Shown piece by piece: positions 1 to 56,819 of a stretch of 56,819 bases of DNA (the stretch's first letter is position 1; each line of letters opens with the position of its first letter). Location: NCBI RefSeq assembly GCF_022763305.1, contig NZ_JALEGT010000023.1:1-56819 (forward strand). The letters are read 5' to 3'. The DNA comes from Marivita sp. GTDB taxonomy: Bacteria > Pseudomonadota > Alphaproteobacteria > Rhodobacterales > Rhodobacteraceae. The notes under the pieces were generated by a model, which was not told the origin of the DNA, ran no database searches, and was given only the letters and a program-made list of their open reading frames with translations. The translations under genes and the position numbers were made by a program.

Positions 1-108
1 ATAATCAAACAGTACCAGCCGCTGCCCTGTTCAACATGTGGCAGAGTGAATCGGCCTAACAAAAAGTCAGGTCAATTCAGGAGGACGGGTATAAATGAAT
101 CGCTGAAA

Positions 109-558
109 TCAGGACTCTGGCGCACATTCGGGCAGTTGGTTCAGCACCGTGTCGCGGGAGGGGCGCAACCCGTCCGGCAGGTCTTGCAGCACCTCGTCCA
201 CCACTTCGGCACTCAGCGAAGCCACCTCGCAGGAATAGTCGGCAAATGTGCCGTCGGGATTGTCGACCTGCCAGTCGCGGAAATCCTGCGCCTCGAACGC
301 AACGGCGGCCCCTGCGCCGACCACAGGAACCGCAACCAGCATCCGGCGCAGACGGGCCTTTGCTTTGGTGCGTGCGACGGCCTTGGCGAGATCTTTGCGA
401 TGGCTCAGTGCAGCGGCAGAGGCGCTTGCGGTGACGGTGGCCACCTGCGCTGTCAGCGTCACCGCCTGCACCGCGAGGGCCACCGTGCTGAACAGAAGGG
501 CCGCGCAGAGCCACATCAGCACAACCGTGTTGCGCAGCCACCCGAGCACGCGACGCAC
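109..558 (-). CDS. Small membrane protein of unknown function
   Basis: A 149-residue protein I do not recognise. The N-terminus is basic and is followed by a hydrophobic helix at about residues 11-34. A long alanine/valine and lysine-rich helical stretch leads to a second hydrophobic segment at about 72-90, and the C-terminal half is acidic. This suggests an inner-membrane protein with a soluble tail. The start is a GTG four bases past the stop of the lytic transglycosylase gene, so the two are probably cotranscribed. Because the gene follows a murein hydrolase, an envelope role is possible, but that is inference only. Confidence 0.6.
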   Translation of the reverse strand: MRRVLGWLRNTVVLMWLCAALLFSTVALAVQAVTLTAQVATVTASASAAALSHRKDLAKAVARTKAKARLRRMLVAVPVVGAGAAVAFEAQDFRDWQVDNPDGTFADYSCEVASLSAEVVDEVLQDLPDGLRPSRDTVLNQLPECAPES

Positions 559-562
559 CGGG

Positions 563-1693
563 CTAGCGCAGGCTTTGCAGCAGCGCCTGCGACGGCGTGC
601 CCGTGACCGGCAGACCCCGGCTTGCTTGGTAAGCCCGGATCGCGGCTTCGGTGTTCGACCCGATCACCCCATCGGCGCCCTGCGCATCAAACCCACGCGC
701 GGTCAGGCGTTGCTGCAGCGAGATCCGATCCGCTTTGGTCAGCCCATTGGCATCGGGCGGGAACGGCGTGCGCAGCGGCCCTGCCCCACTGATCCGATCG
801 GACAGGTGCCCCACGCCAATCGCGTAGGCGTCGGAATTGTTGTAGCGCTTGATCACCCGGAAATTCGCGGTCGTCGCAAAGCGCGGCCCACCCGGTTGAG
901 GCTGGAGCGATCCGTCGGGAGATTCGCGCCCCCAAGACACACCGCGCTGCCAGCCATTGCGCTGCAGGTAGGCAGCGGCAGAGGCCAGCGCGTCGGTCGG
1001 ATCGTCCGACCAGATGTCGCGCCGACCGTCGCCATCGTGATCCACGGCAAATTGCAGAAAGGAGGTCGGGATGAACTGTGTGTGCCCCATGGCCCCCGCC
1101 CAGCTTCCAGTCATGCGCGAGGCGGGAATGTCTCCGTTCTGGAGGATTCGCAGCGCCGCGATCAACTGCTGTTCAAAGAACCGCCCACGCCGCCCGTCAA
1201 AGGCCAGCGTCGAGGTGGCCGAGATCACCTGCACCTCGCCGCGCCGTTCGCCGTAAAAGCTTTCCAATCCCCAGATCGCACAGATGATCTTTGCATCGAC
1301 GCCATAACGGCTTTCGAGTTCAGTGAGTGTTCCGCGATGCCGGGCAAAGGCCGCCCGGCCCTTTGCAACGCGTTCCTCGGACGCCGCGATGGCGAGATAG
1401 TCCTCGAGACTACGGCTGAACTCAGTCTGGTTGCGGTCGCGCGTGACGACTCCGGGCAGGTATCCCGTGCCGCGAAAGGCGGCGTCCAGCGTGGATTGCG
1501 AAATCCCCTGCGCCGCCGCACGGCCCCGGAACGCCGCGACCCATGCGTCATAGGCGGCGTTGGGCACCGGCCTCAGATCGGCGGGCAGGCCCGTGGGTGT
1601 GCTAGTGCTCACGCTGCCCGGTACGGCACGTGAACAGGCGGACAGGCCAAGGCCCAAAAGCCCCAACCCGAAAAGGCGTCGATTGATCTGCAT
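563..1693 (-). CDS. Lytic murein transglycosylase, MltB-like, with peptidoglycan-binding domain
   Basis: Cleaves the MurNAc-GlcNAc bond of peptidoglycan with 1,6-anhydro product formation. The 376-residue protein starts at the ATG giving MQINRRLFG. A longer frame exists upstream but only this start places a lipoprotein signal with lipobox LSAC (Cys20) at the N-terminus. The SLT_2/MltB-like catalytic domain covers about 45-300 and has the catalytic Glu in WGLESFYG (about residue 144). A peptidoglycan-binding type 1 domain lies at about 312-376. The product is expected at the periplasmic face of a membrane. It is followed at once by the small membrane protein gene. Confidence 0.88.
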   Translation of the reverse strand: MQINRRLFGLGLLGLGLSACSRAVPGSVSTSTPTGLPADLRPVPNAAYDAWVAAFRGRAAAQGISQSTLDAAFRGTGYLPGVVTRDRNQTEFSRSLEDYLAIAASEERVAKGRAAFARHRGTLTELESRYGVDAKIICAIWGLESFYGERRGEVQVISATSTLAFDGRRGRFFEQQLIAALRILQNGDIPASRMTGSWAGAMGHTQFIPTSFLQFAVDHDGDGRRDIWSDDPTDALASAAAYLQRNGWQRGVSWGRESPDGSLQPQPGGPRFATTANFRVIKRYNNSDAYAIGVGHLSDRISGAGPLRTPFPPDANGLTKADRISLQQRLTARGFDAQGADGVIGSNTEAAIRAYQASRGLPVTGTPSQALLQSLR

Positions 1694-1899
1694 CGGTCTG
1701 CTCACCTCTGTGATGCGTTTTTCGGCCATTGTGAGGCCAAGTCGCCCCCTGCACAATGGGGCGCGACGCAACAGAAGGTTTTGCGCGGATGCCCGCAAAT
1801 CCGGCACTGCCCAGATCGGGTCGATTTCAGCGGCGCATGGGACTTTTCTTTTGACCTGATCCCGGCCAGTCTGGCGCGACATCAGAAACGGAGGGACAG

Positions 1900-2883
1900 A
1901 TGGAAGCCAGTTTCTCGCGCCGCAAGCTGCTCACACCTGCCGAGCTGCGCAGCCTGACAGAGCGCTCGGACCTGATGGGTGCCGCGCAGATGGCAAGCCA
2001 TGTGGGGGCGATCCTTGTGGTGGGCGTTCTGCACGCGCAGGCAATGGGCACCGGGTGGGTCTGGGTGACGGGATTCGCGCTTGGGGTGCTGATCAACTTC
2101 CTCTATGCCGCGCAGCACGAATTGAGCCATGCCACCGTGTTCAAGACGCGGGCGTTGAACGAGGTCTTCGGCCGGATCATCGGGTTCCTCCAGATCTTCC
2201 CGCGCGACTATGACCAGATCATGCATTTCGCGCATCACCAATACACGCAGGATTGGGAACGCGACGGCGAGCTGGTGCGCGAGCCCTACACGCTGACCAC
2301 CTACCTGCTCTGGCTGTCGGGCATCACCTATTGGCGCAACCGGATCTTCGGCGTGGTGCGCCGGGCGCGCGGAGTGATCATGGAGCCGTTCATCCGGCCC
2401 GAGGAAGAAGCCAAGGTGATCCGCGAAAGCCGCATTCACCTTGGGCTTTATGCGGTGATCGCGCTGGTGTCGCTTGTGACGGGAAGCTGGGCCGCGCTGA
2501 CCTTTTGGCTGATCCCGATGGTCCTGACCAAACCGGTGCACCAGTTGCAGAACACCATCGAACATCTGGGTCTGTCCCACGAGAACGACATTCTGGAAAA
2601 CACCCGCTCGACACGGACCAACGCCTTCTTCCGCTGGCTCTGCTGGCAGATGCCTTATCACACCGCGCATCATACATTCCCAGCCGTGCCGTTCTGGAAG
2701 CTGCGGGAGTTGAACGACAAGATCGAGGACAAAGCGGGAGACGTGCACCGCATGGGCTGGATCGAGTTCCAGATCGAAGTGATCAGGAAGCTGATGGCGA
2801 AGGACGAAAGCCAATACCCGATGAACGAGGTCTGGATTGTCCCCATGTCGGGTGGCCGCACCCGCCGGGTGCCTGCCGAGTGA
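1900..2883 (+). CDS. Membrane fatty-acid desaturase family protein
   Basis: A 327-residue integral-membrane di-iron enzyme. All three histidine boxes of the desaturase/hydroxylase superfamily are present: HELSH at about residue 74, HFAHH at about 109 and HTAHH at about 254. Hydrophobic segments flank them. A GGAGGG ribosome site sits just before the ATG. The stop codon overlaps the GTG start of the next gene (GTGA), so this is the first gene of a three-gene operon with a TIM-barrel isomerase-like protein and a BKACE enzyme. Desaturase and hydroxylase activities cannot be told apart by the boxes, and the partners suggest a catabolic substrate rather than membrane lipid. Confidence 0.82.
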   Translation: MEASFSRRKLLTPAELRSLTERSDLMGAAQMASHVGAILVVGVLHAQAMGTGWVWVTGFALGVLINFLYAAQHELSHATVFKTRALNEVFGRIIGFLQIFPRDYDQIMHFAHHQYTQDWERDGELVREPYTLTTYLLWLSGITYWRNRIFGVVRRARGVIMEPFIRPEEEAKVIRESRIHLGLYAVIALVSLVTGSWAALTFWLIPMVLTKPVHQLQNTIEHLGLSHENDILENTRSTRTNAFFRWLCWQMPYHTAHHTFPAVPFWKLRELNDKIEDKAGDVHRMGWIEFQIEVIRKLMAKDESQYPMNEVWIVPMSGGRTRRVPAE

Positions 2884-3722
2884 GGCGGCTTCAGGTCTAC
2901 ACATCCCTCTGGGCGATGCAACCGCATGACCAGACCGGGGTCAAGCTGCCTTACGATCAGGTCTGCGATATGGTCGCCGGGGCCGGATTCGACGGGATGG
3001 CCATCGATCTGGGCGCGTCGGATGTGGAGGTCGCCCATGCGGTGCGCCCGCATATGGAGGCCAACGGGCTGACGCCGCTGATCGTGGCTTTCCCCAAGAC
3101 GATCGAAAGCCTCGAAGACACGCTGCACATGGCCGCCGATTTCGGCGCGCCCTTTGTAGACGTGATCGGTCAGGTGATGCCGATCGCACTCGACGATATG
3201 ATCCCGGTGATCGAGACGTGGATGGCCATGTCGGACCGTATCGGCATGCCGATCCAATTCGAAACCCACCGCAACTGTATCACCAACGATCTCTATACGA
3301 CGCTGCAACTGCTCGACCGCATCCCCGAGATGCGGATTTGCGCGGACCTGTCGCATTACGTGGTGGACCGGGAATTCTGGTTTCCCCTGTCGGAGCACGA
3401 CCTTGGCCTGATCAGCCGCATCCTGAAACGCTCGGACAGTTTTCAGGGCCGTGTGGCCAGTCGCCAGCAGATTCAGTTGCAACTGGATTTCCCGCAGCAC
3501 CAGAAGTGGGTAGAGCTCTTCAAAGGCTGGTGGCGCGAGGGCATGGCCGATTGGCGGACGCGCAACGCGTCGGGCGATTGCATCTTCGTCTGTGAACTGG
3601 GCCCGCCGGAATACGCCATGACCGGGCCGGACGGGCGCGAGATGTCGAACCGCTGGGACGAAGCGCAAGTGATCAAGGGCTGGGTGCAGGAGATCTGGGA
3701 CGACCTTGGCGGAGACATTTGA
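2880..3722 (+). CDS. Sugar phosphate isomerase/epimerase-like TIM-barrel protein
   Basis: A 280-residue protein of the xylose-isomerase-like TIM barrel (AP_endonuc_2/IolE) superfamily. Visible family features are the N-terminal LQVYTSLWAMQ strand, the GFDGMAIDLG second strand, FETHRNC with Glu and His metal-ligand candidates, CADLSHYV and the C-terminal CELGPPEYAM. The GTG at 2880 overlaps the desaturase stop by four bases. An in-frame ATG at 2916 is possible but would remove the first beta strand. Members include isomerases, epimerases and dehydratases, and the specific reaction is not evident. It is translationally coupled to the desaturase gene and lies just upstream of the BKACE gene. Confidence 0.75.
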   Translation: MRRLQVYTSLWAMQPHDQTGVKLPYDQVCDMVAGAGFDGMAIDLGASDVEVAHAVRPHMEANGLTPLIVAFPKTIESLEDTLHMAADFGAPFVDVIGQVMPIALDDMIPVIETWMAMSDRIGMPIQFETHRNCITNDLYTTLQLLDRIPEMRICADLSHYVVDREFWFPLSEHDLGLISRILKRSDSFQGRVASRQQIQLQLDFPQHQKWVELFKGWWREGMADWRTRNASGDCIFVCELGPPEYAMTGPDGREMSNRWDEAQVIKGWVQEIWDDLGGDI

Positions 3723-3780
3723 CACGCTTGCGTTTCCTGCCAGAGTGCGCGCAACGAACACCAGAGGACTCAACGATCCC

Positions 3781-4617
3781 ATGACCACCCCCTGCATCAT
3801 CTGCGTCGCCATCACCGGGTCTTTGCCGACCAAGGCGGACAACCCCGCAGTTCCGACCGCTGTGTCCGAACAGATCGAAAGCACCCACGAAGCGTTCGAG
3901 GCGGGGGCCACGATCATGCACGCCCATGTGCGCAACGACGATGAAACCCCCAGTTCAGATCCGGACAAGTTCGCCCTGCTCAAAGAGGGTGTGGAAAAGC
4001 ACTGTCCGGGCATGATCATTCAGCTTTCGACCGGGGGGCGGTCCGGTGCGGGCAAGACGCGGGGCGGGATGCTGCCGCTGCGCCCGGATATGGCGTCGCT
4101 GTCGGTCGGGTCGAACAACTTTCCGACGCGGGTTTACGAGAACCCGCCGGATCTTGTGGCGTGGCTCGCATCCGAGATGAAGACCTACGACATCAAGCCC
4201 GAGATCGAGGCCTTCGACCTGTCGCACATCTTCCGCGCCGCCGCGATGTACGAGGCGGGAGAAATCGCCGAAACGCCGTATGTGCAATTCGTCATGGGCG
4301 TGAAGAACGCGATGCCGGTGGACCGCGAGGTATTCGATTTCTACATCCACACGGTCAAGCGCCTCTTTGGAGAGGATGCGCCTTGGTGTGCGGCGGGGAT
4401 CGGGCCGAACCAGATCGTGCTGAACGAATGGGCCATTTCCTCGGGGGGGCATGCGCGGACTGGGCTGGAGGACAATATCCGTCTGGATCGCAACACGTTG
4501 GCACCGTCAAACGCGGCTCTGGTCAAACGTGCGGTAGAGCTCTGCGAAAAGTACGAACGCCCTGTCGCCACGTGGCAGCAGGCGCGCGAGATGCTGGGCC
4601 TTCGCGAGGTGGCCTGA
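3781..4617 (+). CDS. Beta-keto acid cleavage enzyme (BKACE, former DUF849)
   Basis: Zn-dependent enzyme family that condenses a beta-keto acid with acetyl-CoA and cleaves it to acetoacetate and a new CoA ester. The 278-residue protein has the family zinc motif MHAHVR near residue 46, the STGG/RSGAG segment, and the C-terminal SGGHARTGLEDN loop. The start chosen is ATG 3781 (MTTPCIICVA), where the first beta strand begins. A frame extending to 3706 overlaps the previous gene and has no family character. The substrate side chain is unknown. Characterised relatives act on compounds such as 3-keto-5-aminohexanoate and dehydrocarnitine. Confidence 0.85.
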   Translation: MTTPCIICVAITGSLPTKADNPAVPTAVSEQIESTHEAFEAGATIMHAHVRNDDETPSSDPDKFALLKEGVEKHCPGMIIQLSTGGRSGAGKTRGGMLPLRPDMASLSVGSNNFPTRVYENPPDLVAWLASEMKTYDIKPEIEAFDLSHIFRAAAMYEAGEIAETPYVQFVMGVKNAMPVDREVFDFYIHTVKRLFGEDAPWCAAGIGPNQIVLNEWAISSGGHARTGLEDNIRLDRNTLAPSNAALVKRAVELCEKYERPVATWQQAREMLGLREVA

Positions 4618-4693
4618 CAGGGAGCGGGCCTTCTCAGGTTAAGACAAATATTGGAAAGTCCAGGTTGCGCGGATAGCGCGGAGCCAAGAAACG

Positions 4694-4723
4694 AAAAACC
4701 CCCGCATCCGGGATGCGGGGGTT
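4694..4723 (-). terminator. Rho-independent terminator of rpsA
   Basis: A nine-base perfect stem CCCCCGCAT / ATGCGGGGG with a CCGG loop at 4699-4721, extended by an A/T pair on each side. Read on the minus strand it is followed by five T residues. It lies 26 bases past the rpsA stop and ends the rpsA transcript before the convergent BKACE gene. Confidence 0.88.
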
Positions 4724-4748
4724 CGATTCAGTCAACCGACCACTTGGG

Positions 4749-6431
4749 TCAGTTATCGCCCGATTTCAGAGCCGCGCCAAGGATGTCGCCCAGCGATGCG
4801 CCGGAATCCGACGAGCCATACTGCTCGACCGCTTCCTTCTCTTCGGCGATCTCGCGTGCCTTGATCGACAGGCCCAGACGACGGGTCTTGCTGTCCACGT
4901 TGGTCACGCGGACGTCGACCTTGTCACCGACCGAAAAACGCTCGGGGCGCTGTTCGGCACGGTCACGCGACAGGTCGGAGCGGCGGATGAAGGACTTCAT
5001 GCCTTCGTATTCCACTTCGATGCCACCATCTTCGATGGCCGTGACCTGAACGGTGATGATCGAGCCACGCTTCACGCCGCCCACGGCATCCGCGAACTTG
5101 TCGCCGCCGAGTGCCTTGATGGAGAGCGAGATGCGCTCTTTCTCGACATCCACTTCGGTGACGACGGCCTGAACCATGTCGCCCTTGCGGTAGTTCTGGA
5201 TCGCATCTTCGCCACGCTCGTCCCACGACAGGTCCGAGAGGTGCACCATGCCGTCGATGTCGCCGTCGAGGCCAACGAACAGACCGAATTCGGTGATGTT
5301 CTTGACTTCGCCTTCGACCTCGGTGCCCTCGGGGTGTGTTTCTGCAAACACTTCCCACGGGTTGCGCATGGTCTGCTTGAGGCCCAGGGACACGCGGCGC
5401 TTGGCACCGTCGATTTCCAGAACCATGACTTCCACTTCCTGAGAGGTCGACACGATCTTGCCCGGGTGGACGTTCTTCTTGGTCCAGGACATCTCGGAGA
5501 CGTGCACGAGACCCTCGACACCCGGCTCCAGCTCAACAAACGCACCGTAATCGGTGATGTTGGTGACGCGGCCCATGTGAACGGACTCGAGCGGGTACTT
5601 GGCGGCGACCAGATCCCACGGATCTTCCTGCAGCTGCTTCATGCCGAGGCTGATGCGGTGGGTGTCCTTGTTGATCTTGATGACCTGAACCTTGACGGTT
5701 TCGCCGATCGACAGGATCTCGGACGGATGATTGACGCGGCGCCATGCCATGTCGGTCACGTGCAGCAGACCGTCCACGCCACCCAGGTCCACGAACGCAC
5801 CGTATTCGGTGATGTTCTTGACCACGCCGTCAACGGCCTGACCTTCGGTGAGGTTGCCGATGACTTCGGCGCGCTGTTCGGCGCGGCTCTCTTCGAGGAT
5901 TGCGCGGCGCGACACAACGATGTTGCCCCGGCGACGGTCCATCTTGAGGATCTGGAACGGCTGCTTGAGACCCATGAGCGGGCCAGCGTCGCGCACCGGG
6001 CGCACGTCAACCTGCGAGCCGGGCAGGAAGGCCACAGCACCGCCGAGATCGACGGTGAAGCCGCCTTTGACACGGCCGAAGATCGCGCCTTCGACGCGGG
6101 CGTCGTCTGCATAGGCCTTTTCGAGCCGATCCCATGCTTCTTCACGGCGCGCCATCTCGCGCGAGATGACCGCTTCGCCGCGTGCGTTTTCTGCAGAGCG
6201 CAGAAACACCTCGACTTCGTCGCCGACAGACAGGTCGGGCGCTTCGCCGGGGTTTGCGAATTCCTTGAGATCAACGCGGCCTTCCATCTTGTAGCCGACG
6301 TCGATGATGGCCTGGCCCGCTTCGATAGCGATGACCTTGCCTTTGACAACGGACCCTTCGTCCGGTGTGTCCATTTCGAGGCTTTCGTTCAGCAGTGCCT
6401 CGAATTCTTCCATAGATGCGTTCTGAGCCAT
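4749..6431 (-). CDS. rpsA: 30S ribosomal protein S1
   Basis: A 560-residue protein with six S1 (OB-fold) repeats, the usual length for alphaproteobacterial S1. It brings mRNA to the 30S subunit. The repeats carry the recurrent GAFVDLGG / GLVHVSEMSW pattern. The start giving MAQNASMEEFEALL is preceded by an AAAGGAAA ribosome site, and the longer upstream frame is non-coding leader. It follows cmk, the conserved order, but a terminator lies between them, so rpsA should have its own promoter in the 110-base leader. A strong terminator follows the gene. Confidence 0.97.
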   Translation of the reverse strand: MAQNASMEEFEALLNESLEMDTPDEGSVVKGKVIAIEAGQAIIDVGYKMEGRVDLKEFANPGEAPDLSVGDEVEVFLRSAENARGEAVISREMARREEAWDRLEKAYADDARVEGAIFGRVKGGFTVDLGGAVAFLPGSQVDVRPVRDAGPLMGLKQPFQILKMDRRRGNIVVSRRAILEESRAEQRAEVIGNLTEGQAVDGVVKNITEYGAFVDLGGVDGLLHVTDMAWRRVNHPSEILSIGETVKVQVIKINKDTHRISLGMKQLQEDPWDLVAAKYPLESVHMGRVTNITDYGAFVELEPGVEGLVHVSEMSWTKKNVHPGKIVSTSQEVEVMVLEIDGAKRRVSLGLKQTMRNPWEVFAETHPEGTEVEGEVKNITEFGLFVGLDGDIDGMVHLSDLSWDERGEDAIQNYRKGDMVQAVVTEVDVEKERISLSIKALGGDKFADAVGGVKRGSIITVQVTAIEDGGIEVEYEGMKSFIRRSDLSRDRAEQRPERFSVGDKVDVRVTNVDSKTRRLGLSIKAREIAEEKEAVEQYGSSDSGASLGDILGAALKSGDN

Positions 6432-6540
6432 GTGGCGTCTGTTTCCTTTACGTATCGTTTTTCTGGCCGAGCGGTTGTCTCCGCCGGTCTGGGGTGATGT
6501 CCGCACTTGCGGCGAACGGGATTGGTCACGGCATTCGCAA

Positions 6541-6568
6541 AACAAAGAGGGCCGGTGATTGCCGACCC
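6541..6568 (-). terminator. Rho-independent terminator between cmk and rpsA
   Basis: On the minus strand GGGTCGG and CCGGCCC form a seven-pair stem (one G-U) around the loop CAATCA, followed by TCTTTGTTTTG. It sits about 125 bases after the cmk stop and 110 bases before the rpsA start, so it separates the trmB-cmk transcript from rpsA. Some read-through may occur. Confidence 0.72.
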
Positions 6569-6692
6569 CTGCTCGATCTTCGTCCTGCGGCATTGTTTGC
6601 CTTGTTGCGACGCGCGCGGGGTAGCAGAGCGACATCGATATGGCAAGAGCCCATGCGGCACGGCCCCGCTTTGCGCAGCTGGATGCCGATTG

Positions 6693-7310
6693 TCAGGTGT
6701 CTCTTGCTGCGGCCACCACCCTGACGGCGCAGGCCACGGCATCCTTGATACTCAGATCCGACGTGTCGATGGTCACCGCATCCTCGGCTGGACGCAACGG
6801 CGCATCGGCGCGGTTCATGTCGCGGTCGTCGCGGGCTTTGACATCAGCCAGCACCGCGTCGAAATCGGTCTGGAACCCGCGTTCGCCGAGTTCCGCCAGA
6901 CGCCGTTGCGCGCGCACCTCGGCGCTTGCGGTCACAAAGAGCTTAACCTCGGCCTGCGGGCAGATCACCGTTCCGATGTCGCGGCCATCGAGCACAGCCC
7001 CGCCGGAGCGCCGGGCAAAGGCGCGCTGAAAGTCCAGAAGGGCTGCGCGTACTTCCGGGATCACTGCAACCTTGGAGGCAGCCTGCGCGACATCGGCGGT
7101 GCGCAGGTCGGGGTTTTCAAGGTCTCCGGCAACCAGGCTTTGTGCCGCCGCAATCGGCTCTTCCCCCTGCAGCATGCGTGCCCCCACAGCACGGTAGAGC
7201 AGCCCGGTGTCAAGATGCGCGAGGTCGAAATGCGCGGCGACCGCCTTGCTGATCGTGCCCTTTCCCGCCGCAGCGGGGCCATCTATGGCCACTGTGAAGG
7301 GCGCCATCAT
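6693..7310 (-). CDS. cmk: Cytidylate kinase
   Basis: Phosphorylates CMP and dCMP with ATP. The 205-residue protein has the P-loop GPAAAGKGT near residue 10, [22 protein letters not shown] and the Arg-rich lid [12 protein letters not shown], all typical of Cmk. The first two codons are both ATG. The first overlaps the trmB stop (ATGA), which indicates translational coupling, and the second is equally possible. It is the conserved upstream neighbour of rpsA. Confidence 0.95.
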
Positions 7311-8023
7311 GCCGGCTTCCGGAAGGTCATGTAATGCGGCATTCGTTTTTCACGCAGAGCCTTCATCTCGTAGCGGGTGGAATACCAATCCGCCCACGGA
7401 TGACGCCAGTCGCCCGGGCCTTCGGCTAGCCATTCGAACCCGGCCTTTGGGACCTCGATCAGAGTCTGACGCACGTAGTCTGGAATATCTGTCGCGACGC
7501 GGAATTCAGCCCCGGGCGTCAGCACGTCGAAAAGTGGTGCAAGATGCTCCTGCGTGACAAAGCGCCGGCGGTGGTGGCGTTTCTTGGGCCACGGGTCGGG
7601 ATAGAGCAGGAATGCCTTGTCGACTGATCCGACGGGCAGGACATCAAACAGGTCGCGCGCATCACCGGGATGGACCCGCAGGTTGGCCACACCCGAGTCG
7701 CGGATCTTGCCCAAGAGCATCGCCACACCATTGATGAAAGGCTCACACCCGATGATGCCAACATCGGGATAGGTCTGAGCCTGATGTACAAGGTGTTCAC
7801 CAGCGCCGAAGCCGATTTCGAGCCAGATCGGCTTGCCGTCGAAAATCGCGTCAACGTCAAGCGGGGTGCGTTCCGGGTTTTCTTCCCAGGACACGGCGCC
7901 GGGGCTGAGCGCATCGAGATCATGTTCGAGATAGTCTTTCTGGTTCGGGCGCAGGGTCTTGCCCTTGAACCGGCCATAAAAGTTGCGCCATGGCGCGCCC
8001 GAAGGGTGTTTGCTGTCATTCAT
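7307..8023 (-). CDS. trmB: tRNA (guanine-N7)-methyltransferase
   Basis: Makes m7G46 in the variable loop of tRNA using SAM. The 238-residue protein has the SAM motif [10 protein letters not shown], then [15 protein letters not shown], the TrmB signature. The start giving [12 protein letters not shown] is chosen because the upstream twelve codons lack family similarity. It overlaps cmk by four bases and lies in the metK-to-cmk block. Linkage to metK, the SAM source, is common in alphaproteobacteria. Confidence 0.94.
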
Positions 8024-8084
8024 GGCGCGCGGTTTAGCGATTGCACCGGGATCCCGCAACGGAGGTCTTTGGTTTTTGTCGGCG

Positions 8085-8627
8085 TCACGGGTCGATCAGG
8101 ATGGAGCCCAGCACCTCGAGCCCGTCGCCTGAGTGGCGCACGACGAGGACCTCTCCGGATCGTGTGGATTGACCGGTCAGGGCGCGAATGTTGACCTGAT
8201 GGGTGACGATGAACGGGCGGTCCGACCGATCCGCCAAGAGTTTTAGCGCCTCGGTGGTCTGAGTTTCACGTGTGGAAAAGTCCTGAAAGAAGGAATTGAA
8301 AGCTGGAACCTCTTCCACCGGGCCAAGCGCCAGCAATTCGGCAGTGTCGCGGCACCGACACCATTGGCTGGTCAGAACGATATCAAAGGCATGGCCGCGA
8401 TCCCGGAACGCCTGACCAATGCGGGTGGCCTGATCCCTGCCCTGCTGGCTGAGATTGCGCTGGGTGCTGCAATCGCCCACCGTCAGATTGGCCGGATCGC
8501 CAGTGCCGGGGGCCAAGGCGTGGCGCATGATGGCAAATGCACCGGGTGTGTCGAGCGCCTCCCAGTCATTGGCAAAGAGCATCCCCGGCCAGAGCAGGCC
8601 GAGGATGAGCAAGATCCGCCGGATCAT
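8085..8627 (-). CDS. Histidine phosphatase family protein (exported)
   Basis: A 180-residue protein with a cleavable signal peptide (MIRRILLILGLLWPGMLFA). It has the RHG-like catalytic motif of the histidine phosphatase superfamily, here MRHALAPG with the phospho-accepting His, followed by SQWCRCRDTAELL and a C-terminal THQVNIRALTG carrying the second His. It probably acts in the periplasm, substrate unknown. The start overlaps the stop of the dienelactone-hydrolase-like gene (ATGA), so the two are cotranscribed. Confidence 0.8.
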   Translation of the reverse strand: MIRRILLILGLLWPGMLFANDWEALDTPGAFAIMRHALAPGTGDPANLTVGDCSTQRNLSQQGRDQATRIGQAFRDRGHAFDIVLTSQWCRCRDTAELLALGPVEEVPAFNSFFQDFSTRETQTTEALKLLADRSDRPFIVTHQVNIRALTGQSTRSGEVLVVRHSGDGLEVLGSILIDP

Positions 8628-9367
8628 AGCGCGTCGTCGAGAAACTCGAGCAGACCTTCCCAGCTGCCTTGATCGGCGGCCAGATCGTAGTCGCTCGACC
8701 CAAAGACCGTGAAGCTGTGACGCGCGCCGCCGAAGATCTCGGCACCGTGAGTGACGCCTGCGGCCTGCAACTGATCCAGCAGGGATGCCAGATCGGCCAT
8801 GCCCGACACCGGATCGGCAGAGCCATGGAACAGCATCACGGGCGCACTGGTGGCCGAGTAATCCTGACCTTCGGGTGTGCCCAGCCCGCCGTGGAAGCTG
8901 ACAAAACCGTTCAGATCGGCCCCCGCACGGGCAGCTTCGAGAACGGCCGCGCCGCCAAAGCAGTAGCCCATCAGCACATGGGTGTCGGTGGCACCGGTGA
9001 TGTTCGCGGCCTCTTCGATGGATCCCATGAGGCGCATGCGGAATTCGTCGCGATCCGCATACATCGCACCGGACAGCGCACGGTTTTCGTCGATGCTCTG
9101 CGGGTTTTCGTCCGCGCCGTAAACGTCGATGGCAAAGGCGGTATAACCCAACGCCGCGAGCATTTCGGCGCGGCGCTCTTCGTAAGCAGTCATGCCATCC
9201 CAATCGTGAACGATCAGAACAGTGCCTTTCGGCTCGATCGCGGTGTTGGTCGCGACGTAGCCTTCATACTCGCGGTCGCCGACGGTATAGCGGTGATACT
9301 CTGCGGAAATCTCGGCCTGCGCGGCGGTGGCGGTCAAGGCCAGTGCGGCCAGACTTGCTCGGAACAT
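8624..9367 (-). CDS. Dienelactone hydrolase family protein (exported)
   Basis: An alpha/beta hydrolase of 247 residues with an N-terminal signal peptide ending in AAQA. The nucleophile motif is GYCFGG (Cys nucleophile, as in dienelactone hydrolase), the acid is in GSADPVSG, and the His is in ARHSF. The start giving MFRASLAALAL is preceded by AAAGGAGAC, and the upstream codons would spoil the signal peptide. It is coupled to the histidine phosphatase gene. The actual ester or lactone substrate is unknown. Confidence 0.83.
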   Translation of the reverse strand: MFRASLAALALTATAAQAEISAEYHRYTVGDREYEGYVATNTAIEPKGTVLIVHDWDGMTAYEERRAEMLAALGYTAFAIDVYGADENPQSIDENRALSGAMYADRDEFRMRLMGSIEEAANITGATDTHVLMGYCFGGAAVLEAARAGADLNGFVSFHGGLGTPEGQDYSATSAPVMLFHGSADPVSGMADLASLLDQLQAAGVTHGAEIFGGARHSFTVFGSSDYDLAADQGSWEGLLEFLDDAL

Positions 9368-9415
9368 CTCGGTCTCCTTTTCCTGTCGGGTGCCTAAAAG
9401 CATAGCGCCGACGGG

Positions 9416-9468
9416 AAAAAGAAAAGGCTCCTTGCTCGGAGCGCGGGCCGGGCTTGAGCGCCCGGCCC
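9416..9468 (-). terminator. Tandem-hairpin terminator after metK
   Basis: On the minus strand, starting ten bases past the metK stop, a nine-pair perfect hairpin GGGCCGGGC / GCCCGGCCC (9445-9468) is followed by a second hairpin GCTCC / GGAGC (9427-9442) and then CTTTTCTTTTT. This is a strong intrinsic terminator that separates metK from the hydrolase pair. Confidence 0.88.
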
Positions 9469-9477
9469 GGTCATTTC

Positions 9478-10659
9478 TCAGACGGACGCCTTGAGCGCGT
9501 CCACCAGATCGGTGCGTTCCCAGCTGAACCCGCCATCCGCCTCCGGCGCGCGGCCGAAATGGCCATAAGCCGCCGTGCGCTCATAAATCGGCTTGTTCAA
9601 CTGAAGATGCGTGCGGATGCCGCGCGGGGTGAGGTCCATGACCTTGGGGATCGCCGCTTCGATGGCGGAGGCATCGACATCGCCGGTGCCATGCGTGTCG
9701 GCATAGATCGACAGCGGTTTGGAGACACCAATCGCATAGGACAGCTGGATCGTGCAGCGTTCGGCCATGCCCGCCGCAACGACGTTCTTGGCCAGATAGC
9801 GCGCGGCATAGGCAGCGGAGCGGTCCACCTTGGTCGGATCCTTGCCCGAGAAGGCACCACCACCGTGGGGGGCGGCCCCACCATAGGTGTCGACGATGAT
9901 CTTGCGCCCGGTGAGGCCAGCGTCGCCGTCAGGGCCGCCGATCACGAAGGTGCCGGTCGGATTGACCCACCATTCGGTGGCATCGGTGATCCAGCCATCG
10001 GGCAGGGTTTCGCGGATATACGGCTCCACAATCGCGCGGATGTCGGCGGAGCTTTGGCTTTCGTCGGCATGCTGCGTCGAGAGAACGATCGAGGTCACAC
10101 CCACCGGCTTGCCGTTTTCGTAGCGCACGGAGATCTGCGATTTCGCATCGGGGCGCAACAACGGTTCCTGTCCTGATTTGCGCACTTCGGCCAGACGGCG
10201 CAGGATCGCGTGGCTGAATTGGATCGGCGCCGGCATCAGCGCGTCGGTCTCGTTCGTGGCATAGCCGAACATGATGCCCTGATCGCCTGCACCTTCGTCC
10301 TTGTCACCGCTGGCGTTCACGCCCTGCGCGATATGGGCCGACTGCTGGTGCAGCAGGTTGGTGATCTCGCAGGTGGCGTGATGGAATTCGTCCTGCTCGT
10401 AGCCGATATCCTTGATACAGGCGCGGGCGATGTCCGGGATACGTGCCATATAGGTGGCAAGCCGAGCCTGGTCCGACAGCCCAACCTCTCCACCGATCAC
10501 GACGCGGTTGGTCGTGGCAAAGGTTTCGCAGGCGACCCGCGCTTCGGGTTCTTCGGAAAGAAAGGCGTCAAGGATAGCGTCCGAGATACGGTCGCAGACC
10601 TTATCCGGGTGGCCCTCGGACACGGATTCCGAGGTGAAGATATAATTCTGTCGGGACAT
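9478..10659 (-). CDS. metK: S-adenosylmethionine synthetase
   Basis: Makes SAM from methionine and ATP. The 393-residue protein has GHPDKVCD at the N-terminus, [12 protein letters not shown], and the phosphate-binding [16 protein letters not shown]. The start giving [12 protein letters not shown] is set by the riboswitch-associated GGAG ribosome site at 10665-10668. The gene lies after lnt on the same strand, is directly controlled by the SAM/SAH riboswitch in its 63-base leader, and ends at a tandem-hairpin terminator. Confidence 0.98.
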
Positions 10660-10662
10660 GAG

Positions 10663-10707
10663 TGCTCCATTAGGGTCTGCCGTCACGTCAGGAAGCCGTT
10701 GTGACGG
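10663..10707 (-). promoter_or_regulatory. SAM/SAH riboswitch in the metK leader
   Basis: On the minus strand a seven-pair stem CCGTCAC / GTGACGG (10701-10707 with 10680-10686) encloses the loop AACGGCTTCCTGAC. After a short linker comes AATGGAGCA, whose GGAG is the metK ribosome site. Loop, stem and the trailing ATGGAGCA match what I recall of the SAM/SAH riboswitch that Weinberg and colleagues described upstream of metK in Rhodobacterales. In that class the ribosome site pairs into an H-type pseudoknot with the loop CUUCC when SAM or SAH binds, blocking translation. Confidence 0.92.
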
Positions 10708-10722
10708 GAATGATGATCCGCG

Positions 10723-12207
10723 TTACGCCGCGCCGGGGTCCGGGTCAATGGGCTTGCGCCGTTTCCACAAGAACAGGGTCGCAAATGCCACGATCAATGC
10801 ACAAAGCGCGAGCCAATCGCCGGTGCGGCTGTAGAGCAACGGCTTCAACGGAGGCGGCAGCGGTACGTCAAGAAACCCGGCGCGGCCCAGCGGTAGGGCC
10901 TCCACGATTGTGCCTGCCGGGTCGATCATGGCCGAAATGCCGGTATTCGCCACGCGGACCATCGGCAGACGTTGTTCGATGGCGCGCAGCCGGGCCTGCG
11001 TCAGGTGCTGTTGCGGGCCGGCATTGACACCGAACCATGCATCGTTGGTGATCTGGAGCAGCATGGCCGGGCGCTGCGGCGCACCATTGACATCCTGCGG
11101 GAAGACCGCCTCGTAGCAGATCAGCGGCAACGCGGTGCCCAACGGACCAAGGTCGATGAGCGCAGGCCCCGGCCCTGAGGAATAGCCCGACTCGGCGCGC
11201 GCGGCGAGGCCGAGGATGTTGAAGCGAGCAAAGAACGAAGCGGCGGGCATGTATTCCCCGAACGGCACGAGATGGTGCTTGTCGTAGAGATCGGATACCT
11301 GCCCCGCGCTGTCGAGCGTGATGAGCGAATTGTAATACCGTCCGTCTTCTTCGCGCTGGATGCCCAGCACCACCGGTGTGCCTGCGGCGGCCTCTGCAAT
11401 GACGTCGAGCGCCGGGCCTGCATTTTCGAGAAGGTTTGGCACTGCCGTTTCCGGCCAGACGATAAGATCGGGTTTGGGCAGTTGCGCGGTGAAATCCACC
11501 TGCCGGTTGAAAAACAGCGGGATGTAGTCGCGATCCCATTTCTGATGCTGCGGCGCGTTGGGTTGGATCAGACGGACGGTGAATCCGGTTCGGTCCAAAG
11601 ACCCGGGGTACAGGAACATCCCCCCGATAAATCCGTTGAAGCTGACCAGACCCGTGACGAACAAAACGGGAAACGAGCGGGCGGAGATTGCCCAGGCGGC
11701 ACTTGCCGCCAGCAGCAATGTCACCAGCGTCACACCGTGCGGCCCGATGATCGCATGCCATTGCGCGACCGGAGTTTGGGCCCAGACATAGCCCACCAGT
11801 CCCCAGGGGAAGCCTGTCAGGATATAGGCGCGAGCCAGTTCAATGGCCGCCCAGCAGAGTGCGATGCCGAAGGGACCGGGCGACATCCGGCGTCCGGCCC
11901 AGAAGGCGGACGCCCAGAGCAGCGCCAGTCCCGAGGCCAATCCCACAAGCGCAAAAGGGGCCATCCACCCGGTTGCGGCAGCATCCACGGCGAACGGCTC
12001 GACGATCCAGTGCATCGACAGGGCGAAATAGCCCACACCGAAAAGCCAGCCGGTCCACGCCGCAGAGCCTGCGCGTGTATCGCGCAGGACCAGAACGAGG
12101 ATGGCGACCAAGGCTGGTGCCGCGATCCACCACAGATCAAATGGCGCCTGGCCCAATGCAAAGACGCCCCCCAGACAGATTGCGCCAAGGCGGCGGAGTA
12201 CGTGCAT
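10723..12207 (-). CDS. lnt: Apolipoprotein N-acyltransferase
   Basis: Adds the third acyl chain to the N-terminal Cys of lipoproteins in the inner membrane. The 494-residue protein has about six N-terminal membrane helices, then a nitrilase-like periplasmic domain with the Glu in VWPETAVPN, the Lys in YDKHHLVPFGEYMP and the Cys in LICYEAVFP, and a C-terminal helix near residues 465-485. The start giving MHVLRRLGAI follows the corC stop by four bases. Its position between the corC-like gene and metK is the conserved alphaproteobacterial order. Confidence 0.95.
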   Translation of the reverse strand: MHVLRRLGAICLGGVFALGQAPFDLWWIAAPALVAILVLVLRDTRAGSAAWTGWLFGVGYFALSMHWIVEPFAVDAAATGWMAPFALVGLASGLALLWASAFWAGRRMSPGPFGIALCWAAIELARAYILTGFPWGLVGYVWAQTPVAQWHAIIGPHGVTLVTLLLAASAAWAISARSFPVLFVTGLVSFNGFIGGMFLYPGSLDRTGFTVRLIQPNAPQHQKWDRDYIPLFFNRQVDFTAQLPKPDLIVWPETAVPNLLENAGPALDVIAEAAAGTPVVLGIQREEDGRYYNSLITLDSAGQVSDLYDKHHLVPFGEYMPAASFFARFNILGLAARAESGYSSGPGPALIDLGPLGTALPLICYEAVFPQDVNGAPQRPAMLLQITNDAWFGVNAGPQQHLTQARLRAIEQRLPMVRVANTGISAMIDPAGTIVEALPLGRAGFLDVPLPPPLKPLLYSRTGDWLALCALIVAFATLFLWKRRKPIDPDPGAA

Positions 12208-12211
12208 CGGT

Positions 12212-13153
12212 TCAGGCGGACTGTGCGGTGGCTCTTGCAACGTCCGAGGCTTCGCGGGCGCGGGCGGCATCACCAGCCGCTGTCGCCTTGAGCCTGACGC
12301 GCATCCGTTTGATGCGGCGCGGATCGGCGTCGATCACCTCGAACTCCGGGCCTTCGGGGTGAGGAACGACTTCGCCACGTGCGGGCACGTGACCCGCCAG
12401 CATGAAAACCAGACCGCCCAATGTGTCGATTTCCTCGCCGTCGATGTCGTCGTGGTCCGTCAGGTTCAGACCGATCTCGGCCTCGAATTCCTCGAGCGGC
12501 GTGCGGGCAAAGGCGAGATAGACTCCGGGCTTCTCGCGCGAGAAATTGGTGCCTTCGTCCAGATCGTGTTCATCCTCGATTTCCCCGATCACCTGTTCGA
12601 TCAGGTCCTCGATGGTCACGAGGCCATCCACACCGCCATATTCGTCGATCACCAGCGCCATGTGCCGCCGCTCGGTCTGCATTTTGGCCAAGAGCACGCC
12701 GATGGGCATGGAAGGTGGCACGAAAAGCAGGGGGCGCAGCATCTGTTTCAGATCGAAATCGCTGCTGCGGCCGTTGAACCCGTGCTTGAGCGCGAGGTCC
12801 TTGAGGTGCGCCATCCCGATCGGTGTATCCAGCGTGCCGGTATAAACCGGCAGCCGCGTCAGACCGCTTTCGCGGAAGACATTGACCAGTTCGGCCTTGG
12901 TGATGGTATCGGGGACGGAGACGATGTCGGCACGCGGAACCGCCACATCATAGACCCGCATGCGACGCAGGTTCATCATACCGTCTATCGGAGACATCGA
13001 CCGAGAGATTTCCGGCGTCGGAGTCGTGTCGGCCACCTGAGTTGAGCCGCCCATCCAGTTGCGCAGACGTGCAAAGAACCCACGTCCCGGTTGAGTGTCG
13101 TTCGTCTTGAGCGCGCGTTGCGCTGCGTTAGACGAGTCGTCGGTATCGCCCAT
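12212..13153 (-). CDS. CBS-domain protein of the CorC/hemolysin family
   Basis: A 313-residue soluble protein with two CBS domains (about residues 70-205, including the MALVIDEYGGVDGLVTIEDLIEQ segment) and a C-terminal transporter-associated (CorC_HlyC) domain at about 220-295. The N-terminal DUF21 membrane domain of full-length homologues is absent, as in CorC of the ybeY-corC-lnt cluster. Such proteins are linked to magnesium/cobalt homeostasis and membrane integrity. An AGGAAAAA site precedes the ATG. Tightly followed by lnt. Confidence 0.9.
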   Translation of the reverse strand: MGDTDDSSNAAQRALKTNDTQPGRGFFARLRNWMGGSTQVADTTPTPEISRSMSPIDGMMNLRRMRVYDVAVPRADIVSVPDTITKAELVNVFRESGLTRLPVYTGTLDTPIGMAHLKDLALKHGFNGRSSDFDLKQMLRPLLFVPPSMPIGVLLAKMQTERRHMALVIDEYGGVDGLVTIEDLIEQVIGEIEDEHDLDEGTNFSREKPGVYLAFARTPLEEFEAEIGLNLTDHDDIDGEEIDTLGGLVFMLAGHVPARGEVVPHPEGPEFEVIDADPRRIKRMRVRLKATAAGDAARAREASDVARATAQSA

Positions 13154-13188
13154 TTTTTCCTGTTCCAGAGAAGGCCAATTGGCCCGTA

Positions 13189-13698
13189 CTACCCCATATA
13201 TGGGTCCGCAACACCCATTTTGCCAAGTATCCGGGTCTCCAACCCTTCCATCAGCGTGGCATCGCGGTCACGAATGTGATCATAGCCCAAGAGATGTAAC
13301 ACTCCGTGAACAATCAGGTGTGTGGCATGGTCGTGCAGGGATTTGCCCGCATCCTCCGCCTCGCGCAGGCAGGTGTCATAAGCGATGGCGATATCGCCAA
13401 GGCTTTCGCCCATCAGCGGATCAGGTGGCGGCGGAGGGGTCGGCGCAGCGCCGTCATCTTCCGCGGCAAGGTCGAAGGTCGGCCAACTCAGGACATTGGT
13501 CGGTGTGGGTTTGCCGCGGAATTCGGCGTTCAGTTCGGCGATGCGCTCATCATCACAGGCCAGCACGGCAATCTCATATCCGGAAATCGGAAAACCCAAG
13601 TATTCCAGAGCCTTGATGGCTGCCGCCTCGGCAATATCCTCAAGTCCGGCCGCGTCCCAGCGGGGGTCTTCGATCACGATGTCGGTCAGTGTGGTCAA
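13189..13698 (-). CDS. ybeY: Endoribonuclease YbeY (rRNA maturation factor)
   Basis: A zinc-dependent RNase for 16S rRNA 3' maturation and ribosome quality control. The 169-residue protein carries the diagnostic zinc motif HGVLHLLGYDH near the C-terminus. A proline-rich insertion (PTPPPPPDP) sits in the middle, a common variation. The start codon is TTG, because an in-frame stop lies just upstream and no ATG precedes the first conserved strand. It sits downstream of phoH in the usual order, separated by a palindromic repeat. Confidence 0.93.
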   Translation of the reverse strand: MTTLTDIVIEDPRWDAAGLEDIAEAAAIKALEYLGFPISGYEIAVLACDDERIAELNAEFRGKPTPTNVLSWPTFDLAAEDDGAAPTPPPPPDPLMGESLGDIAIAYDTCLREAEDAGKSLHDHATHLIVHGVLHLLGYDHIRDRDATLMEGLETRILGKMGVADPYMG

Positions 13699-13706
13699 TG
13701 CTTATT

Positions 13707-13757
13707 GATCGGGGGCTCTGCCCCCGAACCCCCGGAGTTTATTCGGCAAGATGAAGA
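13707..13757. repeat. GC-rich palindromic intergenic repeat, Rhodobacteraceae type
   Basis: The spacer between phoH and ybeY is almost wholly one element. It has a hairpin GGGGGC / GCCCCC (13711-13725), then GAACCCCCGGAG, then TTTATTCGGCAAGATGAAG. From memory, near-identical elements (GGGGCTCTGCCCC, GAACCCCCGGAGT, TTTNNNCAAGATGAAG) recur between genes across Rhodobacteraceae genomes. It may act as a transcript-end or mRNA-processing element within the phoH-ybeY transcript. Only this copy is in the window. Confidence 0.7.
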
Positions 13758-14735
13758 TCAGGGCGTTTCCGCGTCTTTTTCGTAGGCCTCGATGATCGCC
13801 GCCACAAGCGGGTGGCGCACCACGTCCTTGGAGGTGAAGTAGTTGAAGCTGATCTTCGGGATGGATTTCAGCAGGCGCTCCGCGTCCGCCAGCCCCGACG
13901 CCACACCGCGTGGCAGGTCGATCTGGGTACGGTCGCCCGTGATCACCATGCGCGAACCTTCGCCGAGACGGGTCAGAAACATTTTCATCTGCATGGACGT
14001 GGCGTTCTGCGCCTCGTCGAGAACCACGAAGGCATTCGACAATGTCCGCCCCCGCATGAAGGCGAGCGGCGCGATTTCGACGGTCTTTTCCTCGATCATC
14101 TTGGCCAGCTGCTTGCCCGGCAGAAAATCGTTCAGTGCATCATAGAGCGGCTGCATGTAGGGATCGACCTTGTCCTTCATGTCGCCGGGCAGGTAGCCCA
14201 GCTTTTCGCCCGCTTCGACCGCAGGACGGCTGAGGATGATCTTGTCGACTTGCCCGGTGATGAACATGTTCACGCCGACGGCAACGGCCAGATAGGTCTT
14301 GCCGGTGCCTGCCGGGCCGATGCCAAAGGCAAGTTCGTTTTCGAAAAGCGCCCGCACATAGGCCTTCTGCGCATCGGTGCGCGGCTCGACCAGTTTCTTG
14401 CGGGTCTTGATTTCGACCGGGCCACCTTCGAACATTTCGATCTGCGCATCGGGTCCGACATCGTCAGGCGCCATGCGGAACTGGCGGTCGATATCGCCGG
14501 GCGAGACACTGCGTCCCTGTTCAAGCCGCTGGTAAAGAGAATTCAGAACATCGCGCGCTTCGCTCTGTGCGTCGGGCTCGCCATGGATCGCCAACTGATT
14601 CCCGCGGCGCAGGATCTGCACCCCAAGGCGGGTTTCGATTTCGGTGAGATTGCGGTCGTATTCGCCGCAAAGGTCGATGAGCAAACGGTTATCTGGAAAT
14701 TCTACAAGCGCTTGTGACAAGGTGTCTGTGGTCAC
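13758..14735 (-). CDS. ybeZ: PhoH family ATPase (YbeZ)
   Basis: A 325-residue PhoH-like ATPase that works with YbeY in rRNA processing. It has an N-terminal KH-like region, the Walker A GPAGTGKTYLA near residue 146 and the Walker B AFVVLDEAQN, followed by TRLGEGSRMVITGD. The start is GTG, with GGAG six bases upstream. It begins the minus-strand block phoH-ybeY-corC-lnt-metK. The lipoprotein and OmpA-like genes lie upstream on the same strand. Confidence 0.93.
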   Translation of the reverse strand: MTTDTLSQALVEFPDNRLLIDLCGEYDRNLTEIETRLGVQILRRGNQLAIHGEPDAQSEARDVLNSLYQRLEQGRSVSPGDIDRQFRMAPDDVGPDAQIEMFEGGPVEIKTRKKLVEPRTDAQKAYVRALFENELAFGIGPAGTGKTYLAVAVGVNMFITGQVDKIILSRPAVEAGEKLGYLPGDMKDKVDPYMQPLYDALNDFLPGKQLAKMIEEKTVEIAPLAFMRGRTLSNAFVVLDEAQNATSMQMKMFLTRLGEGSRMVITGDRTQIDLPRGVASGLADAERLLKSIPKISFNYFTSKDVVRHPLVAAIIEAYEKDAETP

Positions 14736-14810
14736 GCGGGTCTCCGGTGCAAGGGTGTCGGGAACAGGGTGTCAACTTCCTTCACACAGTGCAAGCGGAC
14801 ACCCCTTCCG

Positions 14811-15107
14811 TCACAATGCGTCTCCGAATGCCGAACCGCCCTTGAAGTCGCCTATGGCGGTGTTCCGTTCGGAGCTGTTGCCCGAGCAGACCGGCTTGCC
14901 TGTCGGATCGAGCCTCGGCGACAGGTAGCCTTCGATACCATCGTCGATGATCCAGTGATCACAGCCATTGGGATCGATCCAGATACCGGCCTGAAGTTGG
15001 CTCAGCGGCTTTCTGTCGATGCCTCGATCAAAGCTCTTGTCTTCACCAACGTTTTCGCAAGCGGTCAGCGCGGCACAGACCGCAGACAGAATGACAAGAC
15101 GGGTCAT
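14811..15107 (-). CDS. Small lipoprotein with GIWIDP motif
   Basis: A 98-residue predicted lipoprotein with lipobox AALTAC near residue 17. After the anchor it contains GIWIDPNGCDHWIIDDG, then EGYLSPRLDPTGKPVC. The neighbouring OmpA-like protein has the same segment (GIWIDPDGCEHWVMDDG, EGFMSPHL, GTPVC). Four cysteines, including the lipid-anchored one, are present. The function is unknown, but the shared module and shared strand make a common envelope role likely. The start giving MTRLVILSAV is chosen because it opens the signal sequence. Eight more upstream codons are possible. Confidence 0.75.
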   Translation of the reverse strand: MTRLVILSAVCAALTACENVGEDKSFDRGIDRKPLSQLQAGIWIDPNGCDHWIIDDGIEGYLSPRLDPTGKPVCSGNSSERNTAIGDFKGGSAFGDAL

Positions 15108-15118
15108 GGCGGATTTCC

Positions 15119-15643
15119 TCAGCGCAGGCACAGGATTTCCACCCGGCGGTTTTGCGCCATTCCGGCGGTATTCGAATTGCTGGCAATCGGGCGGCTTTCA
15201 CCGAAACCCCGCACCGAATAGACGCGCGCGCCGGCCTGCTGGGCCACCTGCGCTACCGCGCGGGCCCGCCGTTCGCTCAGCGCCTGATTGGAGGCGTCGG
15301 ATGCGCGGCTGTCGGTGTGACCTTCGATGACAAAGCCGTTCGCCGGATTGGACGCGAAGAAGGAGCGCAGGCTGTTTACGCCACCCGGTGCTATCGTGGC
15401 GCTGCCGGTGGCGAACATCGTGTCCGTGGGCACAATCGCGCAACGGCTGACCTTGTGGCAGACAGGGGTACCGTTGCGGCGCAGATGCGGACTCATGAAG
15501 CCTTCGGCGCCATCATCCATCACCCAGTGCTCGCATCCATCAGGGTCGATCCAGATACCGGGCACGTAGCGTTCGCCCTGCTGCGCGGACGCAGGCACCG
15601 CGAGTGCGACACTCAACACAATTGCGGACAAGCGCCCCATCAT
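15119..15643 (-). CDS. OmpA-family protein with GIWIDP motif
   Basis: A 174-residue protein with a signal peptide ending VPASAQ. Next is the GIWIDPDGCEHWVMDDG module shared with the downstream lipoprotein, then an OmpA C-terminal-like peptidoglycan-binding domain (about 85-174). That domain has FATGSATI, VIEGHTDSRASDASNQALSERRA and GFGESRPIASN. The first two codons are both ATG. It probably sits in the periplasm or outer membrane bound to peptidoglycan. It has no beta-barrel, so it is not OmpA itself. Confidence 0.85.
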   Translation of the reverse strand: MMGRLSAIVLSVALAVPASAQQGERYVPGIWIDPDGCEHWVMDDGAEGFMSPHLRRNGTPVCHKVSRCAIVPTDTMFATGSATIAPGGVNSLRSFFASNPANGFVIEGHTDSRASDASNQALSERRARAVAQVAQQAGARVYSVRGFGESRPIASNSNTAGMAQNRRVEILCLR

Positions 15644-15773
15644 TTCCGCTTCCTTCGGTTGTGACGACGCCCTGCCGGTGGCAACGGTGTCCGACTCAAG
15701 CTAATACTACCAAAGACTGCGGGTCAGGGAAGACCAAACCTCTATATATCGCGGATGACCCTTAGATGATGTG

Positions 15774-17114
15774 TCATTCGATCAACGCACCCTTGAGCGA
15801 GTTGCGACCCGATTCGATGATTCGGACCCGTCGCAGATCGCCGGGGGCCAGACCATCGGCCTGAACGTGGACCGCATGCAGATGGTCGGACTTGCCCACC
15901 ATCTGACCCGTCAGGCGACCCGGCTTTTCGAAAAGGACGCCGACCTCTTTGCCCACCATCGCGTCCTGCGCCGCTTGCTGCTGTTCGGTGATCAGGGCCT
16001 GCAGACGCTGCAGGCGGTCGTCCTTCACATCCTCGGGAAGCTGGTCACGCTCGGCCGCCGGGGTGCCGGGGCGGGTGGAGTACTTGAAGCTGTAGGCATA
16101 GCCGTAGTTGGACGCGCGGATGATGTCCAAAGTGGCCTGGAAATCCTCTTCGGTCTCTTCCGGGAACCCGACGATGAAATCACCGGACAGCAGCAGGTCA
16201 GGACGCGCGGCGCGCAGTTTCTCGATGATGGCAAGATAGCTTTCCGCCGTGTGCTGGCGGTTCATCCGCTTGAGGATGCGATCCGAGCCGGACTGCACGG
16301 GCAGGTGCAGGTAGGGCATCAGTTTCGGGCAGGTGCCATGCGCTTCGATCAGGTCGTCGGTCATGTCGTTGGGATGGCTGGTGGTGAAGCGGATGCGCTC
16401 CAGCCCGTCGATGTCGTTGAGCGCCCAGATCAGACGGGCAAGCGACCAGTCTCCGCCCTCCCCGTTCGTCCCCTTCGGGGCCGAACCATGATAGGCGTTG
16501 ACGTTCTGACCGAGCAGCGTGATCTCGCGCACGCCGCGTTCGACCAGATCGCGCGCCTCGGTCAGGATCCGGTCGGCGGGGCGGCTGACCTCGGCGCCGC
16601 GCGTGTAGGGCACGACGCAGAAGGCGCAGAACTTGTCGCAGCCTTCCTGCACGGTGAGAAAAGCGGTCGGGCCACGTTTCGCCTTGGGGCGGGTCTTGAG
16701 AACCTCGAACTTGTCCTCTTCGGGGAAATCGGTGTCGAGCGCCTTTTCACCTTTCCGCGCCTTCGCCTCCAACTCGGGCAGGCGGTGGTAGCTTTGCGGG
16801 CCGACGACCAGATCGACCATCGGCTGACGGCGCATGATCTCTTCGCCCTCGGCCTGTGCCACACATCCAGCAACACCGATCTTCAGATCGGGCTTGGCCG
16901 CCTTCAGACCCTTGTACCGGCCCAGTTCGGAATAGACCTTTTCCGCCGCTTTTTCCCGGATATGGCAGGTGTTGAGCAGGATCATGTCCGCATCATCGGG
17001 CGACTGCGTTTCGACATAGCCCTGCCCGCCCAGCGCCTCGGCCATGCGTTCGCTGTCATAGACGTTCATCTGACAGCCATAGGTCTTGATATAAAGCTTC
17101 TTCGGTTCGGACAT
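15774..17114 (-). CDS. miaB: tRNA-2-methylthio-N6-isopentenyladenosine(37) synthase
   Basis: A radical-SAM methylthiotransferase acting on i6A37 of tRNA. The 446-residue protein has the N-terminal MTTase domain with its three cluster cysteines ([23 protein letters not shown]). It also has the radical SAM motif [15 protein letters not shown] and a C-terminal TRAM domain. The start giving [13 protein letters not shown] is the first Met before the MTTase domain, and the 21 upstream codons are not conserved-looking. It heads the minus-strand block, divergent from the next gene. Confidence 0.96.
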
Positions 17115-17227
17115 GGGCCAATCCTCCGGGGCGGGGTTCAGGGCGTGCCGATACCGCATGTCACCCCTGTCTTGCAATGCACGGTTTTTTCACCGACTCT
17201 GCGCAAAACTCCCGCAGAGGATGCCTC

Positions 17228-18094
17228 ATGCGTTATACAGGTCTTGATCAGCTTCTGTCACAAGGGTCCGCGGCACTCGCCAAGGGACCTCTCGCTTTGG
17301 TGTTCGTAGAAGACGACGTCGAAGTCGACACGACCCTGCGGCACAACCTGCATCTGGGCTTCAAATCCAACATCGTCTTCATGCCCGAAGCCTTCGATCT
17401 GGCCGAGGATATCGCCGACAAGGTGGTGCGCGTCGATGCCGAAATCACGCGCAAGGGCAACCGCGAAGAGATCGTGAATGCGATCATTCCCAAGGCTCAG
17501 GGCCTGTGGGTCTATGTCTGCTACAACGCGGAATATCTGTTCTTTCCCTTCTGCGAGACACGGACAATCGGCGAAATGCTGGCCTTTCACACGGAAGAGC
17601 GGCGGGACGCGATGCTATGCTATGCCATCGACCTCTATGCGGGCGATCTTGACGCACATCCAAACGCGGTGAACATCGACGACGCCTATATCGACCGGTC
17701 AGGCTACTATGCGCTGGGGCGCAACGATCCGGCGACAAACTATCCCAAGGAACGGCAACTGGATTTTTTCGGCGGCTTGCGCTGGCGTTACGAGGAACAC
17801 GTGCCGCCCGAGCGGCGCAAGATCGACCGCATCGCCTTGTTCCGCGCCAAGCCCGGGCTGGCGCTGCGCGCCGACCACACGTTCAACGACGAGGAATACA
17901 ACACCTACGCGTGCCCATGGCACAACAATCTGACGGCGGCGGTGGCCACATTCCGCACGGCAAAAGCGCTCAAGCGCAATCCCGGGTCAGCCTACGAGAT
18001 CGAAACGTTCCGGTGGCACAATTCGGTGCCGTTTGAATGGCACTCCCGACAATTGCTGGACCTTGGCCTGATCGAATCCGGTCAGTGGTTCTGA
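17228..18094 (+). CDS. Conserved protein, possibly glycosyltransferase-like
   Basis: A 288-residue soluble protein I cannot assign firmly. Near the N-terminus LALVFVEDDVEVDTTLRHNL resembles the acidic-motif strand of some family-2-like glycosyltransferases. The rest is rich in aromatic residues and His, with WYV-type strands (GLWVYVCYNAEYLFFPFCE) and the C-terminal HNNLTAAVATFRTAKALKR. There is no signal peptide or membrane helix. The start giving MRYTGLDQLL is chosen over a longer frame that reads into the miaB promoter region. It stands alone and converges on the LOV kinase gene with a six-base gap. Confidence 0.5.
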   Translation: MRYTGLDQLLSQGSAALAKGPLALVFVEDDVEVDTTLRHNLHLGFKSNIVFMPEAFDLAEDIADKVVRVDAEITRKGNREEIVNAIIPKAQGLWVYVCYNAEYLFFPFCETRTIGEMLAFHTEERRDAMLCYAIDLYAGDLDAHPNAVNIDDAYIDRSGYYALGRNDPATNYPKERQLDFFGGLRWRYEEHVPPERRKIDRIALFRAKPGLALRADHTFNDEEYNTYACPWHNNLTAAVATFRTAKALKRNPGSAYEIETFRWHNSVPFEWHSRQLLDLGLIESGQWF

Positions 18095-18100
18095 CGCAGG

Positions 18101-19123
18101 TCAGTCGGCGGCCGGCACGTCCAGCGTGACAATCGTGCCGACCGCCCCTCGCGTGACCTGCAAGGTCGCCTGAAGCCCGTCGCACAAGCCCTGAACGATC
18201 CGGCCGCCCAGACCGTCGGCATTGGGCCAGGTTACATCCGCAGGCAGACCAACACCATCATCCGTGACCATCGCGCGCATGCTCCCGTTGTCGGTGCGCA
18301 TGACGCGCAATTCGACCAGACCGGACTTTTGATCGCGAAACGCATGTTGCATCGCGTTCGTCAGCACTTCGGACAGGATCAGCCCGATCCGTACCGCGGT
18401 TTCCGTGTCCACCATGAGCGGCTCGACATGGATGTTCATGCGGACGCCGGGACGGCTGTCGAGATAGGCGATGGCATTCGCCACGCGACCCAGATACGCG
18501 CCCAGCTTGATCTTGCCGTCATTGCGCTCAAGCGTTGCGGCCGACATTTCCTCGTACAGCAACTGCAGGCTTTCGATCCGGCGTGACAAGTCTTTGTATT
18601 CCTCGGGCGCCTTGCTCTTGCGGGCCTTCATGCGGATCAAGCCAAGGATCATCGACAGGTGGTTCTTCACGCGATGCTGGATCTCGGCCATGACCGTTTC
18701 GAACTGCTTGAGCCGCTCTGCCTGCTTGTCATTCTCGACCTCGCTTTGCAGGCCGACGAAATACACGAGCTCGCCATTGTCATCGATCACCGGAGAGATC
18801 AGCAAGGCGTTCAGAAAGGGCTCCCCATTCGAGCGAACATTCGTGAGGACGGTCGAGATTTCTGCGCGATGTTCGATGGCCAGACGCACGTCGCGCACCG
18901 CCGAATCCGAGGTCTGTGCGCCTTGAAGAAAGCGACAGTTCCGCCCCAGCGCCATGTCGGAGGTATAACCGGTCAACCGCTCGAAAGCGCGGTTGACGTA
19001 GACGATGGGATTGTCAGGCAAGCGGGGGTTGGTCAGCACCATCGCGACAGTGGACGCGCTGAAAATCGCGGTTGCGTCCTGTTCGCTGATGTCGCCGGGT
19101 TGGAACGACACATCTCTGTCCAT
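18101..19123 (-). CDS. LOV-domain blue-light sensor histidine kinase
   Basis: A 340-residue soluble kinase. A flavin-binding LOV/PAS domain covers about 12-128 and carries the photoactive-cysteine motif GRNCRFLQG (Cys63), with NRAFERLTGY, SNGEPFLNALLISPV and YFVGLQSEV. A HisKA_2/HWE-type kinase follows, with EIQHRVKNHL (phospho-His about 150), the N-box LSEVLTNAMQHAF and DDGVGLP. The start giving MDRDVSFQPGD is the first Met before the LOV fold. No response regulator is adjacent, so it probably signals to a stand-alone regulator, possibly the general stress pathway as for other LOV-HKs. Confidence 0.9.
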   Translation of the reverse strand: MDRDVSFQPGDISEQDATAIFSASTVAMVLTNPRLPDNPIVYVNRAFERLTGYTSDMALGRNCRFLQGAQTSDSAVRDVRLAIEHRAEISTVLTNVRSNGEPFLNALLISPVIDDNGELVYFVGLQSEVENDKQAERLKQFETVMAEIQHRVKNHLSMILGLIRMKARKSKAPEEYKDLSRRIESLQLLYEEMSAATLERNDGKIKLGAYLGRVANAIAYLDSRPGVRMNIHVEPLMVDTETAVRIGLILSEVLTNAMQHAFRDQKSGLVELRVMRTDNGSMRAMVTDDGVGLPADVTWPNADGLGGRIVQGLCDGLQATLQVTRGAVGTIVTLDVPAAD

Positions 19124-19251
19124 CGTAACGTACCTCTTTAAACGCGCGGAACTGACCCGCGCCGCACTGATTGCTGTGAAACCCGAAACGGCCCGCACGA
19201 TCCGTGCGCGCCGTGCGACGCAGGGACAGGATCGCCCCGCCTTTGATCGGC

Positions 19252-19926
19252 TCAGTCCAGATCCTCGGTCACGATCCGGTCGTCCGAAACGCCAAGGTCC
19301 CTGACGGCCTTTGCGACATCGTCGATCATCGGCTCCGGCCCGCAAATGTAGATCGGGCCATCGGTGTCACTAATGATCGGCGCCAGATAGTCCTTGTCGA
19401 CCTTTCCACGGGCGAATTCGCTGTCCGGCTCGTCGGTCACCACGAAGTGACAATTCAGCCCGCGCATCGAATTGAATGTATCGCGAAGGATGATGTCCTC
19501 CTCGGTCTTGTTCGAGAACACCAGATGGCAATCCTCCAGCGTGCCGTATGTCTGCAGACGGCGCTTCAAGACCGCGATGAAGGGCGTCACCCCTGCCCCA
19601 CCGGCAATGAACACACCCGGCCCCTTGTCCTCGATGGCGCCCCAGGCGTCGCTGATTTCGACCTGATCAGTCATTTGCATCTTCGCAATCTGGTCGGTCA
19701 CGCCGTCATGGTCGGGATAGGATTTGATCACGAACTCCAGCGTGGCATCGGTGGGCAAACCTGTGAAGGTGAAGGGCCGCTGCGCGTCGCGCCAGCCATC
19801 CTTGGCCAGCGCGAAATCACAGGCCTGACCGGGCGTGTATTCATACCCGTCGGGTTTGTTGAACACCAGGTGGTGGGTGTCATGGGTGACGGGCTCGATG
19901 CTTTGCAGCGTCAGCGTATATGTCAT
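19252..19926 (-). CDS. FAD-binding oxidoreductase, ferredoxin reductase-like
   Basis: A 224-residue NAD(P)H-flavin oxidoreductase. It has an FAD-binding beta-barrel with RPFTFTG, an NAD-binding half with GGAGVTPFIAVLKR, and ICGPEPMIDDVAKA near the end. It has no 2Fe-2S domain of its own, so it needs an external electron acceptor. The start giving MTYTLTLQSIEP follows an AAAGGAGACACG ribosome site. It lies 58 bases downstream of fabI on the same strand. Whether it serves lipid metabolism is not shown. Confidence 0.8.
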   Translation of the reverse strand: MTYTLTLQSIEPVTHDTHHLVFNKPDGYEYTPGQACDFALAKDGWRDAQRPFTFTGLPTDATLEFVIKSYPDHDGVTDQIAKMQMTDQVEISDAWGAIEDKGPGVFIAGGAGVTPFIAVLKRRLQTYGTLEDCHLVFSNKTEEDIILRDTFNSMRGLNCHFVVTDEPDSEFARGKVDKDYLAPIISDTDGPIYICGPEPMIDDVAKAVRDLGVSDDRIVTEDLD

Positions 19927-19984
19927 TTGACGTGTCTCCTTTACGGAAGACAACGATCAACCCAAGGCGGAGTTCCCTCTGGGG

Positions 19985-20776
19985 TCAAAGATGCTCGTAT
20001 TGCGGCATGCCCAGCACATGGAACCCGCCATCGACACGGATGATCTCGCCAGTGGTGCAGGCTCCGGCGTCCGAGGCAAGATACACCGCCGTCCCGCCCA
20101 CCGCGTCGAGCGTCGCGTTCGACCGCAGCGGCGCGTTCATGTCGGTGTGCTTGTAGGTCTTGCGCGCGCCACCGATGGCCGCGCCGGCCAGCGTCTTCAT
20201 CGGACCGGGACTGATGGCGTTCACACGGATGCCCTCGGGGCCAAGATCGTTCGCCAGATAGCGCACCGACGCTTCCAGCGCGGCCTTGGCCACGCCCATC
20301 ACGTTGTAGTTCGGCGTCACACGGGTGGACCCCATATAGGTCAGCGTCAGAAGAGTGCCGCCATTCTCCACCATCAGAGGATGCGCCCGGCGCGCCACGT
20401 CGATGAAGCTGTAGGCCGAGATGTCGAGCGAGTTCTTGAAGTTGGCACGGCTCGTATTGAGGATGCGGCCCTGCAGTTCCGACTTGTCGGAAAACGCGAT
20501 GGCGTGGACCAGGAAATCAATCGTCGGCCAGCGCGCGGCAAGCTGTTCGAACGCCGCATCAAGCGAGGCATCGTCGGTCACGTCGACATCGACCATGAAA
20601 TCCGACCCGACGCTTTGCGCCAGCGGCTCAAGTCGTTTGCCGAAGGCTTCACCCTGATAGGTGAAGGCCAGCTCGGCCCCGGCCTCTGCCATCGCCTTGG
20701 CAATCCCCCACGCGATGGAGCGTTCATTGGCGACACCCATGATCAGGCCGCGTTTGCCCTGCAACAGTCCCGACAT
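19985..20776 (-). CDS. fabI: Enoyl-ACP reductase, NADH-dependent
   Basis: Final reductive step of type II fatty-acid elongation. The 263-residue protein has the altered nucleotide motif GVANERSIAWG, SRANFKNSLDIS and the FabI active site YNVMGVAK (Tyr-x6-Lys), preceded by the second Tyr in TYMGSTRVTPN. The ATG is two bases past the fabB stop. A TTG six bases further up is possible but unneeded. It forms one unit with fabB. Confidence 0.96.
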   Translation of the reverse strand: MSGLLQGKRGLIMGVANERSIAWGIAKAMAEAGAELAFTYQGEAFGKRLEPLAQSVGSDFMVDVDVTDDASLDAAFEQLAARWPTIDFLVHAIAFSDKSELQGRILNTSRANFKNSLDISAYSFIDVARRAHPLMVENGGTLLTLTYMGSTRVTPNYNVMGVAKAALEASVRYLANDLGPEGIRVNAISPGPMKTLAGAAIGGARKTYKHTDMNAPLRSNATLDAVGGTAVYLASDAGACTTGEIIRVDGGFHVLGMPQYEHL

Positions 20777-20778
20777 CT

Positions 20779-22008
20779 TCAACCTACATACTTGGACAAC
20801 AACATCGACCCGTTGGTGCCGCCAAACCCGAAGGAATTGGTCATCACCGTATCGAGACCGGCATTCTCCACCAGTTCGGTGGCAATCTCTTCCGGCTTCA
20901 GCGCCGGATCGAGCGTTTCCACGTTGATCGAAGGGATGATGAAATCGTCCCGCAGCGCGAGCAGGCAGTAGATCGCCTCCTGCGCGCCGGTGGCACCCTG
21001 GCTGTGACCGGTCATCGACTTGGTCGAGCTGACGGGCGGTGTGCTGCCCTCACCGAAAACACGCCGCACCGCTTCGATCTCACCCACATCACCGACGGGC
21101 GTCGATGTGCCATGTGCGTTGATGTAGCTGACGGTGCGCCCTTCCGGCAGCGTTTTCAGCGCGCCGCGCATCGCACGCTCGCCGCCTTCGCCGGACGGTG
21201 CGACCATATCGGCGCCATCCGAGGTGGCCGAGAAGCCGGTGACTTCGGCATAAATCGTGGCACCGCGGGCGAGTGCCCGCTCCAGAGGTTCCAGCACCAC
21301 CATCGCACCGCCACCCGAGATCACGAACCCGTCGCGACCGGCATCGAAGGCCCGCGAGGCTTTCTCGGGTGTGTCGTTGTATTTCGACGACATCGCGCCC
21401 ATTGCGTCGAAGAGGCAGGACAGCGTCCAGTCAAGTTCCTCGCCACCGCCCGCGAACATCACATCCTGCATGCCAAGCGCCACCTGCTGCGCCGCCATGC
21501 CGATGCAATGCAACGAGGTCGAACAGGCCGAGGTGATCGAAAAGTTCATGCCCTTGATCTGGTAGGCCGTCGCAAGGTTCGCGCTCACGGTCGAGGACAT
21601 GGTCTTCGGCACGGCAAACGGCCCGATCCGCTTGGTTCCGCCGGTGTTCAGCACCGACTGATGCGCGGTCAACATGGCGCTGGTCGAAGGCCCGCCCGAT
21701 CCTGCGATGAGGCCGGTCATCGGGTTCACCACCTCTTCTGGCGTGAGCCCCGCATCGGCAATCGCCTGACCCATCGCGATATGCGCATACGCCGCGCCCG
21801 GACCCATGAAGCGCAGCGTGCGCTTGTCGACATGGTCCGACACGTCCAGCTTGAGCGATCCGGCGACCTGTGACCGGAACCCATGTTCGGCCATATCGGC
21901 ATTTGCGGTGATCCCGGACCGGCCAGCTTTCAGGCTCGCGGCCACCTCTTCGGCATTGTTCCCGATGGACGAAACAATTCCCAATCCTGTCACGACAACA
22001 CGGCGCAT
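20779..22008 (-). CDS. fabB: 3-oxoacyl-ACP synthase I
   Basis: Condensing enzyme for unsaturated fatty-acid synthesis, partner of FabA. The 409-residue protein has the catalytic Cys in [11 protein letters not shown], and the His residues in [12 protein letters not shown] and [12 protein letters not shown]. An AAGGAG site precedes GTG-ATG and the ATG is taken as start. In the usual order fabA-fabB-fabI fabA lies directly upstream. Here the dddL gene on the other strand separates them, so fabB needs its own promoter in 22009-22291. Confidence 0.96.
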
Positions 22009-22291
22009 CACGGCTCCTTACAATTGTTGCATGCGTGTGTAGGGGAAGCCGGGGGGGAGGAGCAAGCAGATTGGGACCGAATTGCTGCGGCAAGAGACCT
22101 GCGCACGTCCCGAAAAACGCCCATAATGGTGGCGCTTTGGCGCAGATCGGACACATCCCCGGCGAACGGGCGTAGAAACAAGTGATCACATCTGCGAACG
22201 GGACCCGTTCGGCCTTGCACCCCGACGCCCGAGTCGCGACACAGCAGACACCAGACACCAGACAAAGACCGACCCTGACCCCGGATGCGCC

Positions 22292-22954
22292 ATGACCGAC
22301 CACCCCCGCCTGCAAGACCGCCCCGACTGGCTGTACCTTCTGCGTGACAGTTACGAGCTGTACCGTCGCCTGTCGGCCGGCGGCAGTTCCAAGATCCGCA
22401 GCCATCAGAAAACCGTGCGCGACAGCATCAGCCGGGTGATCAAGGCGAATGCCACGGTCGAAGAACATGCAGCGGTGTCGAAACCCGTCACGGCGCATTG
22501 GCGCCGCGCGCTCGACAATGGCCGGATGGAACGCCACGCCCCGTTCATCCGGGCGCTGGAAAGCGTGCAGGCGCATCTGGTCTGGCAATACGGCTATGAA
22601 AAAGTGCCGCGCGGTCTGGAACGCACCTATGCCTATGCGGAACTGGTCGGCCCCACAGGTCCCGTGATCACCGATGAGGTGATCCTTGGCCTTGTGCTCT
22701 TTGCACCTGGCTGCACCTATCCCGCCCACGCCCATGACGGGATTTCCGAAAGCTACATCTGCCTGTCAGGGGCGGTGTCCGAGAACGATCAGGGCGTCTA
22801 CGCGCCCGGCTCGCTGATCTTCAACCCGCCCGAACAGCGCCACCGCATCACGGTTGCCGATCAGAACCCGGCTCTCTTGTTCTATGCGTGGACCGGCGCG
22901 CGGGACAAACTCGCCAATCAAAAAATGGTCTTCAGTCGCGGGCCCAAGACCTGA
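22292..22954 (+). CDS. dddL: DMSP lyase of the DddL cupin type
   Basis: Splits dimethylsulfoniopropionate into dimethyl sulfide and acrylate. The 220-residue protein has an N-terminal helical half and a C-terminal cupin with the metal motif YPAHAHDGISESYICLSG (His146, His148, Glu153, Tyr155) and the later His184 in EQRHRITV, then LLFYAWTG. Length, the long helical lead-in and this motif fit the DddL/DddQ DMSP-lyase family, and DddL best by length and motif wording. It is the only plus-strand gene among fabI, fabB and fabA. Enzyme activity is inferred from the family. Confidence 0.8.
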   Translation: MTDHPRLQDRPDWLYLLRDSYELYRRLSAGGSSKIRSHQKTVRDSISRVIKANATVEEHAAVSKPVTAHWRRALDNGRMERHAPFIRALESVQAHLVWQYGYEKVPRGLERTYAYAELVGPTGPVITDEVILGLVLFAPGCTYPAHAHDGISESYICLSGAVSENDQGVYAPGSLIFNPPEQRHRITVADQNPALLFYAWTGARDKLANQKMVFSRGPKT

Positions 22955-22972
22955 CCCCGTCCGGGCCAGAGA

Positions 22973-23482
22973 TCAGCTTTCGGACAGCGCGACCTTCATG
23001 TCCTTGACCTGGTAGATGGTCTCGCCATCCGCCTCGACCCGGCCATCGGCGACACCCATGGTCAGTCGGCGGGTCTGGATCGCCTTGGTGAAATCCACAT
23101 AATAGGTCAGCATCTTGCGATCGGGGCGCACCATGCCTGTCAGCTTGACCTCGCCCACACCCAACGCATACCCCCGCCCCGGCCAGCCGCGCCAGCCCAG
23201 GTTGAAGCCGGTCAACTGCCACAGCCCGTCAAGGCCCAGACAACCCGGCATGATCGGGTTGCCGGGAAAATGGCAGTCGAAGAACCACAGGTCCGGTGTG
23301 ATGTCGAATTCTGCCACCACATGGCCCTTCCCATGCGCACCGCCATCCCCGGAAATGTCCGTGATCCGATCCATCATCAGCATCGGCGGTTCCGGAAGCT
23401 GCGCATTGCCCGGACCAAAAAGTTCGCCCCGCGCGCATTTCAGAAGGTCATCACGGTCGAAGCTGCGAGGATATTCGGTCAT
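22973..23482 (-). CDS. fabA: 3-hydroxydecanoyl-ACP dehydratase/isomerase
   Basis: Introduces the cis double bond for anaerobic-type unsaturated fatty-acid synthesis. The 169-residue protein has the hot-dog fold signature [20 protein letters not shown], with the catalytic His and Asp. The start giving [11 protein letters not shown] is the family start, and a much longer open frame upstream is irrelevant. It diverges from irr over 172 bases and converges on dddL with an 18-base gap. Confidence 0.96.
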
Positions 23483-23599
23483 GTTCGACAAGGCTCCCGA
23501 CGTCATTGGCAAAATCCCGCCTCCTCTATCACTGCGCGCGCAACCGGTGCAAGCCCGCCACCCGGCATCGGCTGAGACAAGATGTTGCAAGAAATTTAT

Positions 23600-23629
23600 T
23601 TGAATTGCGAATGGGTCGCACCCTATATA
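23600..23629 (+). promoter_or_regulatory. Probable sigma-70 promoter of irr
   Basis: TTGAAT (23600-23605) and TATATA (23624-23629) with an 18-base spacer precede the irr start by 25 bases. This is the most AT-rich stretch of the fabA-irr spacer. I could not identify a clear iron-control element in it. Confidence 0.5.
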
Positions 23630-23654
23630 GTCAGGAAGAAGGAGCATTGCTGGC

Positions 23655-24071
23655 ATGTCATCACGATCCATTGAACGCGGAACCGAATGGCTGTCCCACG
23701 GCGGCGTGCGGCCGACACGGCAGCGCGTGGCTTTGGCGTCTTTGCTGGTCGGTGATGGCAAGAACCGCCACGTGACCGCGGAAAGCCTCTTTGCTGCTGC
23801 GCAGAACACGGGCGAGCAGGTGTCGCTGGCGACGGTCTACAACACCTTGCGCGCATTCTGCGAGGCAGGGCTGATGCAGGAAGTCACCGTCGATGGCGCA
23901 CGCAGCTATTTCGACACCAACACCCACGACCATCCGCATTTCTACTGGGAAGACGAGGGCCGCCTGACCGACGCCCCGGCGGATGAGCTCGAGATTGCAC
24001 GGATTCCGTGCCCGCCGGAAGGTGCCGAAATTTCCAGCGTCAACGTGGTGATCAAACTCCGTCGCACGTAA
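23655..24071 (+). CDS. irr: Iron response regulator Irr, Fur family
   Basis: A heme-responsive transcription factor that controls iron and heme genes in alphaproteobacteria. The 138-residue Fur-like protein has a winged helix with [14 protein letters not shown] and [19 protein letters not shown] His-rich stretch [12 protein letters not shown] follows, the place of the Irr HxH heme/metal site. The short length, this motif and the absence of the C-terminal Cys pairs of Fur separate it from Fur and Zur. The neighbourhood irr facing fabA is conserved in Rhodobacterales. Confidence 0.9.
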
Positions 24072-24470
24072 CCCGTTCGCTGGGCGTCAGCCACCGAGCC
24101 TCGACCATCCAAACGGTCCCTAGATCAGCCAGTCTGACCGCATGTCGGTCCAGACCGAAAGTCCTGCCGCCGAACAGCGCGTCGCTCTCGTCTAAGCAAA
24201 CCACAGCCATATTGCAGCATGCCCGCTGATGCGGCCATCACCCAACTCGCTCGAATACCGTCTATTTGAACAATACAGCCGCTCCCATCAAAGTTTCTGA
24301 AATCACTACACTCAAGCACTTGATTTTACGGCTTTGACCTGAGCCGAGCCCGCGTCCGCCAGCGCCGCTCCGAACCGGCCATTTTTCAGACAATCCACTC
24401 TTTAACTCCCCCTTCATCTCTCATCCGCCATCACCCGACGCGGGGGCGTTTTGGATGAGGGGAGAGGGGT
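24072..24470. other. 399-base gene-free stretch
   Basis: No reading frame here looks coding on either strand and no RNA gene or mobile element is visible. Base composition is more mixed than in the genes. Only the last 50 bases show structure: CTCATCC (24420-24426) and GGATGAG (24453-24459) can pair just before the GGGGAGAGGGG ribosome site of the large secreted-protein gene. The rest may be promoter or remnant DNA. Confidence 0.5.
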
Positions 24471-27400
24471 ATGGAGCCCTTGACCGATGTATTCGGGACG
24501 CAGACGTCTGCTGCGGGATTGTCGTTTGGGTTGCGCGGGATTGTTGACTGGAGTGTGCAGCAGCCGTTTCTGGACGTGTTCAAGACGGCGCGGGACTGGC
24601 ATGGGCACACGGCGAGCCAGTGGGGGGCGTACAGCGCCGGGGATCTGGATCGGATGGGTGTGCTCGATGCCGAGGGCTGGATCCGGGATCTGCCGGCCGG
24701 GGTCGACCGCATCGAGACCTACATCCTGACCGAGATGCCGGCCGAGGCGCTCTATACGGCGGGCACCTACCGGCTGAGCTATGACGGTGCGGGCGAGATC
24801 TCGGTCTTTGGCGCCGAGATCGTGTCGCAATCGGCGGGCGAGATCTGGTTCAACTACACCCCCACCGGCAGCGGCCTGGTCACCATCTCCATCTCCGACA
24901 CCGATCCGCAGAACACCGGCAATTACCTGCGCAATATCGAGGTGGTCAAACAGGAGCACATCCCCGCCTTCGAGGCCGGCGCGCTGTTCAACCCGCTCTG
25001 GCTCGACGTCATCAGCGATGCCCATTCCCTGCGCTTCATGGATTGGCAGGAGACCAACGAATCCACCATCCGCAGCTGGGCCGACCGCCCCACGCCCGGC
25101 ACCTACAGCTATTCCCAGGGCGTGCCGCTCGAGGTGATGGTGGCGCTTGCCAATATCACCGGCACCGAGCCCTGGTTCAACATCCCCTGGAACGCCGACG
25201 AGACCTATATCCGCAACTTCGCCACCTATGTGCGCGACAATCTCGACCCCGATCTGCGCGCCCATATCGAGATGTCCAACGAGGTCTGGAACTGGATGTT
25301 CGAGCAGGCCCGCGAGTCCGCCGCCGCCGCAGAGGCGCGCTTCGGCCAGGACCTCGGCGATGGCTGGGTACAGGAATACGGCGCCCGCTCCGCCGAGATG
25401 GCCCGCGTGCTCGACAGCGTCTATGCCGGCAACGAGGACCGGCTGGTCAAGGTCATCTCGACCCACACCTACTGGCCCGGCCTCGAGGAGTCGATTCTGG
25501 ACGCCCCGGCCTGGCAGGCGCTCAGCCCGGCCAATGACGCGCCCTACCTCTCCTTCGACACCTATGCGATCACCGGCTATTTCGGCAACAGCCTCGGCAC
25601 CGACGAGAAAGCCCCCGCCGTGCTCGACTGGATCGCCCGGAGCGAGGCCCAGGCCCGCCAGGAGGCATCCGCCCAGGGGCTCAGCGGGTCTGCCGCCCAG
25701 GCCTATATCGCCCAGCACCGTTTCGACCTGGCCGTGGATCTGGCCGTGCGCGAACTGCGCGACGGCTCCGTCACCGGCAATGCCGAGGATTCCCTGCAGG
25801 GCATGTTCGAGCTCTTCCGCTATCACAAGGCGGTGGCCGATGCCCACGGGCTCGACCTCGTGATGTACGAGGGTGGCACCCATGTCGTCGGTGTCGGGTC
25901 CTGGGTCAACAATGACCTGCTCACCGAGTTCTTCACCCATCTCAACTATTCCGCCGGCATGGGCCAGCTCTATACCGAGCTGCTCGCGGGCTGGGAGGCT
26001 GCGGGCGGCACGCTCTTCAACATCTTCGTCGATGTCTCCGAACCCACCCAGTGGGGCAGCTGGGGCTCGCTGCGCCACCTGCAGGACAGCACCGCCCGCC
26101 ATGACGCCGTGGTCCGGTTCATGGACAGCCACCCGGCTCCGGCCACGATGAAGGACGGCACCTGGGACAATGGCGAGTTCGACTTCGGCCCGATCCCGGA
26201 GCCGACACCCGGGGATGACGGGGACGATACCCCGGTCGTCACGCCCCAGCCCCGTCCCGAGCCGCAGCCGCAACCCCAGCCGCAACCCCAGCCGCAGCCC
26301 GAACCCGAGCCGGAACCCCAGCCCGAACCCGGTCCGGCGCCGCAGCCGGTGGACGCGGTGCGCGAATATGTCTTCGGCAACGATCTCTTCGCCTGGGGCA
26401 ATGGCGATCCCGAAGCCTCCGTCCCCTATTGGACCCACCGGCTCGCCGAGGCCGCCGGCACCTCCTACGCCACCGACATCCAGACCGGCATGCTCACCCG
26501 GCATGACGACCTGCCCCCCAACCCGCATCTCTGGGTCGAGGACGTCCCGTCCTCCTGGGACCCGGAAAGCGGCCAGAGCTTTGCCGAGGCGGGCTTCACC
26601 CAGATCACCCTCTCGGCGGTCAACTTCGTGCAGGACCAGTCCCCCGACAGCCCCTATTGGCACGAGCCCGCAACCTCGCCGCTGGAATCGGCGCTGCGCA
26701 TCATCGACTGGACCCAGGCGCAGGCCCCCGGCGCCGCCATCAACCTCTACGAAACCTGGCCCGAGATGGACGGCTTCCCCGCCAGCCCGGCGGCCTTCGA
26801 CGCCTGGCTCGACCGCATGACCGGCGACTGGCACGACTGGTGGGTCGACCTCACTCAGATGCTCCAGCAGGCCCGGCCCGAGCTCGACATCCGCCTCATC
26901 AGCGTCGGCCCCCAGATCGCCCAGATGCTCGACGCACCCGCGCTCGGCCTCTCCGGCCTCACCGCCCGCGACCTCTTCCTCGACGACGAAGGCCACGCCG
27001 CCCCAACCCTCGCCTTCCTCGCCTCCCTCATCCATTACACAACCCTCACAGGACAACAGCCCCCTCAAACCCTCCAGCTCCCAACCTCCATCCACTCCGC
27101 CGTCGCACAAAACTATTCCGACATCCTCCAATGGATCACTGACGCCCAGGGCGTGGCGCCGCCCGATCGGCTGGTCGGGCCGTTTGCGGAACGGTCCGTC
27201 GAGATCGCTACGGGGGCCATGGACGGGGACGACGTGATCCGGCCGGAGGACGGCGCGCGGTTCGTCGATGGAGGGGCGGGGTTCGACACGGTGAATATCA
27301 CTGGCGACCAGACGGCCTACACGTTGCGGTTCGATGGAGCAGACATCTGGATCGACCCCCATGGTCCGGATGGCGACGGGCTGCAGATCAGAAATGTCGA

Positions 27401-28064
27401 ACGGATTGCTTTTGACCGCGAGACACATCCCTTTGACGGATCGGGCCTCGACCTCGATCAGTTTGACGGGATGGCACAACTTGACCCGTCTGCGATGTCC
27501 TTGCTTACCGAGCTTTACATCGCGTATTTCAACCGTGCCCCCGATGCGATCGGGCTTTACTTCTGGGGCAACCAGTTGGCCGATGGGATGAGCATGGGCG
27601 ATATTGCGTCCCACTTTTTTGATCAGCCGGAAACCCGCGCGCTTTATGGGGACATCGCGGACCCGTCGGACTTCGTCGCAGCCGTTTACCAGAGTGTGCT
27701 GGGGCGCAGGCCGGATGCCGGAGGCCTGTCTTTCTGGTTGGATCATCTGGAAGCCGCCGATGCGGGCGCCCCTGCGCGTTTCATCATGGAGATCCTCGCC
27801 GGGGCCAAGGCGGCAACGGGCAGCCCGGCAGATGCCGCTTATCTGGCCGGCAAGGTGTTGCTGGGCGGGCATTTTGCCGTGACGCACGGCATGTCCGACC
27901 TTGATGACGCGCGGCAGCTGATGGCGCAGTTCGATGGATCGCCAGACAGCCTTCGGAATGCGGTGGAGCGGAGTGACAGCCTTCATTCCGCGATCATGGA
28001 CGGATCGCGGGATGGATTCCTGATGCAGATTGTCGGCGTGTCGGACACGGCCTTCATCATGTGA
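24471..28064 (+). CDS. Large modular secreted protein: glycosidase-like barrel, SGNH-like region, DUF4214-like tail
   Basis: A 1197-residue protein without N-terminal signal peptide. Residues about 1-160 look like a beta-rich entry domain. Residues 165-585 look like a clan-A-type (beta/alpha)8 glycosidase, with SNEVWN (Glu271, acid/base candidate) and VMYEGGTH (Glu467, nucleophile candidate). A Pro/Gln/Glu linker lies at about 590-627. Residues 630-870 resemble an SGNH hydrolase by order (FGNDLFAWGNG at the start, LDDEGHAAPT at the end), but the Ser is absent from the first motif. An RTX-like remnant DGGAGFDTV lies near 930. A DUF4214-like helical repeat with YIAYFNRAPDAIGLYFW covers about 1012-1130. 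The absence of a signal peptide and the C-terminal layout suggest type I secretion. A polysaccharide target is inference. Confidence 0.72.
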   Translation: MEPLTDVFGTQTSAAGLSFGLRGIVDWSVQQPFLDVFKTARDWHGHTASQWGAYSAGDLDRMGVLDAEGWIRDLPAGVDRIETYILTEMPAEALYTAGTYRLSYDGAGEISVFGAEIVSQSAGEIWFNYTPTGSGLVTISISDTDPQNTGNYLRNIEVVKQEHIPAFEAGALFNPLWLDVISDAHSLRFMDWQETNESTIRSWADRPTPGTYSYSQGVPLEVMVALANITGTEPWFNIPWNADETYIRNFATYVRDNLDPDLRAHIEMSNEVWNWMFEQARESAAAAEARFGQDLGDGWVQEYGARSAEMARVLDSVYAGNEDRLVKVISTHTYWPGLEESILDAPAWQALSPANDAPYLSFDTYAITGYFGNSLGTDEKAPAVLDWIARSEAQARQEASAQGLSGSAAQAYIAQHRFDLAVDLAVRELRDGSVTGNAEDSLQGMFELFRYHKAVADAHGLDLVMYEGGTHVVGVGSWVNNDLLTEFFTHLNYSAGMGQLYTELLAGWEAAGGTLFNIFVDVSEPTQWGSWGSLRHLQDSTARHDAVVRFMDSHPAPATMKDGTWDNGEFDFGPIPEPTPGDDGDDTPVVTPQPRPEPQPQPQPQPQPQPEPEPEPQPEPGPAPQPVDAVREYVFGNDLFAWGNGDPEASVPYWTHRLAEAAGTSYATDIQTGMLTRHDDLPPNPHLWVEDVPSSWDPESGQSFAEAGFTQITLSAVNFVQDQSPDSPYWHEPATSPLESALRIIDWTQAQAPGAAINLYETWPEMDGFPASPAAFDAWLDRMTGDWHDWWVDLTQMLQQARPELDIRLISVGPQIAQMLDAPALGLSGLTARDLFLDDEGHAAPTLAFLASLIHYTTLTGQQPPQTLQLPTSIHSAVAQNYSDILQWITDAQGVAPPDRLVGPFAERSVEIATGAMDGDDVIRPEDGARFVDGGAGFDTVNITGDQTAYTLRFDGADIWIDPHGPDGDGLQIRNVERIAFDRETHPFDGSGLDLDQFDGMAQLDPSAMSLLTELYIAYFNRAPDAIGLYFWGNQLADGMSMGDIASHFFDQPETRALYGDIADPSDFVAAVYQSVLGRRPDAGGLSFWLDHLEAADAGAPARFIMEILAGAKAATGSPADAAYLAGKVLLGGHFAVTHGMSDLDDARQLMAQFDGSPDSLRNAVERSDSLHSAIMDGSRDGFLMQIVGVSDTAFIM
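26254..26350 (+). repeat. Pro-Gln/Glu linker repeat
   Basis: Short tandem repeats of the type CCGCAACCCCAG encode a linker of alternating Pro-Gln and Pro-Glu dipeptides. It joins the glycosidase-like and SGNH-like parts of the large secreted protein. Copy number could vary by slippage. Confidence 0.75.
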
Positions 28065-28148
28065 AACCGGCCAGCACAGGATCCGCGCCAATGCGCGCCA
28101 TATTGCGAGGACAATCGGACGGCAGGACATCAGCTGGACCTTTTGCAA

Positions 28149-28192
28149 GACGGGGCGGGATTTGCACCATTGCGCCCAATTCCTGCCCCGTC
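28149..28192 (+). repeat. Inverted repeat after the secreted-protein gene
   Basis: GACGGGGCGGGA (28149-28160) pairs with TCCTGCCCCGTC (28181-28192), twelve pairs with one G-U, around a 20-base loop. It starts 85 bases past the stop. No T-run follows on the plus strand, so it may stabilise the 3' end rather than terminate by itself. Confidence 0.5.
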
Positions 28193-28295
28193 ATCGCACC
28201 GATCCCTTAACAATCGGTGTCCATCACCCGGAGATCTGTCGCATTCGACGCATCTGCGGAATTCGGATTGATTGGAATCGCGCCATGCACGAAAG

Positions 28296-28468
28296 TGTCG
28301 GTGATGGTGGGCGGCGTGTGATGCGCCGTCCGAATAGGGAATACGGTGAAAATCCGTGACTGCCCCCGCAACTGTAAGCGGTGAGTGCTTCGCGCAACGC
28401 CACTGGGCCAGATGGCCTGGGAAGGTGCGAACCACACGATGACCCGCAAGTCAGGAGACCTGCCATCG
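28296..28468 (+). promoter_or_regulatory. Cobalamin riboswitch
   Basis: All core boxes of the B12 riboswitch are present in order: GAATAGGGAA (28332), GGTGAAAATCC (28345), GCCCCCGCAACTGTAAGCGG (28362), GCCACTGGG (28399), CTGGGAAGG (28417) and the B12 box GACCCGCAAGTCAGGAGACC (28441) with TGCC after it. An upstream GGCGGCG / CGCCGTC stem begins the fold. Known members repress downstream genes when adenosylcobalamin binds. The only gene on the same strand downstream is the ~100-residue unknown protein. Confidence 0.96.
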
Positions 28469-28480
28469 CATGAGAACTGA

Positions 28481-28527
28481 ACCCGGGCGGGGTGCACCGG
28501 AGGTCCAGATGCCTTGCCCCCATCCGG
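28481..28527 (+). promoter_or_regulatory. Stem-loop, possible expression platform of the B12 riboswitch
   Basis: ACCCGG-GC-GGGG (28481-28492) can pair with CCCC-AT-CCGGGT around a loop at about 28493-28516. The loop holds GGAGG followed five bases later by an ATG (28509). This is a candidate ribosome site under riboswitch control. No T-run follows, so translational control is more likely than termination. Confidence 0.4.
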
Positions 28528-28583
28528 GTGCGATTCATGCCTGCGGCCTTCCTGTGTCCCGTTCCTGCGCGGAGGGCGCTGAG

Positions 28584-28886
28584 ATGTCGATAGAACGAAC
28601 CCTGACCCAGCTGCAGGTCAATCCCCGAACGCCGGAACGCGCACGGGAAATCGGCCAGTTGGGCTATATGCAATGGCTGGGCGGATTGCCGGCGCAGTCC
28701 TGTTACCTAACCGAGGCCACCTGCGCCTATATGGCTGCAGCGCCGTTCCGGGACACCGATCCGGCGGTTGCCGAATTCTGCAAGCTCCTGAAGGCGTCTC
28801 TGGATGCGCCGCTCTCGCCACTTGATCTGGCGTTGCCGAAACCAAGGCGCAGGGGCGGTGCGAGGGAGCGACGGCTGTCGCTATAG
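28584..28886 (+). CDS. Small protein of unknown function under a cobalamin riboswitch
   Basis: A 100-residue protein I do not recognise. It is helical, with Cys residues at 40, 47 and 66, an aromatic GYMQWLGGLP segment and a basic tail (KPRRRGGARERR). There is no signal peptide and no clear membrane helix. The start ATG 28584 has GGAGGG seven bases upstream. An alternative in-frame ATG at 28509 has GGAGG five bases upstream, lies in the riboswitch platform loop and would add 25 residues with three more cysteines. It is monocistronic, and its stop codon lies in a CTATAG shared with the stop of the convergent aldolase gene. The riboswitch implies a role in cobalamin uptake, synthesis, or a B12-independent substitute. 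Confidence 0.65.
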   Translation: MSIERTLTQLQVNPRTPERAREIGQLGYMQWLGGLPAQSCYLTEATCAYMAAAPFRDTDPAVAEFCKLLKASLDAPLSPLDLALPKPRRRGGARERRLSL

Positions 28887-29534
28887 CGGCTGAGCGGCGG
28901 CCTCGAAAGCGGCGGCAGCGTCCTCGGTCATGGGGTCGGACAGGAGCGATCGAACGAGGTCCGGCGCAAGCGTGAAGCAATCGAGCCCGCGGGCCGCAAG
29001 AGCCACCAGCTGGTCGGATGTGCGCAGCGAGGCCACGAGCACGCGAGGGGTTCCTGCGGCGATGGTCTGCATCTGCAGGAGGTGCTCAAGCGCGGGCAGC
29101 CCCGCCTCGTCCATCCGCCCGAAATAGGGGGCCACGAAGTCGGCACCCAGCGCCTTGGCCACGATCACCTGTTTCGGGTTGTAAACGGCGGTGAGCAGGA
29201 TCGGACCGCCCAAAGCCGTGATCGACGGCAGGGCGCGCAAGGCACCGGGTGTCATCGGGATTTTCACGACCGTGCGCAGACCGGCCACAGCGCCTGCATC
29301 GTAGAGCCGTGCGGCCCAATCGCGATAGGTTTCGACCGGACCGAAAACCTGCCCATGCAGCTCTTGCGCGCCAAGGTCATGGGCGCGACGGGCGAGATCT
29401 GTCCAGTCGATGGTCGGATAGTCGAGACCTGCCCGCTGGGCCAAGAGCGGGTTGGTGGTGATGCCCCGAAACAGGCCCAATGGCATAAGATCGGCCCAGG
29501 CCTCCCGATCCGCCGTGTCGAGATAGAGGTCCAC
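28881..29534 (-). CDS. Transaldolase / fructose-6-phosphate aldolase family
   Basis: A 217-residue class I aldolase of the small TalC/FSA type. Visible are LYLDTADREAW, FRGITTNPLL, VVKIPMT with the Schiff-base Lys, ILLTAVYNPKQ and the Phe/Tyr-rich APYFGRMDE. The start is GTG at 29534, four bases past the PfkB stop. The longer frame upstream is a shadow of that kinase gene. It forms an operon with the PfkB kinase, suggesting joint processing of a phosphorylated ketose. Whether it is a transaldolase or an F6P aldolase cannot be settled by eye. Confidence 0.88.
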   Translation of the reverse strand: MDLYLDTADREAWADLMPLGLFRGITTNPLLAQRAGLDYPTIDWTDLARRAHDLGAQELHGQVFGPVETYRDWAARLYDAGAVAGLRTVVKIPMTPGALRALPSITALGGPILLTAVYNPKQVIVAKALGADFVAPYFGRMDEAGLPALEHLLQMQTIAAGTPRVLVASLRTSDQLVALAARGLDCFTLAPDLVRSLLSDPMTEDAAAAFEAAAQPL

Positions 29535-29538
29535 TGCG

Positions 29539-30492
29539 TCAGCTGACCGCAGCCATCGCCGCGTCAAGCTCCGCAAGGGTGGGCGGGTTGCAGCCCGCAC
29601 GGCTGCAATTGATGGCGGCGGCCATGCCGGCGCGGCGGATGAGCGCCTCGACCTGTGCAGCATCGAGCGCATCGAGCGCGGCCGGAGCCAAAGCGTCGAT
29701 GCGGGCGAGACCAGCCAGTAGCGTGGCCATGAACGTGTCGCCGGCCCCAACGGTATCCACAAGGCCCGGCACAGGGGGTGCAGGGATATCGATGGAGATG
29801 TCGCCGCGCATCGCAGTTGCGCCTTCAGGCCCCTTGGTCATGACCAGAAGCGCTGCGGATGTCTCGCTGCGCACATGCGCGAGGGCCACATCCTGCGGCA
29901 TGTCGGGGCACAGACCTTCGAGGTCTTCATCGCTGAGTTTCAGGACATGCGCCGCTTTCATCATGCGGAAGATCCGCGCGCGATAGGCGTCGATATCGCT
30001 GATGATCGACAGGCGCACGTTGGGATCGAGCGACACGAGCGTGCCGGCCGCATGGGCGGTCTTGCAGGTGTCCTCCCACGCGTCGGCGTCCGCGCCATCG
30101 GTCAGCGCAAGCGATCCTGTGTGCAGCGCGGTCGTGCCGTCAGGCATTGCGGCGGCAAGGGACGCGGCCGTCACGCTGCGCTCGGCGGTGCCATCGCGTT
30201 CGAACACGTAGGACGGGATGCCCTGGGTTACGGTCACACGGGCGATCGTCGTGGGGGCGTCGACGCGACCTCCCGCAAGGGTCACGCCGGAGGACGTCAG
30301 CGTATCCGCCAGACGATCCCCCCACGTATCGGTCGAGATCGGCGTGAGGTAATGCACATCGGCCTGCTGGCGCCCCAGAGCCATCGCCACATTGAAGGGC
30401 GATCCACCGGCAAGGGCCGAGACCTCTCCGTCTCGGGTCACATGATCAATGAGGTTTTCACCGCCGACGCAGATTACGGGGCTTGCAGACAT
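29539..30492 (-). CDS. PfkB family carbohydrate kinase (fructokinase-like)
   Basis: A 317-residue ribokinase-fold sugar kinase. It has an N-terminal GGSPFNVAMALGRQ sugar-binding motif, LVSLDPNVR, and the PfkB signature DTVGAGDTFMATLLAGL with the catalytic Asp. The pattern resembles fructokinases. It lies 23 bases downstream of the Anbu peptidase gene on the same strand and four bases upstream of the aldolase gene, so it may be read through from the Anbu operon. A substrate such as fructose is inference. Confidence 0.88.
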   Translation of the reverse strand: MSASPVICVGGENLIDHVTRDGEVSALAGGSPFNVAMALGRQQADVHYLTPISTDTWGDRLADTLTSSGVTLAGGRVDAPTTIARVTVTQGIPSYVFERDGTAERSVTAASLAAAMPDGTTALHTGSLALTDGADADAWEDTCKTAHAAGTLVSLDPNVRLSIISDIDAYRARIFRMMKAAHVLKLSDEDLEGLCPDMPQDVALAHVRSETSAALLVMTKGPEGATAMRGDISIDIPAPPVPGLVDTVGAGDTFMATLLAGLARIDALAPAALDALDAAQVEALIRRAGMAAAINCSRAGCNPPTLAELDAAMAAVS

Positions 30493-30515
30493 GACAGGAC
30501 TTCCGGCTTGTGGCT

Positions 30516-31256
30516 TCAGTTGGTGTTCAGGTTGACGTCGGGCAACGTATCCAGCGCCTGCTTAAGCGCATTGCCCCATTGAGTCGAGATCGCCTGAAAT
30601 TCCGGATTGTCGGCTTCGACCCGTCCGACATGCTTTTTCTCGAGACTGTCCGTCCTGTAGCAGAAGTAATCCAGCGGCGCGCCCACGGACAGGTTTGCCT
30701 TGAGCGTCGAATCGAAACTGACCAGCAGCAGCTTGAGGGCATCGGCAAAGCTGAGATCGGGATCATAGGCCCTGACAAGGATGGGGCGACCGTACTTGAT
30801 TTCGCCGATCTGGAAAAACGGTGTGTCTTCCCCGGCTTCGATGAAATTGCCCTGCGGATAGATCAGGAACAGACGCGGCGGGCTACCGGCGATCTGACCG
30901 CCGAGAATCAGCGTGGCCTCAAAAGAGGTATCCGCGCGTTGCCCGCCATCGCGCAGACCCTTGATGACCTCGCGCAGCGTGTCGCCCACCATGCAGGCGG
31001 CCTGAAACATCGACGGCGCTTTCATCAGGGATGGCGTCCTGTCCTCGGGTTGCTTGCTGCGTTCGTCAAGCAGGCTGACCACCGCCTGAGTGGTGGCAAG
31101 GTTGCCAGCCGACATCAGCGTCAGCACGCGGTCCCCCGGCTGTTCCCAGATGGTCATCTTCTTGAACGTCGAGATGTTGTCCAACCCGGCATTGGTGCGG
31201 GTGTCCGACATGAAGACCAGACCGCTGCGCAGCATCATTCCAACGCAATATGTCAC
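30516..31256 (-). CDS. Anbu, proteasome-type peptidase
   Basis: Ancestral beta subunit (Anbu/BPH family), a proteasome-like Ntn hydrolase. The 246-residue protein begins MTYCVGMML, which leaves Thr2 as N-terminal nucleophile after Met removal. It continues with GLVFMSDTRTNAGLDN (the Asp and Arg of the Ntn site) and LTLMSAGNLATTQ. The start is GTG, 12 bases past the transglutaminase-like stop. It is the last of four genes that form the conserved Anbu operon. No ATPase partner of the HslU/ClpX type is next to it. The physiological substrate of Anbu is not settled. Confidence 0.9.
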   Translation of the reverse strand: MTYCVGMMLRSGLVFMSDTRTNAGLDNISTFKKMTIWEQPGDRVLTLMSAGNLATTQAVVSLLDERSKQPEDRTPSLMKAPSMFQAACMVGDTLREVIKGLRDGGQRADTSFEATLILGGQIAGSPPRLFLIYPQGNFIEAGEDTPFFQIGEIKYGRPILVRAYDPDLSFADALKLLLVSFDSTLKANLSVGAPLDYFCYRTDSLEKKHVGRVEADNPEFQAISTQWGNALKQALDTLPDVNLNTN

Positions 31257-31268
31257 CTGGGTGTGCCT

Positions 31269-32066
31269 TTACTGCTGAATCACGTGGATGCTGACGTGCA
31301 ATTCCTCGTTCACTCCGCCGATCCGCGTACCAGATATCGGCGCTGCATCGGAATAGTCCAGCCCCGTCGCAACGCGCACATAGCGTGTGTCCGGAGAGAC
31401 ACCGTTCGACACGTCGAACCCGACCCAGCCCAGCCCGTCGACATGCACTTCGGCCCAGGCGTGCATTGCATCCTGCGCTGTGGTGTCGTTGAGCATCAGG
31501 TATCCGCTGGCATAGCGTGCGGGCAGTTTCAGCGCTCGGGCACAGGCGATCATGATGTGGGTGTGGTCCTGACACACGCCCTGCCCTGCCGCGATTGCGT
31601 CTTCTGCGCTCCAGTCCGGGGCAGACGCGCCAAGGGTATAGGGCACCTGCGTGCGGATACGGTCAGACAGTGCGTGCAGTTCGGGAATGCCCGGTTCGGC
31701 ATCCATCCCCTTTATCAGGGCCTTGGTGCCTTGTCCGATCTCGGTGCGCGGGGTTCCCATCGTATAGAGCCACAACGGGGTCAGTCCATGATGCGGCCCC
31801 AGAATGCCCGCATTGTCGGTGATCTCGACCTCCCCCAAACTGACGACGCTCAGTTCTGTCACGTTCGGATCGAAGCTGATCAACTCGGTGACGTTGTGAT
31901 GGTGATCGTCAAACACGACTTCCTTGCGCCCGCCGGTGATACGGGTCTCCCATGCAACAACGGACTGGTTGTACGACGTCTTGGGCGTCTTGCGCAGTTG
32001 CTGCAGGCCGTAGATCACCGGCGTATCAAACCGATACACCGTGCTGTGTTCGATCTTAATTCTCAT
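31269..32066 (-). CDS. Transglutaminase-like protein of the Anbu operon
   Basis: A 265-residue protein with the N-terminal Bact_transglu_N beta domain (about 1-90) and a transglutaminase-like papain-fold core. The catalytic triad is visible as Cys in AGQGVCQDHTHIM, His in DAMHAWAEVHV and Asp in GFDVSNG. It has no signal peptide, so it should be cytoplasmic. Members probably act as amidases or peptide ligases. It lies between the alpha-E and Anbu genes with small gaps, the order known for Anbu operons. Confidence 0.9.
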   Translation of the reverse strand: MRIKIEHSTVYRFDTPVIYGLQQLRKTPKTSYNQSVVAWETRITGGRKEVVFDDHHHNVTELISFDPNVTELSVVSLGEVEITDNAGILGPHHGLTPLWLYTMGTPRTEIGQGTKALIKGMDAEPGIPELHALSDRIRTQVPYTLGASAPDWSAEDAIAAGQGVCQDHTHIMIACARALKLPARYASGYLMLNDTTAQDAMHAWAEVHVDGLGWVGFDVSNGVSPDTRYVRVATGLDYSDAAPISGTRIGGVNEELHVSIHVIQQ

Positions 32067-32087
32067 GCAGGGCGGGTGTGTCTGGGT

Positions 32088-33029
32088 CTAGGCATAGAAA
32101 CGGAAATCCTGTTCGATCTGGCGCGAGATGCCGGACAGGTCCTCGAGCGTGGTTTGGAGAAACTCATGCAACCCAAATTCGAAGATATCGTCAATGCTTC
32201 TGGACCGAAGTCCGGATTCCAGCGCCGCCACCTTCTCCCGCGATAAGGCACCGGCATCGTCTTCGCCGCCGAGATACCCAAGGTTATCGCGCAGCTTGCC
32301 CGCGCAGAAGGCAAATGACCGGGGCATCCGTCTGTCGAGGATCAGAAAGGCCGCAATTTCGCGCGGGCCGCCTCCTGCGCCATATTCCATTCGAAATCCG
32401 CCCTTGGCCGAGACGGACCGCAGGATCGATTCCCACTGCACATTGTCAAGCGAAGTGCCCACGGCCCGCGCCGATGGCAGCAGGACGTAGTATTTCACAT
32501 CGAGAATACGCGCCGTGTTGTCTGCACGTTCCAGGAATGTGCCCAGACGCGCAAAGTCGTAGATGTCGTTGCGCAGCATCGTGCCGTGGGTCACACCGCG
32601 CACAAGGGCAGCGTGATGGCGGATCAGGCGCAGGACACTGGGCAAATCCCGCTCTGACACCTTGCGGGCCAGCGCCGATTTCAGCTCCATATAAGCCGAG
32701 TTGACGGCTTCCCAGACTTCGCCGGTGATCGCCGTCCGGACAAGCCGCGCATTCTGGCGCGCGGCGTTCACGCTCGACAGGATCGAGGACGGATTGTCCT
32801 TGCTGCGCAGCATCCAGTCGACCGCCAGATCGCGCGACATCTCGTCATGTGCCGCCTTGAACCCGTACAGGCAATCGGCGGATTGCAGAACGGACGCCCA
32901 TTCGTCGTCGCTCTGGTTGAGCCGGGTCAGGGCAATGCGTTGCCCGGTTTCGATAAGGCGCGCGGTGTTCTCGGCCCTCTCCATGTAACGATACATCCAG
33001 AAGAGGCCATTGGCGGTTTTTCCCAACAT
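32088..33029 (-). CDS. Alpha-E domain protein (former DUF403)
   Basis: A 313-residue all-helical protein starting MLGKTANGLFWMYRYMERAENTARLIE, the typical opening of the alpha-E family. It also has LRSKDNPSSILSSVNAARQNARLVR and DNTARILDVKYYVLLPS. The function is unproven, but the family occurs with ATP-grasp and transglutaminase-like partners and is proposed to bind glutamate-type peptides. It is four bases after the ATP-grasp gene in the same operon. Confidence 0.9.
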   Translation of the reverse strand: MLGKTANGLFWMYRYMERAENTARLIETGQRIALTRLNQSDDEWASVLQSADCLYGFKAAHDEMSRDLAVDWMLRSKDNPSSILSSVNAARQNARLVRTAITGEVWEAVNSAYMELKSALARKVSERDLPSVLRLIRHHAALVRGVTHGTMLRNDIYDFARLGTFLERADNTARILDVKYYVLLPSARAVGTSLDNVQWESILRSVSAKGGFRMEYGAGGGPREIAAFLILDRRMPRSFAFCAGKLRDNLGYLGGEDDAGALSREKVAALESGLRSRSIDDIFEFGLHEFLQTTLEDLSGISRQIEQDFRFYA

Positions 33030-33033
33030 GGCG

Positions 33034-34458
33034 CTATTCCTCCAGAACCCAGGTGTCTTTTGTCCCGCCGCCCTGCGACGAGTTCACCACCAGCGATCCC
33101 TTCTTGAGCGCCACACGCGTCAGGCCACCCGGCGTAATCTTGATGCCATCGGGGCTGACAAGCACATAGGGCCGAAGGTCCACATGGCGCGGGGTGAGGC
33201 CCGACTTTGCAAAGATCGGCACCGTGGACAGGCTGAGCGTCGGCTGCGCGATATAGTTCTTGGGCCGCGCCTTGAGCTTCTTGCGGAAGGCCGCGATTTC
33301 TTTTTTCGTCGCCGTCGGACCGATCAGCATGCCGTAGCCACCCGACCCGTGCACCTCCTTGACGACGAGGTCTTCAAGATTGTCGAGCACATGCGCCAGC
33401 GCATCGGGTTCCGAACAGCGCCATGTCGGGACGTTCTGCAGCAAGGGCCGTTCGCCGGTGTAGAACTCGACGATTTCCGGCATGTAGGAATAGATCGCCT
33501 TGTCATCGGAAATGCCCGTCCCCGGCGCGTTTGCGATGGTGATCCCACCGGCCCGATACACATCCATGATCCCCGGCACACCGAGTTGGCTTTCGGGATT
33601 GAAGTTCAGCGGATCGAGGAAGTCGTCGTCTACCCGACGGTAAAGCACGTCGATGGGTTTGTAGCCATGCGTGGTGCGCATCGCCACGCGCCCGTCAATC
33701 ACCCGCAGGTCATGCCCTTCGACAAGCTCGACCCCCATCTGGTCGGCAAGGAAGGCATGCTCGAAATAGGCCGAATTGTAGATCCCCGGCGTCAGCACCG
33801 CGACGGTCGGATCGCCATCCGCCATGGCCGGCGCACAGGCCGCCAGAGAGCGGCGCAGGTCGATCGGGTATTGCTGGACGGGTTGAACGCGGTTCTTCGA
33901 GAACAGCTCGGGGAACATCTGCAGCATCGTTTCCCGGTTCTCGAGCATATAGCTCACCCCCGAGGGCGTGCGGGCGTTGTCTTCGAGAACATAGAATTCC
34001 CCCGGCCCGGTGCAGACAAGGTCGATGCCGACGATGTGTGTATAGACGCCGCCCGGCACATCGACGCCGATCATCTTGGGCTGGAAGGCCTCGTTCTGGG
34101 AAATCATCTCGCGCGGGATGCGGCCCGCCTTCACGATTTCCTGCGTGTGATAGATGTCGTGCAGGAACGCGTTGATCGCGCGCACACGCTGTTCGATCCC
34201 GCGGGACAGCTTGGCCCATTCAGAACCCGATATGATGCGGGGGATGATGTCGAAGGGGATCAACCGCTCTTCGGCTTCGGACCGGCCATAGACGTTGAAG
34301 GTGATGCCCGTCAGGCGGAACAGGTCTTCCGCCTCGCGGTTTTTTGCGCGCAATCGTTTGGGATCTTCCTGATCGAACCAATCGAAAAAATTCTGGTAGG
34401 GCGCGCGAAGCTGCGCATCACGACCCCACATTTCATCGAAGACAGAGTGTTCAGACAT
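33034..34458 (-). CDS. Circularly permuted ATP-grasp protein of the Anbu operon
   Basis: A 474-residue CP_ATPgrasp family protein (DUF404/DUF407), the first gene of the Anbu operon. It carries RAINAFLHDIYHTQEIVKAG, YVLEDNARTPSGVSYMLENRE and NAPGTGISDDKAIYSYMPEIV with late KEVHGSGGYGMLIGP. ATP-grasp enzymes ligate carboxylates to amines. In this context a peptide-modifying role together with alpha-E, transglutaminase-like and Anbu proteins has been proposed, but it has not been demonstrated. A 165-base spacer with no clear terminator separates it from the TRAP permease gene upstream. Confidence 0.92.
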   Translation of the reverse strand: MSEHSVFDEMWGRDAQLRAPYQNFFDWFDQEDPKRLRAKNREAEDLFRLTGITFNVYGRSEAEERLIPFDIIPRIISGSEWAKLSRGIEQRVRAINAFLHDIYHTQEIVKAGRIPREMISQNEAFQPKMIGVDVPGGVYTHIVGIDLVCTGPGEFYVLEDNARTPSGVSYMLENRETMLQMFPELFSKNRVQPVQQYPIDLRRSLAACAPAMADGDPTVAVLTPGIYNSAYFEHAFLADQMGVELVEGHDLRVIDGRVAMRTTHGYKPIDVLYRRVDDDFLDPLNFNPESQLGVPGIMDVYRAGGITIANAPGTGISDDKAIYSYMPEIVEFYTGERPLLQNVPTWRCSEPDALAHVLDNLEDLVVKEVHGSGGYGMLIGPTATKKEIAAFRKKLKARPKNYIAQPTLSLSTVPIFAKSGLTPRHVDLRPYVLVSPDGIKITPGGLTRVALKKGSLVVNSSQGGGTKDTWVLEE

Positions 34459-34623
34459 GATTAAACGCTTGCTCAGCGCAGGGCGGAGTGCAAGGCAGCG
34501 CTGCGTTCAAGGCGCGATGTCGCCCAAAAATCTTGCTAAATGCACAAAAATAAGGCGCAAGCTGACCGTGTGGATTACGGCGCCGACAGTTTCCGCCATC
34601 CACTCACCCCAAGGGAGAGCCCA

Positions 34624-35934
34624 TCATCCCAGCCCCGGCAACCACGTCGCCAAAGGTGGAAAGAGGATCAGCAACGCCACCACCAGCAAGGAGCACAGGA
34701 TGAACGGGATCGCCGCCCGGTAGATCTCGCGCATGGTTGTGTTCGGTGGAGCCACCCCTTTCATCACGAAAAGCAACAGCCCGAACGGTGGTGTCGTAAA
34801 GCTGATTTCCAATGACAACAGCATGATGAGACCGAACCAGATCGGATCGAACCCAAGGGTCTGCGCCAACGGGAAGAAGATCGGCACGGTGAGCAGCATG
34901 ATCGAGATCTGCTCCATGAACATGCCCAGAAGGAGCAGCACACCGAACATCACCAGAAGCATCAGTGTCGGGTCGAGATCGAACCCCGTCGCCCAGTTGA
35001 TCAGCCCCTTCGATGCGCCGGAAAAGGCCAGAAGCTGGCTGAAGGTGGCCGACCCAAAGACAATCAGATAGGCCATCAATGTCACGCGCAGCGCGCCGCG
35101 CACGGATTTCTTGACCGCGTCCCATGTTAGGCACCGATAAAAGGCGGCAAGGATCAACACACCCAGCGCACCAAAGGCGGCGGCTTCGGAGGGGGTGACG
35201 ATGCCATTGATCATCATGATCACGATGACCACCATCAAGCCAATCATCGGCACGACGTCCCGCATCAGAATGCCCAGCTTTTCGGCCCCAGTCATCTCTT
35301 CGACGTCATAGGCCGGCGCCGCGTCCGGGTCGATCTTGGTTTGCAGATAGATCGTCGCGACATAGAAGCTGGCGAGGATCAGCCCCGGGATCACACCTGC
35401 GATCAGCAGAGCGCCCACGTCGATCTTGGCGAGTGTCGCCAGCAGCACGGCCAAAGCCGACGGCGGGATGATGATGGCGAGACCGCCGGTACCAAGGATC
35501 GGACCGATGGACATGTGGCTTTTGTAGCCGCGCCGGTTCATCTCGGGCACCATCAATGATCCAAGCAGCGCAGTTGATCCCATCGACGACCCTGACAGCG
35601 TGGAAAACCCGGTACCGCCCAGAACGGTGACATAGCTCAGCCGCCCCGGAAGCCGCCCCAGCAGCTTGTCGATGGCCGAGAACATGCGACTGCCCAAGCC
35701 CGTCTGGAAAAAGATCTCGCCCATGAGCAGGAAAAGCGGGATCGGCACCAGCGCAAAGATCGTCAGCGCGCCCCACCCGTTGTTCAGCAGCGCGACCACT
35801 CCACGGTCGCCCCCCATGAATACCCATGCGCCGATGATGTTTGCCGCAAGGAAAGCCAGAGCAACCGGCATGCCGATCGCCATGAGGAGCATGATGCTGC
35901 CGACCAGCAGACCAAGGGCTTCGAACCATTCCAT
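34624..35934 (-). CDS. TRAP transporter large permease (DctM)
   Basis: A 436-residue membrane protein with about 11-13 helices. It carries the DctM pattern IPLFLLMGEIFFQTGLG, GGTGFSTLSGSSMGSTALLGSLMVPEM and LEISFTTPPFGLLLFVMKG. It couples Na+ entry to uptake of the ligand delivered by the binding protein. Its start touches the end of the small permease gene by one base. It is the last gene of the leftward gntR-leuCD-TRAP unit, so its substrate probably belongs to the catabolic island. Confidence 0.95.
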   Translation of the reverse strand: MEWFEALGLLVGSIMLLMAIGMPVALAFLAANIIGAWVFMGGDRGVVALLNNGWGALTIFALVPIPLFLLMGEIFFQTGLGSRMFSAIDKLLGRLPGRLSYVTVLGGTGFSTLSGSSMGSTALLGSLMVPEMNRRGYKSHMSIGPILGTGGLAIIIPPSALAVLLATLAKIDVGALLIAGVIPGLILASFYVATIYLQTKIDPDAAPAYDVEEMTGAEKLGILMRDVVPMIGLMVVIVIMMINGIVTPSEAAAFGALGVLILAAFYRCLTWDAVKKSVRGALRVTLMAYLIVFGSATFSQLLAFSGASKGLINWATGFDLDPTLMLLVMFGVLLLLGMFMEQISIMLLTVPIFFPLAQTLGFDPIWFGLIMLLSLEISFTTPPFGLLLFVMKGVAPPNTTMREIYRAAIPFILCSLLVVALLILFPPLATWLPGLG

Positions 35935-36440
35935 TATTCGTGAATCCCCGCTTCACCCGAGTGCATGAGGTCAGACCCGAACACGAACCGCGAGAATTCT
36001 ATCGCCATCACCGAAAAGGCGATTGGGAAGGTCACGGTTAGCAGCCAACGGGGGTAGTAATAGGCGCGCACATCGTAGTTGTTGCGCTCGATATTCGTGA
36101 GGAAAAGCTGCAGCCCGTACCACGCAAGGATCACACAGACGAGAACGCAAAGCGCGGCAACCAGACGGCTCACGAACCTTCGCAGCGGCCCCGGCAGAGC
36201 GGCTGTCACCAGCTCGATATGCACATGCCCCTTCTCGCGCACGAGCCAGGGCGCGCCAAGCATGGTCATGTACAGGATGCCGTATTCGGCTGACGTGAAC
36301 AGCCATGCAAAGGGCTGAAGCCCCAGATTGCGCATCAGGACGGACACCACCACCGACACCATCAGCCAGACAAGGGTCACGGCTGCGATGAAAGCCATCG
36401 TGTAAAGCAGAGCGTCATAGACGCGGGTCACGGCGCGCAT
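35934..36440 (-). CDS. TRAP transporter small permease (DctQ)
   Basis: A 168-residue, four-helix membrane protein of the DctQ family, with WLFTSAEYGILYMTMLGAPWLVREKGHVHIELV as the central conserved segment. It forms the membrane complex with DctM. It is separated from the binding-protein gene by 54 bases that hold a strong hairpin, and overlaps the DctM gene by one base. Confidence 0.93.
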   Translation of the reverse strand: MRAVTRVYDALLYTMAFIAAVTLVWLMVSVVVSVLMRNLGLQPFAWLFTSAEYGILYMTMLGAPWLVREKGHVHIELVTAALPGPLRRFVSRLVAALCVLVCVILAWYGLQLFLTNIERNNYDVRAYYYPRWLLTVTFPIAFSVMAIEFSRFVFGSDLMHSGEAGIHE

Positions 36441-36463
36441 GGGGTCATCCGTTTAAGAAGGGT

Positions 36464-36487
36464 GGGCCGGGACAATTGCCCCGGCCC
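36464..36487 (-). promoter_or_regulatory. Intercistronic hairpin after dctP
   Basis: GGGCCGGG / CCCGGCCC form a perfect eight-pair stem with an eight-base loop directly after the TRAP binding-protein gene. There is no T-run on the minus strand. Such hairpins protect the upstream message and let the binding protein be made in excess over the permeases. Confidence 0.65.
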
Positions 36488-36494
36488 GATGGTC

Positions 36495-37508
36495 TTAGTT
36501 GTCTGCGGCCGGATCGTAGAACTTCACGATCAGATCGTCATAGCTCGCCACCGACTGCGGCTCGGCTTCCATCAGCTCTTTCATCCGCGCCCAAGTGGTT
36601 TCACGCGCGGCAGCAAGGTAGTTGGCCTTCGCCTCACCTTCGAGCGACACCACGTTCATGCCCGCCTCTTCAAGAGCGGCAAAGTCTTCGTCGCGCTTGG
36701 TGCGCAGCGCGTTCACACTGTCGATCTCGTGCTGGATCGCGGTGTCCTGAAGGATGGTCTTGGCCTCGTCGCTCAGCCCTTCCCATGTGTCGAGGTTTAC
36801 GATCACGCCAAGGTCGGTCGAGAAGAAGCACGGTTCGATCCGGTAGTTCAGGAACTCGTTCCACTTGAGGTCGATCAGGCCGATCTGGGTCCAGCCGGTT
36901 GCGTCCACAACGCCATTCTGAAGCGCGGAATAAACCTCGCCCGTGGGCAGGTCGATCACCTGAGCCTGCAGGTAGTTGGTGAAGAAGGCGTTATAGACTG
37001 CGTTACCACGCAGTCGCAGTCCATCGACTTCAAGATTGCCGTCGGCATCAAAAGACGGCTCGTTGCGGGTCCAGAGGTTGTAGCACACACCGCTGTCGAA
37101 CCAGCCGAGATACTTGAGGCCCATGCGTTCCTGGTGGATCCGGTCGATCAACTCGATCCCGCCGTTTTCTCGGGTTTCGATGGCAGTCAGGTTGGACGCC
37201 ACAAGCGCGTCTTTCTCGGGCAGAGCGCCGCCGTAGAACGACCCCGGCGTATAGACCATGTCCACGATCCCGTCGCGCACCGCATCGGGCTGCTGGAACA
37301 TGCCGATGGCCTCGGGCCCGCCGCGCACTTCGATCTGGATCACACCTTCGCCCGCCGCGTTCACCTTTTCCACGAAAGACAGGAAGCTTTGCGTGTAGAT
37401 CAGCGTTTCAGGGAAAGCATGCACCGCCGTGATGGTTTCTTCCGCATGGGCCACGGACCCAAGCAACACGCCACCGGCAACGCAGCCTTTGAGCAAATTC
37501 ATCGTCAT
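36495..37508 (-). CDS. TRAP transporter substrate-binding protein (DctP)
   Basis: A 337-residue periplasmic protein with a signal peptide ending SVAHA. The DctP features are the lobe-spanning helix, GLRLRGNAVYNAFF, the substrate-carboxylate Arg region (LRGN) and the LPTGEVYSALQNGVVDATGW motif. It binds an organic acid or a related anionic ligand. Two ATGs two codons apart are possible, with AGGAGG upstream. It lies 40 bases after leuD. The chemical identity of the ligand is unknown, and the linked pathway suggests a dicarboxylate or a cyclic amide acid. Confidence 0.92.
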   Translation of the reverse strand: MTMNLLKGCVAGGVLLGSVAHAEETITAVHAFPETLIYTQSFLSFVEKVNAAGEGVIQIEVRGGPEAIGMFQQPDAVRDGIVDMVYTPGSFYGGALPEKDALVASNLTAIETRENGGIELIDRIHQERMGLKYLGWFDSGVCYNLWTRNEPSFDADGNLEVDGLRLRGNAVYNAFFTNYLQAQVIDLPTGEVYSALQNGVVDATGWTQIGLIDLKWNEFLNYRIEPCFFSTDLGVIVNLDTWEGLSDEAKTILQDTAIQHEIDSVNALRTKRDEDFAALEEAGMNVVSLEGEAKANYLAAARETTWARMKELMEAEPQSVASYDDLIVKFYDPAADN

Positions 37509-37548
37509 GGTTAGTTCCTCCTACACCCTTCGGCCATCCTGGCCGATG

Positions 37549-38196
37549 TTACTGCGAAACGGTGTCCCGCCCCGCGCTCCTGAAGTTGGTCTGTTGGACT
37601 TGGACGGCCCACGGCATGGCCTGCGCATGCTGCGCACGGAATGCCGCGATGGCCTGTTTATGGTTCCGGGTCAGGTCGATGTCGTCCCACCCGTTGATGA
37701 GTTTCTGCTGCCAGACATCGTCCAGAGCGAACTCGAGTGTGGTGTTGCCGAACCGGATTGTCCTGTCGGTCAGGTCAACCGTCACCTCTTTTGCGCCGCC
37801 CGCCAAGGCTGCAATGGCCGCGTCGGCCTCTGTCTCTGTCACGCGGGCGGGCAGAAGGCCGTTGTTCACCGAGTTGCTCGCGAAGATGTCGCCAAAGCTG
37901 GGGGCGATCACGACGCGGATGCCGAAATCCACGAGCGCATAAACTGCCGCCTCGCGCGACGAGCCGCTTCCGAAATTTCGGCGTGAGATCAGGATGCTGG
38001 CGTTGGGGACGGCATTCAGCGGGAAGTCCGGAACAGGATTTCCGTACATATCGTTACGGAAATCGTAGAGCAGGAAATCACCATAGCCTTCGGACCTAGG
38101 TGTCGACATGAACCGCGCCGGGATCAATTGGTCGGTGTCCACGTTCTCGCGGTCCAGGGCCACGGCAAGGCCGCTATGTGTGCTCCACCCGCTCAT
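37549..38196 (-). CDS. leuD: Isopropylmalate isomerase small subunit family (LeuD-like)
   Basis: A 215-residue swivel-domain subunit of an aconitase-family hydro-lyase. It begins MSGWSTHSGLAVALDRENVDTDQLIPARFM and has ISRRNFGSGSSREAAVYAL, the LeuD active-site segment. The start overlaps the leuC stop (ATGA). Within a GntR-TRAP catabolic unit it is more likely part of a hydro-lyase for a substituted malate than of leucine synthesis, but the sequence does not settle that, so the symbol marks family only. Confidence 0.8.
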   Translation of the reverse strand: MSGWSTHSGLAVALDRENVDTDQLIPARFMSTPRSEGYGDFLLYDFRNDMYGNPVPDFPLNAVPNASILISRRNFGSGSSREAAVYALVDFGIRVVIAPSFGDIFASNSVNNGLLPARVTETEADAAIAALAGGAKEVTVDLTDRTIRFGNTTLEFALDDVWQQKLINGWDDIDLTRNHKQAIAAFRAQHAQAMPWAVQVQQTNFRSAGRDTVSQ

Positions 38197-39593
38197 GCGA
38201 CCTCCCGCTCTTTCAGAAGTTCGCGCACATCCGTGAGATGCCCGGTCACCGCCGCCGCCGCCACCATCGCGGGCGACATGAGATGCGTCCGCGACCCACG
38301 CCCTTGACGCCCCCGGAAATTGCGGTTGGTGGTGGAAGCACAGCGCTTGCCCGGCTCCACATGGTCGCCGTTCATCGCCACGCACATCGAACAGCCCGAG
38401 CCGACCCAGTCGAGCCCTGCATCGATGAAGATACGGTCCAGCCCCTCTGCCTCGGCCTGCGCTTTGACCTGTTGCGAACCGGGGGACACGATCCCCGGCA
38501 CCTTGGCCCTTCGCCCTGCCAGCACCACCGCCGCTGCACGCAGGTCTTCGATGCGGGCATTGGTGCAGGAGCCGATGAACACCTGATCGACAGCGATCTC
38601 GGTCAGCTTGCGCCCCGGCGTCAGCCCCATGTAGTCCAGCGCATTGCGCGCGCGCTCTGCGGCGCTGCCTTGCATACGCGCGGGGTCGGGAATTGTTGCT
38701 GTCACCGGCAAGGCGTCTTCCGGCGTCGTGCCCCAAGTCACGATGGGCGCGATCTCTGACGCGTCCATCGTCACTTCGGTTTCGAACTTCGCATCCGCGT
38801 CCGATGGCAGTTCGGACCAAAGGTCGACTGCGCGATCCCAATCGTCTCCGCTGGGCGCGAAGGGACGCCCTTTGACATAGGCAAACGTGGTCTCATCCGG
38901 CGCGATCATTCCGAAGCGGGCGCCGCCTTCGATCGAGAGGTTGCACAGCGTCATCCGCCCTTCCATCGACAGGGACCGCACGGCGGACCCGGTATATTCG
39001 ATGGCATGCCCCCGCGCGCCGTCGGCGCCCAGCCTGGCAATCCACGCAAGCGCCAGATCCTTGGCACCGACACCCGGCCCAAGCCGCCCGGTCACGTCGA
39101 TCCGCATCGCCTTGGGTTTCTTCTGCCAGACCGTTTGCGTCGCCAGCACATGCGCCACTTCGGTTGCGCCAATGCCAAAGGCCAACGCCCCGAAGGCACC
39201 ATGGGTGGACGTATGACTGTCGCCGCAATTGATCAGCAGACCCGGCAGGGTCAGCCCCTGTTCCGGCCCGATCACATGCACGATGCCCTGACGCGGATCG
39301 TCGAGGCCGAAACAGGTGACCCCATGCTTCTCGGTGTTTTCCGCCAGCGTCGCGATCATCCGCGCAATCGCGTCCGTCGCAGGCGCACCGCGCGTGGGCG
39401 CATAGTGATCGGCCACACCAAAGGTCAGGCCCGACTCGGCCACCGGCACACGCCGCTCTGCGATCTTGGCAAAGGCGTGGTGCGAGCCTTCGTGGACCAG
39501 ATGCCGGTCGACCCAAAGCAGACTTGTCCCGTCTTCGCGGCGCAGGATTTCGTGGCTCTCCCACAGCTTGTCGAGAAGACGGCGACCGGTCAT
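38193..39593 (-). CDS. leuC: Isopropylmalate isomerase large subunit family (LeuC-like)
   Basis: A 466-residue 4Fe-4S hydro-lyase subunit. It has the cluster Cys motifs GSCTNAR and GSGCSMC with a third Cys in LINCGDSHTSTHGAFGALAFGIG, plus the aconitase-family NRNFRGRQG. It overlaps the GntR gene stop (ATGA) and the leuD start, so regulator and enzyme are translated together. Related pairs convert isopropylmalate, citraconate/citramalate or dimethylmaleate. Its linkage to an isocitrate-lyase-type C-C lyase favours a catabolic role. Confidence 0.85.
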   Translation of the reverse strand: MTGRRLLDKLWESHEILRREDGTSLLWVDRHLVHEGSHHAFAKIAERRVPVAESGLTFGVADHYAPTRGAPATDAIARMIATLAENTEKHGVTCFGLDDPRQGIVHVIGPEQGLTLPGLLINCGDSHTSTHGAFGALAFGIGATEVAHVLATQTVWQKKPKAMRIDVTGRLGPGVGAKDLALAWIARLGADGARGHAIEYTGSAVRSLSMEGRMTLCNLSIEGGARFGMIAPDETTFAYVKGRPFAPSGDDWDRAVDLWSELPSDADAKFETEVTMDASEIAPIVTWGTTPEDALPVTATIPDPARMQGSAAERARNALDYMGLTPGRKLTEIAVDQVFIGSCTNARIEDLRAAAVVLAGRRAKVPGIVSPGSQQVKAQAEAEGLDRIFIDAGLDWVGSGCSMCVAMNGDHVEPGKRCASTTNRNFRGRQGRGSRTHLMSPAMVAAAAVTGHLTDVRELLKEREVA

Positions 39594-40384
39594 TTGGAGC
39601 CCCCTCCGATCACCGGTTCCCAGTGCCGCGCTTCGCCTGCGCCGACCCGCGCAAGGCTCATTTCGAGCCGGAACAGATCGGGCCGGTAGAGCGCGGACAG
39701 GTGTTCGACCCCCTGCCCGTTTGCATCCCGCACGATCCGCTGAACAAAGAGAAGCGGAGACCCGACCGACACCTCCAGCGCCTCGGCCACATCAGGTGTG
39801 GCAAGGGCTGCGGTCACGGTCTGATGCGCGCTGGCAACGCTCACACCGCTGCGTTCGAGCAGACGGAACAGTGGCTGCGTGGCAAGGTCGGCCTCGTCAT
39901 AGCTGACGGCGATGTCTTTCGGCACGTAGGTGGTGAGGTGCGAAAAGGGCTGACCACCCGAGGACCGCACACGCACCGCCTTTTGCACATCGGCACCTTC
40001 GGGGATGCCCAGCGCCTCGGCCACCGCCGCAGGCGCGTTATCATAGGAAAAGGACAACAGCCGCGCGGTTGTCTTGCGGTCCATCTCGACCAGATGCGGG
40101 ATCAGCGTCGCGAAATCGGCGGACAGCCTTTGCCCCGCCTGCTCCTGCGCCCGCACAACAGACCCGGCACCTGTCTTTTTCTCGATCCAGCCATCGGCGG
40201 CCAGCGCCTCGAGCGCGCGGCGGATGGTGATGCGGGACACGTCGAACTGCTCGGCCAGCTTATGCTCACCGGGCAGGCGCGATCCGTCCCTGAAAACACC
40301 GTTTGAAATTTCGTCGCGCAGCAACAGGTAAACCCTGCGGGCCTTACCGCCTTCTGGAAGTCCGGAATGCGCGGTCAATGTCAC
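39590..40384 (-). CDS. GntR-family (HutC subfamily) transcriptional regulator
   Basis: A 264-residue regulator with an N-terminal winged helix (VYLLLRDEISNGVFRDGSRLPGEHKLAEQFDVSRITIRRALEAL, in sections) and a C-terminal UTRA effector domain of the HutC type. It begins at GTG 40384 or TTG 40378, and no ATG is suitable. It is the first gene of the leftward operon and divergent from the tautomerase gene across 129 bases, where a palindrome lies. It should regulate both arms of the island, with a pathway intermediate as effector. Confidence 0.88.
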   Translation of the reverse strand: MTLTAHSGLPEGGKARRVYLLLRDEISNGVFRDGSRLPGEHKLAEQFDVSRITIRRALEALAADGWIEKKTGAGSVVRAQEQAGQRLSADFATLIPHLVEMDRKTTARLLSFSYDNAPAAVAEALGIPEGADVQKAVRVRSSGGQPFSHLTTYVPKDIAVSYDEADLATQPLFRLLERSGVSVASAHQTVTAALATPDVAEALEVSVGSPLLFVQRIVRDANGQGVEHLSALYRPDLFRLEMSLARVGAGEARHWEPVIGGGSK

Positions 40385-40460
40385 GGCAGCGCGGCCCCTG
40401 TTGGTTGGCGATCCTCGCGGCCAGTGGATGATCCGGCGAAGATTCTTCGTTTGTTGGTCT

Positions 40461-40488
40461 TTCAATATACCAAAACCTGTTATATGAA
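40461..40488. promoter_or_regulatory. Candidate GntR operator
   Basis: TTCAATATAC (40461) and GTTATATGAA (40479) form an imperfect inverted repeat (8 of 10 positions) with an eight-base spacer. The site is AT-rich in a GC-rich region and lies 26 bases upstream of the tautomerase start and 77 bases upstream of gntR. Position and symmetry fit a dimeric regulator site. Confidence 0.55.
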
Positions 40489-40513
40489 AAGTGCAGATTT
40501 TGGGGAGGGTCAT

Positions 40514-41074
40514 ATGCCAATCGTGGAAGCGCACATCCTTCAAGGATACAGCCCCACAGAGAAATCCCGTCTTACCTCGGCCCTCACAGACGCGATTCGA
40601 TTTGTCGTTCCGGCACCTGATGAGGCCATCACCGTGATGCTGCACGAATACCCGTCCGAGGCCTATGCCCGTGGCGGCCAGCACCGCCAACCGGCCCCAG
40701 CCCTGCCCGATCCCGCACAGATCGTGCGCGACTATCTCGCCGCGATGGAAGCCCGCGATCTGGAGACCGCGCAAGCGATGCTGGGCGACGGGTTCCAGAT
40801 GGTGTTCCCCGCGACCCAGCCGATGACGCAGCTTTCAGAACTGATCGACTGGTCCAAGGGGCGCTACAGGTTCGTCAAGAAAACCTATGACGGGTTCGAT
40901 GCGATGCACAGCGGCGGTGTTTCGGTCGTCTACGCGCGCGGAACTCTCTACGGCGAATGGATGGACGGCACCCCGTTCGAGGGCATCCGCTTTATCGACC
41001 GCTTCGAAATCGCCGGAGGCAAGATCTTGCGTCAGGACGTGTGGAACGACATGGCAGAGGTGCGCGCGAAATGA
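40514..41074 (+). CDS. Tautomerase (4-OT like) fused to a SnoaL-like domain
   Basis: A 186-residue fusion. Residues 1-60 look like a 4-oxalocrotonate tautomerase subunit with the catalytic N-terminal proline (MPIVEAHILQGYS), and a Pro-rich linker follows. Residues 67-186 look like an NTF2/SnoaL-like cone (DYLAAMEARDLETAQAML, RFIDRFEIAGGKILRQDVWND). The GGGGAGGG site and ATG 40514 set the start. It is the first gene of the rightward arm and overlaps hyuB (ATGA). The tautomerase part would shift a keto-enol bond, and the SnoaL part may bind a ring intermediate. The exact reaction is unknown. Confidence 0.75.
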   Translation: MPIVEAHILQGYSPTEKSRLTSALTDAIRFVVPAPDEAITVMLHEYPSEAYARGGQHRQPAPALPDPAQIVRDYLAAMEARDLETAQAMLGDGFQMVFPATQPMTQLSELIDWSKGRYRFVKKTYDGFDAMHSGGVSVVYARGTLYGEWMDGTPFEGIRFIDRFEIAGGKILRQDVWNDMAEVRAK

Positions 41075-42765
41075 GTGCCGCCATCGATCCGATCACCCTC
41101 GCCGTTCTGGCTGGCCGCATGGAACAGATCGCCGACGAGATGGACGCGACGCTCTTCCGCGCCGCGTTCAACCCGATCATCGCCGAAGCACACGACGCCT
41201 CGCACGGGTTTTACCACGCCATGTCCGGCGACACGCTGGTGCAGGGCAAATCCGGCCTGCCGATCTTTGTCGGGGTCATGGCCTTTGCCGTGAAGGCGGT
41301 GATCGACAAGGCCGCCGAGGCCGGTGATCTGGCGGATGGCGACATCTACATCTTCAACGACGCGCATATGGGCGGCACGCACCTGTCCGACATGCGGCTG
41401 GTGCGCCCCTATTTCCGCGATGGCAAGCTGTTTTGCTACCTCGCCAGCGTAGGTCACTGGCACGATGTGGGCGGCGCGGTGCCGGGCAACTACAACCCCT
41501 CTGCTACCGAGGCGTTTCAGGAGGCGTTTGTCCTGCCGCCGGTCAAGCTGGTCCGCGCAGGCGTCATCCAGCAGGACATCATCGACATCCTCCTGCGCAA
41601 CACCCGCCTGCCGCAATCAGCGATGGGCGATCTGAACGGCCAGCTCGGCGCGTTGGACCTTGGCGTGAAGCGGCTCGACGAATTGCTGGACGAATACGGG
41701 GCCAAGACCGTGTCGGCGGCCCTCGACGCCCTGGGCGACCGCGCCGAAACGCTGATGCGGTCGGAACTGTCCGGTCTGCCGGACGGGCGCTGGGAGGCGG
41801 TGGACTACCTCGACAATGACGGGATCACCGACAAGGCCCTGCCGATCAAGGTTGCGCTCGAGATCACGGGCGACCGGATGGTGCTTGATTTCGAAGGCAC
41901 CGCGCCCGTGACCGCTGGCCCGGTCAACATCGCCTACCCGACTGCCGTCGCCACCGCTTATGTCGCGATCAAGCACATCTTCCCGGAACTGCCCGCCAAT
42001 GCGGGCGTCATGCGGCCGATTGATGTGCGCGTGCCAGATGGGTCGCTTCTGTCTGCCGAATTCCCGGCCCCGGTCGGCGGCTATACAGAAACCATCCTGC
42101 GCATGATCGACGTGATCTTCAGTGCTGCGTCACAAGCAGCGCCCGACCGCGTCGTCGCCAATGCCTATGGCACGATCAATGCGCTGTCGATTGCGGGCAA
42201 GCGGGCCAACGGACAACGCTGGGTGATGTTCAGCTTCTATGGCGGCGGGCATGGCGGCAGCAGTGAATCGGACGGCCTCAACCACGGCAACGCGCCAATC
42301 TCGACCGCGACGATCCCGCCGATGGAGATCCTCGAAGCCGCCTATCCGGTGATGTTCCGCCAATGGGCGCTCCGTCCCGACAGTGCGGGCGCGGGTGCGC
42401 ATCGCGGCGGGCTGGGTGCGACCTACGAGATCGAAGTACTGGAGGAAAACGCCGAGGCGTTCCTCTTTGGCGAACGCGGTCGGTTCGCACCGCAGGGTGT
42501 GCAGGGCGGCGGCACGGGTGCGATGAACGTGTTTCACTACGAACAGGCGGATGGGTGGAAATCCCCGCCGCTGGCGTCGAAAATGCTGGGGATCAAGCTG
42601 ACCAAGGGACAGGCTGTGCGCCTCGACACCCCCGGTGGGGGTGGTTACGGCACAGCGTCGGACCGCGATGCAAGCGCGGTCGCCCGCGACGTGGCGCTTG
42701 GATACCTGACACCGGACAAAGCGACCGAACTTTACGGCCCCGCATGGAAAGAGGTCGCGGCATGA
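41071..42765 (+). CDS. Hydantoinase/oxoprolinase family protein, HyuB-type subunit
   Basis: A 564-residue B subunit of the ATP-dependent N-methylhydantoinase/oxoprolinase/acetone carboxylase superfamily. Visible are the RAAFNPIIAEAHDASHGFY segment, DIYIFNDAHMGGTHLSDM, GGGHGGSSESDG and a C-terminal TPGGGGYG. It works with HyuA to open a cyclic amide or carbonyl compound with ATP hydrolysis. It overlaps the tautomerase gene and the hyuA gene by four bases each. Confidence 0.9.
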   Translation: MSAAIDPITLAVLAGRMEQIADEMDATLFRAAFNPIIAEAHDASHGFYHAMSGDTLVQGKSGLPIFVGVMAFAVKAVIDKAAEAGDLADGDIYIFNDAHMGGTHLSDMRLVRPYFRDGKLFCYLASVGHWHDVGGAVPGNYNPSATEAFQEAFVLPPVKLVRAGVIQQDIIDILLRNTRLPQSAMGDLNGQLGALDLGVKRLDELLDEYGAKTVSAALDALGDRAETLMRSELSGLPDGRWEAVDYLDNDGITDKALPIKVALEITGDRMVLDFEGTAPVTAGPVNIAYPTAVATAYVAIKHIFPELPANAGVMRPIDVRVPDGSLLSAEFPAPVGGYTETILRMIDVIFSAASQAAPDRVVANAYGTINALSIAGKRANGQRWVMFSFYGGGHGGSSESDGLNHGNAPISTATIPPMEILEAAYPVMFRQWALRPDSAGAGAHRGGLGATYEIEVLEENAEAFLFGERGRFAPQGVQGGGTGAMNVFHYEQADGWKSPPLASKMLGIKLTKGQAVRLDTPGGGGYGTASDRDASAVARDVALGYLTPDKATELYGPAWKEVAA

Positions 42766-44819
42766 GCAAGATGATCGGCGTCGATGTCGGCGGCACCTTC
42801 ACCGACGTGTTCGTGCTGGACGAGGCCACCGGAACTGCAGACGTGGCCAAGGTGCCCACAACCCGGCCCGACCAGTCGGGTGGCTTTCTCGACGGGATCA
42901 GCCAGCAGGTCGAGGACCTCTCCACCGTCGCGGCGGTTGTGCATGGCACCACCGCCGGAACCAATGCTCTGCTCGAGCGCAAAGGCGCAAAGATCGGCGT
43001 GATCACCACTCACGGACTCCGCGACGTTCTTGAAATGCGCCGCCGCGACAGGCCCCGGACCTGGGGCCTGCGCGGCGATTTCGAGCCGGTTGTGCCGCGA
43101 AACTTACGGTTGGAGGTGCCGGAGCGTACGCTGGCCGATGGCACGATCCGCACGCCCGTCGATCTGGACGCGGTCAGGACAGCCGCCCAGCAGTTGATCG
43201 ACGAAGGCTGTTTGGCCGTCGCGATCCTTTTCGCCAACGCCTATGCCAATGCCGAGAACGAGGCCAAGGCTGTTGAGGCGGTCCGCGCCATGTGGCCCAA
43301 CGACCATGTGAGCTGTTCGTCGGAAATCCTGCCGGAGATCCGCGAATTCGAACGCTTCTCGACCACGGCTTTGAACGCCTATCTGCAACCCGAAGTCTCA
43401 GGCTATATCAACCGACTGGATCAAGCCCTGACCAAAGGCGGGTTCGGCGGCGAGTTCATGATCGTACAGTCGAATGGCGGCGTCATGGGTACCGACACCG
43501 CCTGCCGCCTGCCGATCCGCACAGCCCTGTCCGGCCCCGCTGCTGGCGTGATTGCTGCCGGGCATATTGCGACGACGGCAGGTTTCGAGAACGTCATTAC
43601 GGGCGACATGGGCGGCACCAGCTTTGACGTGGCGCTGATTGCCAAGGGGCAGTCCATGCTGTCGCCGCAGACCTCCATCGATTTTGGCATGGTGGTGCGC
43701 AACCCGATGATCGAGATCACGACGATCGGTGCCGGTGGCGGCTCCATCGCATGGGTCGACAAGGGTGGCCTCCTGAACATCGGCCCGGAAAGCGCCGGAT
43801 CGACACCCGGCCCGGTGGCCTATGGTCAGGGCAACGACCGCCCGACCGTCACCGATGCGAATGTGGTCCTTGGCCGGATCGACCCAGACAACCCCATCGG
43901 CGGCAAGCTCGACCGACTGGATGTGGATGCGGCTGCCAAAGCGATCGACGTTCACGTCGGATCGAAACTGGGCCTGACGACCATCGAGGCCGCCGAAGCC
44001 ATCCTGCGCGTCGCCAATTCGCGCATGGCCGGCGCAATCCGTCTGGTCAGCATCGAACGCGGGTTCGATCCCAAGCGGTTTGCCTTCATGCCCTTCGGCG
44101 GTGGCGGCGCGCTGCACACCGGCGCGATCCTGAAAGAGGTCGGCATCGGCAGCGCAATCGTCCCGCGCTATCCGGGTGTGACCAGCGCGATGGGTTGCGT
44201 GATTGCCGACATGCGGCAGGATTTCGTGCAGACGATCAACTCGCTGACCGCGACGCTGGACACGGGCGCGCTGCGCGAGGTGATGCAGAAGCATATCGAC
44301 GACGGCATGGCCCTGTTGGACGCCGCGCAATCCCGGTTCGAGGCGCGCGACATCGTGGTCGAGCTGGACATGGCCTATGTCGGGCAGACCCATACGGTGG
44401 CCGTTCCCCTGCCGATCTCGGTCAAGGGGAACACTGTTGCAGCGCCGACCGTCGCCGAGGTGGAAGCCGCCTTCGATGCCGCGTATCAGGCCACCTATGG
44501 ACGCCTCCTCAAGAACGGCACGCGCCGGTTGATGAACCTGCGCACCGCCGTGATCGGGCGGCGGCCCAAGTTCGATCTGACCACTTTGGCCCCCAAGGGC
44601 GGGTCGGTCGAGGCCGCGCATACGGGCAGCCGCAAGGTGCATTTCGGCGATGCGTGGTTCGACACCGCGATCTACAGCCGCCTTTCCCTGCCCGTCGGTG
44701 CCGAGGTCAAAGGCCCCGCGATCCTTGTGCAGCCGGACACGACCGTGCTGGTCGATCCCGGCCTGAGCGCCAAGGTCGACACCTGCGGCAACACGATCAT
44801 CATACGGGACGAGGACTGA
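42762..44819 (+). CDS. Hydantoinase/oxoprolinase family protein, HyuA-type subunit
   Basis: A 685-residue A subunit with actin-like ATPase motifs: IGVDVGGTFTDVFVLD at the N-terminus, HGTTAGTNALLERKG, GDMGGTSFDVALI, TIGAGGGSIAWVD and FMPFGGGGALH. With the HyuB subunit it should phosphorylate and hydrolyse a lactam, hydantoin or imide. The length is nearer N-methylhydantoinase A than acetone carboxylase. No third (gamma) acetone-carboxylase subunit is present. Confidence 0.92.
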   Translation: MSKMIGVDVGGTFTDVFVLDEATGTADVAKVPTTRPDQSGGFLDGISQQVEDLSTVAAVVHGTTAGTNALLERKGAKIGVITTHGLRDVLEMRRRDRPRTWGLRGDFEPVVPRNLRLEVPERTLADGTIRTPVDLDAVRTAAQQLIDEGCLAVAILFANAYANAENEAKAVEAVRAMWPNDHVSCSSEILPEIREFERFSTTALNAYLQPEVSGYINRLDQALTKGGFGGEFMIVQSNGGVMGTDTACRLPIRTALSGPAAGVIAAGHIATTAGFENVITGDMGGTSFDVALIAKGQSMLSPQTSIDFGMVVRNPMIEITTIGAGGGSIAWVDKGGLLNIGPESAGSTPGPVAYGQGNDRPTVTDANVVLGRIDPDNPIGGKLDRLDVDAAAKAIDVHVGSKLGLTTIEAAEAILRVANSRMAGAIRLVSIERGFDPKRFAFMPFGGGGALHTGAILKEVGIGSAIVPRYPGVTSAMGCVIADMRQDFVQTINSLTATLDTGALREVMQKHIDDGMALLDAAQSRFEARDIVVELDMAYVGQTHTVAVPLPISVKGNTVAAPTVAEVEAAFDAAYQATYGRLLKNGTRRLMNLRTAVIGRRPKFDLTTLAPKGGSVEAAHTGSRKVHFGDAWFDTAIYSRLSLPVGAEVKGPAILVQPDTTVLVDPGLSAKVDTCGNTIIIRDED

Positions 44820-44822
44820 GAC

Positions 44823-45428
44823 ATGGCGCACACCATAGACCCAAAGCGCACCGCGCTCCTCACCATCGACCTGCAGAACGACTTTCTGCACCCCGAAGGT
44901 GCCTATGGCCGCGCCGGGCAGACGGCCGAGGCGATCACCGCCCTGCCTGCCCGGATCAAACCCGTTGTGGACGCGCTCCGCGCCAAGAGCGGCACCTATA
45001 TCAGCGCGCAGTTCACGCTGGTGCCGGGGCCGAATGACGAACCACTCATCGCGCCGCACCTTAAAGAGCTGCGGCCCTTCCTTGGCAAAGGCGATTTCGC
45101 CCCCGGCAAGTTCGGTCATGCGTTGGTCGATGCTCTGGCGCCTGCGGATTACACCATCGAAAAGGTCGCCTATTCTGCGCTCTACCAGACGCGGCTTGAA
45201 TACATCCTTCGGGCGCTCAACATCGACACGCTGATCATCGGCGGGATTGTCACGAATGGCGGGGTCGCCAGCACGGTGCGCGACGCGCATCTGAGAAACC
45301 TGCACACGATCCTGCTGTCCGATGGATGCGCCGCTTTCAAACAGGAGGTGCACGACGCCACGCTGTTGTCGCTTGCGTCGGTCTGCCCGAACGTGACCTG
45401 CGCCGAGTTGCTGGAAACCCTGACATGA
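44823..45428 (+). CDS. Isochorismatase-family hydrolase lacking the catalytic cysteine
   Basis: A 201-residue alpha/beta hydrolase of the isochorismatase/nicotinamidase superfamily. The Asp (LLTIDLQNDF, about 16) and Lys (TIEKVAYSAL, about 114) of the amidase triad are present. At the place of the nucleophilic Cys (usual pattern TNxCVxxTxRDA) it reads TNGGVASTVRDA, with Gly147 encoded by GGG. Cys-to-Gly also occurs in the true isochorismatases PhzD and EntB, so this enzyme may cleave an enol ether or other bond rather than an amide. It lies three bases after hyuA and overlaps the lyase gene. Confidence 0.82.
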   Translation: MAHTIDPKRTALLTIDLQNDFLHPEGAYGRAGQTAEAITALPARIKPVVDALRAKSGTYISAQFTLVPGPNDEPLIAPHLKELRPFLGKGDFAPGKFGHALVDALAPADYTIEKVAYSALYQTRLEYILRALNIDTLIIGGIVTNGGVASTVRDAHLRNLHTILLSDGCAAFKQEVHDATLLSLASVCPNVTCAELLETLT

Positions 45429-46294
45429 GCCTGAAAACCCGCCTTGCCTCTGACGAGATCCTTGTCGCTCCGGGTGTCTACGACGCCCTGACAGCGGCGC
45501 TTGCGGCGCAAGCCGGGTTCGAGGCGCTGTATCTCAGCGGCGCGGCGGTGGCCTATACGCGGCTGGGACGACCGGACATCGGCCTCACTTCGGTCAGCGA
45601 GATGTCCGACACGATGGCCCTGATCCGCGACCGCGTGGACATTCCGGTGATCATCGACGCCGACACAGGGTTCGGCAACGCGCTGAACGCGCAGCGGACG
45701 ATGCGGCTTTACGAACGCGCGGGGGCCAATGCCTTGCAGGTGGAGGATCAGACCTATCCGAAACGCTGTGGGCATCTGGCCGAGAAGTCGATCATTCCGA
45801 CGACCGAAATGGTCGGCAAGATCGCCGCGATGGTGGATGCGCGGGCCAGCGATGAGACACTGATCATCGCCCGCACCGATGCTGTTGCCGTAGACGGCTT
45901 TGACGCCGCCATCGACCGGGCTGAGGCATATGTCGAGGCAGGCGCAGACGCGCTGTTCATCGAAGCGCTGCGGTCGGTGGACGAGATGAAAACCGTGACA
46001 GAGCGGTTCAAGGATCGTGTGCCGTTGCTGGTGAACATGGTCGAAGGCGGCGCGACACCGATCCAGAACGCGGCGTTTCTGAACGATCTGGGCTTCTCCA
46101 TCGTGATCTTCCCCGGAGGCATCGTGCGCGCCTTGGCGCATACGGCTGAAAGCTATTACCAAAGCCTGATGGCCACCGGCAGCAACCGTGCTTTTGCCGA
46201 CCGGATGTTCGATTTCGGCGGGTTGAACGACCGCCTTGGCACGAATGAGATGCTGGCTTTGGGCAAACGCTACGAATCCGGCGGGCGCGACTGA
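45425..46294 (+). CDS. Isocitrate lyase/PEP mutase superfamily C-C lyase
   Basis: A 289-residue TIM-barrel lyase. The catalytic-loop motif PKRCGHLAEKS contains the Cys typical of isocitrate, methylisocitrate and dimethylmalate lyases, which oxaloacetate decarboxylases lack. DADTGFGNALNAQRT carries the Mg ligands and NMVEGG the late strand. The start overlaps the previous stop (ATGA). It should split an alpha-hydroxy (or 2-hydroxy-3-alkyl) dicarboxylate into an alpha-keto acid and a carboxylic acid. With the LeuCD-like hydro-lyase this suggests a dimethylmalate- or methylisocitrate-type pathway. Confidence 0.87.
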   Translation: MSLKTRLASDEILVAPGVYDALTAALAAQAGFEALYLSGAAVAYTRLGRPDIGLTSVSEMSDTMALIRDRVDIPVIIDADTGFGNALNAQRTMRLYERAGANALQVEDQTYPKRCGHLAEKSIIPTTEMVGKIAAMVDARASDETLIIARTDAVAVDGFDAAIDRAEAYVEAGADALFIEALRSVDEMKTVTERFKDRVPLLVNMVEGGATPIQNAAFLNDLGFSIVIFPGGIVRALAHTAESYYQSLMATGSNRAFADRMFDFGGLNDRLGTNEMLALGKRYESGGRD

Positions 46295-46297
46295 GCC

Positions 46298-47689
46298 ATG
46301 TCGATCCTGCCGCCCCCCGACCCCGGGTTCGATCTGGAGGTGCCGATCCTGATCGTCGGCGCAGGCGCTTGTGGTCTGGTCGCGGCCCTGACCGCCCATC
46401 ATGCCGGGGCCGAGGTTCTGGTGGTAGAGGCGGATTCAGCGCCGTCCGGGTCCACCGCCCTGTCCGCAGGGCTGATCCCGGCAGCGGGTACGCGGTTTCA
46501 ACGGGATGCGGGGATCGAGGACAGCGCCGACCTCTTTGCGCAGGATATTCAACAGAAGGCCAAGGGCGAGAACCCGCAGGATCTTGTCGATCTGCTGGCG
46601 GGCCATTCGGGCAAAGTGATCGAATGGCTGGCGGACAAGTTCGACCTGCCCTTCTCGGTCGTCACCGATTTCGACTATCCCGGCCATTCGCGCCGCCGGA
46701 TGCACGGGCTTCCTACCCGCGCGGGGCGTGAATTGATCGACCGGCTGCGCACCGCCTGCGAGGCGCAGGGGATCGACATCATCTGCAACCGCCGCGCGAC
46801 ATCTCTCTTTGCGGAGGGTGACATCGTCAAAGGCGTACGGTTGGAGGGGCCGAACGGTACGGAAGATGTGGGCTGCGATGCGTTGATCCTTGCCTGCAAC
46901 GGCTATGGCGGCAATCGCGCCATGGTCCGCCAGTTCATGCCCGAAATCGAAAACGCGGTCTGGTTCGGGCATGACTACAATCAGGGCGACGCCGTGACAT
47001 GGGGCGAGGCGCTTGGGGCGGAAACGTTGCATCTGGGTGCGTATCAGGGCCACGGGAATGTCGCGCATCCGCAGGGCATCCTGATCACCTGGGCGGTGAT
47101 CACCCAAGGTGGCGTGCAGGTGAACCTGAACGGAGACCGTTTCTGGGACGAAAGCCAGGGCTATTCCGAGGCCGCCCGTGCGGTGCTGGCCCAGCCCGAG
47201 GGCATCGCCTGGACGATATTCGACAGCCGCATCGCCGCCATCGCGCGGCAGTTTCAGGACTTCAAGGATGCCGAGGCCATCGGCGCGATCCGCACCGCCG
47301 ATTTGGTGGCAGAACTGGCAGAAGTTACTGGCCTGCCCGAAGCCAACCTGACGACAACGCTGTCCGAAATCCCGATCCATGCGACTGACGGTTTTGGACG
47401 CAGCTTCCTTGGCGAACCGCTCAAACCGCCATACTGTGCGGTGAAGGTGACCGGAGCCTTGTTCCACACGCAGGGCGGTTTGCGCGTCGATCAAGACGCA
47501 CGCGTCTGCAGAACCGACGGAGGCGTCTTGAAAAACCTCTTTGCGGCAGGCGGTGCTACGGTGGGTGTTTCAGGTTCCGGTGATAGCGGGTATCTATCCG
47601 GCAATGGGCTGCTGGCAGCGACGGTTCTGGGGCATATCGCCGGATCGGCTGCCGCCAATGACATGAAAGAGGAGCATGGACATGCTTGA
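46298..47689 (+). CDS. FAD-dependent fumarate reductase/ketosteroid dehydrogenase-like flavoprotein
   Basis: A 463-residue flavoprotein of the FAD_binding_2 family. The N-terminal [32 protein letters not shown] binds ADP-ribose of [21 protein letters not shown] lines the flavin, and [23 protein letters not shown] closes the domain. It has no heme or iron-sulfur domain and no signal peptide. Members reduce or introduce a C=C bond next to a carbonyl. It probably processes an unsaturated acid of the pathway. Confidence 0.85.
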
Positions 47690-48896
47690 TGCGTCACACG
47701 CGGGTCACGGACCCTCACTCGCCAAATTCGACTGGCAGGACCCTCTGGGCCTGAGCGCGGCTCTGTCCGAGGAAGAGCGCATGATCGCGGACAGTGCAGC
47801 GGCCTATGCAAAAGACAAGCTGCTGCCGCGCGTGTCGGACATGTATCTGAACGAGGGTGTCGCGCCCGAGATTTTCGCCGAGATGGGCGAGATGGGCCTG
47901 TTGGGCGTGACCATCCCCGAAGAGTTCGGCGGTCTCGGCGCGGGCTATGTGAGCTATGGCCTTGTCGCACGCGAAGTCGAGCGTGTGGACAGCGGGTATC
48001 GGTCGATGATGAGCGTGCAAAGCTCCTTGGTGATGTACCCGATCCACGCCTATGGCAGCGATGAGCAGCGCAGGAAATACCTGCCGGGTCTGGCTGCAGG
48101 GACACTGATCGGCTGTTTTGGCCTGACGGAACCCGATGCCGGGTCCGATCCTGCGGGGATGAAGACTGTCGCGAAGAAAACCGACAGTGGCTATGTGCTG
48201 AACGGGGCCAAGATGTGGATTTCGAACAGCCCGATTGCGGATGTGTTCGTCGTCTGGGCCAAGTCCGAAGCGCATGGCGGAAAAATCCGGGGCTTTGTTC
48301 TTGAGAAAGGCATGAAAGGCCTGAGCGCGCCCAAGATCAACGGCAAGCTGTCGCTGCGCGCGTCGATCACCGGCGAGATCGTGATGAAGGATGTCGAGGT
48401 TGGTGAAGACGCGTTGCTGCCGGGTGTCGAAGGCCTGAAAGGTCCGTTCGGCTGTCTGAACCGCGCACGCTATGGCATCGCGTGGGGAGTGATGGGCGCG
48501 GCTGAGGACAGCTGGCACCGCGCCCGTCAGTACGGTCTGGACCGCACGCAATTCGGCCGCCCGCTCGCGCAGACGCAGCTTTTCCAGAAGAAACTCGCCG
48601 ACATGCAGACCGAGATCACTCTGGGCCTGCACGCCGCTCTCCAAGTGGGCCGGATGCTTGATGCAGGGACAGCCGCGCCCGAGGCGATCAGCCTGATCAA
48701 GCGCAACAATTGCGGCAAGGCGTTGGATATCGCGCGCAATGCCCGCGACATGCATGGCGGTAACGGGATCATGGCGGAGTACCACGTCATGCGTCACGCG
48801 CAGAACCTTGAGACGGTCAACACCTACGAGGGCACGCATGACGTGCACGCCCTCATCCTTGGCCGGGCACAGACAGGGTTGCAGGCGTTCTTCTGA
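47682..48896 (+). CDS. Acyl-CoA dehydrogenase, glutaryl-CoA dehydrogenase-like
   Basis: A 404-residue flavoenzyme with all acyl-CoA dehydrogenase blocks. Its catalytic Glu lies in [17 protein letters not shown], the pattern of GcdH, and it has [14 protein letters not shown] and [13 protein letters not shown]. It would oxidise, and for glutaryl-CoA also decarboxylate, an acyl-CoA. The ATG at 47682 has good spacing from GAGGAG, and a slightly longer start at 47676 exists. It overlaps the previous gene and the CoA-transferase gene (TGATG). Confidence 0.88.
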
Positions 48897-50050
48897 TGTC
48901 AGCACCGCTGGAAGGTTTGAAAGTTCTAGAATTGGCCCGCATCCTTGCCGGGCCAATTGTCGGTCAGACGCTGGCTGACCTTGGCGCAACCGTGATCAAG
49001 GTGGAAAGCCCCAAGGGCGACGACACCCGTACATGGGGCCCGCCCTTCATCGAGCGCGAAGGCGAAGACACACCGTCAGCCGCCTATTTCTACAGTTGCA
49101 ACCGCGGCAAATACTCGGTCACGGCGGACCTGACGACAGAGGAAGGCCGCGCCTTCGTGCAAGACCTCGCGCGCGAGGCGGATGTGCTGATCGAGAACTT
49201 CAAGGTGGGCGGGCTGACCAAGTACGGGCTGGACTATGCCAGCCTGTCAAAGGCCAATCCGGGCCTTGTCTACTGTTCGATCACCGGCTTCGGGCAGACC
49301 GGCCCCTATGCCGAACGCGCGGGCTATGACTACCTTGTGCAAGGGCTGTCCGGGTTGATGTCGATCACCGGCGACCCTGCAGGCGAGCCGCAAAAAGTCG
49401 GCGTTGCGGTCACCGACATCTACACCGGGCTTTACGCCGTGATCGGCATTCAGGCCGCGCTGCGCGAGCGGGACAAGACAGGACAGGGCCAGCATATCGA
49501 CATGAGCCTGCTGGACGCGGGTACAGGCTGTCTTGTCAATCAGGCGATGAACTTCCTTGTAACGGGCGAGTCCCCCAACCGCATGGGGAACCAACACCCG
49601 AATATCGTGCCTTACGAGGTCTTCCCGGCCTCCGATGGCGACATCATCATCGCGTCGGGCAATGACCGCCAGTTTCAGGGTCTGTGCGAGATCGTGGGCC
49701 GCAAGGACCTTGCCGAGAACCCGGACTACCGGACCAACGCCCAGCGCGTGCAGCATCGCGACGAACTGATCGCCATGCTCAAGGCGGAAACGGCGAAGAT
49801 GACCAAGGCGGATTTGCTTGAGGCGCTGAAAGCCAAACAGGTTGCCTCGTCCCCGATCAACACCGTTGGCGAAGTGTTCGACGATCCGCAGATCATTCAC
49901 CGTGGGATGAAGATCATGCCCGAGGATGTGCCGGGTGTTCGTACACCGATCACCTTCAGCACGTCGACCCTTGCGCTGGACCGGACCGCGCCCACATTGG
50001 GCGCGCATACCGATCAAGTGAAAACATCCGGGTGGTCCTTCAAAGACTGA
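48896..50050 (+). CDS. CaiB/BaiF (class III) CoA transferase
   Basis: A 384-residue CoA transferase, similar in pattern to succinate-dependent dicarboxylate CoA transferases. The catalytic Asp is in AGYDYLVQGLSGLM, with the flanking SITGFGQTGPYA and NGQHIDMSLLDAG-like segment (here GQGQHIDMSLLD). Next to a GcdH-like enzyme it would activate the dicarboxylate to its CoA ester. It ends the rightward operon, and the stop codon lies inside the terminator stem. Confidence 0.9.
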   Translation: MSAPLEGLKVLELARILAGPIVGQTLADLGATVIKVESPKGDDTRTWGPPFIEREGEDTPSAAYFYSCNRGKYSVTADLTTEEGRAFVQDLAREADVLIENFKVGGLTKYGLDYASLSKANPGLVYCSITGFGQTGPYAERAGYDYLVQGLSGLMSITGDPAGEPQKVGVAVTDIYTGLYAVIGIQAALRERDKTGQGQHIDMSLLDAGTGCLVNQAMNFLVTGESPNRMGNQHPNIVPYEVFPASDGDIIIASGNDRQFQGLCEIVGRKDLAENPDYRTNAQRVQHRDELIAMLKAETAKMTKADLLEALKAKQVASSPINTVGEVFDDPQIIHRGMKIMPEDVPGVRTPITFSTSTLALDRTAPTLGAHTDQVKTSGWSFKD

Positions 50051-50064
50051 CCACCCGGTCTTTT
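50028..50064 (+). terminator. Bidirectional terminator between CoA transferase and ABC operons
   Basis: A perfect ten-pair stem CCGGGTGGTC / GACCACCCGG with an 11-base loop, followed by TCTTTT on the plus strand. On the minus strand GTTTTC follows ATG, so it may stop both converging operons. The stop codon of the CoA-transferase gene is within it. Confidence 0.85.
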
Positions 50065-50065
50065 C

Positions 50066-51163
50066 TCAGTTCAGCCGCAGCCCGGTTTCCGGCGCGAAAT
50101 ACGACACCTTGCCCAGATCGAAGGACAGCCGCTTGGGCTGACCCGGCTTGGCCGTCGTTTCCGCGTGAAGACGCGCCGTGACGTGCTTGCCACCCAGTTG
50201 CATCACCGCGTACGTGTCGGCCCCTGCCGGTTCGACAATGTCGATCAGGCATTCCGCCGCCTGCGTCGAATCCGACCCGCGCAGATCGGGGTCGGCGATG
50301 TCTTCGGGCCGCACGCCAAGGATCACGTCTTCGGGCAAATCGCGGTTCTTGGTGTCGGTCAGGACAATCGGCTCACCAGACTTGCGGGTGATTTCGATCC
50401 GCGTGCCGTCGTCCGCACGATGCGCCTTGGCGGGGATCAGGTTCATCGCCGGGCTGCCCATGAAGTCGGCCACAAACAGATTGGCCGGGCGGTTGTAGAT
50501 TTCCGCCGGGGATCCGATCTGCTGGATCACGCCACCTTTCATGACCACGATCTTGGTCGCCAGTGTCATCGCCTCGATCTGGTCGTGGGTCACATAGACC
50601 ATCGACGCGCCAAGGTTCTGGTGCAGCGCCTTGATCTCGGTCCGCATCTCGACCCGTAGTTTGGCATCGAGGTTGGACAGAGGTTCGTCGAAGAGGAACA
50701 GCTTTGGATCGCGCACCAGCGCCCTGCCCATCGCCACGCGCTGACGCTGACCACCGGACAATTGCCCCGGACGGCGGTTCAGCAGCGGTTCGATCTGCAA
50801 TTGCGCTGCCACCTGCGCCAGCTTCTTGTCCTGCGTGGCCTGATCGACGCCGCGCACCTTCATGCCGAAGGTGATGTTCTTGGCGACGGTCATCGTCGGG
50901 TAGAGCGCGTAGGACTGGAACACCATCGCGATGTCGCGGTCCTTGGGGCTGACATGGGTCATGTCCTTGCCACCGATGCTGATCGACCCGCCGGTGATCG
51001 GCTCAAGCCCCGCGATGCAGTTCAGCAGCGTGGACTTGCCACAGCCCGAGGGGCCGACCAGCACAAGGAAATCGCCCGGTTCGATCGACACGTTGATGTC
51101 CTTGAGGATCTCCGTTGTGCCGTAGCTTTTATAGAGGTTCTTGATGTCCAGGATCGGAGACAT
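50066..51163 (-). CDS. Sugar ABC transporter ATP-binding protein (UgpC/MsmX-like)
   Basis: A 365-residue MalK-type ATPase. It has Walker A GPSGCGKST, signature LSGGQRQR, Walker B LFLFDEPLSNLDAKLR and the switch VYVTHDQIEAMTLA, with a C-terminal TOBE domain (about 285-360). It powers the sugar transporter encoded with it. It is the last gene of the operon, four bases after the second permease gene. Confidence 0.95.
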   Translation of the reverse strand: MSPILDIKNLYKSYGTTEILKDINVSIEPGDFLVLVGPSGCGKSTLLNCIAGLEPITGGSISIGGKDMTHVSPKDRDIAMVFQSYALYPTMTVAKNITFGMKVRGVDQATQDKKLAQVAAQLQIEPLLNRRPGQLSGGQRQRVAMGRALVRDPKLFLFDEPLSNLDAKLRVEMRTEIKALHQNLGASMVYVTHDQIEAMTLATKIVVMKGGVIQQIGSPAEIYNRPANLFVADFMGSPAMNLIPAKAHRADDGTRIEITRKSGEPIVLTDTKNRDLPEDVILGVRPEDIADPDLRGSDSTQAAECLIDIVEPAGADTYAVMQLGGKHVTARLHAETTAKPGQPKRLSFDLGKVSYFAPETGLRLN

Positions 51164-51167
51164 GGGA

Positions 51168-52061
51168 TTATCCTTTCACGGAACCGGCGGTCAGACCCCG
51201 GATGAAATACTTGCCAGCGACGACGTAGACGAACAGCGTCGGCAGCGCGGCAATGATCGCGGCGGCCATGTCGACGTTGTATTCCTTCACGCCTGTGGTC
51301 GAGTTGACGATGTTGTTAAGCGCGACTGTCACGGGCTGCGTTCCAGCCTGACTGAAGGACACGCCGAACAGGAAATCGTTCCAGATCTGCGTGAACTGCC
51401 AGATGACGGTCACGACAATGATCGGCAGCGACAGCGGCAGGAAGATCGACCAGAAGATGCGGAAGAACCCTGCCCCATCCACCTTGGCCGCTTTAGTCAA
51501 TTCAGCCGGGATCGTGACATAGTAGTTGCGGAAGAACAGCGTGGTGAAGCCAAGCCCCTAGATCACGTGGACAAAGATCAGCCCCGGAATGGTGCCCGCA
51601 ATGCCCATGATCCCAAGTGTCCGTGCCATCGGCAGAAGAACCACCTGGAACGGGATGAAGCAGCCGAAGAGCATCAGCGAGAAGATGATGTTCGCCCCCC
51701 GGAACCGCCACTGGGCCACGACATAGCCGTTCATCGCCCCCAGAAGGGTCGAGATGGCCACCGCCGGGATGGCGATCAGGATGGAGTTCCAGAAATACGG
51801 ACGGACGCCTTCACACTGGATGCCGGTACAGGCTCCGGACCATGCGGTGCGCCACGCATCGAAGGTGACGTCCCGCGGCAGGGCGATCAGGTCGCCCGTG
51901 CGGATTTCGTCAAGGCTTTTCAGCGATGTGGTGATCATCACGAAAAGCGGCATAAGGTAGAACAGGGCAAAGAGGCCCAGCGCGATGTAAAGCAGCCACC
52001 GCAGGACAATCTTGCCCGTCTGACTTTGGCTTTGCGCGGATGTCATTGAAATATCAGTCAT
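51168..52061 (-). pseudogene. Sugar ABC transporter permease (MalG-like), interrupted by an in-frame TAG
   Basis: Two parts in the same frame form one MalG-type permease of about 297 residues: 51558-52061 (N-terminal 167 codons) and 51168-51557. They are separated only by TAG at 51558-51560. The sequence reads IFVHVI-stop-GLGFTTLFFRNYYVTIP, where family members have Tyr, so TAC or TAT changed by one base. The EAA-type loop GAGFFRIFWSIFLPLS lies in the second part. This is either a true nonsense mutation, a suppressed stop, or a sequencing error. Flanking transporter genes are intact. Confidence 0.85.
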
Positions 52062-52926
52062 CTTTGGACCTCAATTCCGAATAGAGGTACGGCACCACGA
52101 TCGCGAAGACGACCATCATCATGATCATGGCAGAGCTTGCCGCCTGACCGATGTCACCGCGTGAGAACGCCATCGCGTACATGTAGGTTGCCGGAAGGTC
52201 GGTCGCGTAGCCGGGGCCACCACCGGTAAGTGCGATGACAAGGTCAAAGCTCTTGATGGCGAGGTGCGACAGCACGATGAAGGCCGACAGAAAGATCGGG
52301 GCCATCGACGGGATGATGATGGCGGTATAGATGCGCCAGGTCGGGATTCCATCGACTTGCGCGGCCTTGATGATCTCGCCATCCACCGACCGCAGACCGG
52401 CCAGGAACAACGCCATCACAAAGCCCGAGCTTTGCCAGATCGCGGCGATCACAACGGTGTAGATCGCCATGTCGGGGTTCACCAGCCAGTCGAAACTGAA
52501 AGTCTCGAAACCCCAGCCGCGGACCATGGCCTCGACCCCCAGCCCGGGGTTCAGAATCCACTTCCACGCGGTCCCGGTGACGATCATCGAAAGCGCCATC
52601 GGATAAAGGTAGATCGTGCGGATCGCGCCTTCGGTGCGGATGTTCTGATCGAGCAGGATCGCAAGGATCAGACCAAGCACCATCGCGATCACGATGAACA
52701 GGATACCGAACACAAACAGGTTGTTCAGCGCGGTGTCCCAGCGCGGCGACGCAAACAGGCGCTCGTACTGGATAAGCCCTTCGATGTCATATCTTGGAAG
52801 CAGGCGCGATCGCGTGAACGAGACCCAGGCGGTCCAGGCAATGAAGCCGTAGACGAAGATCAGAACTGCGATGAACGAGGGCGCCAGTACCAATTTGGGC
52901 GTGTTTTCTTCAAGCCACTTGGTCAT
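52054..52926 (-). CDS. Sugar ABC transporter permease (MalF-like)
   Basis: A 290-residue membrane protein with six helices and the EAA-type loop AAQVDGIPTWRIYTAIIIPSM. It has a FVYGFIAWTAWVSFT first helix and no large periplasmic insertion, as in the glucose/UgpA type. It overlaps the second permease gene by eight bases and follows the binding-protein gene after a 57-base spacer with a hairpin. Confidence 0.94.
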   Translation of the reverse strand: MTKWLEENTPKLVLAPSFIAVLIFVYGFIAWTAWVSFTRSRLLPRYDIEGLIQYERLFASPRWDTALNNLFVFGILFIVIAMVLGLILAILLDQNIRTEGAIRTIYLYPMALSMIVTGTAWKWILNPGLGVEAMVRGWGFETFSFDWLVNPDMAIYTVVIAAIWQSSGFVMALFLAGLRSVDGEIIKAAQVDGIPTWRIYTAIIIPSMAPIFLSAFIVLSHLAIKSFDLVIALTGGGPGYATDLPATYMYAMAFSRGDIGQAASSAMIMMMVVFAIVVPYLYSELRSKDD

Positions 52927-52945
52927 TGGATCTGTCCCTGAAAGT

Positions 52946-52974
52946 CCCGCCCCAAGCGGGTGCTTTGGGGCGGG
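52946..52974 (-). promoter_or_regulatory. Intercistronic hairpin after the sugar-binding-protein gene
   Basis: CCCGCCCCAA / TTGGGGCGGG form a perfect ten-pair stem with a nine-base loop, nine bases past the binding-protein stop. No T-run follows. It is placed like the hairpin after dctP and probably protects the abundant binding-protein message or reduces downstream transcription. Confidence 0.68.
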
Positions 52975-52983
52975 AGAATGGAG

Positions 52984-54225
52984 TTACATGCTGTTGGCGA
53001 CCGCGTCGGCCAGCATGTTCACAGCTTCATCCGAGGACATATCGGAGTTGAAGTGTGCAGTCACGACGTCGGTGATCGCGCCGGACTGCGCGCCGCGCAG
53101 CGCCATGCCGTGGGCATAGCTCGGCAGGAGCGAGCCATTGTCCGAGCTTTCGCTCATGTCCTTGGCGGACAGGTGCGCGCAGCTGTCGAACTCTTCCAGC
53201 GATACGTCGGTGCGCGCCGGGATCGAGCCTTTGTTCAGGTTGAACACTTTTTGGAAGTTCTGACCAACGATCAGCTCTGCCAGTAGGTCCTGACCGGCTT
53301 TCTTGTCGTCGCCGTCGACGTCGAACATGGCAAAGCTGTCCACGTTGTAGAGGAAGCCGTCACCCGGCACCGACGCGCAGAGGAAGTCTTCGCCCGGCAC
53401 TTTGCCAGCCGCCATGAATTCGCCCTTGGCCCAGTCACCCATGATCTGGAACGCCGCTTCGCCGTTCATGACCATCGCTGTGGCAAGGTTCCAGTCACGA
53501 CCCGAGAAGTTCTCGTCGACATAGCCGCGCATGGTGCGCATCTGGTCGAAGACAGCCTTCATCTCGTCGGACTTCAGAGTGTCCATGTCGAGATCGACAA
53601 ACGCCTTGCGGAAACCGTCCGGCCCAAGGATGCCCAGCGCCACCGCTTCGAACACGGTTGCGTCCTGCCACGCCTGACCACCATGGGCGAGCGGGATGAC
53701 ACCAGCCGCCTGCAGCTTTTCAGCCGCTGCGTTGAATTCGTCCCATGTGGTCGGCATGTCAATGCCGTTGGCTTCCAGAACGTCGGCATTCGCCCAGATC
53801 CAGTCGACGCGGTGCACGTTGACCGGTGCCGCGCACCAGTTGCCTTCGCACTTCATGTGGCCTGCGATGGATGCCGGCAGAACGTCTGCCCAGCCCTGTG
53901 CTTCAGCCACAGCCGAAATGTCCGCCAGAACACCTTCTTCGTACCATTCCTGGATCGCCGGACCCTTGAGCTGAACGGCTGTGGGCGCGTTGCCGGAAAG
54001 GACACGCGCGCGCAGCGCAGTCATTGCGGCATCACCGCCGCCGCCCGCGACCGGCATGTCCGTCCATGTGCCGCCCTTGGCTGCGAATTCTTCCTGCAGC
54101 ACGGCGACCGACTTGGCTTCACCGCCCGATGTCCACCAATGCAGAACCTCGGCCTGAGGTTCGGCATGGACTGCGGATGCGATCAGAGCGGTGGCGGAGA
54201 CGGCGCCGAAAAATACGGATTTCAT
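52984..54225 (-). CDS. Sugar ABC transporter substrate-binding protein
   Basis: A 413-residue periplasmic binding protein with a signal peptide ending SAVHAEP. It has EVLHWWTSGGEAKSV and VNVHRVDWIWANADVLEANGI, characteristic of the glucose/mannose-binding (GtsA-like) group. It starts MKSVFFGAV. The 226-base spacer upstream contains regulatory elements shared with the divergent response regulator gene. The glucose-type ligand is inferred from the pattern and from the adjacent two-component pair. Confidence 0.9.
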   Translation of the reverse strand: MKSVFFGAVSATALIASAVHAEPQAEVLHWWTSGGEAKSVAVLQEEFAAKGGTWTDMPVAGGGGDAAMTALRARVLSGNAPTAVQLKGPAIQEWYEEGVLADISAVAEAQGWADVLPASIAGHMKCEGNWCAAPVNVHRVDWIWANADVLEANGIDMPTTWDEFNAAAEKLQAAGVIPLAHGGQAWQDATVFEAVALGILGPDGFRKAFVDLDMDTLKSDEMKAVFDQMRTMRGYVDENFSGRDWNLATAMVMNGEAAFQIMGDWAKGEFMAAGKVPGEDFLCASVPGDGFLYNVDSFAMFDVDGDDKKAGQDLLAELIVGQNFQKVFNLNKGSIPARTDVSLEEFDSCAHLSAKDMSESSDNGSLLPSYAHGMALRGAQSGAITDVVTAHFNSDMSSDEAVNMLADAVANSM

Positions 54226-54316
54226 GTGTGTAGTCCTCCCAAAATCTGTGCCGATGCAGGCATCAGGTGTCCTTTCTTGGCGAAATCGGGGCCAGCATTG
54301 CAATCTCGTCATGGCG

Positions 54317-54330
54317 GGTTTCCGGAAACC
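54317..54330. promoter_or_regulatory. Perfect palindrome upstream of the sugar ABC operon
   Basis: GGTTTCCGGAAACC is a perfect 14-base palindrome 92 bases upstream of the binding-protein start. It is a candidate repressor site for the transporter operon. No LacI or similar regulator is encoded nearby, so this is inference. Confidence 0.4.
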
Positions 54331-54353
54331 GCGTGCAGATTTTTCGACCTCTC

Positions 54354-54400
54354 GTTACACGCTGTTACACTGGACGAGATTTCGTTTCCTGTTGTTACAT
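54354..54400 (+). promoter_or_regulatory. Phased GTTACA direct repeats upstream of the response regulator gene
   Basis: GTTACAC at 54354, GTTACAC at 54364 and GTTACAT at 54394 are spaced by 10 and 30 bases, exact helical turns. Direct repeats of this kind suit binding of an OmpR-type dimer. They lie between the divergent binding-protein and regulator genes, so they may control either or both. Confidence 0.5.
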
Positions 54401-54451
54401 AAGCTGCGGCAAGCGCGGCACAGCGGCACCGTGACCGGAGGAGAGAAACAG

Positions 54452-55189
54452 GTGGCGATTCCAAGACTTCTTGTCGTCGATGATGATCCGGACATGCGTC
54501 AGATGATGTGCCAGTATCTTCGGCAGAACGGGTGCATCGCCTTGCCCGCAGCCACCGAAGCGGACGTTCACCGCCACCTCGAGGACGGGCGGATCGACCT
54601 GATCCTTCTGGATGTCATGCTGGGCGACGAAAGCGGTCTTGAGATTTGCCAGAGCCTGCGGCGTGATCATGACGTGCCGATCATCATGGTCTCGGCCCTG
54701 TCCGCCGATCACCAGCGCATGGCGGGGTACGAGACCGGCGCGGACGACTACATCGCCAAGCCGTTCAACCCCGAACTGCTGCTGGCGCGGGTGCGCGCGG
54801 TCCTGTCGCGGGCACGGCGGTCGTCCTCGCTGATCTACCGGCGTCGCATCCAGACCTTCCGCTTTGGCGGGTGGGTCTATGACGGCAAACAGGACGAGGT
54901 GCGCTCGCCCGACGGATACCAGGTGTCGCTCTCGCGGCGCGAGACTGCGCTGCTGAAGGTGCTTCTGGCCAACCCGCATATCCCGCTCACACGTCAGGAA
55001 ATCGCAACGGCGCTGGATGTGACCGGCGATCAGGATCAGCCCGAGGCTACGGGCCGCGCCATCGACGTGCTGGTCGGGCGGCTGCGGTCCAAGATCGAGG
55101 CCGATCCCAAGGCGCCGGACATGATCCGCACGGAGCGCGGGATCGGCTATGTCTTTTCCGTGGACGTGCGCGCCGAGTCCACGGAATGA
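54452..55189 (+). CDS. OmpR-family response regulator
   Basis: A 245-residue two-domain regulator. The receiver domain has the DDDPD acidic pocket, phospho-Asp in LILLDVMLG (about 54) and Lys in DDYIAKPFNP (about 103). The C-terminal winged helix has SLSRRETALLKVLLANP and RAIDVLVGRLRSKIE with RTERGIGYVF. The start is GTG 54452, with GGAGGAG eight bases upstream, and the longer frame reads into the promoter. It overlaps the kinase start (ATGA). It probably controls the neighbouring sugar transporter, as with GltR in Pseudomonas. Confidence 0.92.
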   Translation: MAIPRLLVVDDDPDMRQMMCQYLRQNGCIALPAATEADVHRHLEDGRIDLILLDVMLGDESGLEICQSLRRDHDVPIIMVSALSADHQRMAGYETGADDYIAKPFNPELLLARVRAVLSRARRSSSLIYRRRIQTFRFGGWVYDGKQDEVRSPDGYQVSLSRRETALLKVLLANPHIPLTRQEIATALDVTGDQDQPEATGRAIDVLVGRLRSKIEADPKAPDMIRTERGIGYVFSVDVRAESTE

Positions 55190-56613
55190 CCCGGGCGTTT
55201 CGACTGCGCAGCCTTGCGCTTCTGTGGGTTGTCCTTGCTATGGTCGCGGCCTCGGCGGCGACCGCGCTCTGGTTGCGGTCGACACACGCATGGTCGGATC
55301 ACCTTGCCACGGCCTATGCGACGGGCCTTCTGACCTACGAGGCACTCCGGACCGGGCAGAACACGCATCCCGACCTGCATGTCACACCCCTGTCCGACGC
55401 GGATGCGATGCTTGCCGAAACGGGCAAGTTCGAACGGATCGCCGGCACACCTCAGCCCGCCTACGTCACCGTGCTGTCGCTCCAGAACGCGGAGGGCGGG
55501 CTGCAGATCGGGGCGGTCTCGGATGTTCTGCGCTACCCCGTCGCCGATCTCCAGACCGATGCCGCCTCCACTGCTTCGGCGCAACTGGCGGCTTTGACAC
55601 GGCTTTTTGCAACCTATTGCAGCGATCCCATTCTGTTTGCGCGCTACGGCAACGGGACATGGCAACAGGTGGATGGCCGGGCGATCTGGGGCTGTGCCGC
55701 GGCCCCTCGGGACCTGCGCCTGCTTGCCGTGCTTGTCGGGCTGGTGGCTGTGGCGGCGCTTGTCACCCTGATCGGCAACACGACACAGGCCTTCGATGCC
55801 TTCGCGCAGGCCTTCCGCAACCGGCGTTTCGGTGGGCCGGACAGCTACGAGACCAATGGCCCCAGCGAATTGCGCGATATCGTCGATGCGCTCAACGCGT
55901 TTCTCGAAGCCGAGCGTCGGCAACTGGCCAACCGCGCCGCCGTCCTGTCCAGCGTGAGCCACGATCTCGGAACGCCCGCCACCCGATTGCGATTGCGCAC
56001 CGCTCTGATCCAGGACGAGGAGCTTCGCCGCAAGCTGGACTCGGACATCGACTCCATGACCGGGATCATCGAAAGCGCGCTGACTTACACCCGCGCGGAA
56101 ATGAACGCCGAAGCGCCCCGACAGTTGTCCCTGACATCGCTCGTGGAAACCATCGTGTCCGACTATCAGGATGTAGGCGAACCGGTGAGCCTTGTTCCCC
56201 CACGCGACGTGGTGGTTCAGGGCGGGCAGTCGCTCTTCATGTCGCGCCGGGGGCAGAGCGTGGTCACGACCGGTCGGCAAGTGATCATCAGCGGACGCCC
56301 TGTGGCGCTGGAGCGGGCGATCACCAACCTGATCGACAACGCGCTGAAATACGGTCGCAGCGCCAGTATCGCCATCGAGACTGATGCACGCACCGCCACA
56401 ATCGTCGTCGAGGATGAAGGTGCCGAAACGCTGGCTCGGGATGTCGAAGCTTTGATCGGGCCCTTCGAACGTGGCGACAACACACGGTTCATCGACGGTC
56501 ACGGCTTGGGCCTGTCGATCGTTGCCACCATCGCAGCGCTGCATAACGGCGCGCTGACATTTGAGAATTCGGCCAGTGGCTTGCAGGCACGGCTGAGCAT
56601 TCAGCGGGCCTGA
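55186..56613 (+). CDS. Sensor histidine kinase, membrane bound
   Basis: A 475-residue kinase with TM1 at about 10-30, a periplasmic sensor of roughly 150 residues, TM2 at about 178-198, a HAMP-like stretch, and HisKA with SSVSHDLGTPATRL (His about 259). The HATPase has the N-box ITNLIDNALKYG, G2 GHGLGLSI and a weak G1 (VVEDEGAET, the second Gly replaced by Glu). It is coupled to the response regulator gene. The periplasmic domain may sense a sugar-loaded binding protein or another signal. Confidence 0.92.
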   Translation: MTRAFRLRSLALLWVVLAMVAASAATALWLRSTHAWSDHLATAYATGLLTYEALRTGQNTHPDLHVTPLSDADAMLAETGKFERIAGTPQPAYVTVLSLQNAEGGLQIGAVSDVLRYPVADLQTDAASTASAQLAALTRLFATYCSDPILFARYGNGTWQQVDGRAIWGCAAAPRDLRLLAVLVGLVAVAALVTLIGNTTQAFDAFAQAFRNRRFGGPDSYETNGPSELRDIVDALNAFLEAERRQLANRAAVLSSVSHDLGTPATRLRLRTALIQDEELRRKLDSDIDSMTGIIESALTYTRAEMNAEAPRQLSLTSLVETIVSDYQDVGEPVSLVPPRDVVVQGGQSLFMSRRGQSVVTTGRQVIISGRPVALERAITNLIDNALKYGRSASIAIETDARTATIVVEDEGAETLARDVEALIGPFERGDNTRFIDGHGLGLSIVATIAALHNGALTFENSASGLQARLSIQRA

Positions 56614-56618
56614 CCCAG

Positions 56619-56638
56619 ATTTTACCAAGTGGTAAAAT
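56619..56638 (+). terminator. Short AT-rich inverted repeat after the kinase gene
   Basis: ATTTTACC / GGTAAAAT form an eight-pair stem with loop AAGT, starting six bases after the stop, with two T residues after it. It could be a weak terminator of the regulator-kinase operon or an operator. The rest of the window to its end shows no gene. Confidence 0.45.
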
Positions 56639-56819
56639 TTACGCATACCCCACGCAAACGGTCTGCGCGGCTGAAGTTAATCGCACCAATGCCTTGTTTT
56701 TCGGTCCGCTTTGTTCAACACATTTAACCCGAATTATTCATGATGGGTTGGTGAGGGTAGCGTAACCTTTTGAAAGACTGTATTTTTCGGTTGTCGAAGC
56801 CAGAAAATGCAGTTTCCAA

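Follow-up and report, generated by a model that had tools for sequence, protein, structure and literature searches.

A conserved small protein with an RRGG tail behind a cobalamin riboswitch in Marivita and its candidate sister family beside glnE

Introduction

MetE and class I ribonucleotide reductase are B12-independent isozymes that are found under B12 riboswitches, and the CbtB-type small cobalt-uptake proteins—membrane proteins with a histidine motif—lie behind such riboswitches as well. The locus of Marivita sp. (Rhodobacteraceae) described here resembles the CbtB case in that a small protein stands under a B12 riboswitch, whereas its protein family bears no conserved histidine and has no Pfam match. 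It was analysed within a window of 56,819 nucleotides, which is the whole stretch of DNA under study.

A large survey of B12-riboswitch targets names B12 synthesis, transport of B12, transport of cobalt, and B12-independent isozymes (PMC3766115). The riboswitch of the window is like other members of the Rfam family RF00174 in bearing a whole aptamer and a complementary loop just downstream, and differs in its unnamed target. Judged by its sequence, this target adds a new and conserved component to the B12 regulon and fits none of the four classes given in that survey (PMC3766115). Among the literature matches listed, covering titles and opening abstract lines, no description of the protein was found. 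The features of the locus are as follows.

28288–28481, + strand: cobalamin riboswitch aptamer RF00174 (full-length cmscan match, covariation in a 16-row alignment)
28364–28369, + strand: CCCCGC, presumed L5, overlapping the loop that Rfam draws before the conserved ACUG
28483–28500, + strand: hairpin immediately 3' of the aptamer with GCGGGG (28487–28492) in its loop, presumed L13 (from sequence; putative function)
28567–28579, + strand: GCGC-GGAGG-GCGC hairpin whose loop presents the Shine-Dalgarno sequence, lying 4 nt 5' of the start codon (sequence and RNAalifold)
28584–28886, + strand: gene for the 100-residue protein, stop included (open reading frame, dN/dS, 75-row alignment A5, AlphaFold2)
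28848–28874, + strand: codons of the RRGG..RR tail, residues 89–97 (conservation in A5)

The riboswitch and its expression platform

The riboswitch itself is ordinary. In the window, cmscan matches model positions 1–189 of RF00174 at 136.8 bits (E 2.2e-34), surpassing the gathering score of 31.5 bits four-fold, and this full-length match bears out the textbook B12 riboswitch that a sequence-only reading had placed ahead of the gene; only the start of 28296 noted there needs correction, as it falls 8 nt inside the actual match from 28288. An alignment of 16 riboswitches—that of the window, those of 12 other family members, and three others—retains the consensus pairs in 93.2% of cells, with the consensus derived from the same alignment, and displays both-side changes in 17 of 34 pairs, a value equalled by 0 of 500 shuffles. 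Within its own genome, this riboswitch is the top-scoring of three RF00174 matches. Of the other two, one (L030) precedes a TonB-dependent receptor and a periplasmic binding protein, and the second (L031) stands before a FecCD permease, an ABC ATPase, a binding protein, and an ExbB-like gene. The window also bears a SAM/SAH riboswitch at 10663–10710 on the − strand (59.7 bits).

The CCCCGC of the aptamer is, by inspection, complementary to the GCGGGG of the downstream hairpin, which is the sequence arrangement of a kissing-loop platform, and a loop CCCCCG is drawn in the aptamer consensus of the Rfam alignment. We take the CCCCGC loop to be L5 and to bear the kissing-loop role, and the riboswitch to be of the class I type with a presumed L5–L13 kissing loop. 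In long-spacer relatives, GCGGG is retained in 39 of 40. Closer to the gene, the 13-mer GCGCGGAGGGCGC, which is present in the window too, recurs identically just upstream of 67 of 78 related riboswitch-preceded genes, and RNAalifold predicts the GCGC-GGAGG-GCGC stem in two subsets with the ribosome-binding site in its loop. The exact recurrence of this presenting hairpin makes translational control probable. In a simple consensus scan of 28050–29000, promoter-like sites were absent, as were terminator-like sites on the + strand. We infer that the kissing loop would act as an OFF-type translational switch, the protein probably being made when B12 is short.

A further motif, GGAG..ATGGACC, is conserved about 69 nt before the gene in many long-spacer relatives (e.g., L074 and L091; GGAG..ATGG in 26 of 39). 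It resembles the start of a leader peptide, but its frame relative to the gene varies among genomes, and it therefore does not belong to the protein.

The 100-residue protein

The gene is real and, as judged from its substitution pattern, under purifying selection. Between the window and 15 Marivita-group loci (L032–L046), dN averages 0.095 and dS 1.25 over the 114 usable of 120 pairs, and the 86 pairs with dS below 1.5 give a mean dN/dS of 0.088. Two forms of the protein had been proposed from the sequence, and the 100-residue form is the correct one: residue 1 is a methionine in at least 90% of the members of A5, the 75-row alignment of the B12-riboswitch protein family. The 125-residue form starting at 28509 was discarded, since in several of the 15 close relatives the 75 nt ahead of 28584 contain stops or are shifted out of frame. 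These selection values, together with the conserved riboswitch association and the ribosome-binding-site hairpin, also refute a random frame whose riboswitch has its real target elsewhere; with nothing but the absent database matches in its favor, this explanation is hardly credible.

The invariant residues of the 75 aligned members are G27, W31, A48, G91, G92, and R97; a further four, C66, R89, R90, and R96, occur in at least 90% of rows. The basic tail that had been read from the sequence alone is hence a real and nearly invariant RRGG..RR element. The protein had likewise been described as cysteine-containing, which is true of the window protein (cysteines 40, 47, and 66), but conservation is confined to C66 and the cysteines as a set are not conserved. 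No histidine or acidic residue is found among the invariant or nearly invariant positions of A5. AlphaFold2 predicts an all-helical model with a mean pLDDT of 86.6 and helices at residues 3–10, 17–33, 41–55, and 60–74 (and 93–99).

These features bear on the possibility of a B12-independent substitute enzyme. Such isozymes are a recognised target class (PMC3766115); however, a protein of 100 residues with an all-helical predicted model, a single nearly invariant cysteine (C66), and neither a conserved histidine or acidic residue nor a conserved polar catalytic set makes a very unlikely enzyme.

The searches by homology and by structure led to no known family. The protein is unrecognised in that Pfam and NCBIfam yield 0 families at E up to 10; ten other members gave nothing above cut-off in Pfam, with one chance-level match at E 0.089, and six other members nothing above cut-off in NCBIfam. 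With E up to 0.001 allowed, Foldseek matched no known structure to the B12-family model or to that of the glnE-adjacent family described below, and a second structural look (VIA), directed at the B12 protein only, returned nothing usable.

Association of gene and riboswitch across genomes

A contig scan gave at least 80 related loci from named genome records, whose upstream regions were scanned with a covariance model built from the 16 riboswitches. A cobalamin riboswitch lies 88–313 nt upstream in 76 of the 80 loci listed, which are not independent of each other: 15 belong to the Marivita group, L093 and L095 are identical in sequence, and at least eight recur, as gauged by the lengths of their contigs, in the other genome collection. 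The remaining four comprise L035, where a contig end truncates the riboswitch, L058, whose riboswitch lies about 3 kb upstream and heads an ABC-transporter operon, and the close relatives L062 and L084, with no riboswitch in the fetched flank. The closest named relative among the matches listed is Marivita cryptomonadis with 94% protein identity.

A second sample of 198 genomes of the bacterial family was drawn evenly and separately, and partly overlaps the first. The A5 profile, which itself includes some of those members, finds the gene in 17 of the 198, in a patchy pattern, and RF00174 precedes all 17 copies, five of which are 25–29% identical to the window protein. Homologues therefore do lie behind B12 riboswitches as had been proposed for checking, both in the loci listed and in the carrier genomes. 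Homologues without any riboswitch, which the sequence-only reading had counted against its proposal, are few in the family (the close relatives L062 and L084, and the remote relatives L115 and L135 with none in the fetched flank); it is the glnE-adjacent sister that has none in any of 37 loci.

With the profile of A6, a wider alignment that includes remote members, 19 matches were obtained at E up to 0.01, and the two extra ones (L135 and L136) stand without a riboswitch. Outside the bacterial family, 385 genomes of the class gave one convincing relative, L115, again without a riboswitch, and three weaker matches (L138–L140, E 9e-4 to 8e-3). L017, a hit of the first family search, was missed by the profile and lacks a riboswitch; it was dropped as a chance match.

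From the riboswitch side, the family is a minority target of cobalamin riboswitches, because it stands behind only 5 of 119 RF00174 matches in 61 genomes of the bacterial family—a set from which the search filters drop some weakly matching cases. To look for hidden members, 114 stretches downstream of these riboswitches were scanned with the A6 profile; two were obtained at E < 0.01, both of them already known, and the window, G044, and G053 make up the other three of the five.

The remote members L028, L029, and L135 adjoin an apparent uvrD gene, as read by eye. The copies L028 and L029 bear a riboswitch near uvrD and L135 does not, which suggests that the riboswitch was lost or gained at this site.

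Gene neighbourhood

The window gene is preceded by the end of a gene for a 1197-residue DUF4214 protein and followed, after 28886, by a convergent transaldolase gene (Pfam TAL_FSA, − strand) and then a PfkB-type kinase gene. As the + strand frame ends at 28886 and the next gene is convergent, the earlier description of a single gene behind the riboswitch on its strand holds. The Marivita group repeats this arrangement, with a convergent PfkB-type kinase gene in 15 of 15 loci and a transaldolase gene in 12 of 15, and neither the window nor these 15 loci have a close co-directional gene after the small gene.

Neighbors were surveyed with ten representative proteins as queries in 82 loci, i.e., the 80 listed and two Cereibacter plasmid loci; all counts are raw frequencies. 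Where downstream genes are present, they are often B12-linked, and those B12-linked genes that most frequently share the orientation of the small gene encode a BtuF-like protein and methionine synthase. A BtuF-like gene lies downstream on the same strand in 14 of 82 loci, with a fragment in L050 in addition, and L060 bears another one upstream on the other strand. The BtuF-like protein has no evident signal peptide at its start in 11 sequences read by eye, and a near relative of it is found in the own genome's btu-like operon. Strong methionine-synthase modules are downstream in nine loci and divergent in two, the weak matches in L054, L069, and L102 being left out of the count. Less frequent are a betaine-monooxygenase-like pair (8/82), a DUF1289-DUF6925 protein (5/82: L058, L070, L074, L112, and L113, with a fragment in L112), and CobW (3/82); in L113, the small gene adjoins those for cobyrinate and cobyric acid synthases. 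No tested neighbor type reaches a quarter of the 82 loci.

Two closer ties were examined and rejected. In the own genome, nothing matches the MetH activation domain, and MetH is therefore not an obligatory partner. A tie to B12 synthesis is not seen either, as a CobN-type chelatase occurs in 15 of 17 carriers vs 152 of 181 other genomes, with no association; this test via PF02514 is blunt, because PF02514 presumably also takes in magnesium chelatase.

In L052, L081, and L108, the start codon of the BtuF-like gene lies directly behind or overlaps the stop of the small gene. This is what one would expect if the small frame were a translated leader that couples the riboswitch to a true downstream target such as the BtuF-like protein or MetH. 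Yet selection acts at the protein level, and the Marivita-group loci have no close co-directional gene to which such a leader could couple, making this arrangement quite unlikely as an explanation of the family.

Two observations concern the neighbors themselves. The betaine-monooxygenase-like pair consists of a Rieske oxygenase and a reductase and has its own cobalamin riboswitch upstream in seven of eight loci:

L047, 7735–7938, − strand
L053, 4317–4518, − strand
L070, 4296–4496, − strand
L074, 8873–9071, − strand
L089, 1991–2191, + strand
L090, 2024–2223, + strand
L100, 1512–1714, + strand

Its best NCBIfam matches are GbcA in three tested cases and GbcB in one, all below cut-off. B12-dependent betaine demethylation is described in PMC12478193, and the pair may be a B12-independent alternative to it. 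Furthermore, the riboswitch-led cluster of the small gene holds ZnuA/ABC-3/ABC-type metal transporter genes in L058 (1785–5303) and L070 (4675–10056), possibly encoding a cobalt importer.

A sister family beside glnE

One of the extra A6 matches, L136, led to a family of small proteins encoded next to glnE, whose alignment is termed A7. A single-sequence search finds this protein in 138 of 149 genomes of the bacterial family. A set of 37 loci in 36 genomes was made up of the 30 top-ranking matches and seven selected regions; glnE, with GlnE named by NCBIfam, is present in the fetched flank of 35, and no riboswitch of any Rfam family is found in the 37. The sister profile gave four matches in 205 genomes of the class, three of them in the same bacterial family and one, weakly, in another. 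Five members compared with Pfam and NCBIfam gave nothing above cut-off. The own genome carries a copy of 87 residues at 9195–9458 of L285 (G000:C83), beside glnE at 9462–12512; the window gene is not beside glnE but sits between the DUF4214 protein gene and the transaldolase gene.

Both families share the RRGG tail and an aromatic..W stretch followed by an LP region, and the hhalign probability between them is 96 with A6 and 86 with A5. Upon removal of the tail, it drops to 61 (A6) and 4 (A5). The A6 scores exceed those of shuffled controls: 40 controls with an intact tail and a shuffled body reach at most a score of 31.8 vs 51.6 for the real A6 alignment, and with the tail removed the shuffled maximum is 14.8 vs 27.4, the tail-less A5 score being 17.6. 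The AlphaFold2 model of the glnE-adjacent protein (pLDDT 87.1; helices 12–18, 24–37, 44–54, and 61–74) has a similar order and similar lengths of helices, as read from each predicted model separately. The glnE-adjacent family differs in its lack of a riboswitch, its gene context, and its invariant C27 and HPM motif—the window protein lacks C27 and H60-P61-M62 at the corresponding alignment positions—and it forms a separate clade, the 13 glnE rows of a 42-row tree standing apart from the remainder at 100/100. The B12-switched family hence appears to be a divergent sister of the glnE-adjacent family, a relationship that is strong with A6 and weak with the tail-less A5.

Proposed function

Taken together, the following sequence of events is proposed. 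Plentiful cobalamin would bind the aptamer at 28288–28481, whereupon the CCCCGC loop would pair with the GCGGGG loop of the downstream hairpin and the ribosome-binding site before 28584 would be blocked. When cobalamin is scarce, this site would be freed and the helical 100-residue protein made, which might serve as a non-enzymatic accessory or adaptor in B12 shortage, with its helical body docking on a partner protein of cytosolic B12 handling and its RRGG..RR tail binding an acidic partner. The gene probably arose by duplication of the glnE-adjacent core protein and was then put under B12 control. We give this explanation as a whole—regulation, family, and adaptor role jointly—a probability of roughly 45%. 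Its regulatory and family part is very probable, while the adaptor role in B12 shortage is a tentative proposal. A new accessory in cobalamin use had already been suspected from the sequence; the conserved B12 control and the often B12-linked neighbors support this in part, leaving the accessory role a putative one.

The adaptor reading is favored; that the protein regulates the use of B12 is almost equally likely, though somewhat doubtful in itself. In that case the RRGG..RR tail would bind RNA or an enzyme and lower B12-consuming metabolism in scarcity, with the glnE-adjacent sister as a regulator of nitrogen control. That the basic tail is the most strongly kept stretch is consistent with such a B12-sparing regulator, as are the small size, the patchy occurrence (17 of 198 genomes), and the position of the sister beside a regulatory enzyme. 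No catalytic residue set is common to the B12 and glnE families, C27 and HPM being absent from the window protein, and the gene stands alone in Marivita, as is possible for a trans-acting factor. However, a basic tail is a widespread feature of little specificity, the structure searches yielded nothing informative, and the shared orientation with BtuF-like and MetH genes in 23 of 82 loci points to a physical role more than to a global one.

Outlook

A conserved target that, on sequence, lies outside the four classes named in PMC3766115 points to an unstudied step in the B12-shortage response of these largely marine bacteria. The link to a near-universal glnE-adjacent protein provides a second, experimentally accessible handle on this unnamed family. 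As a more speculative and rather unlikely extension, small RRGG-tailed helical proteins might form a class, specific to this bacterial family, of nutrient-state adaptors or regulators—with the near-universal copy acting with GlnE in nitrogen control and its duplicate, placed under a cobalamin riboswitch, serving as an effector in B12 shortage by redirecting or sparing the use of B12. If true, the RRGG-tailed effector would add a new functional class to the targets of B12 riboswitches.
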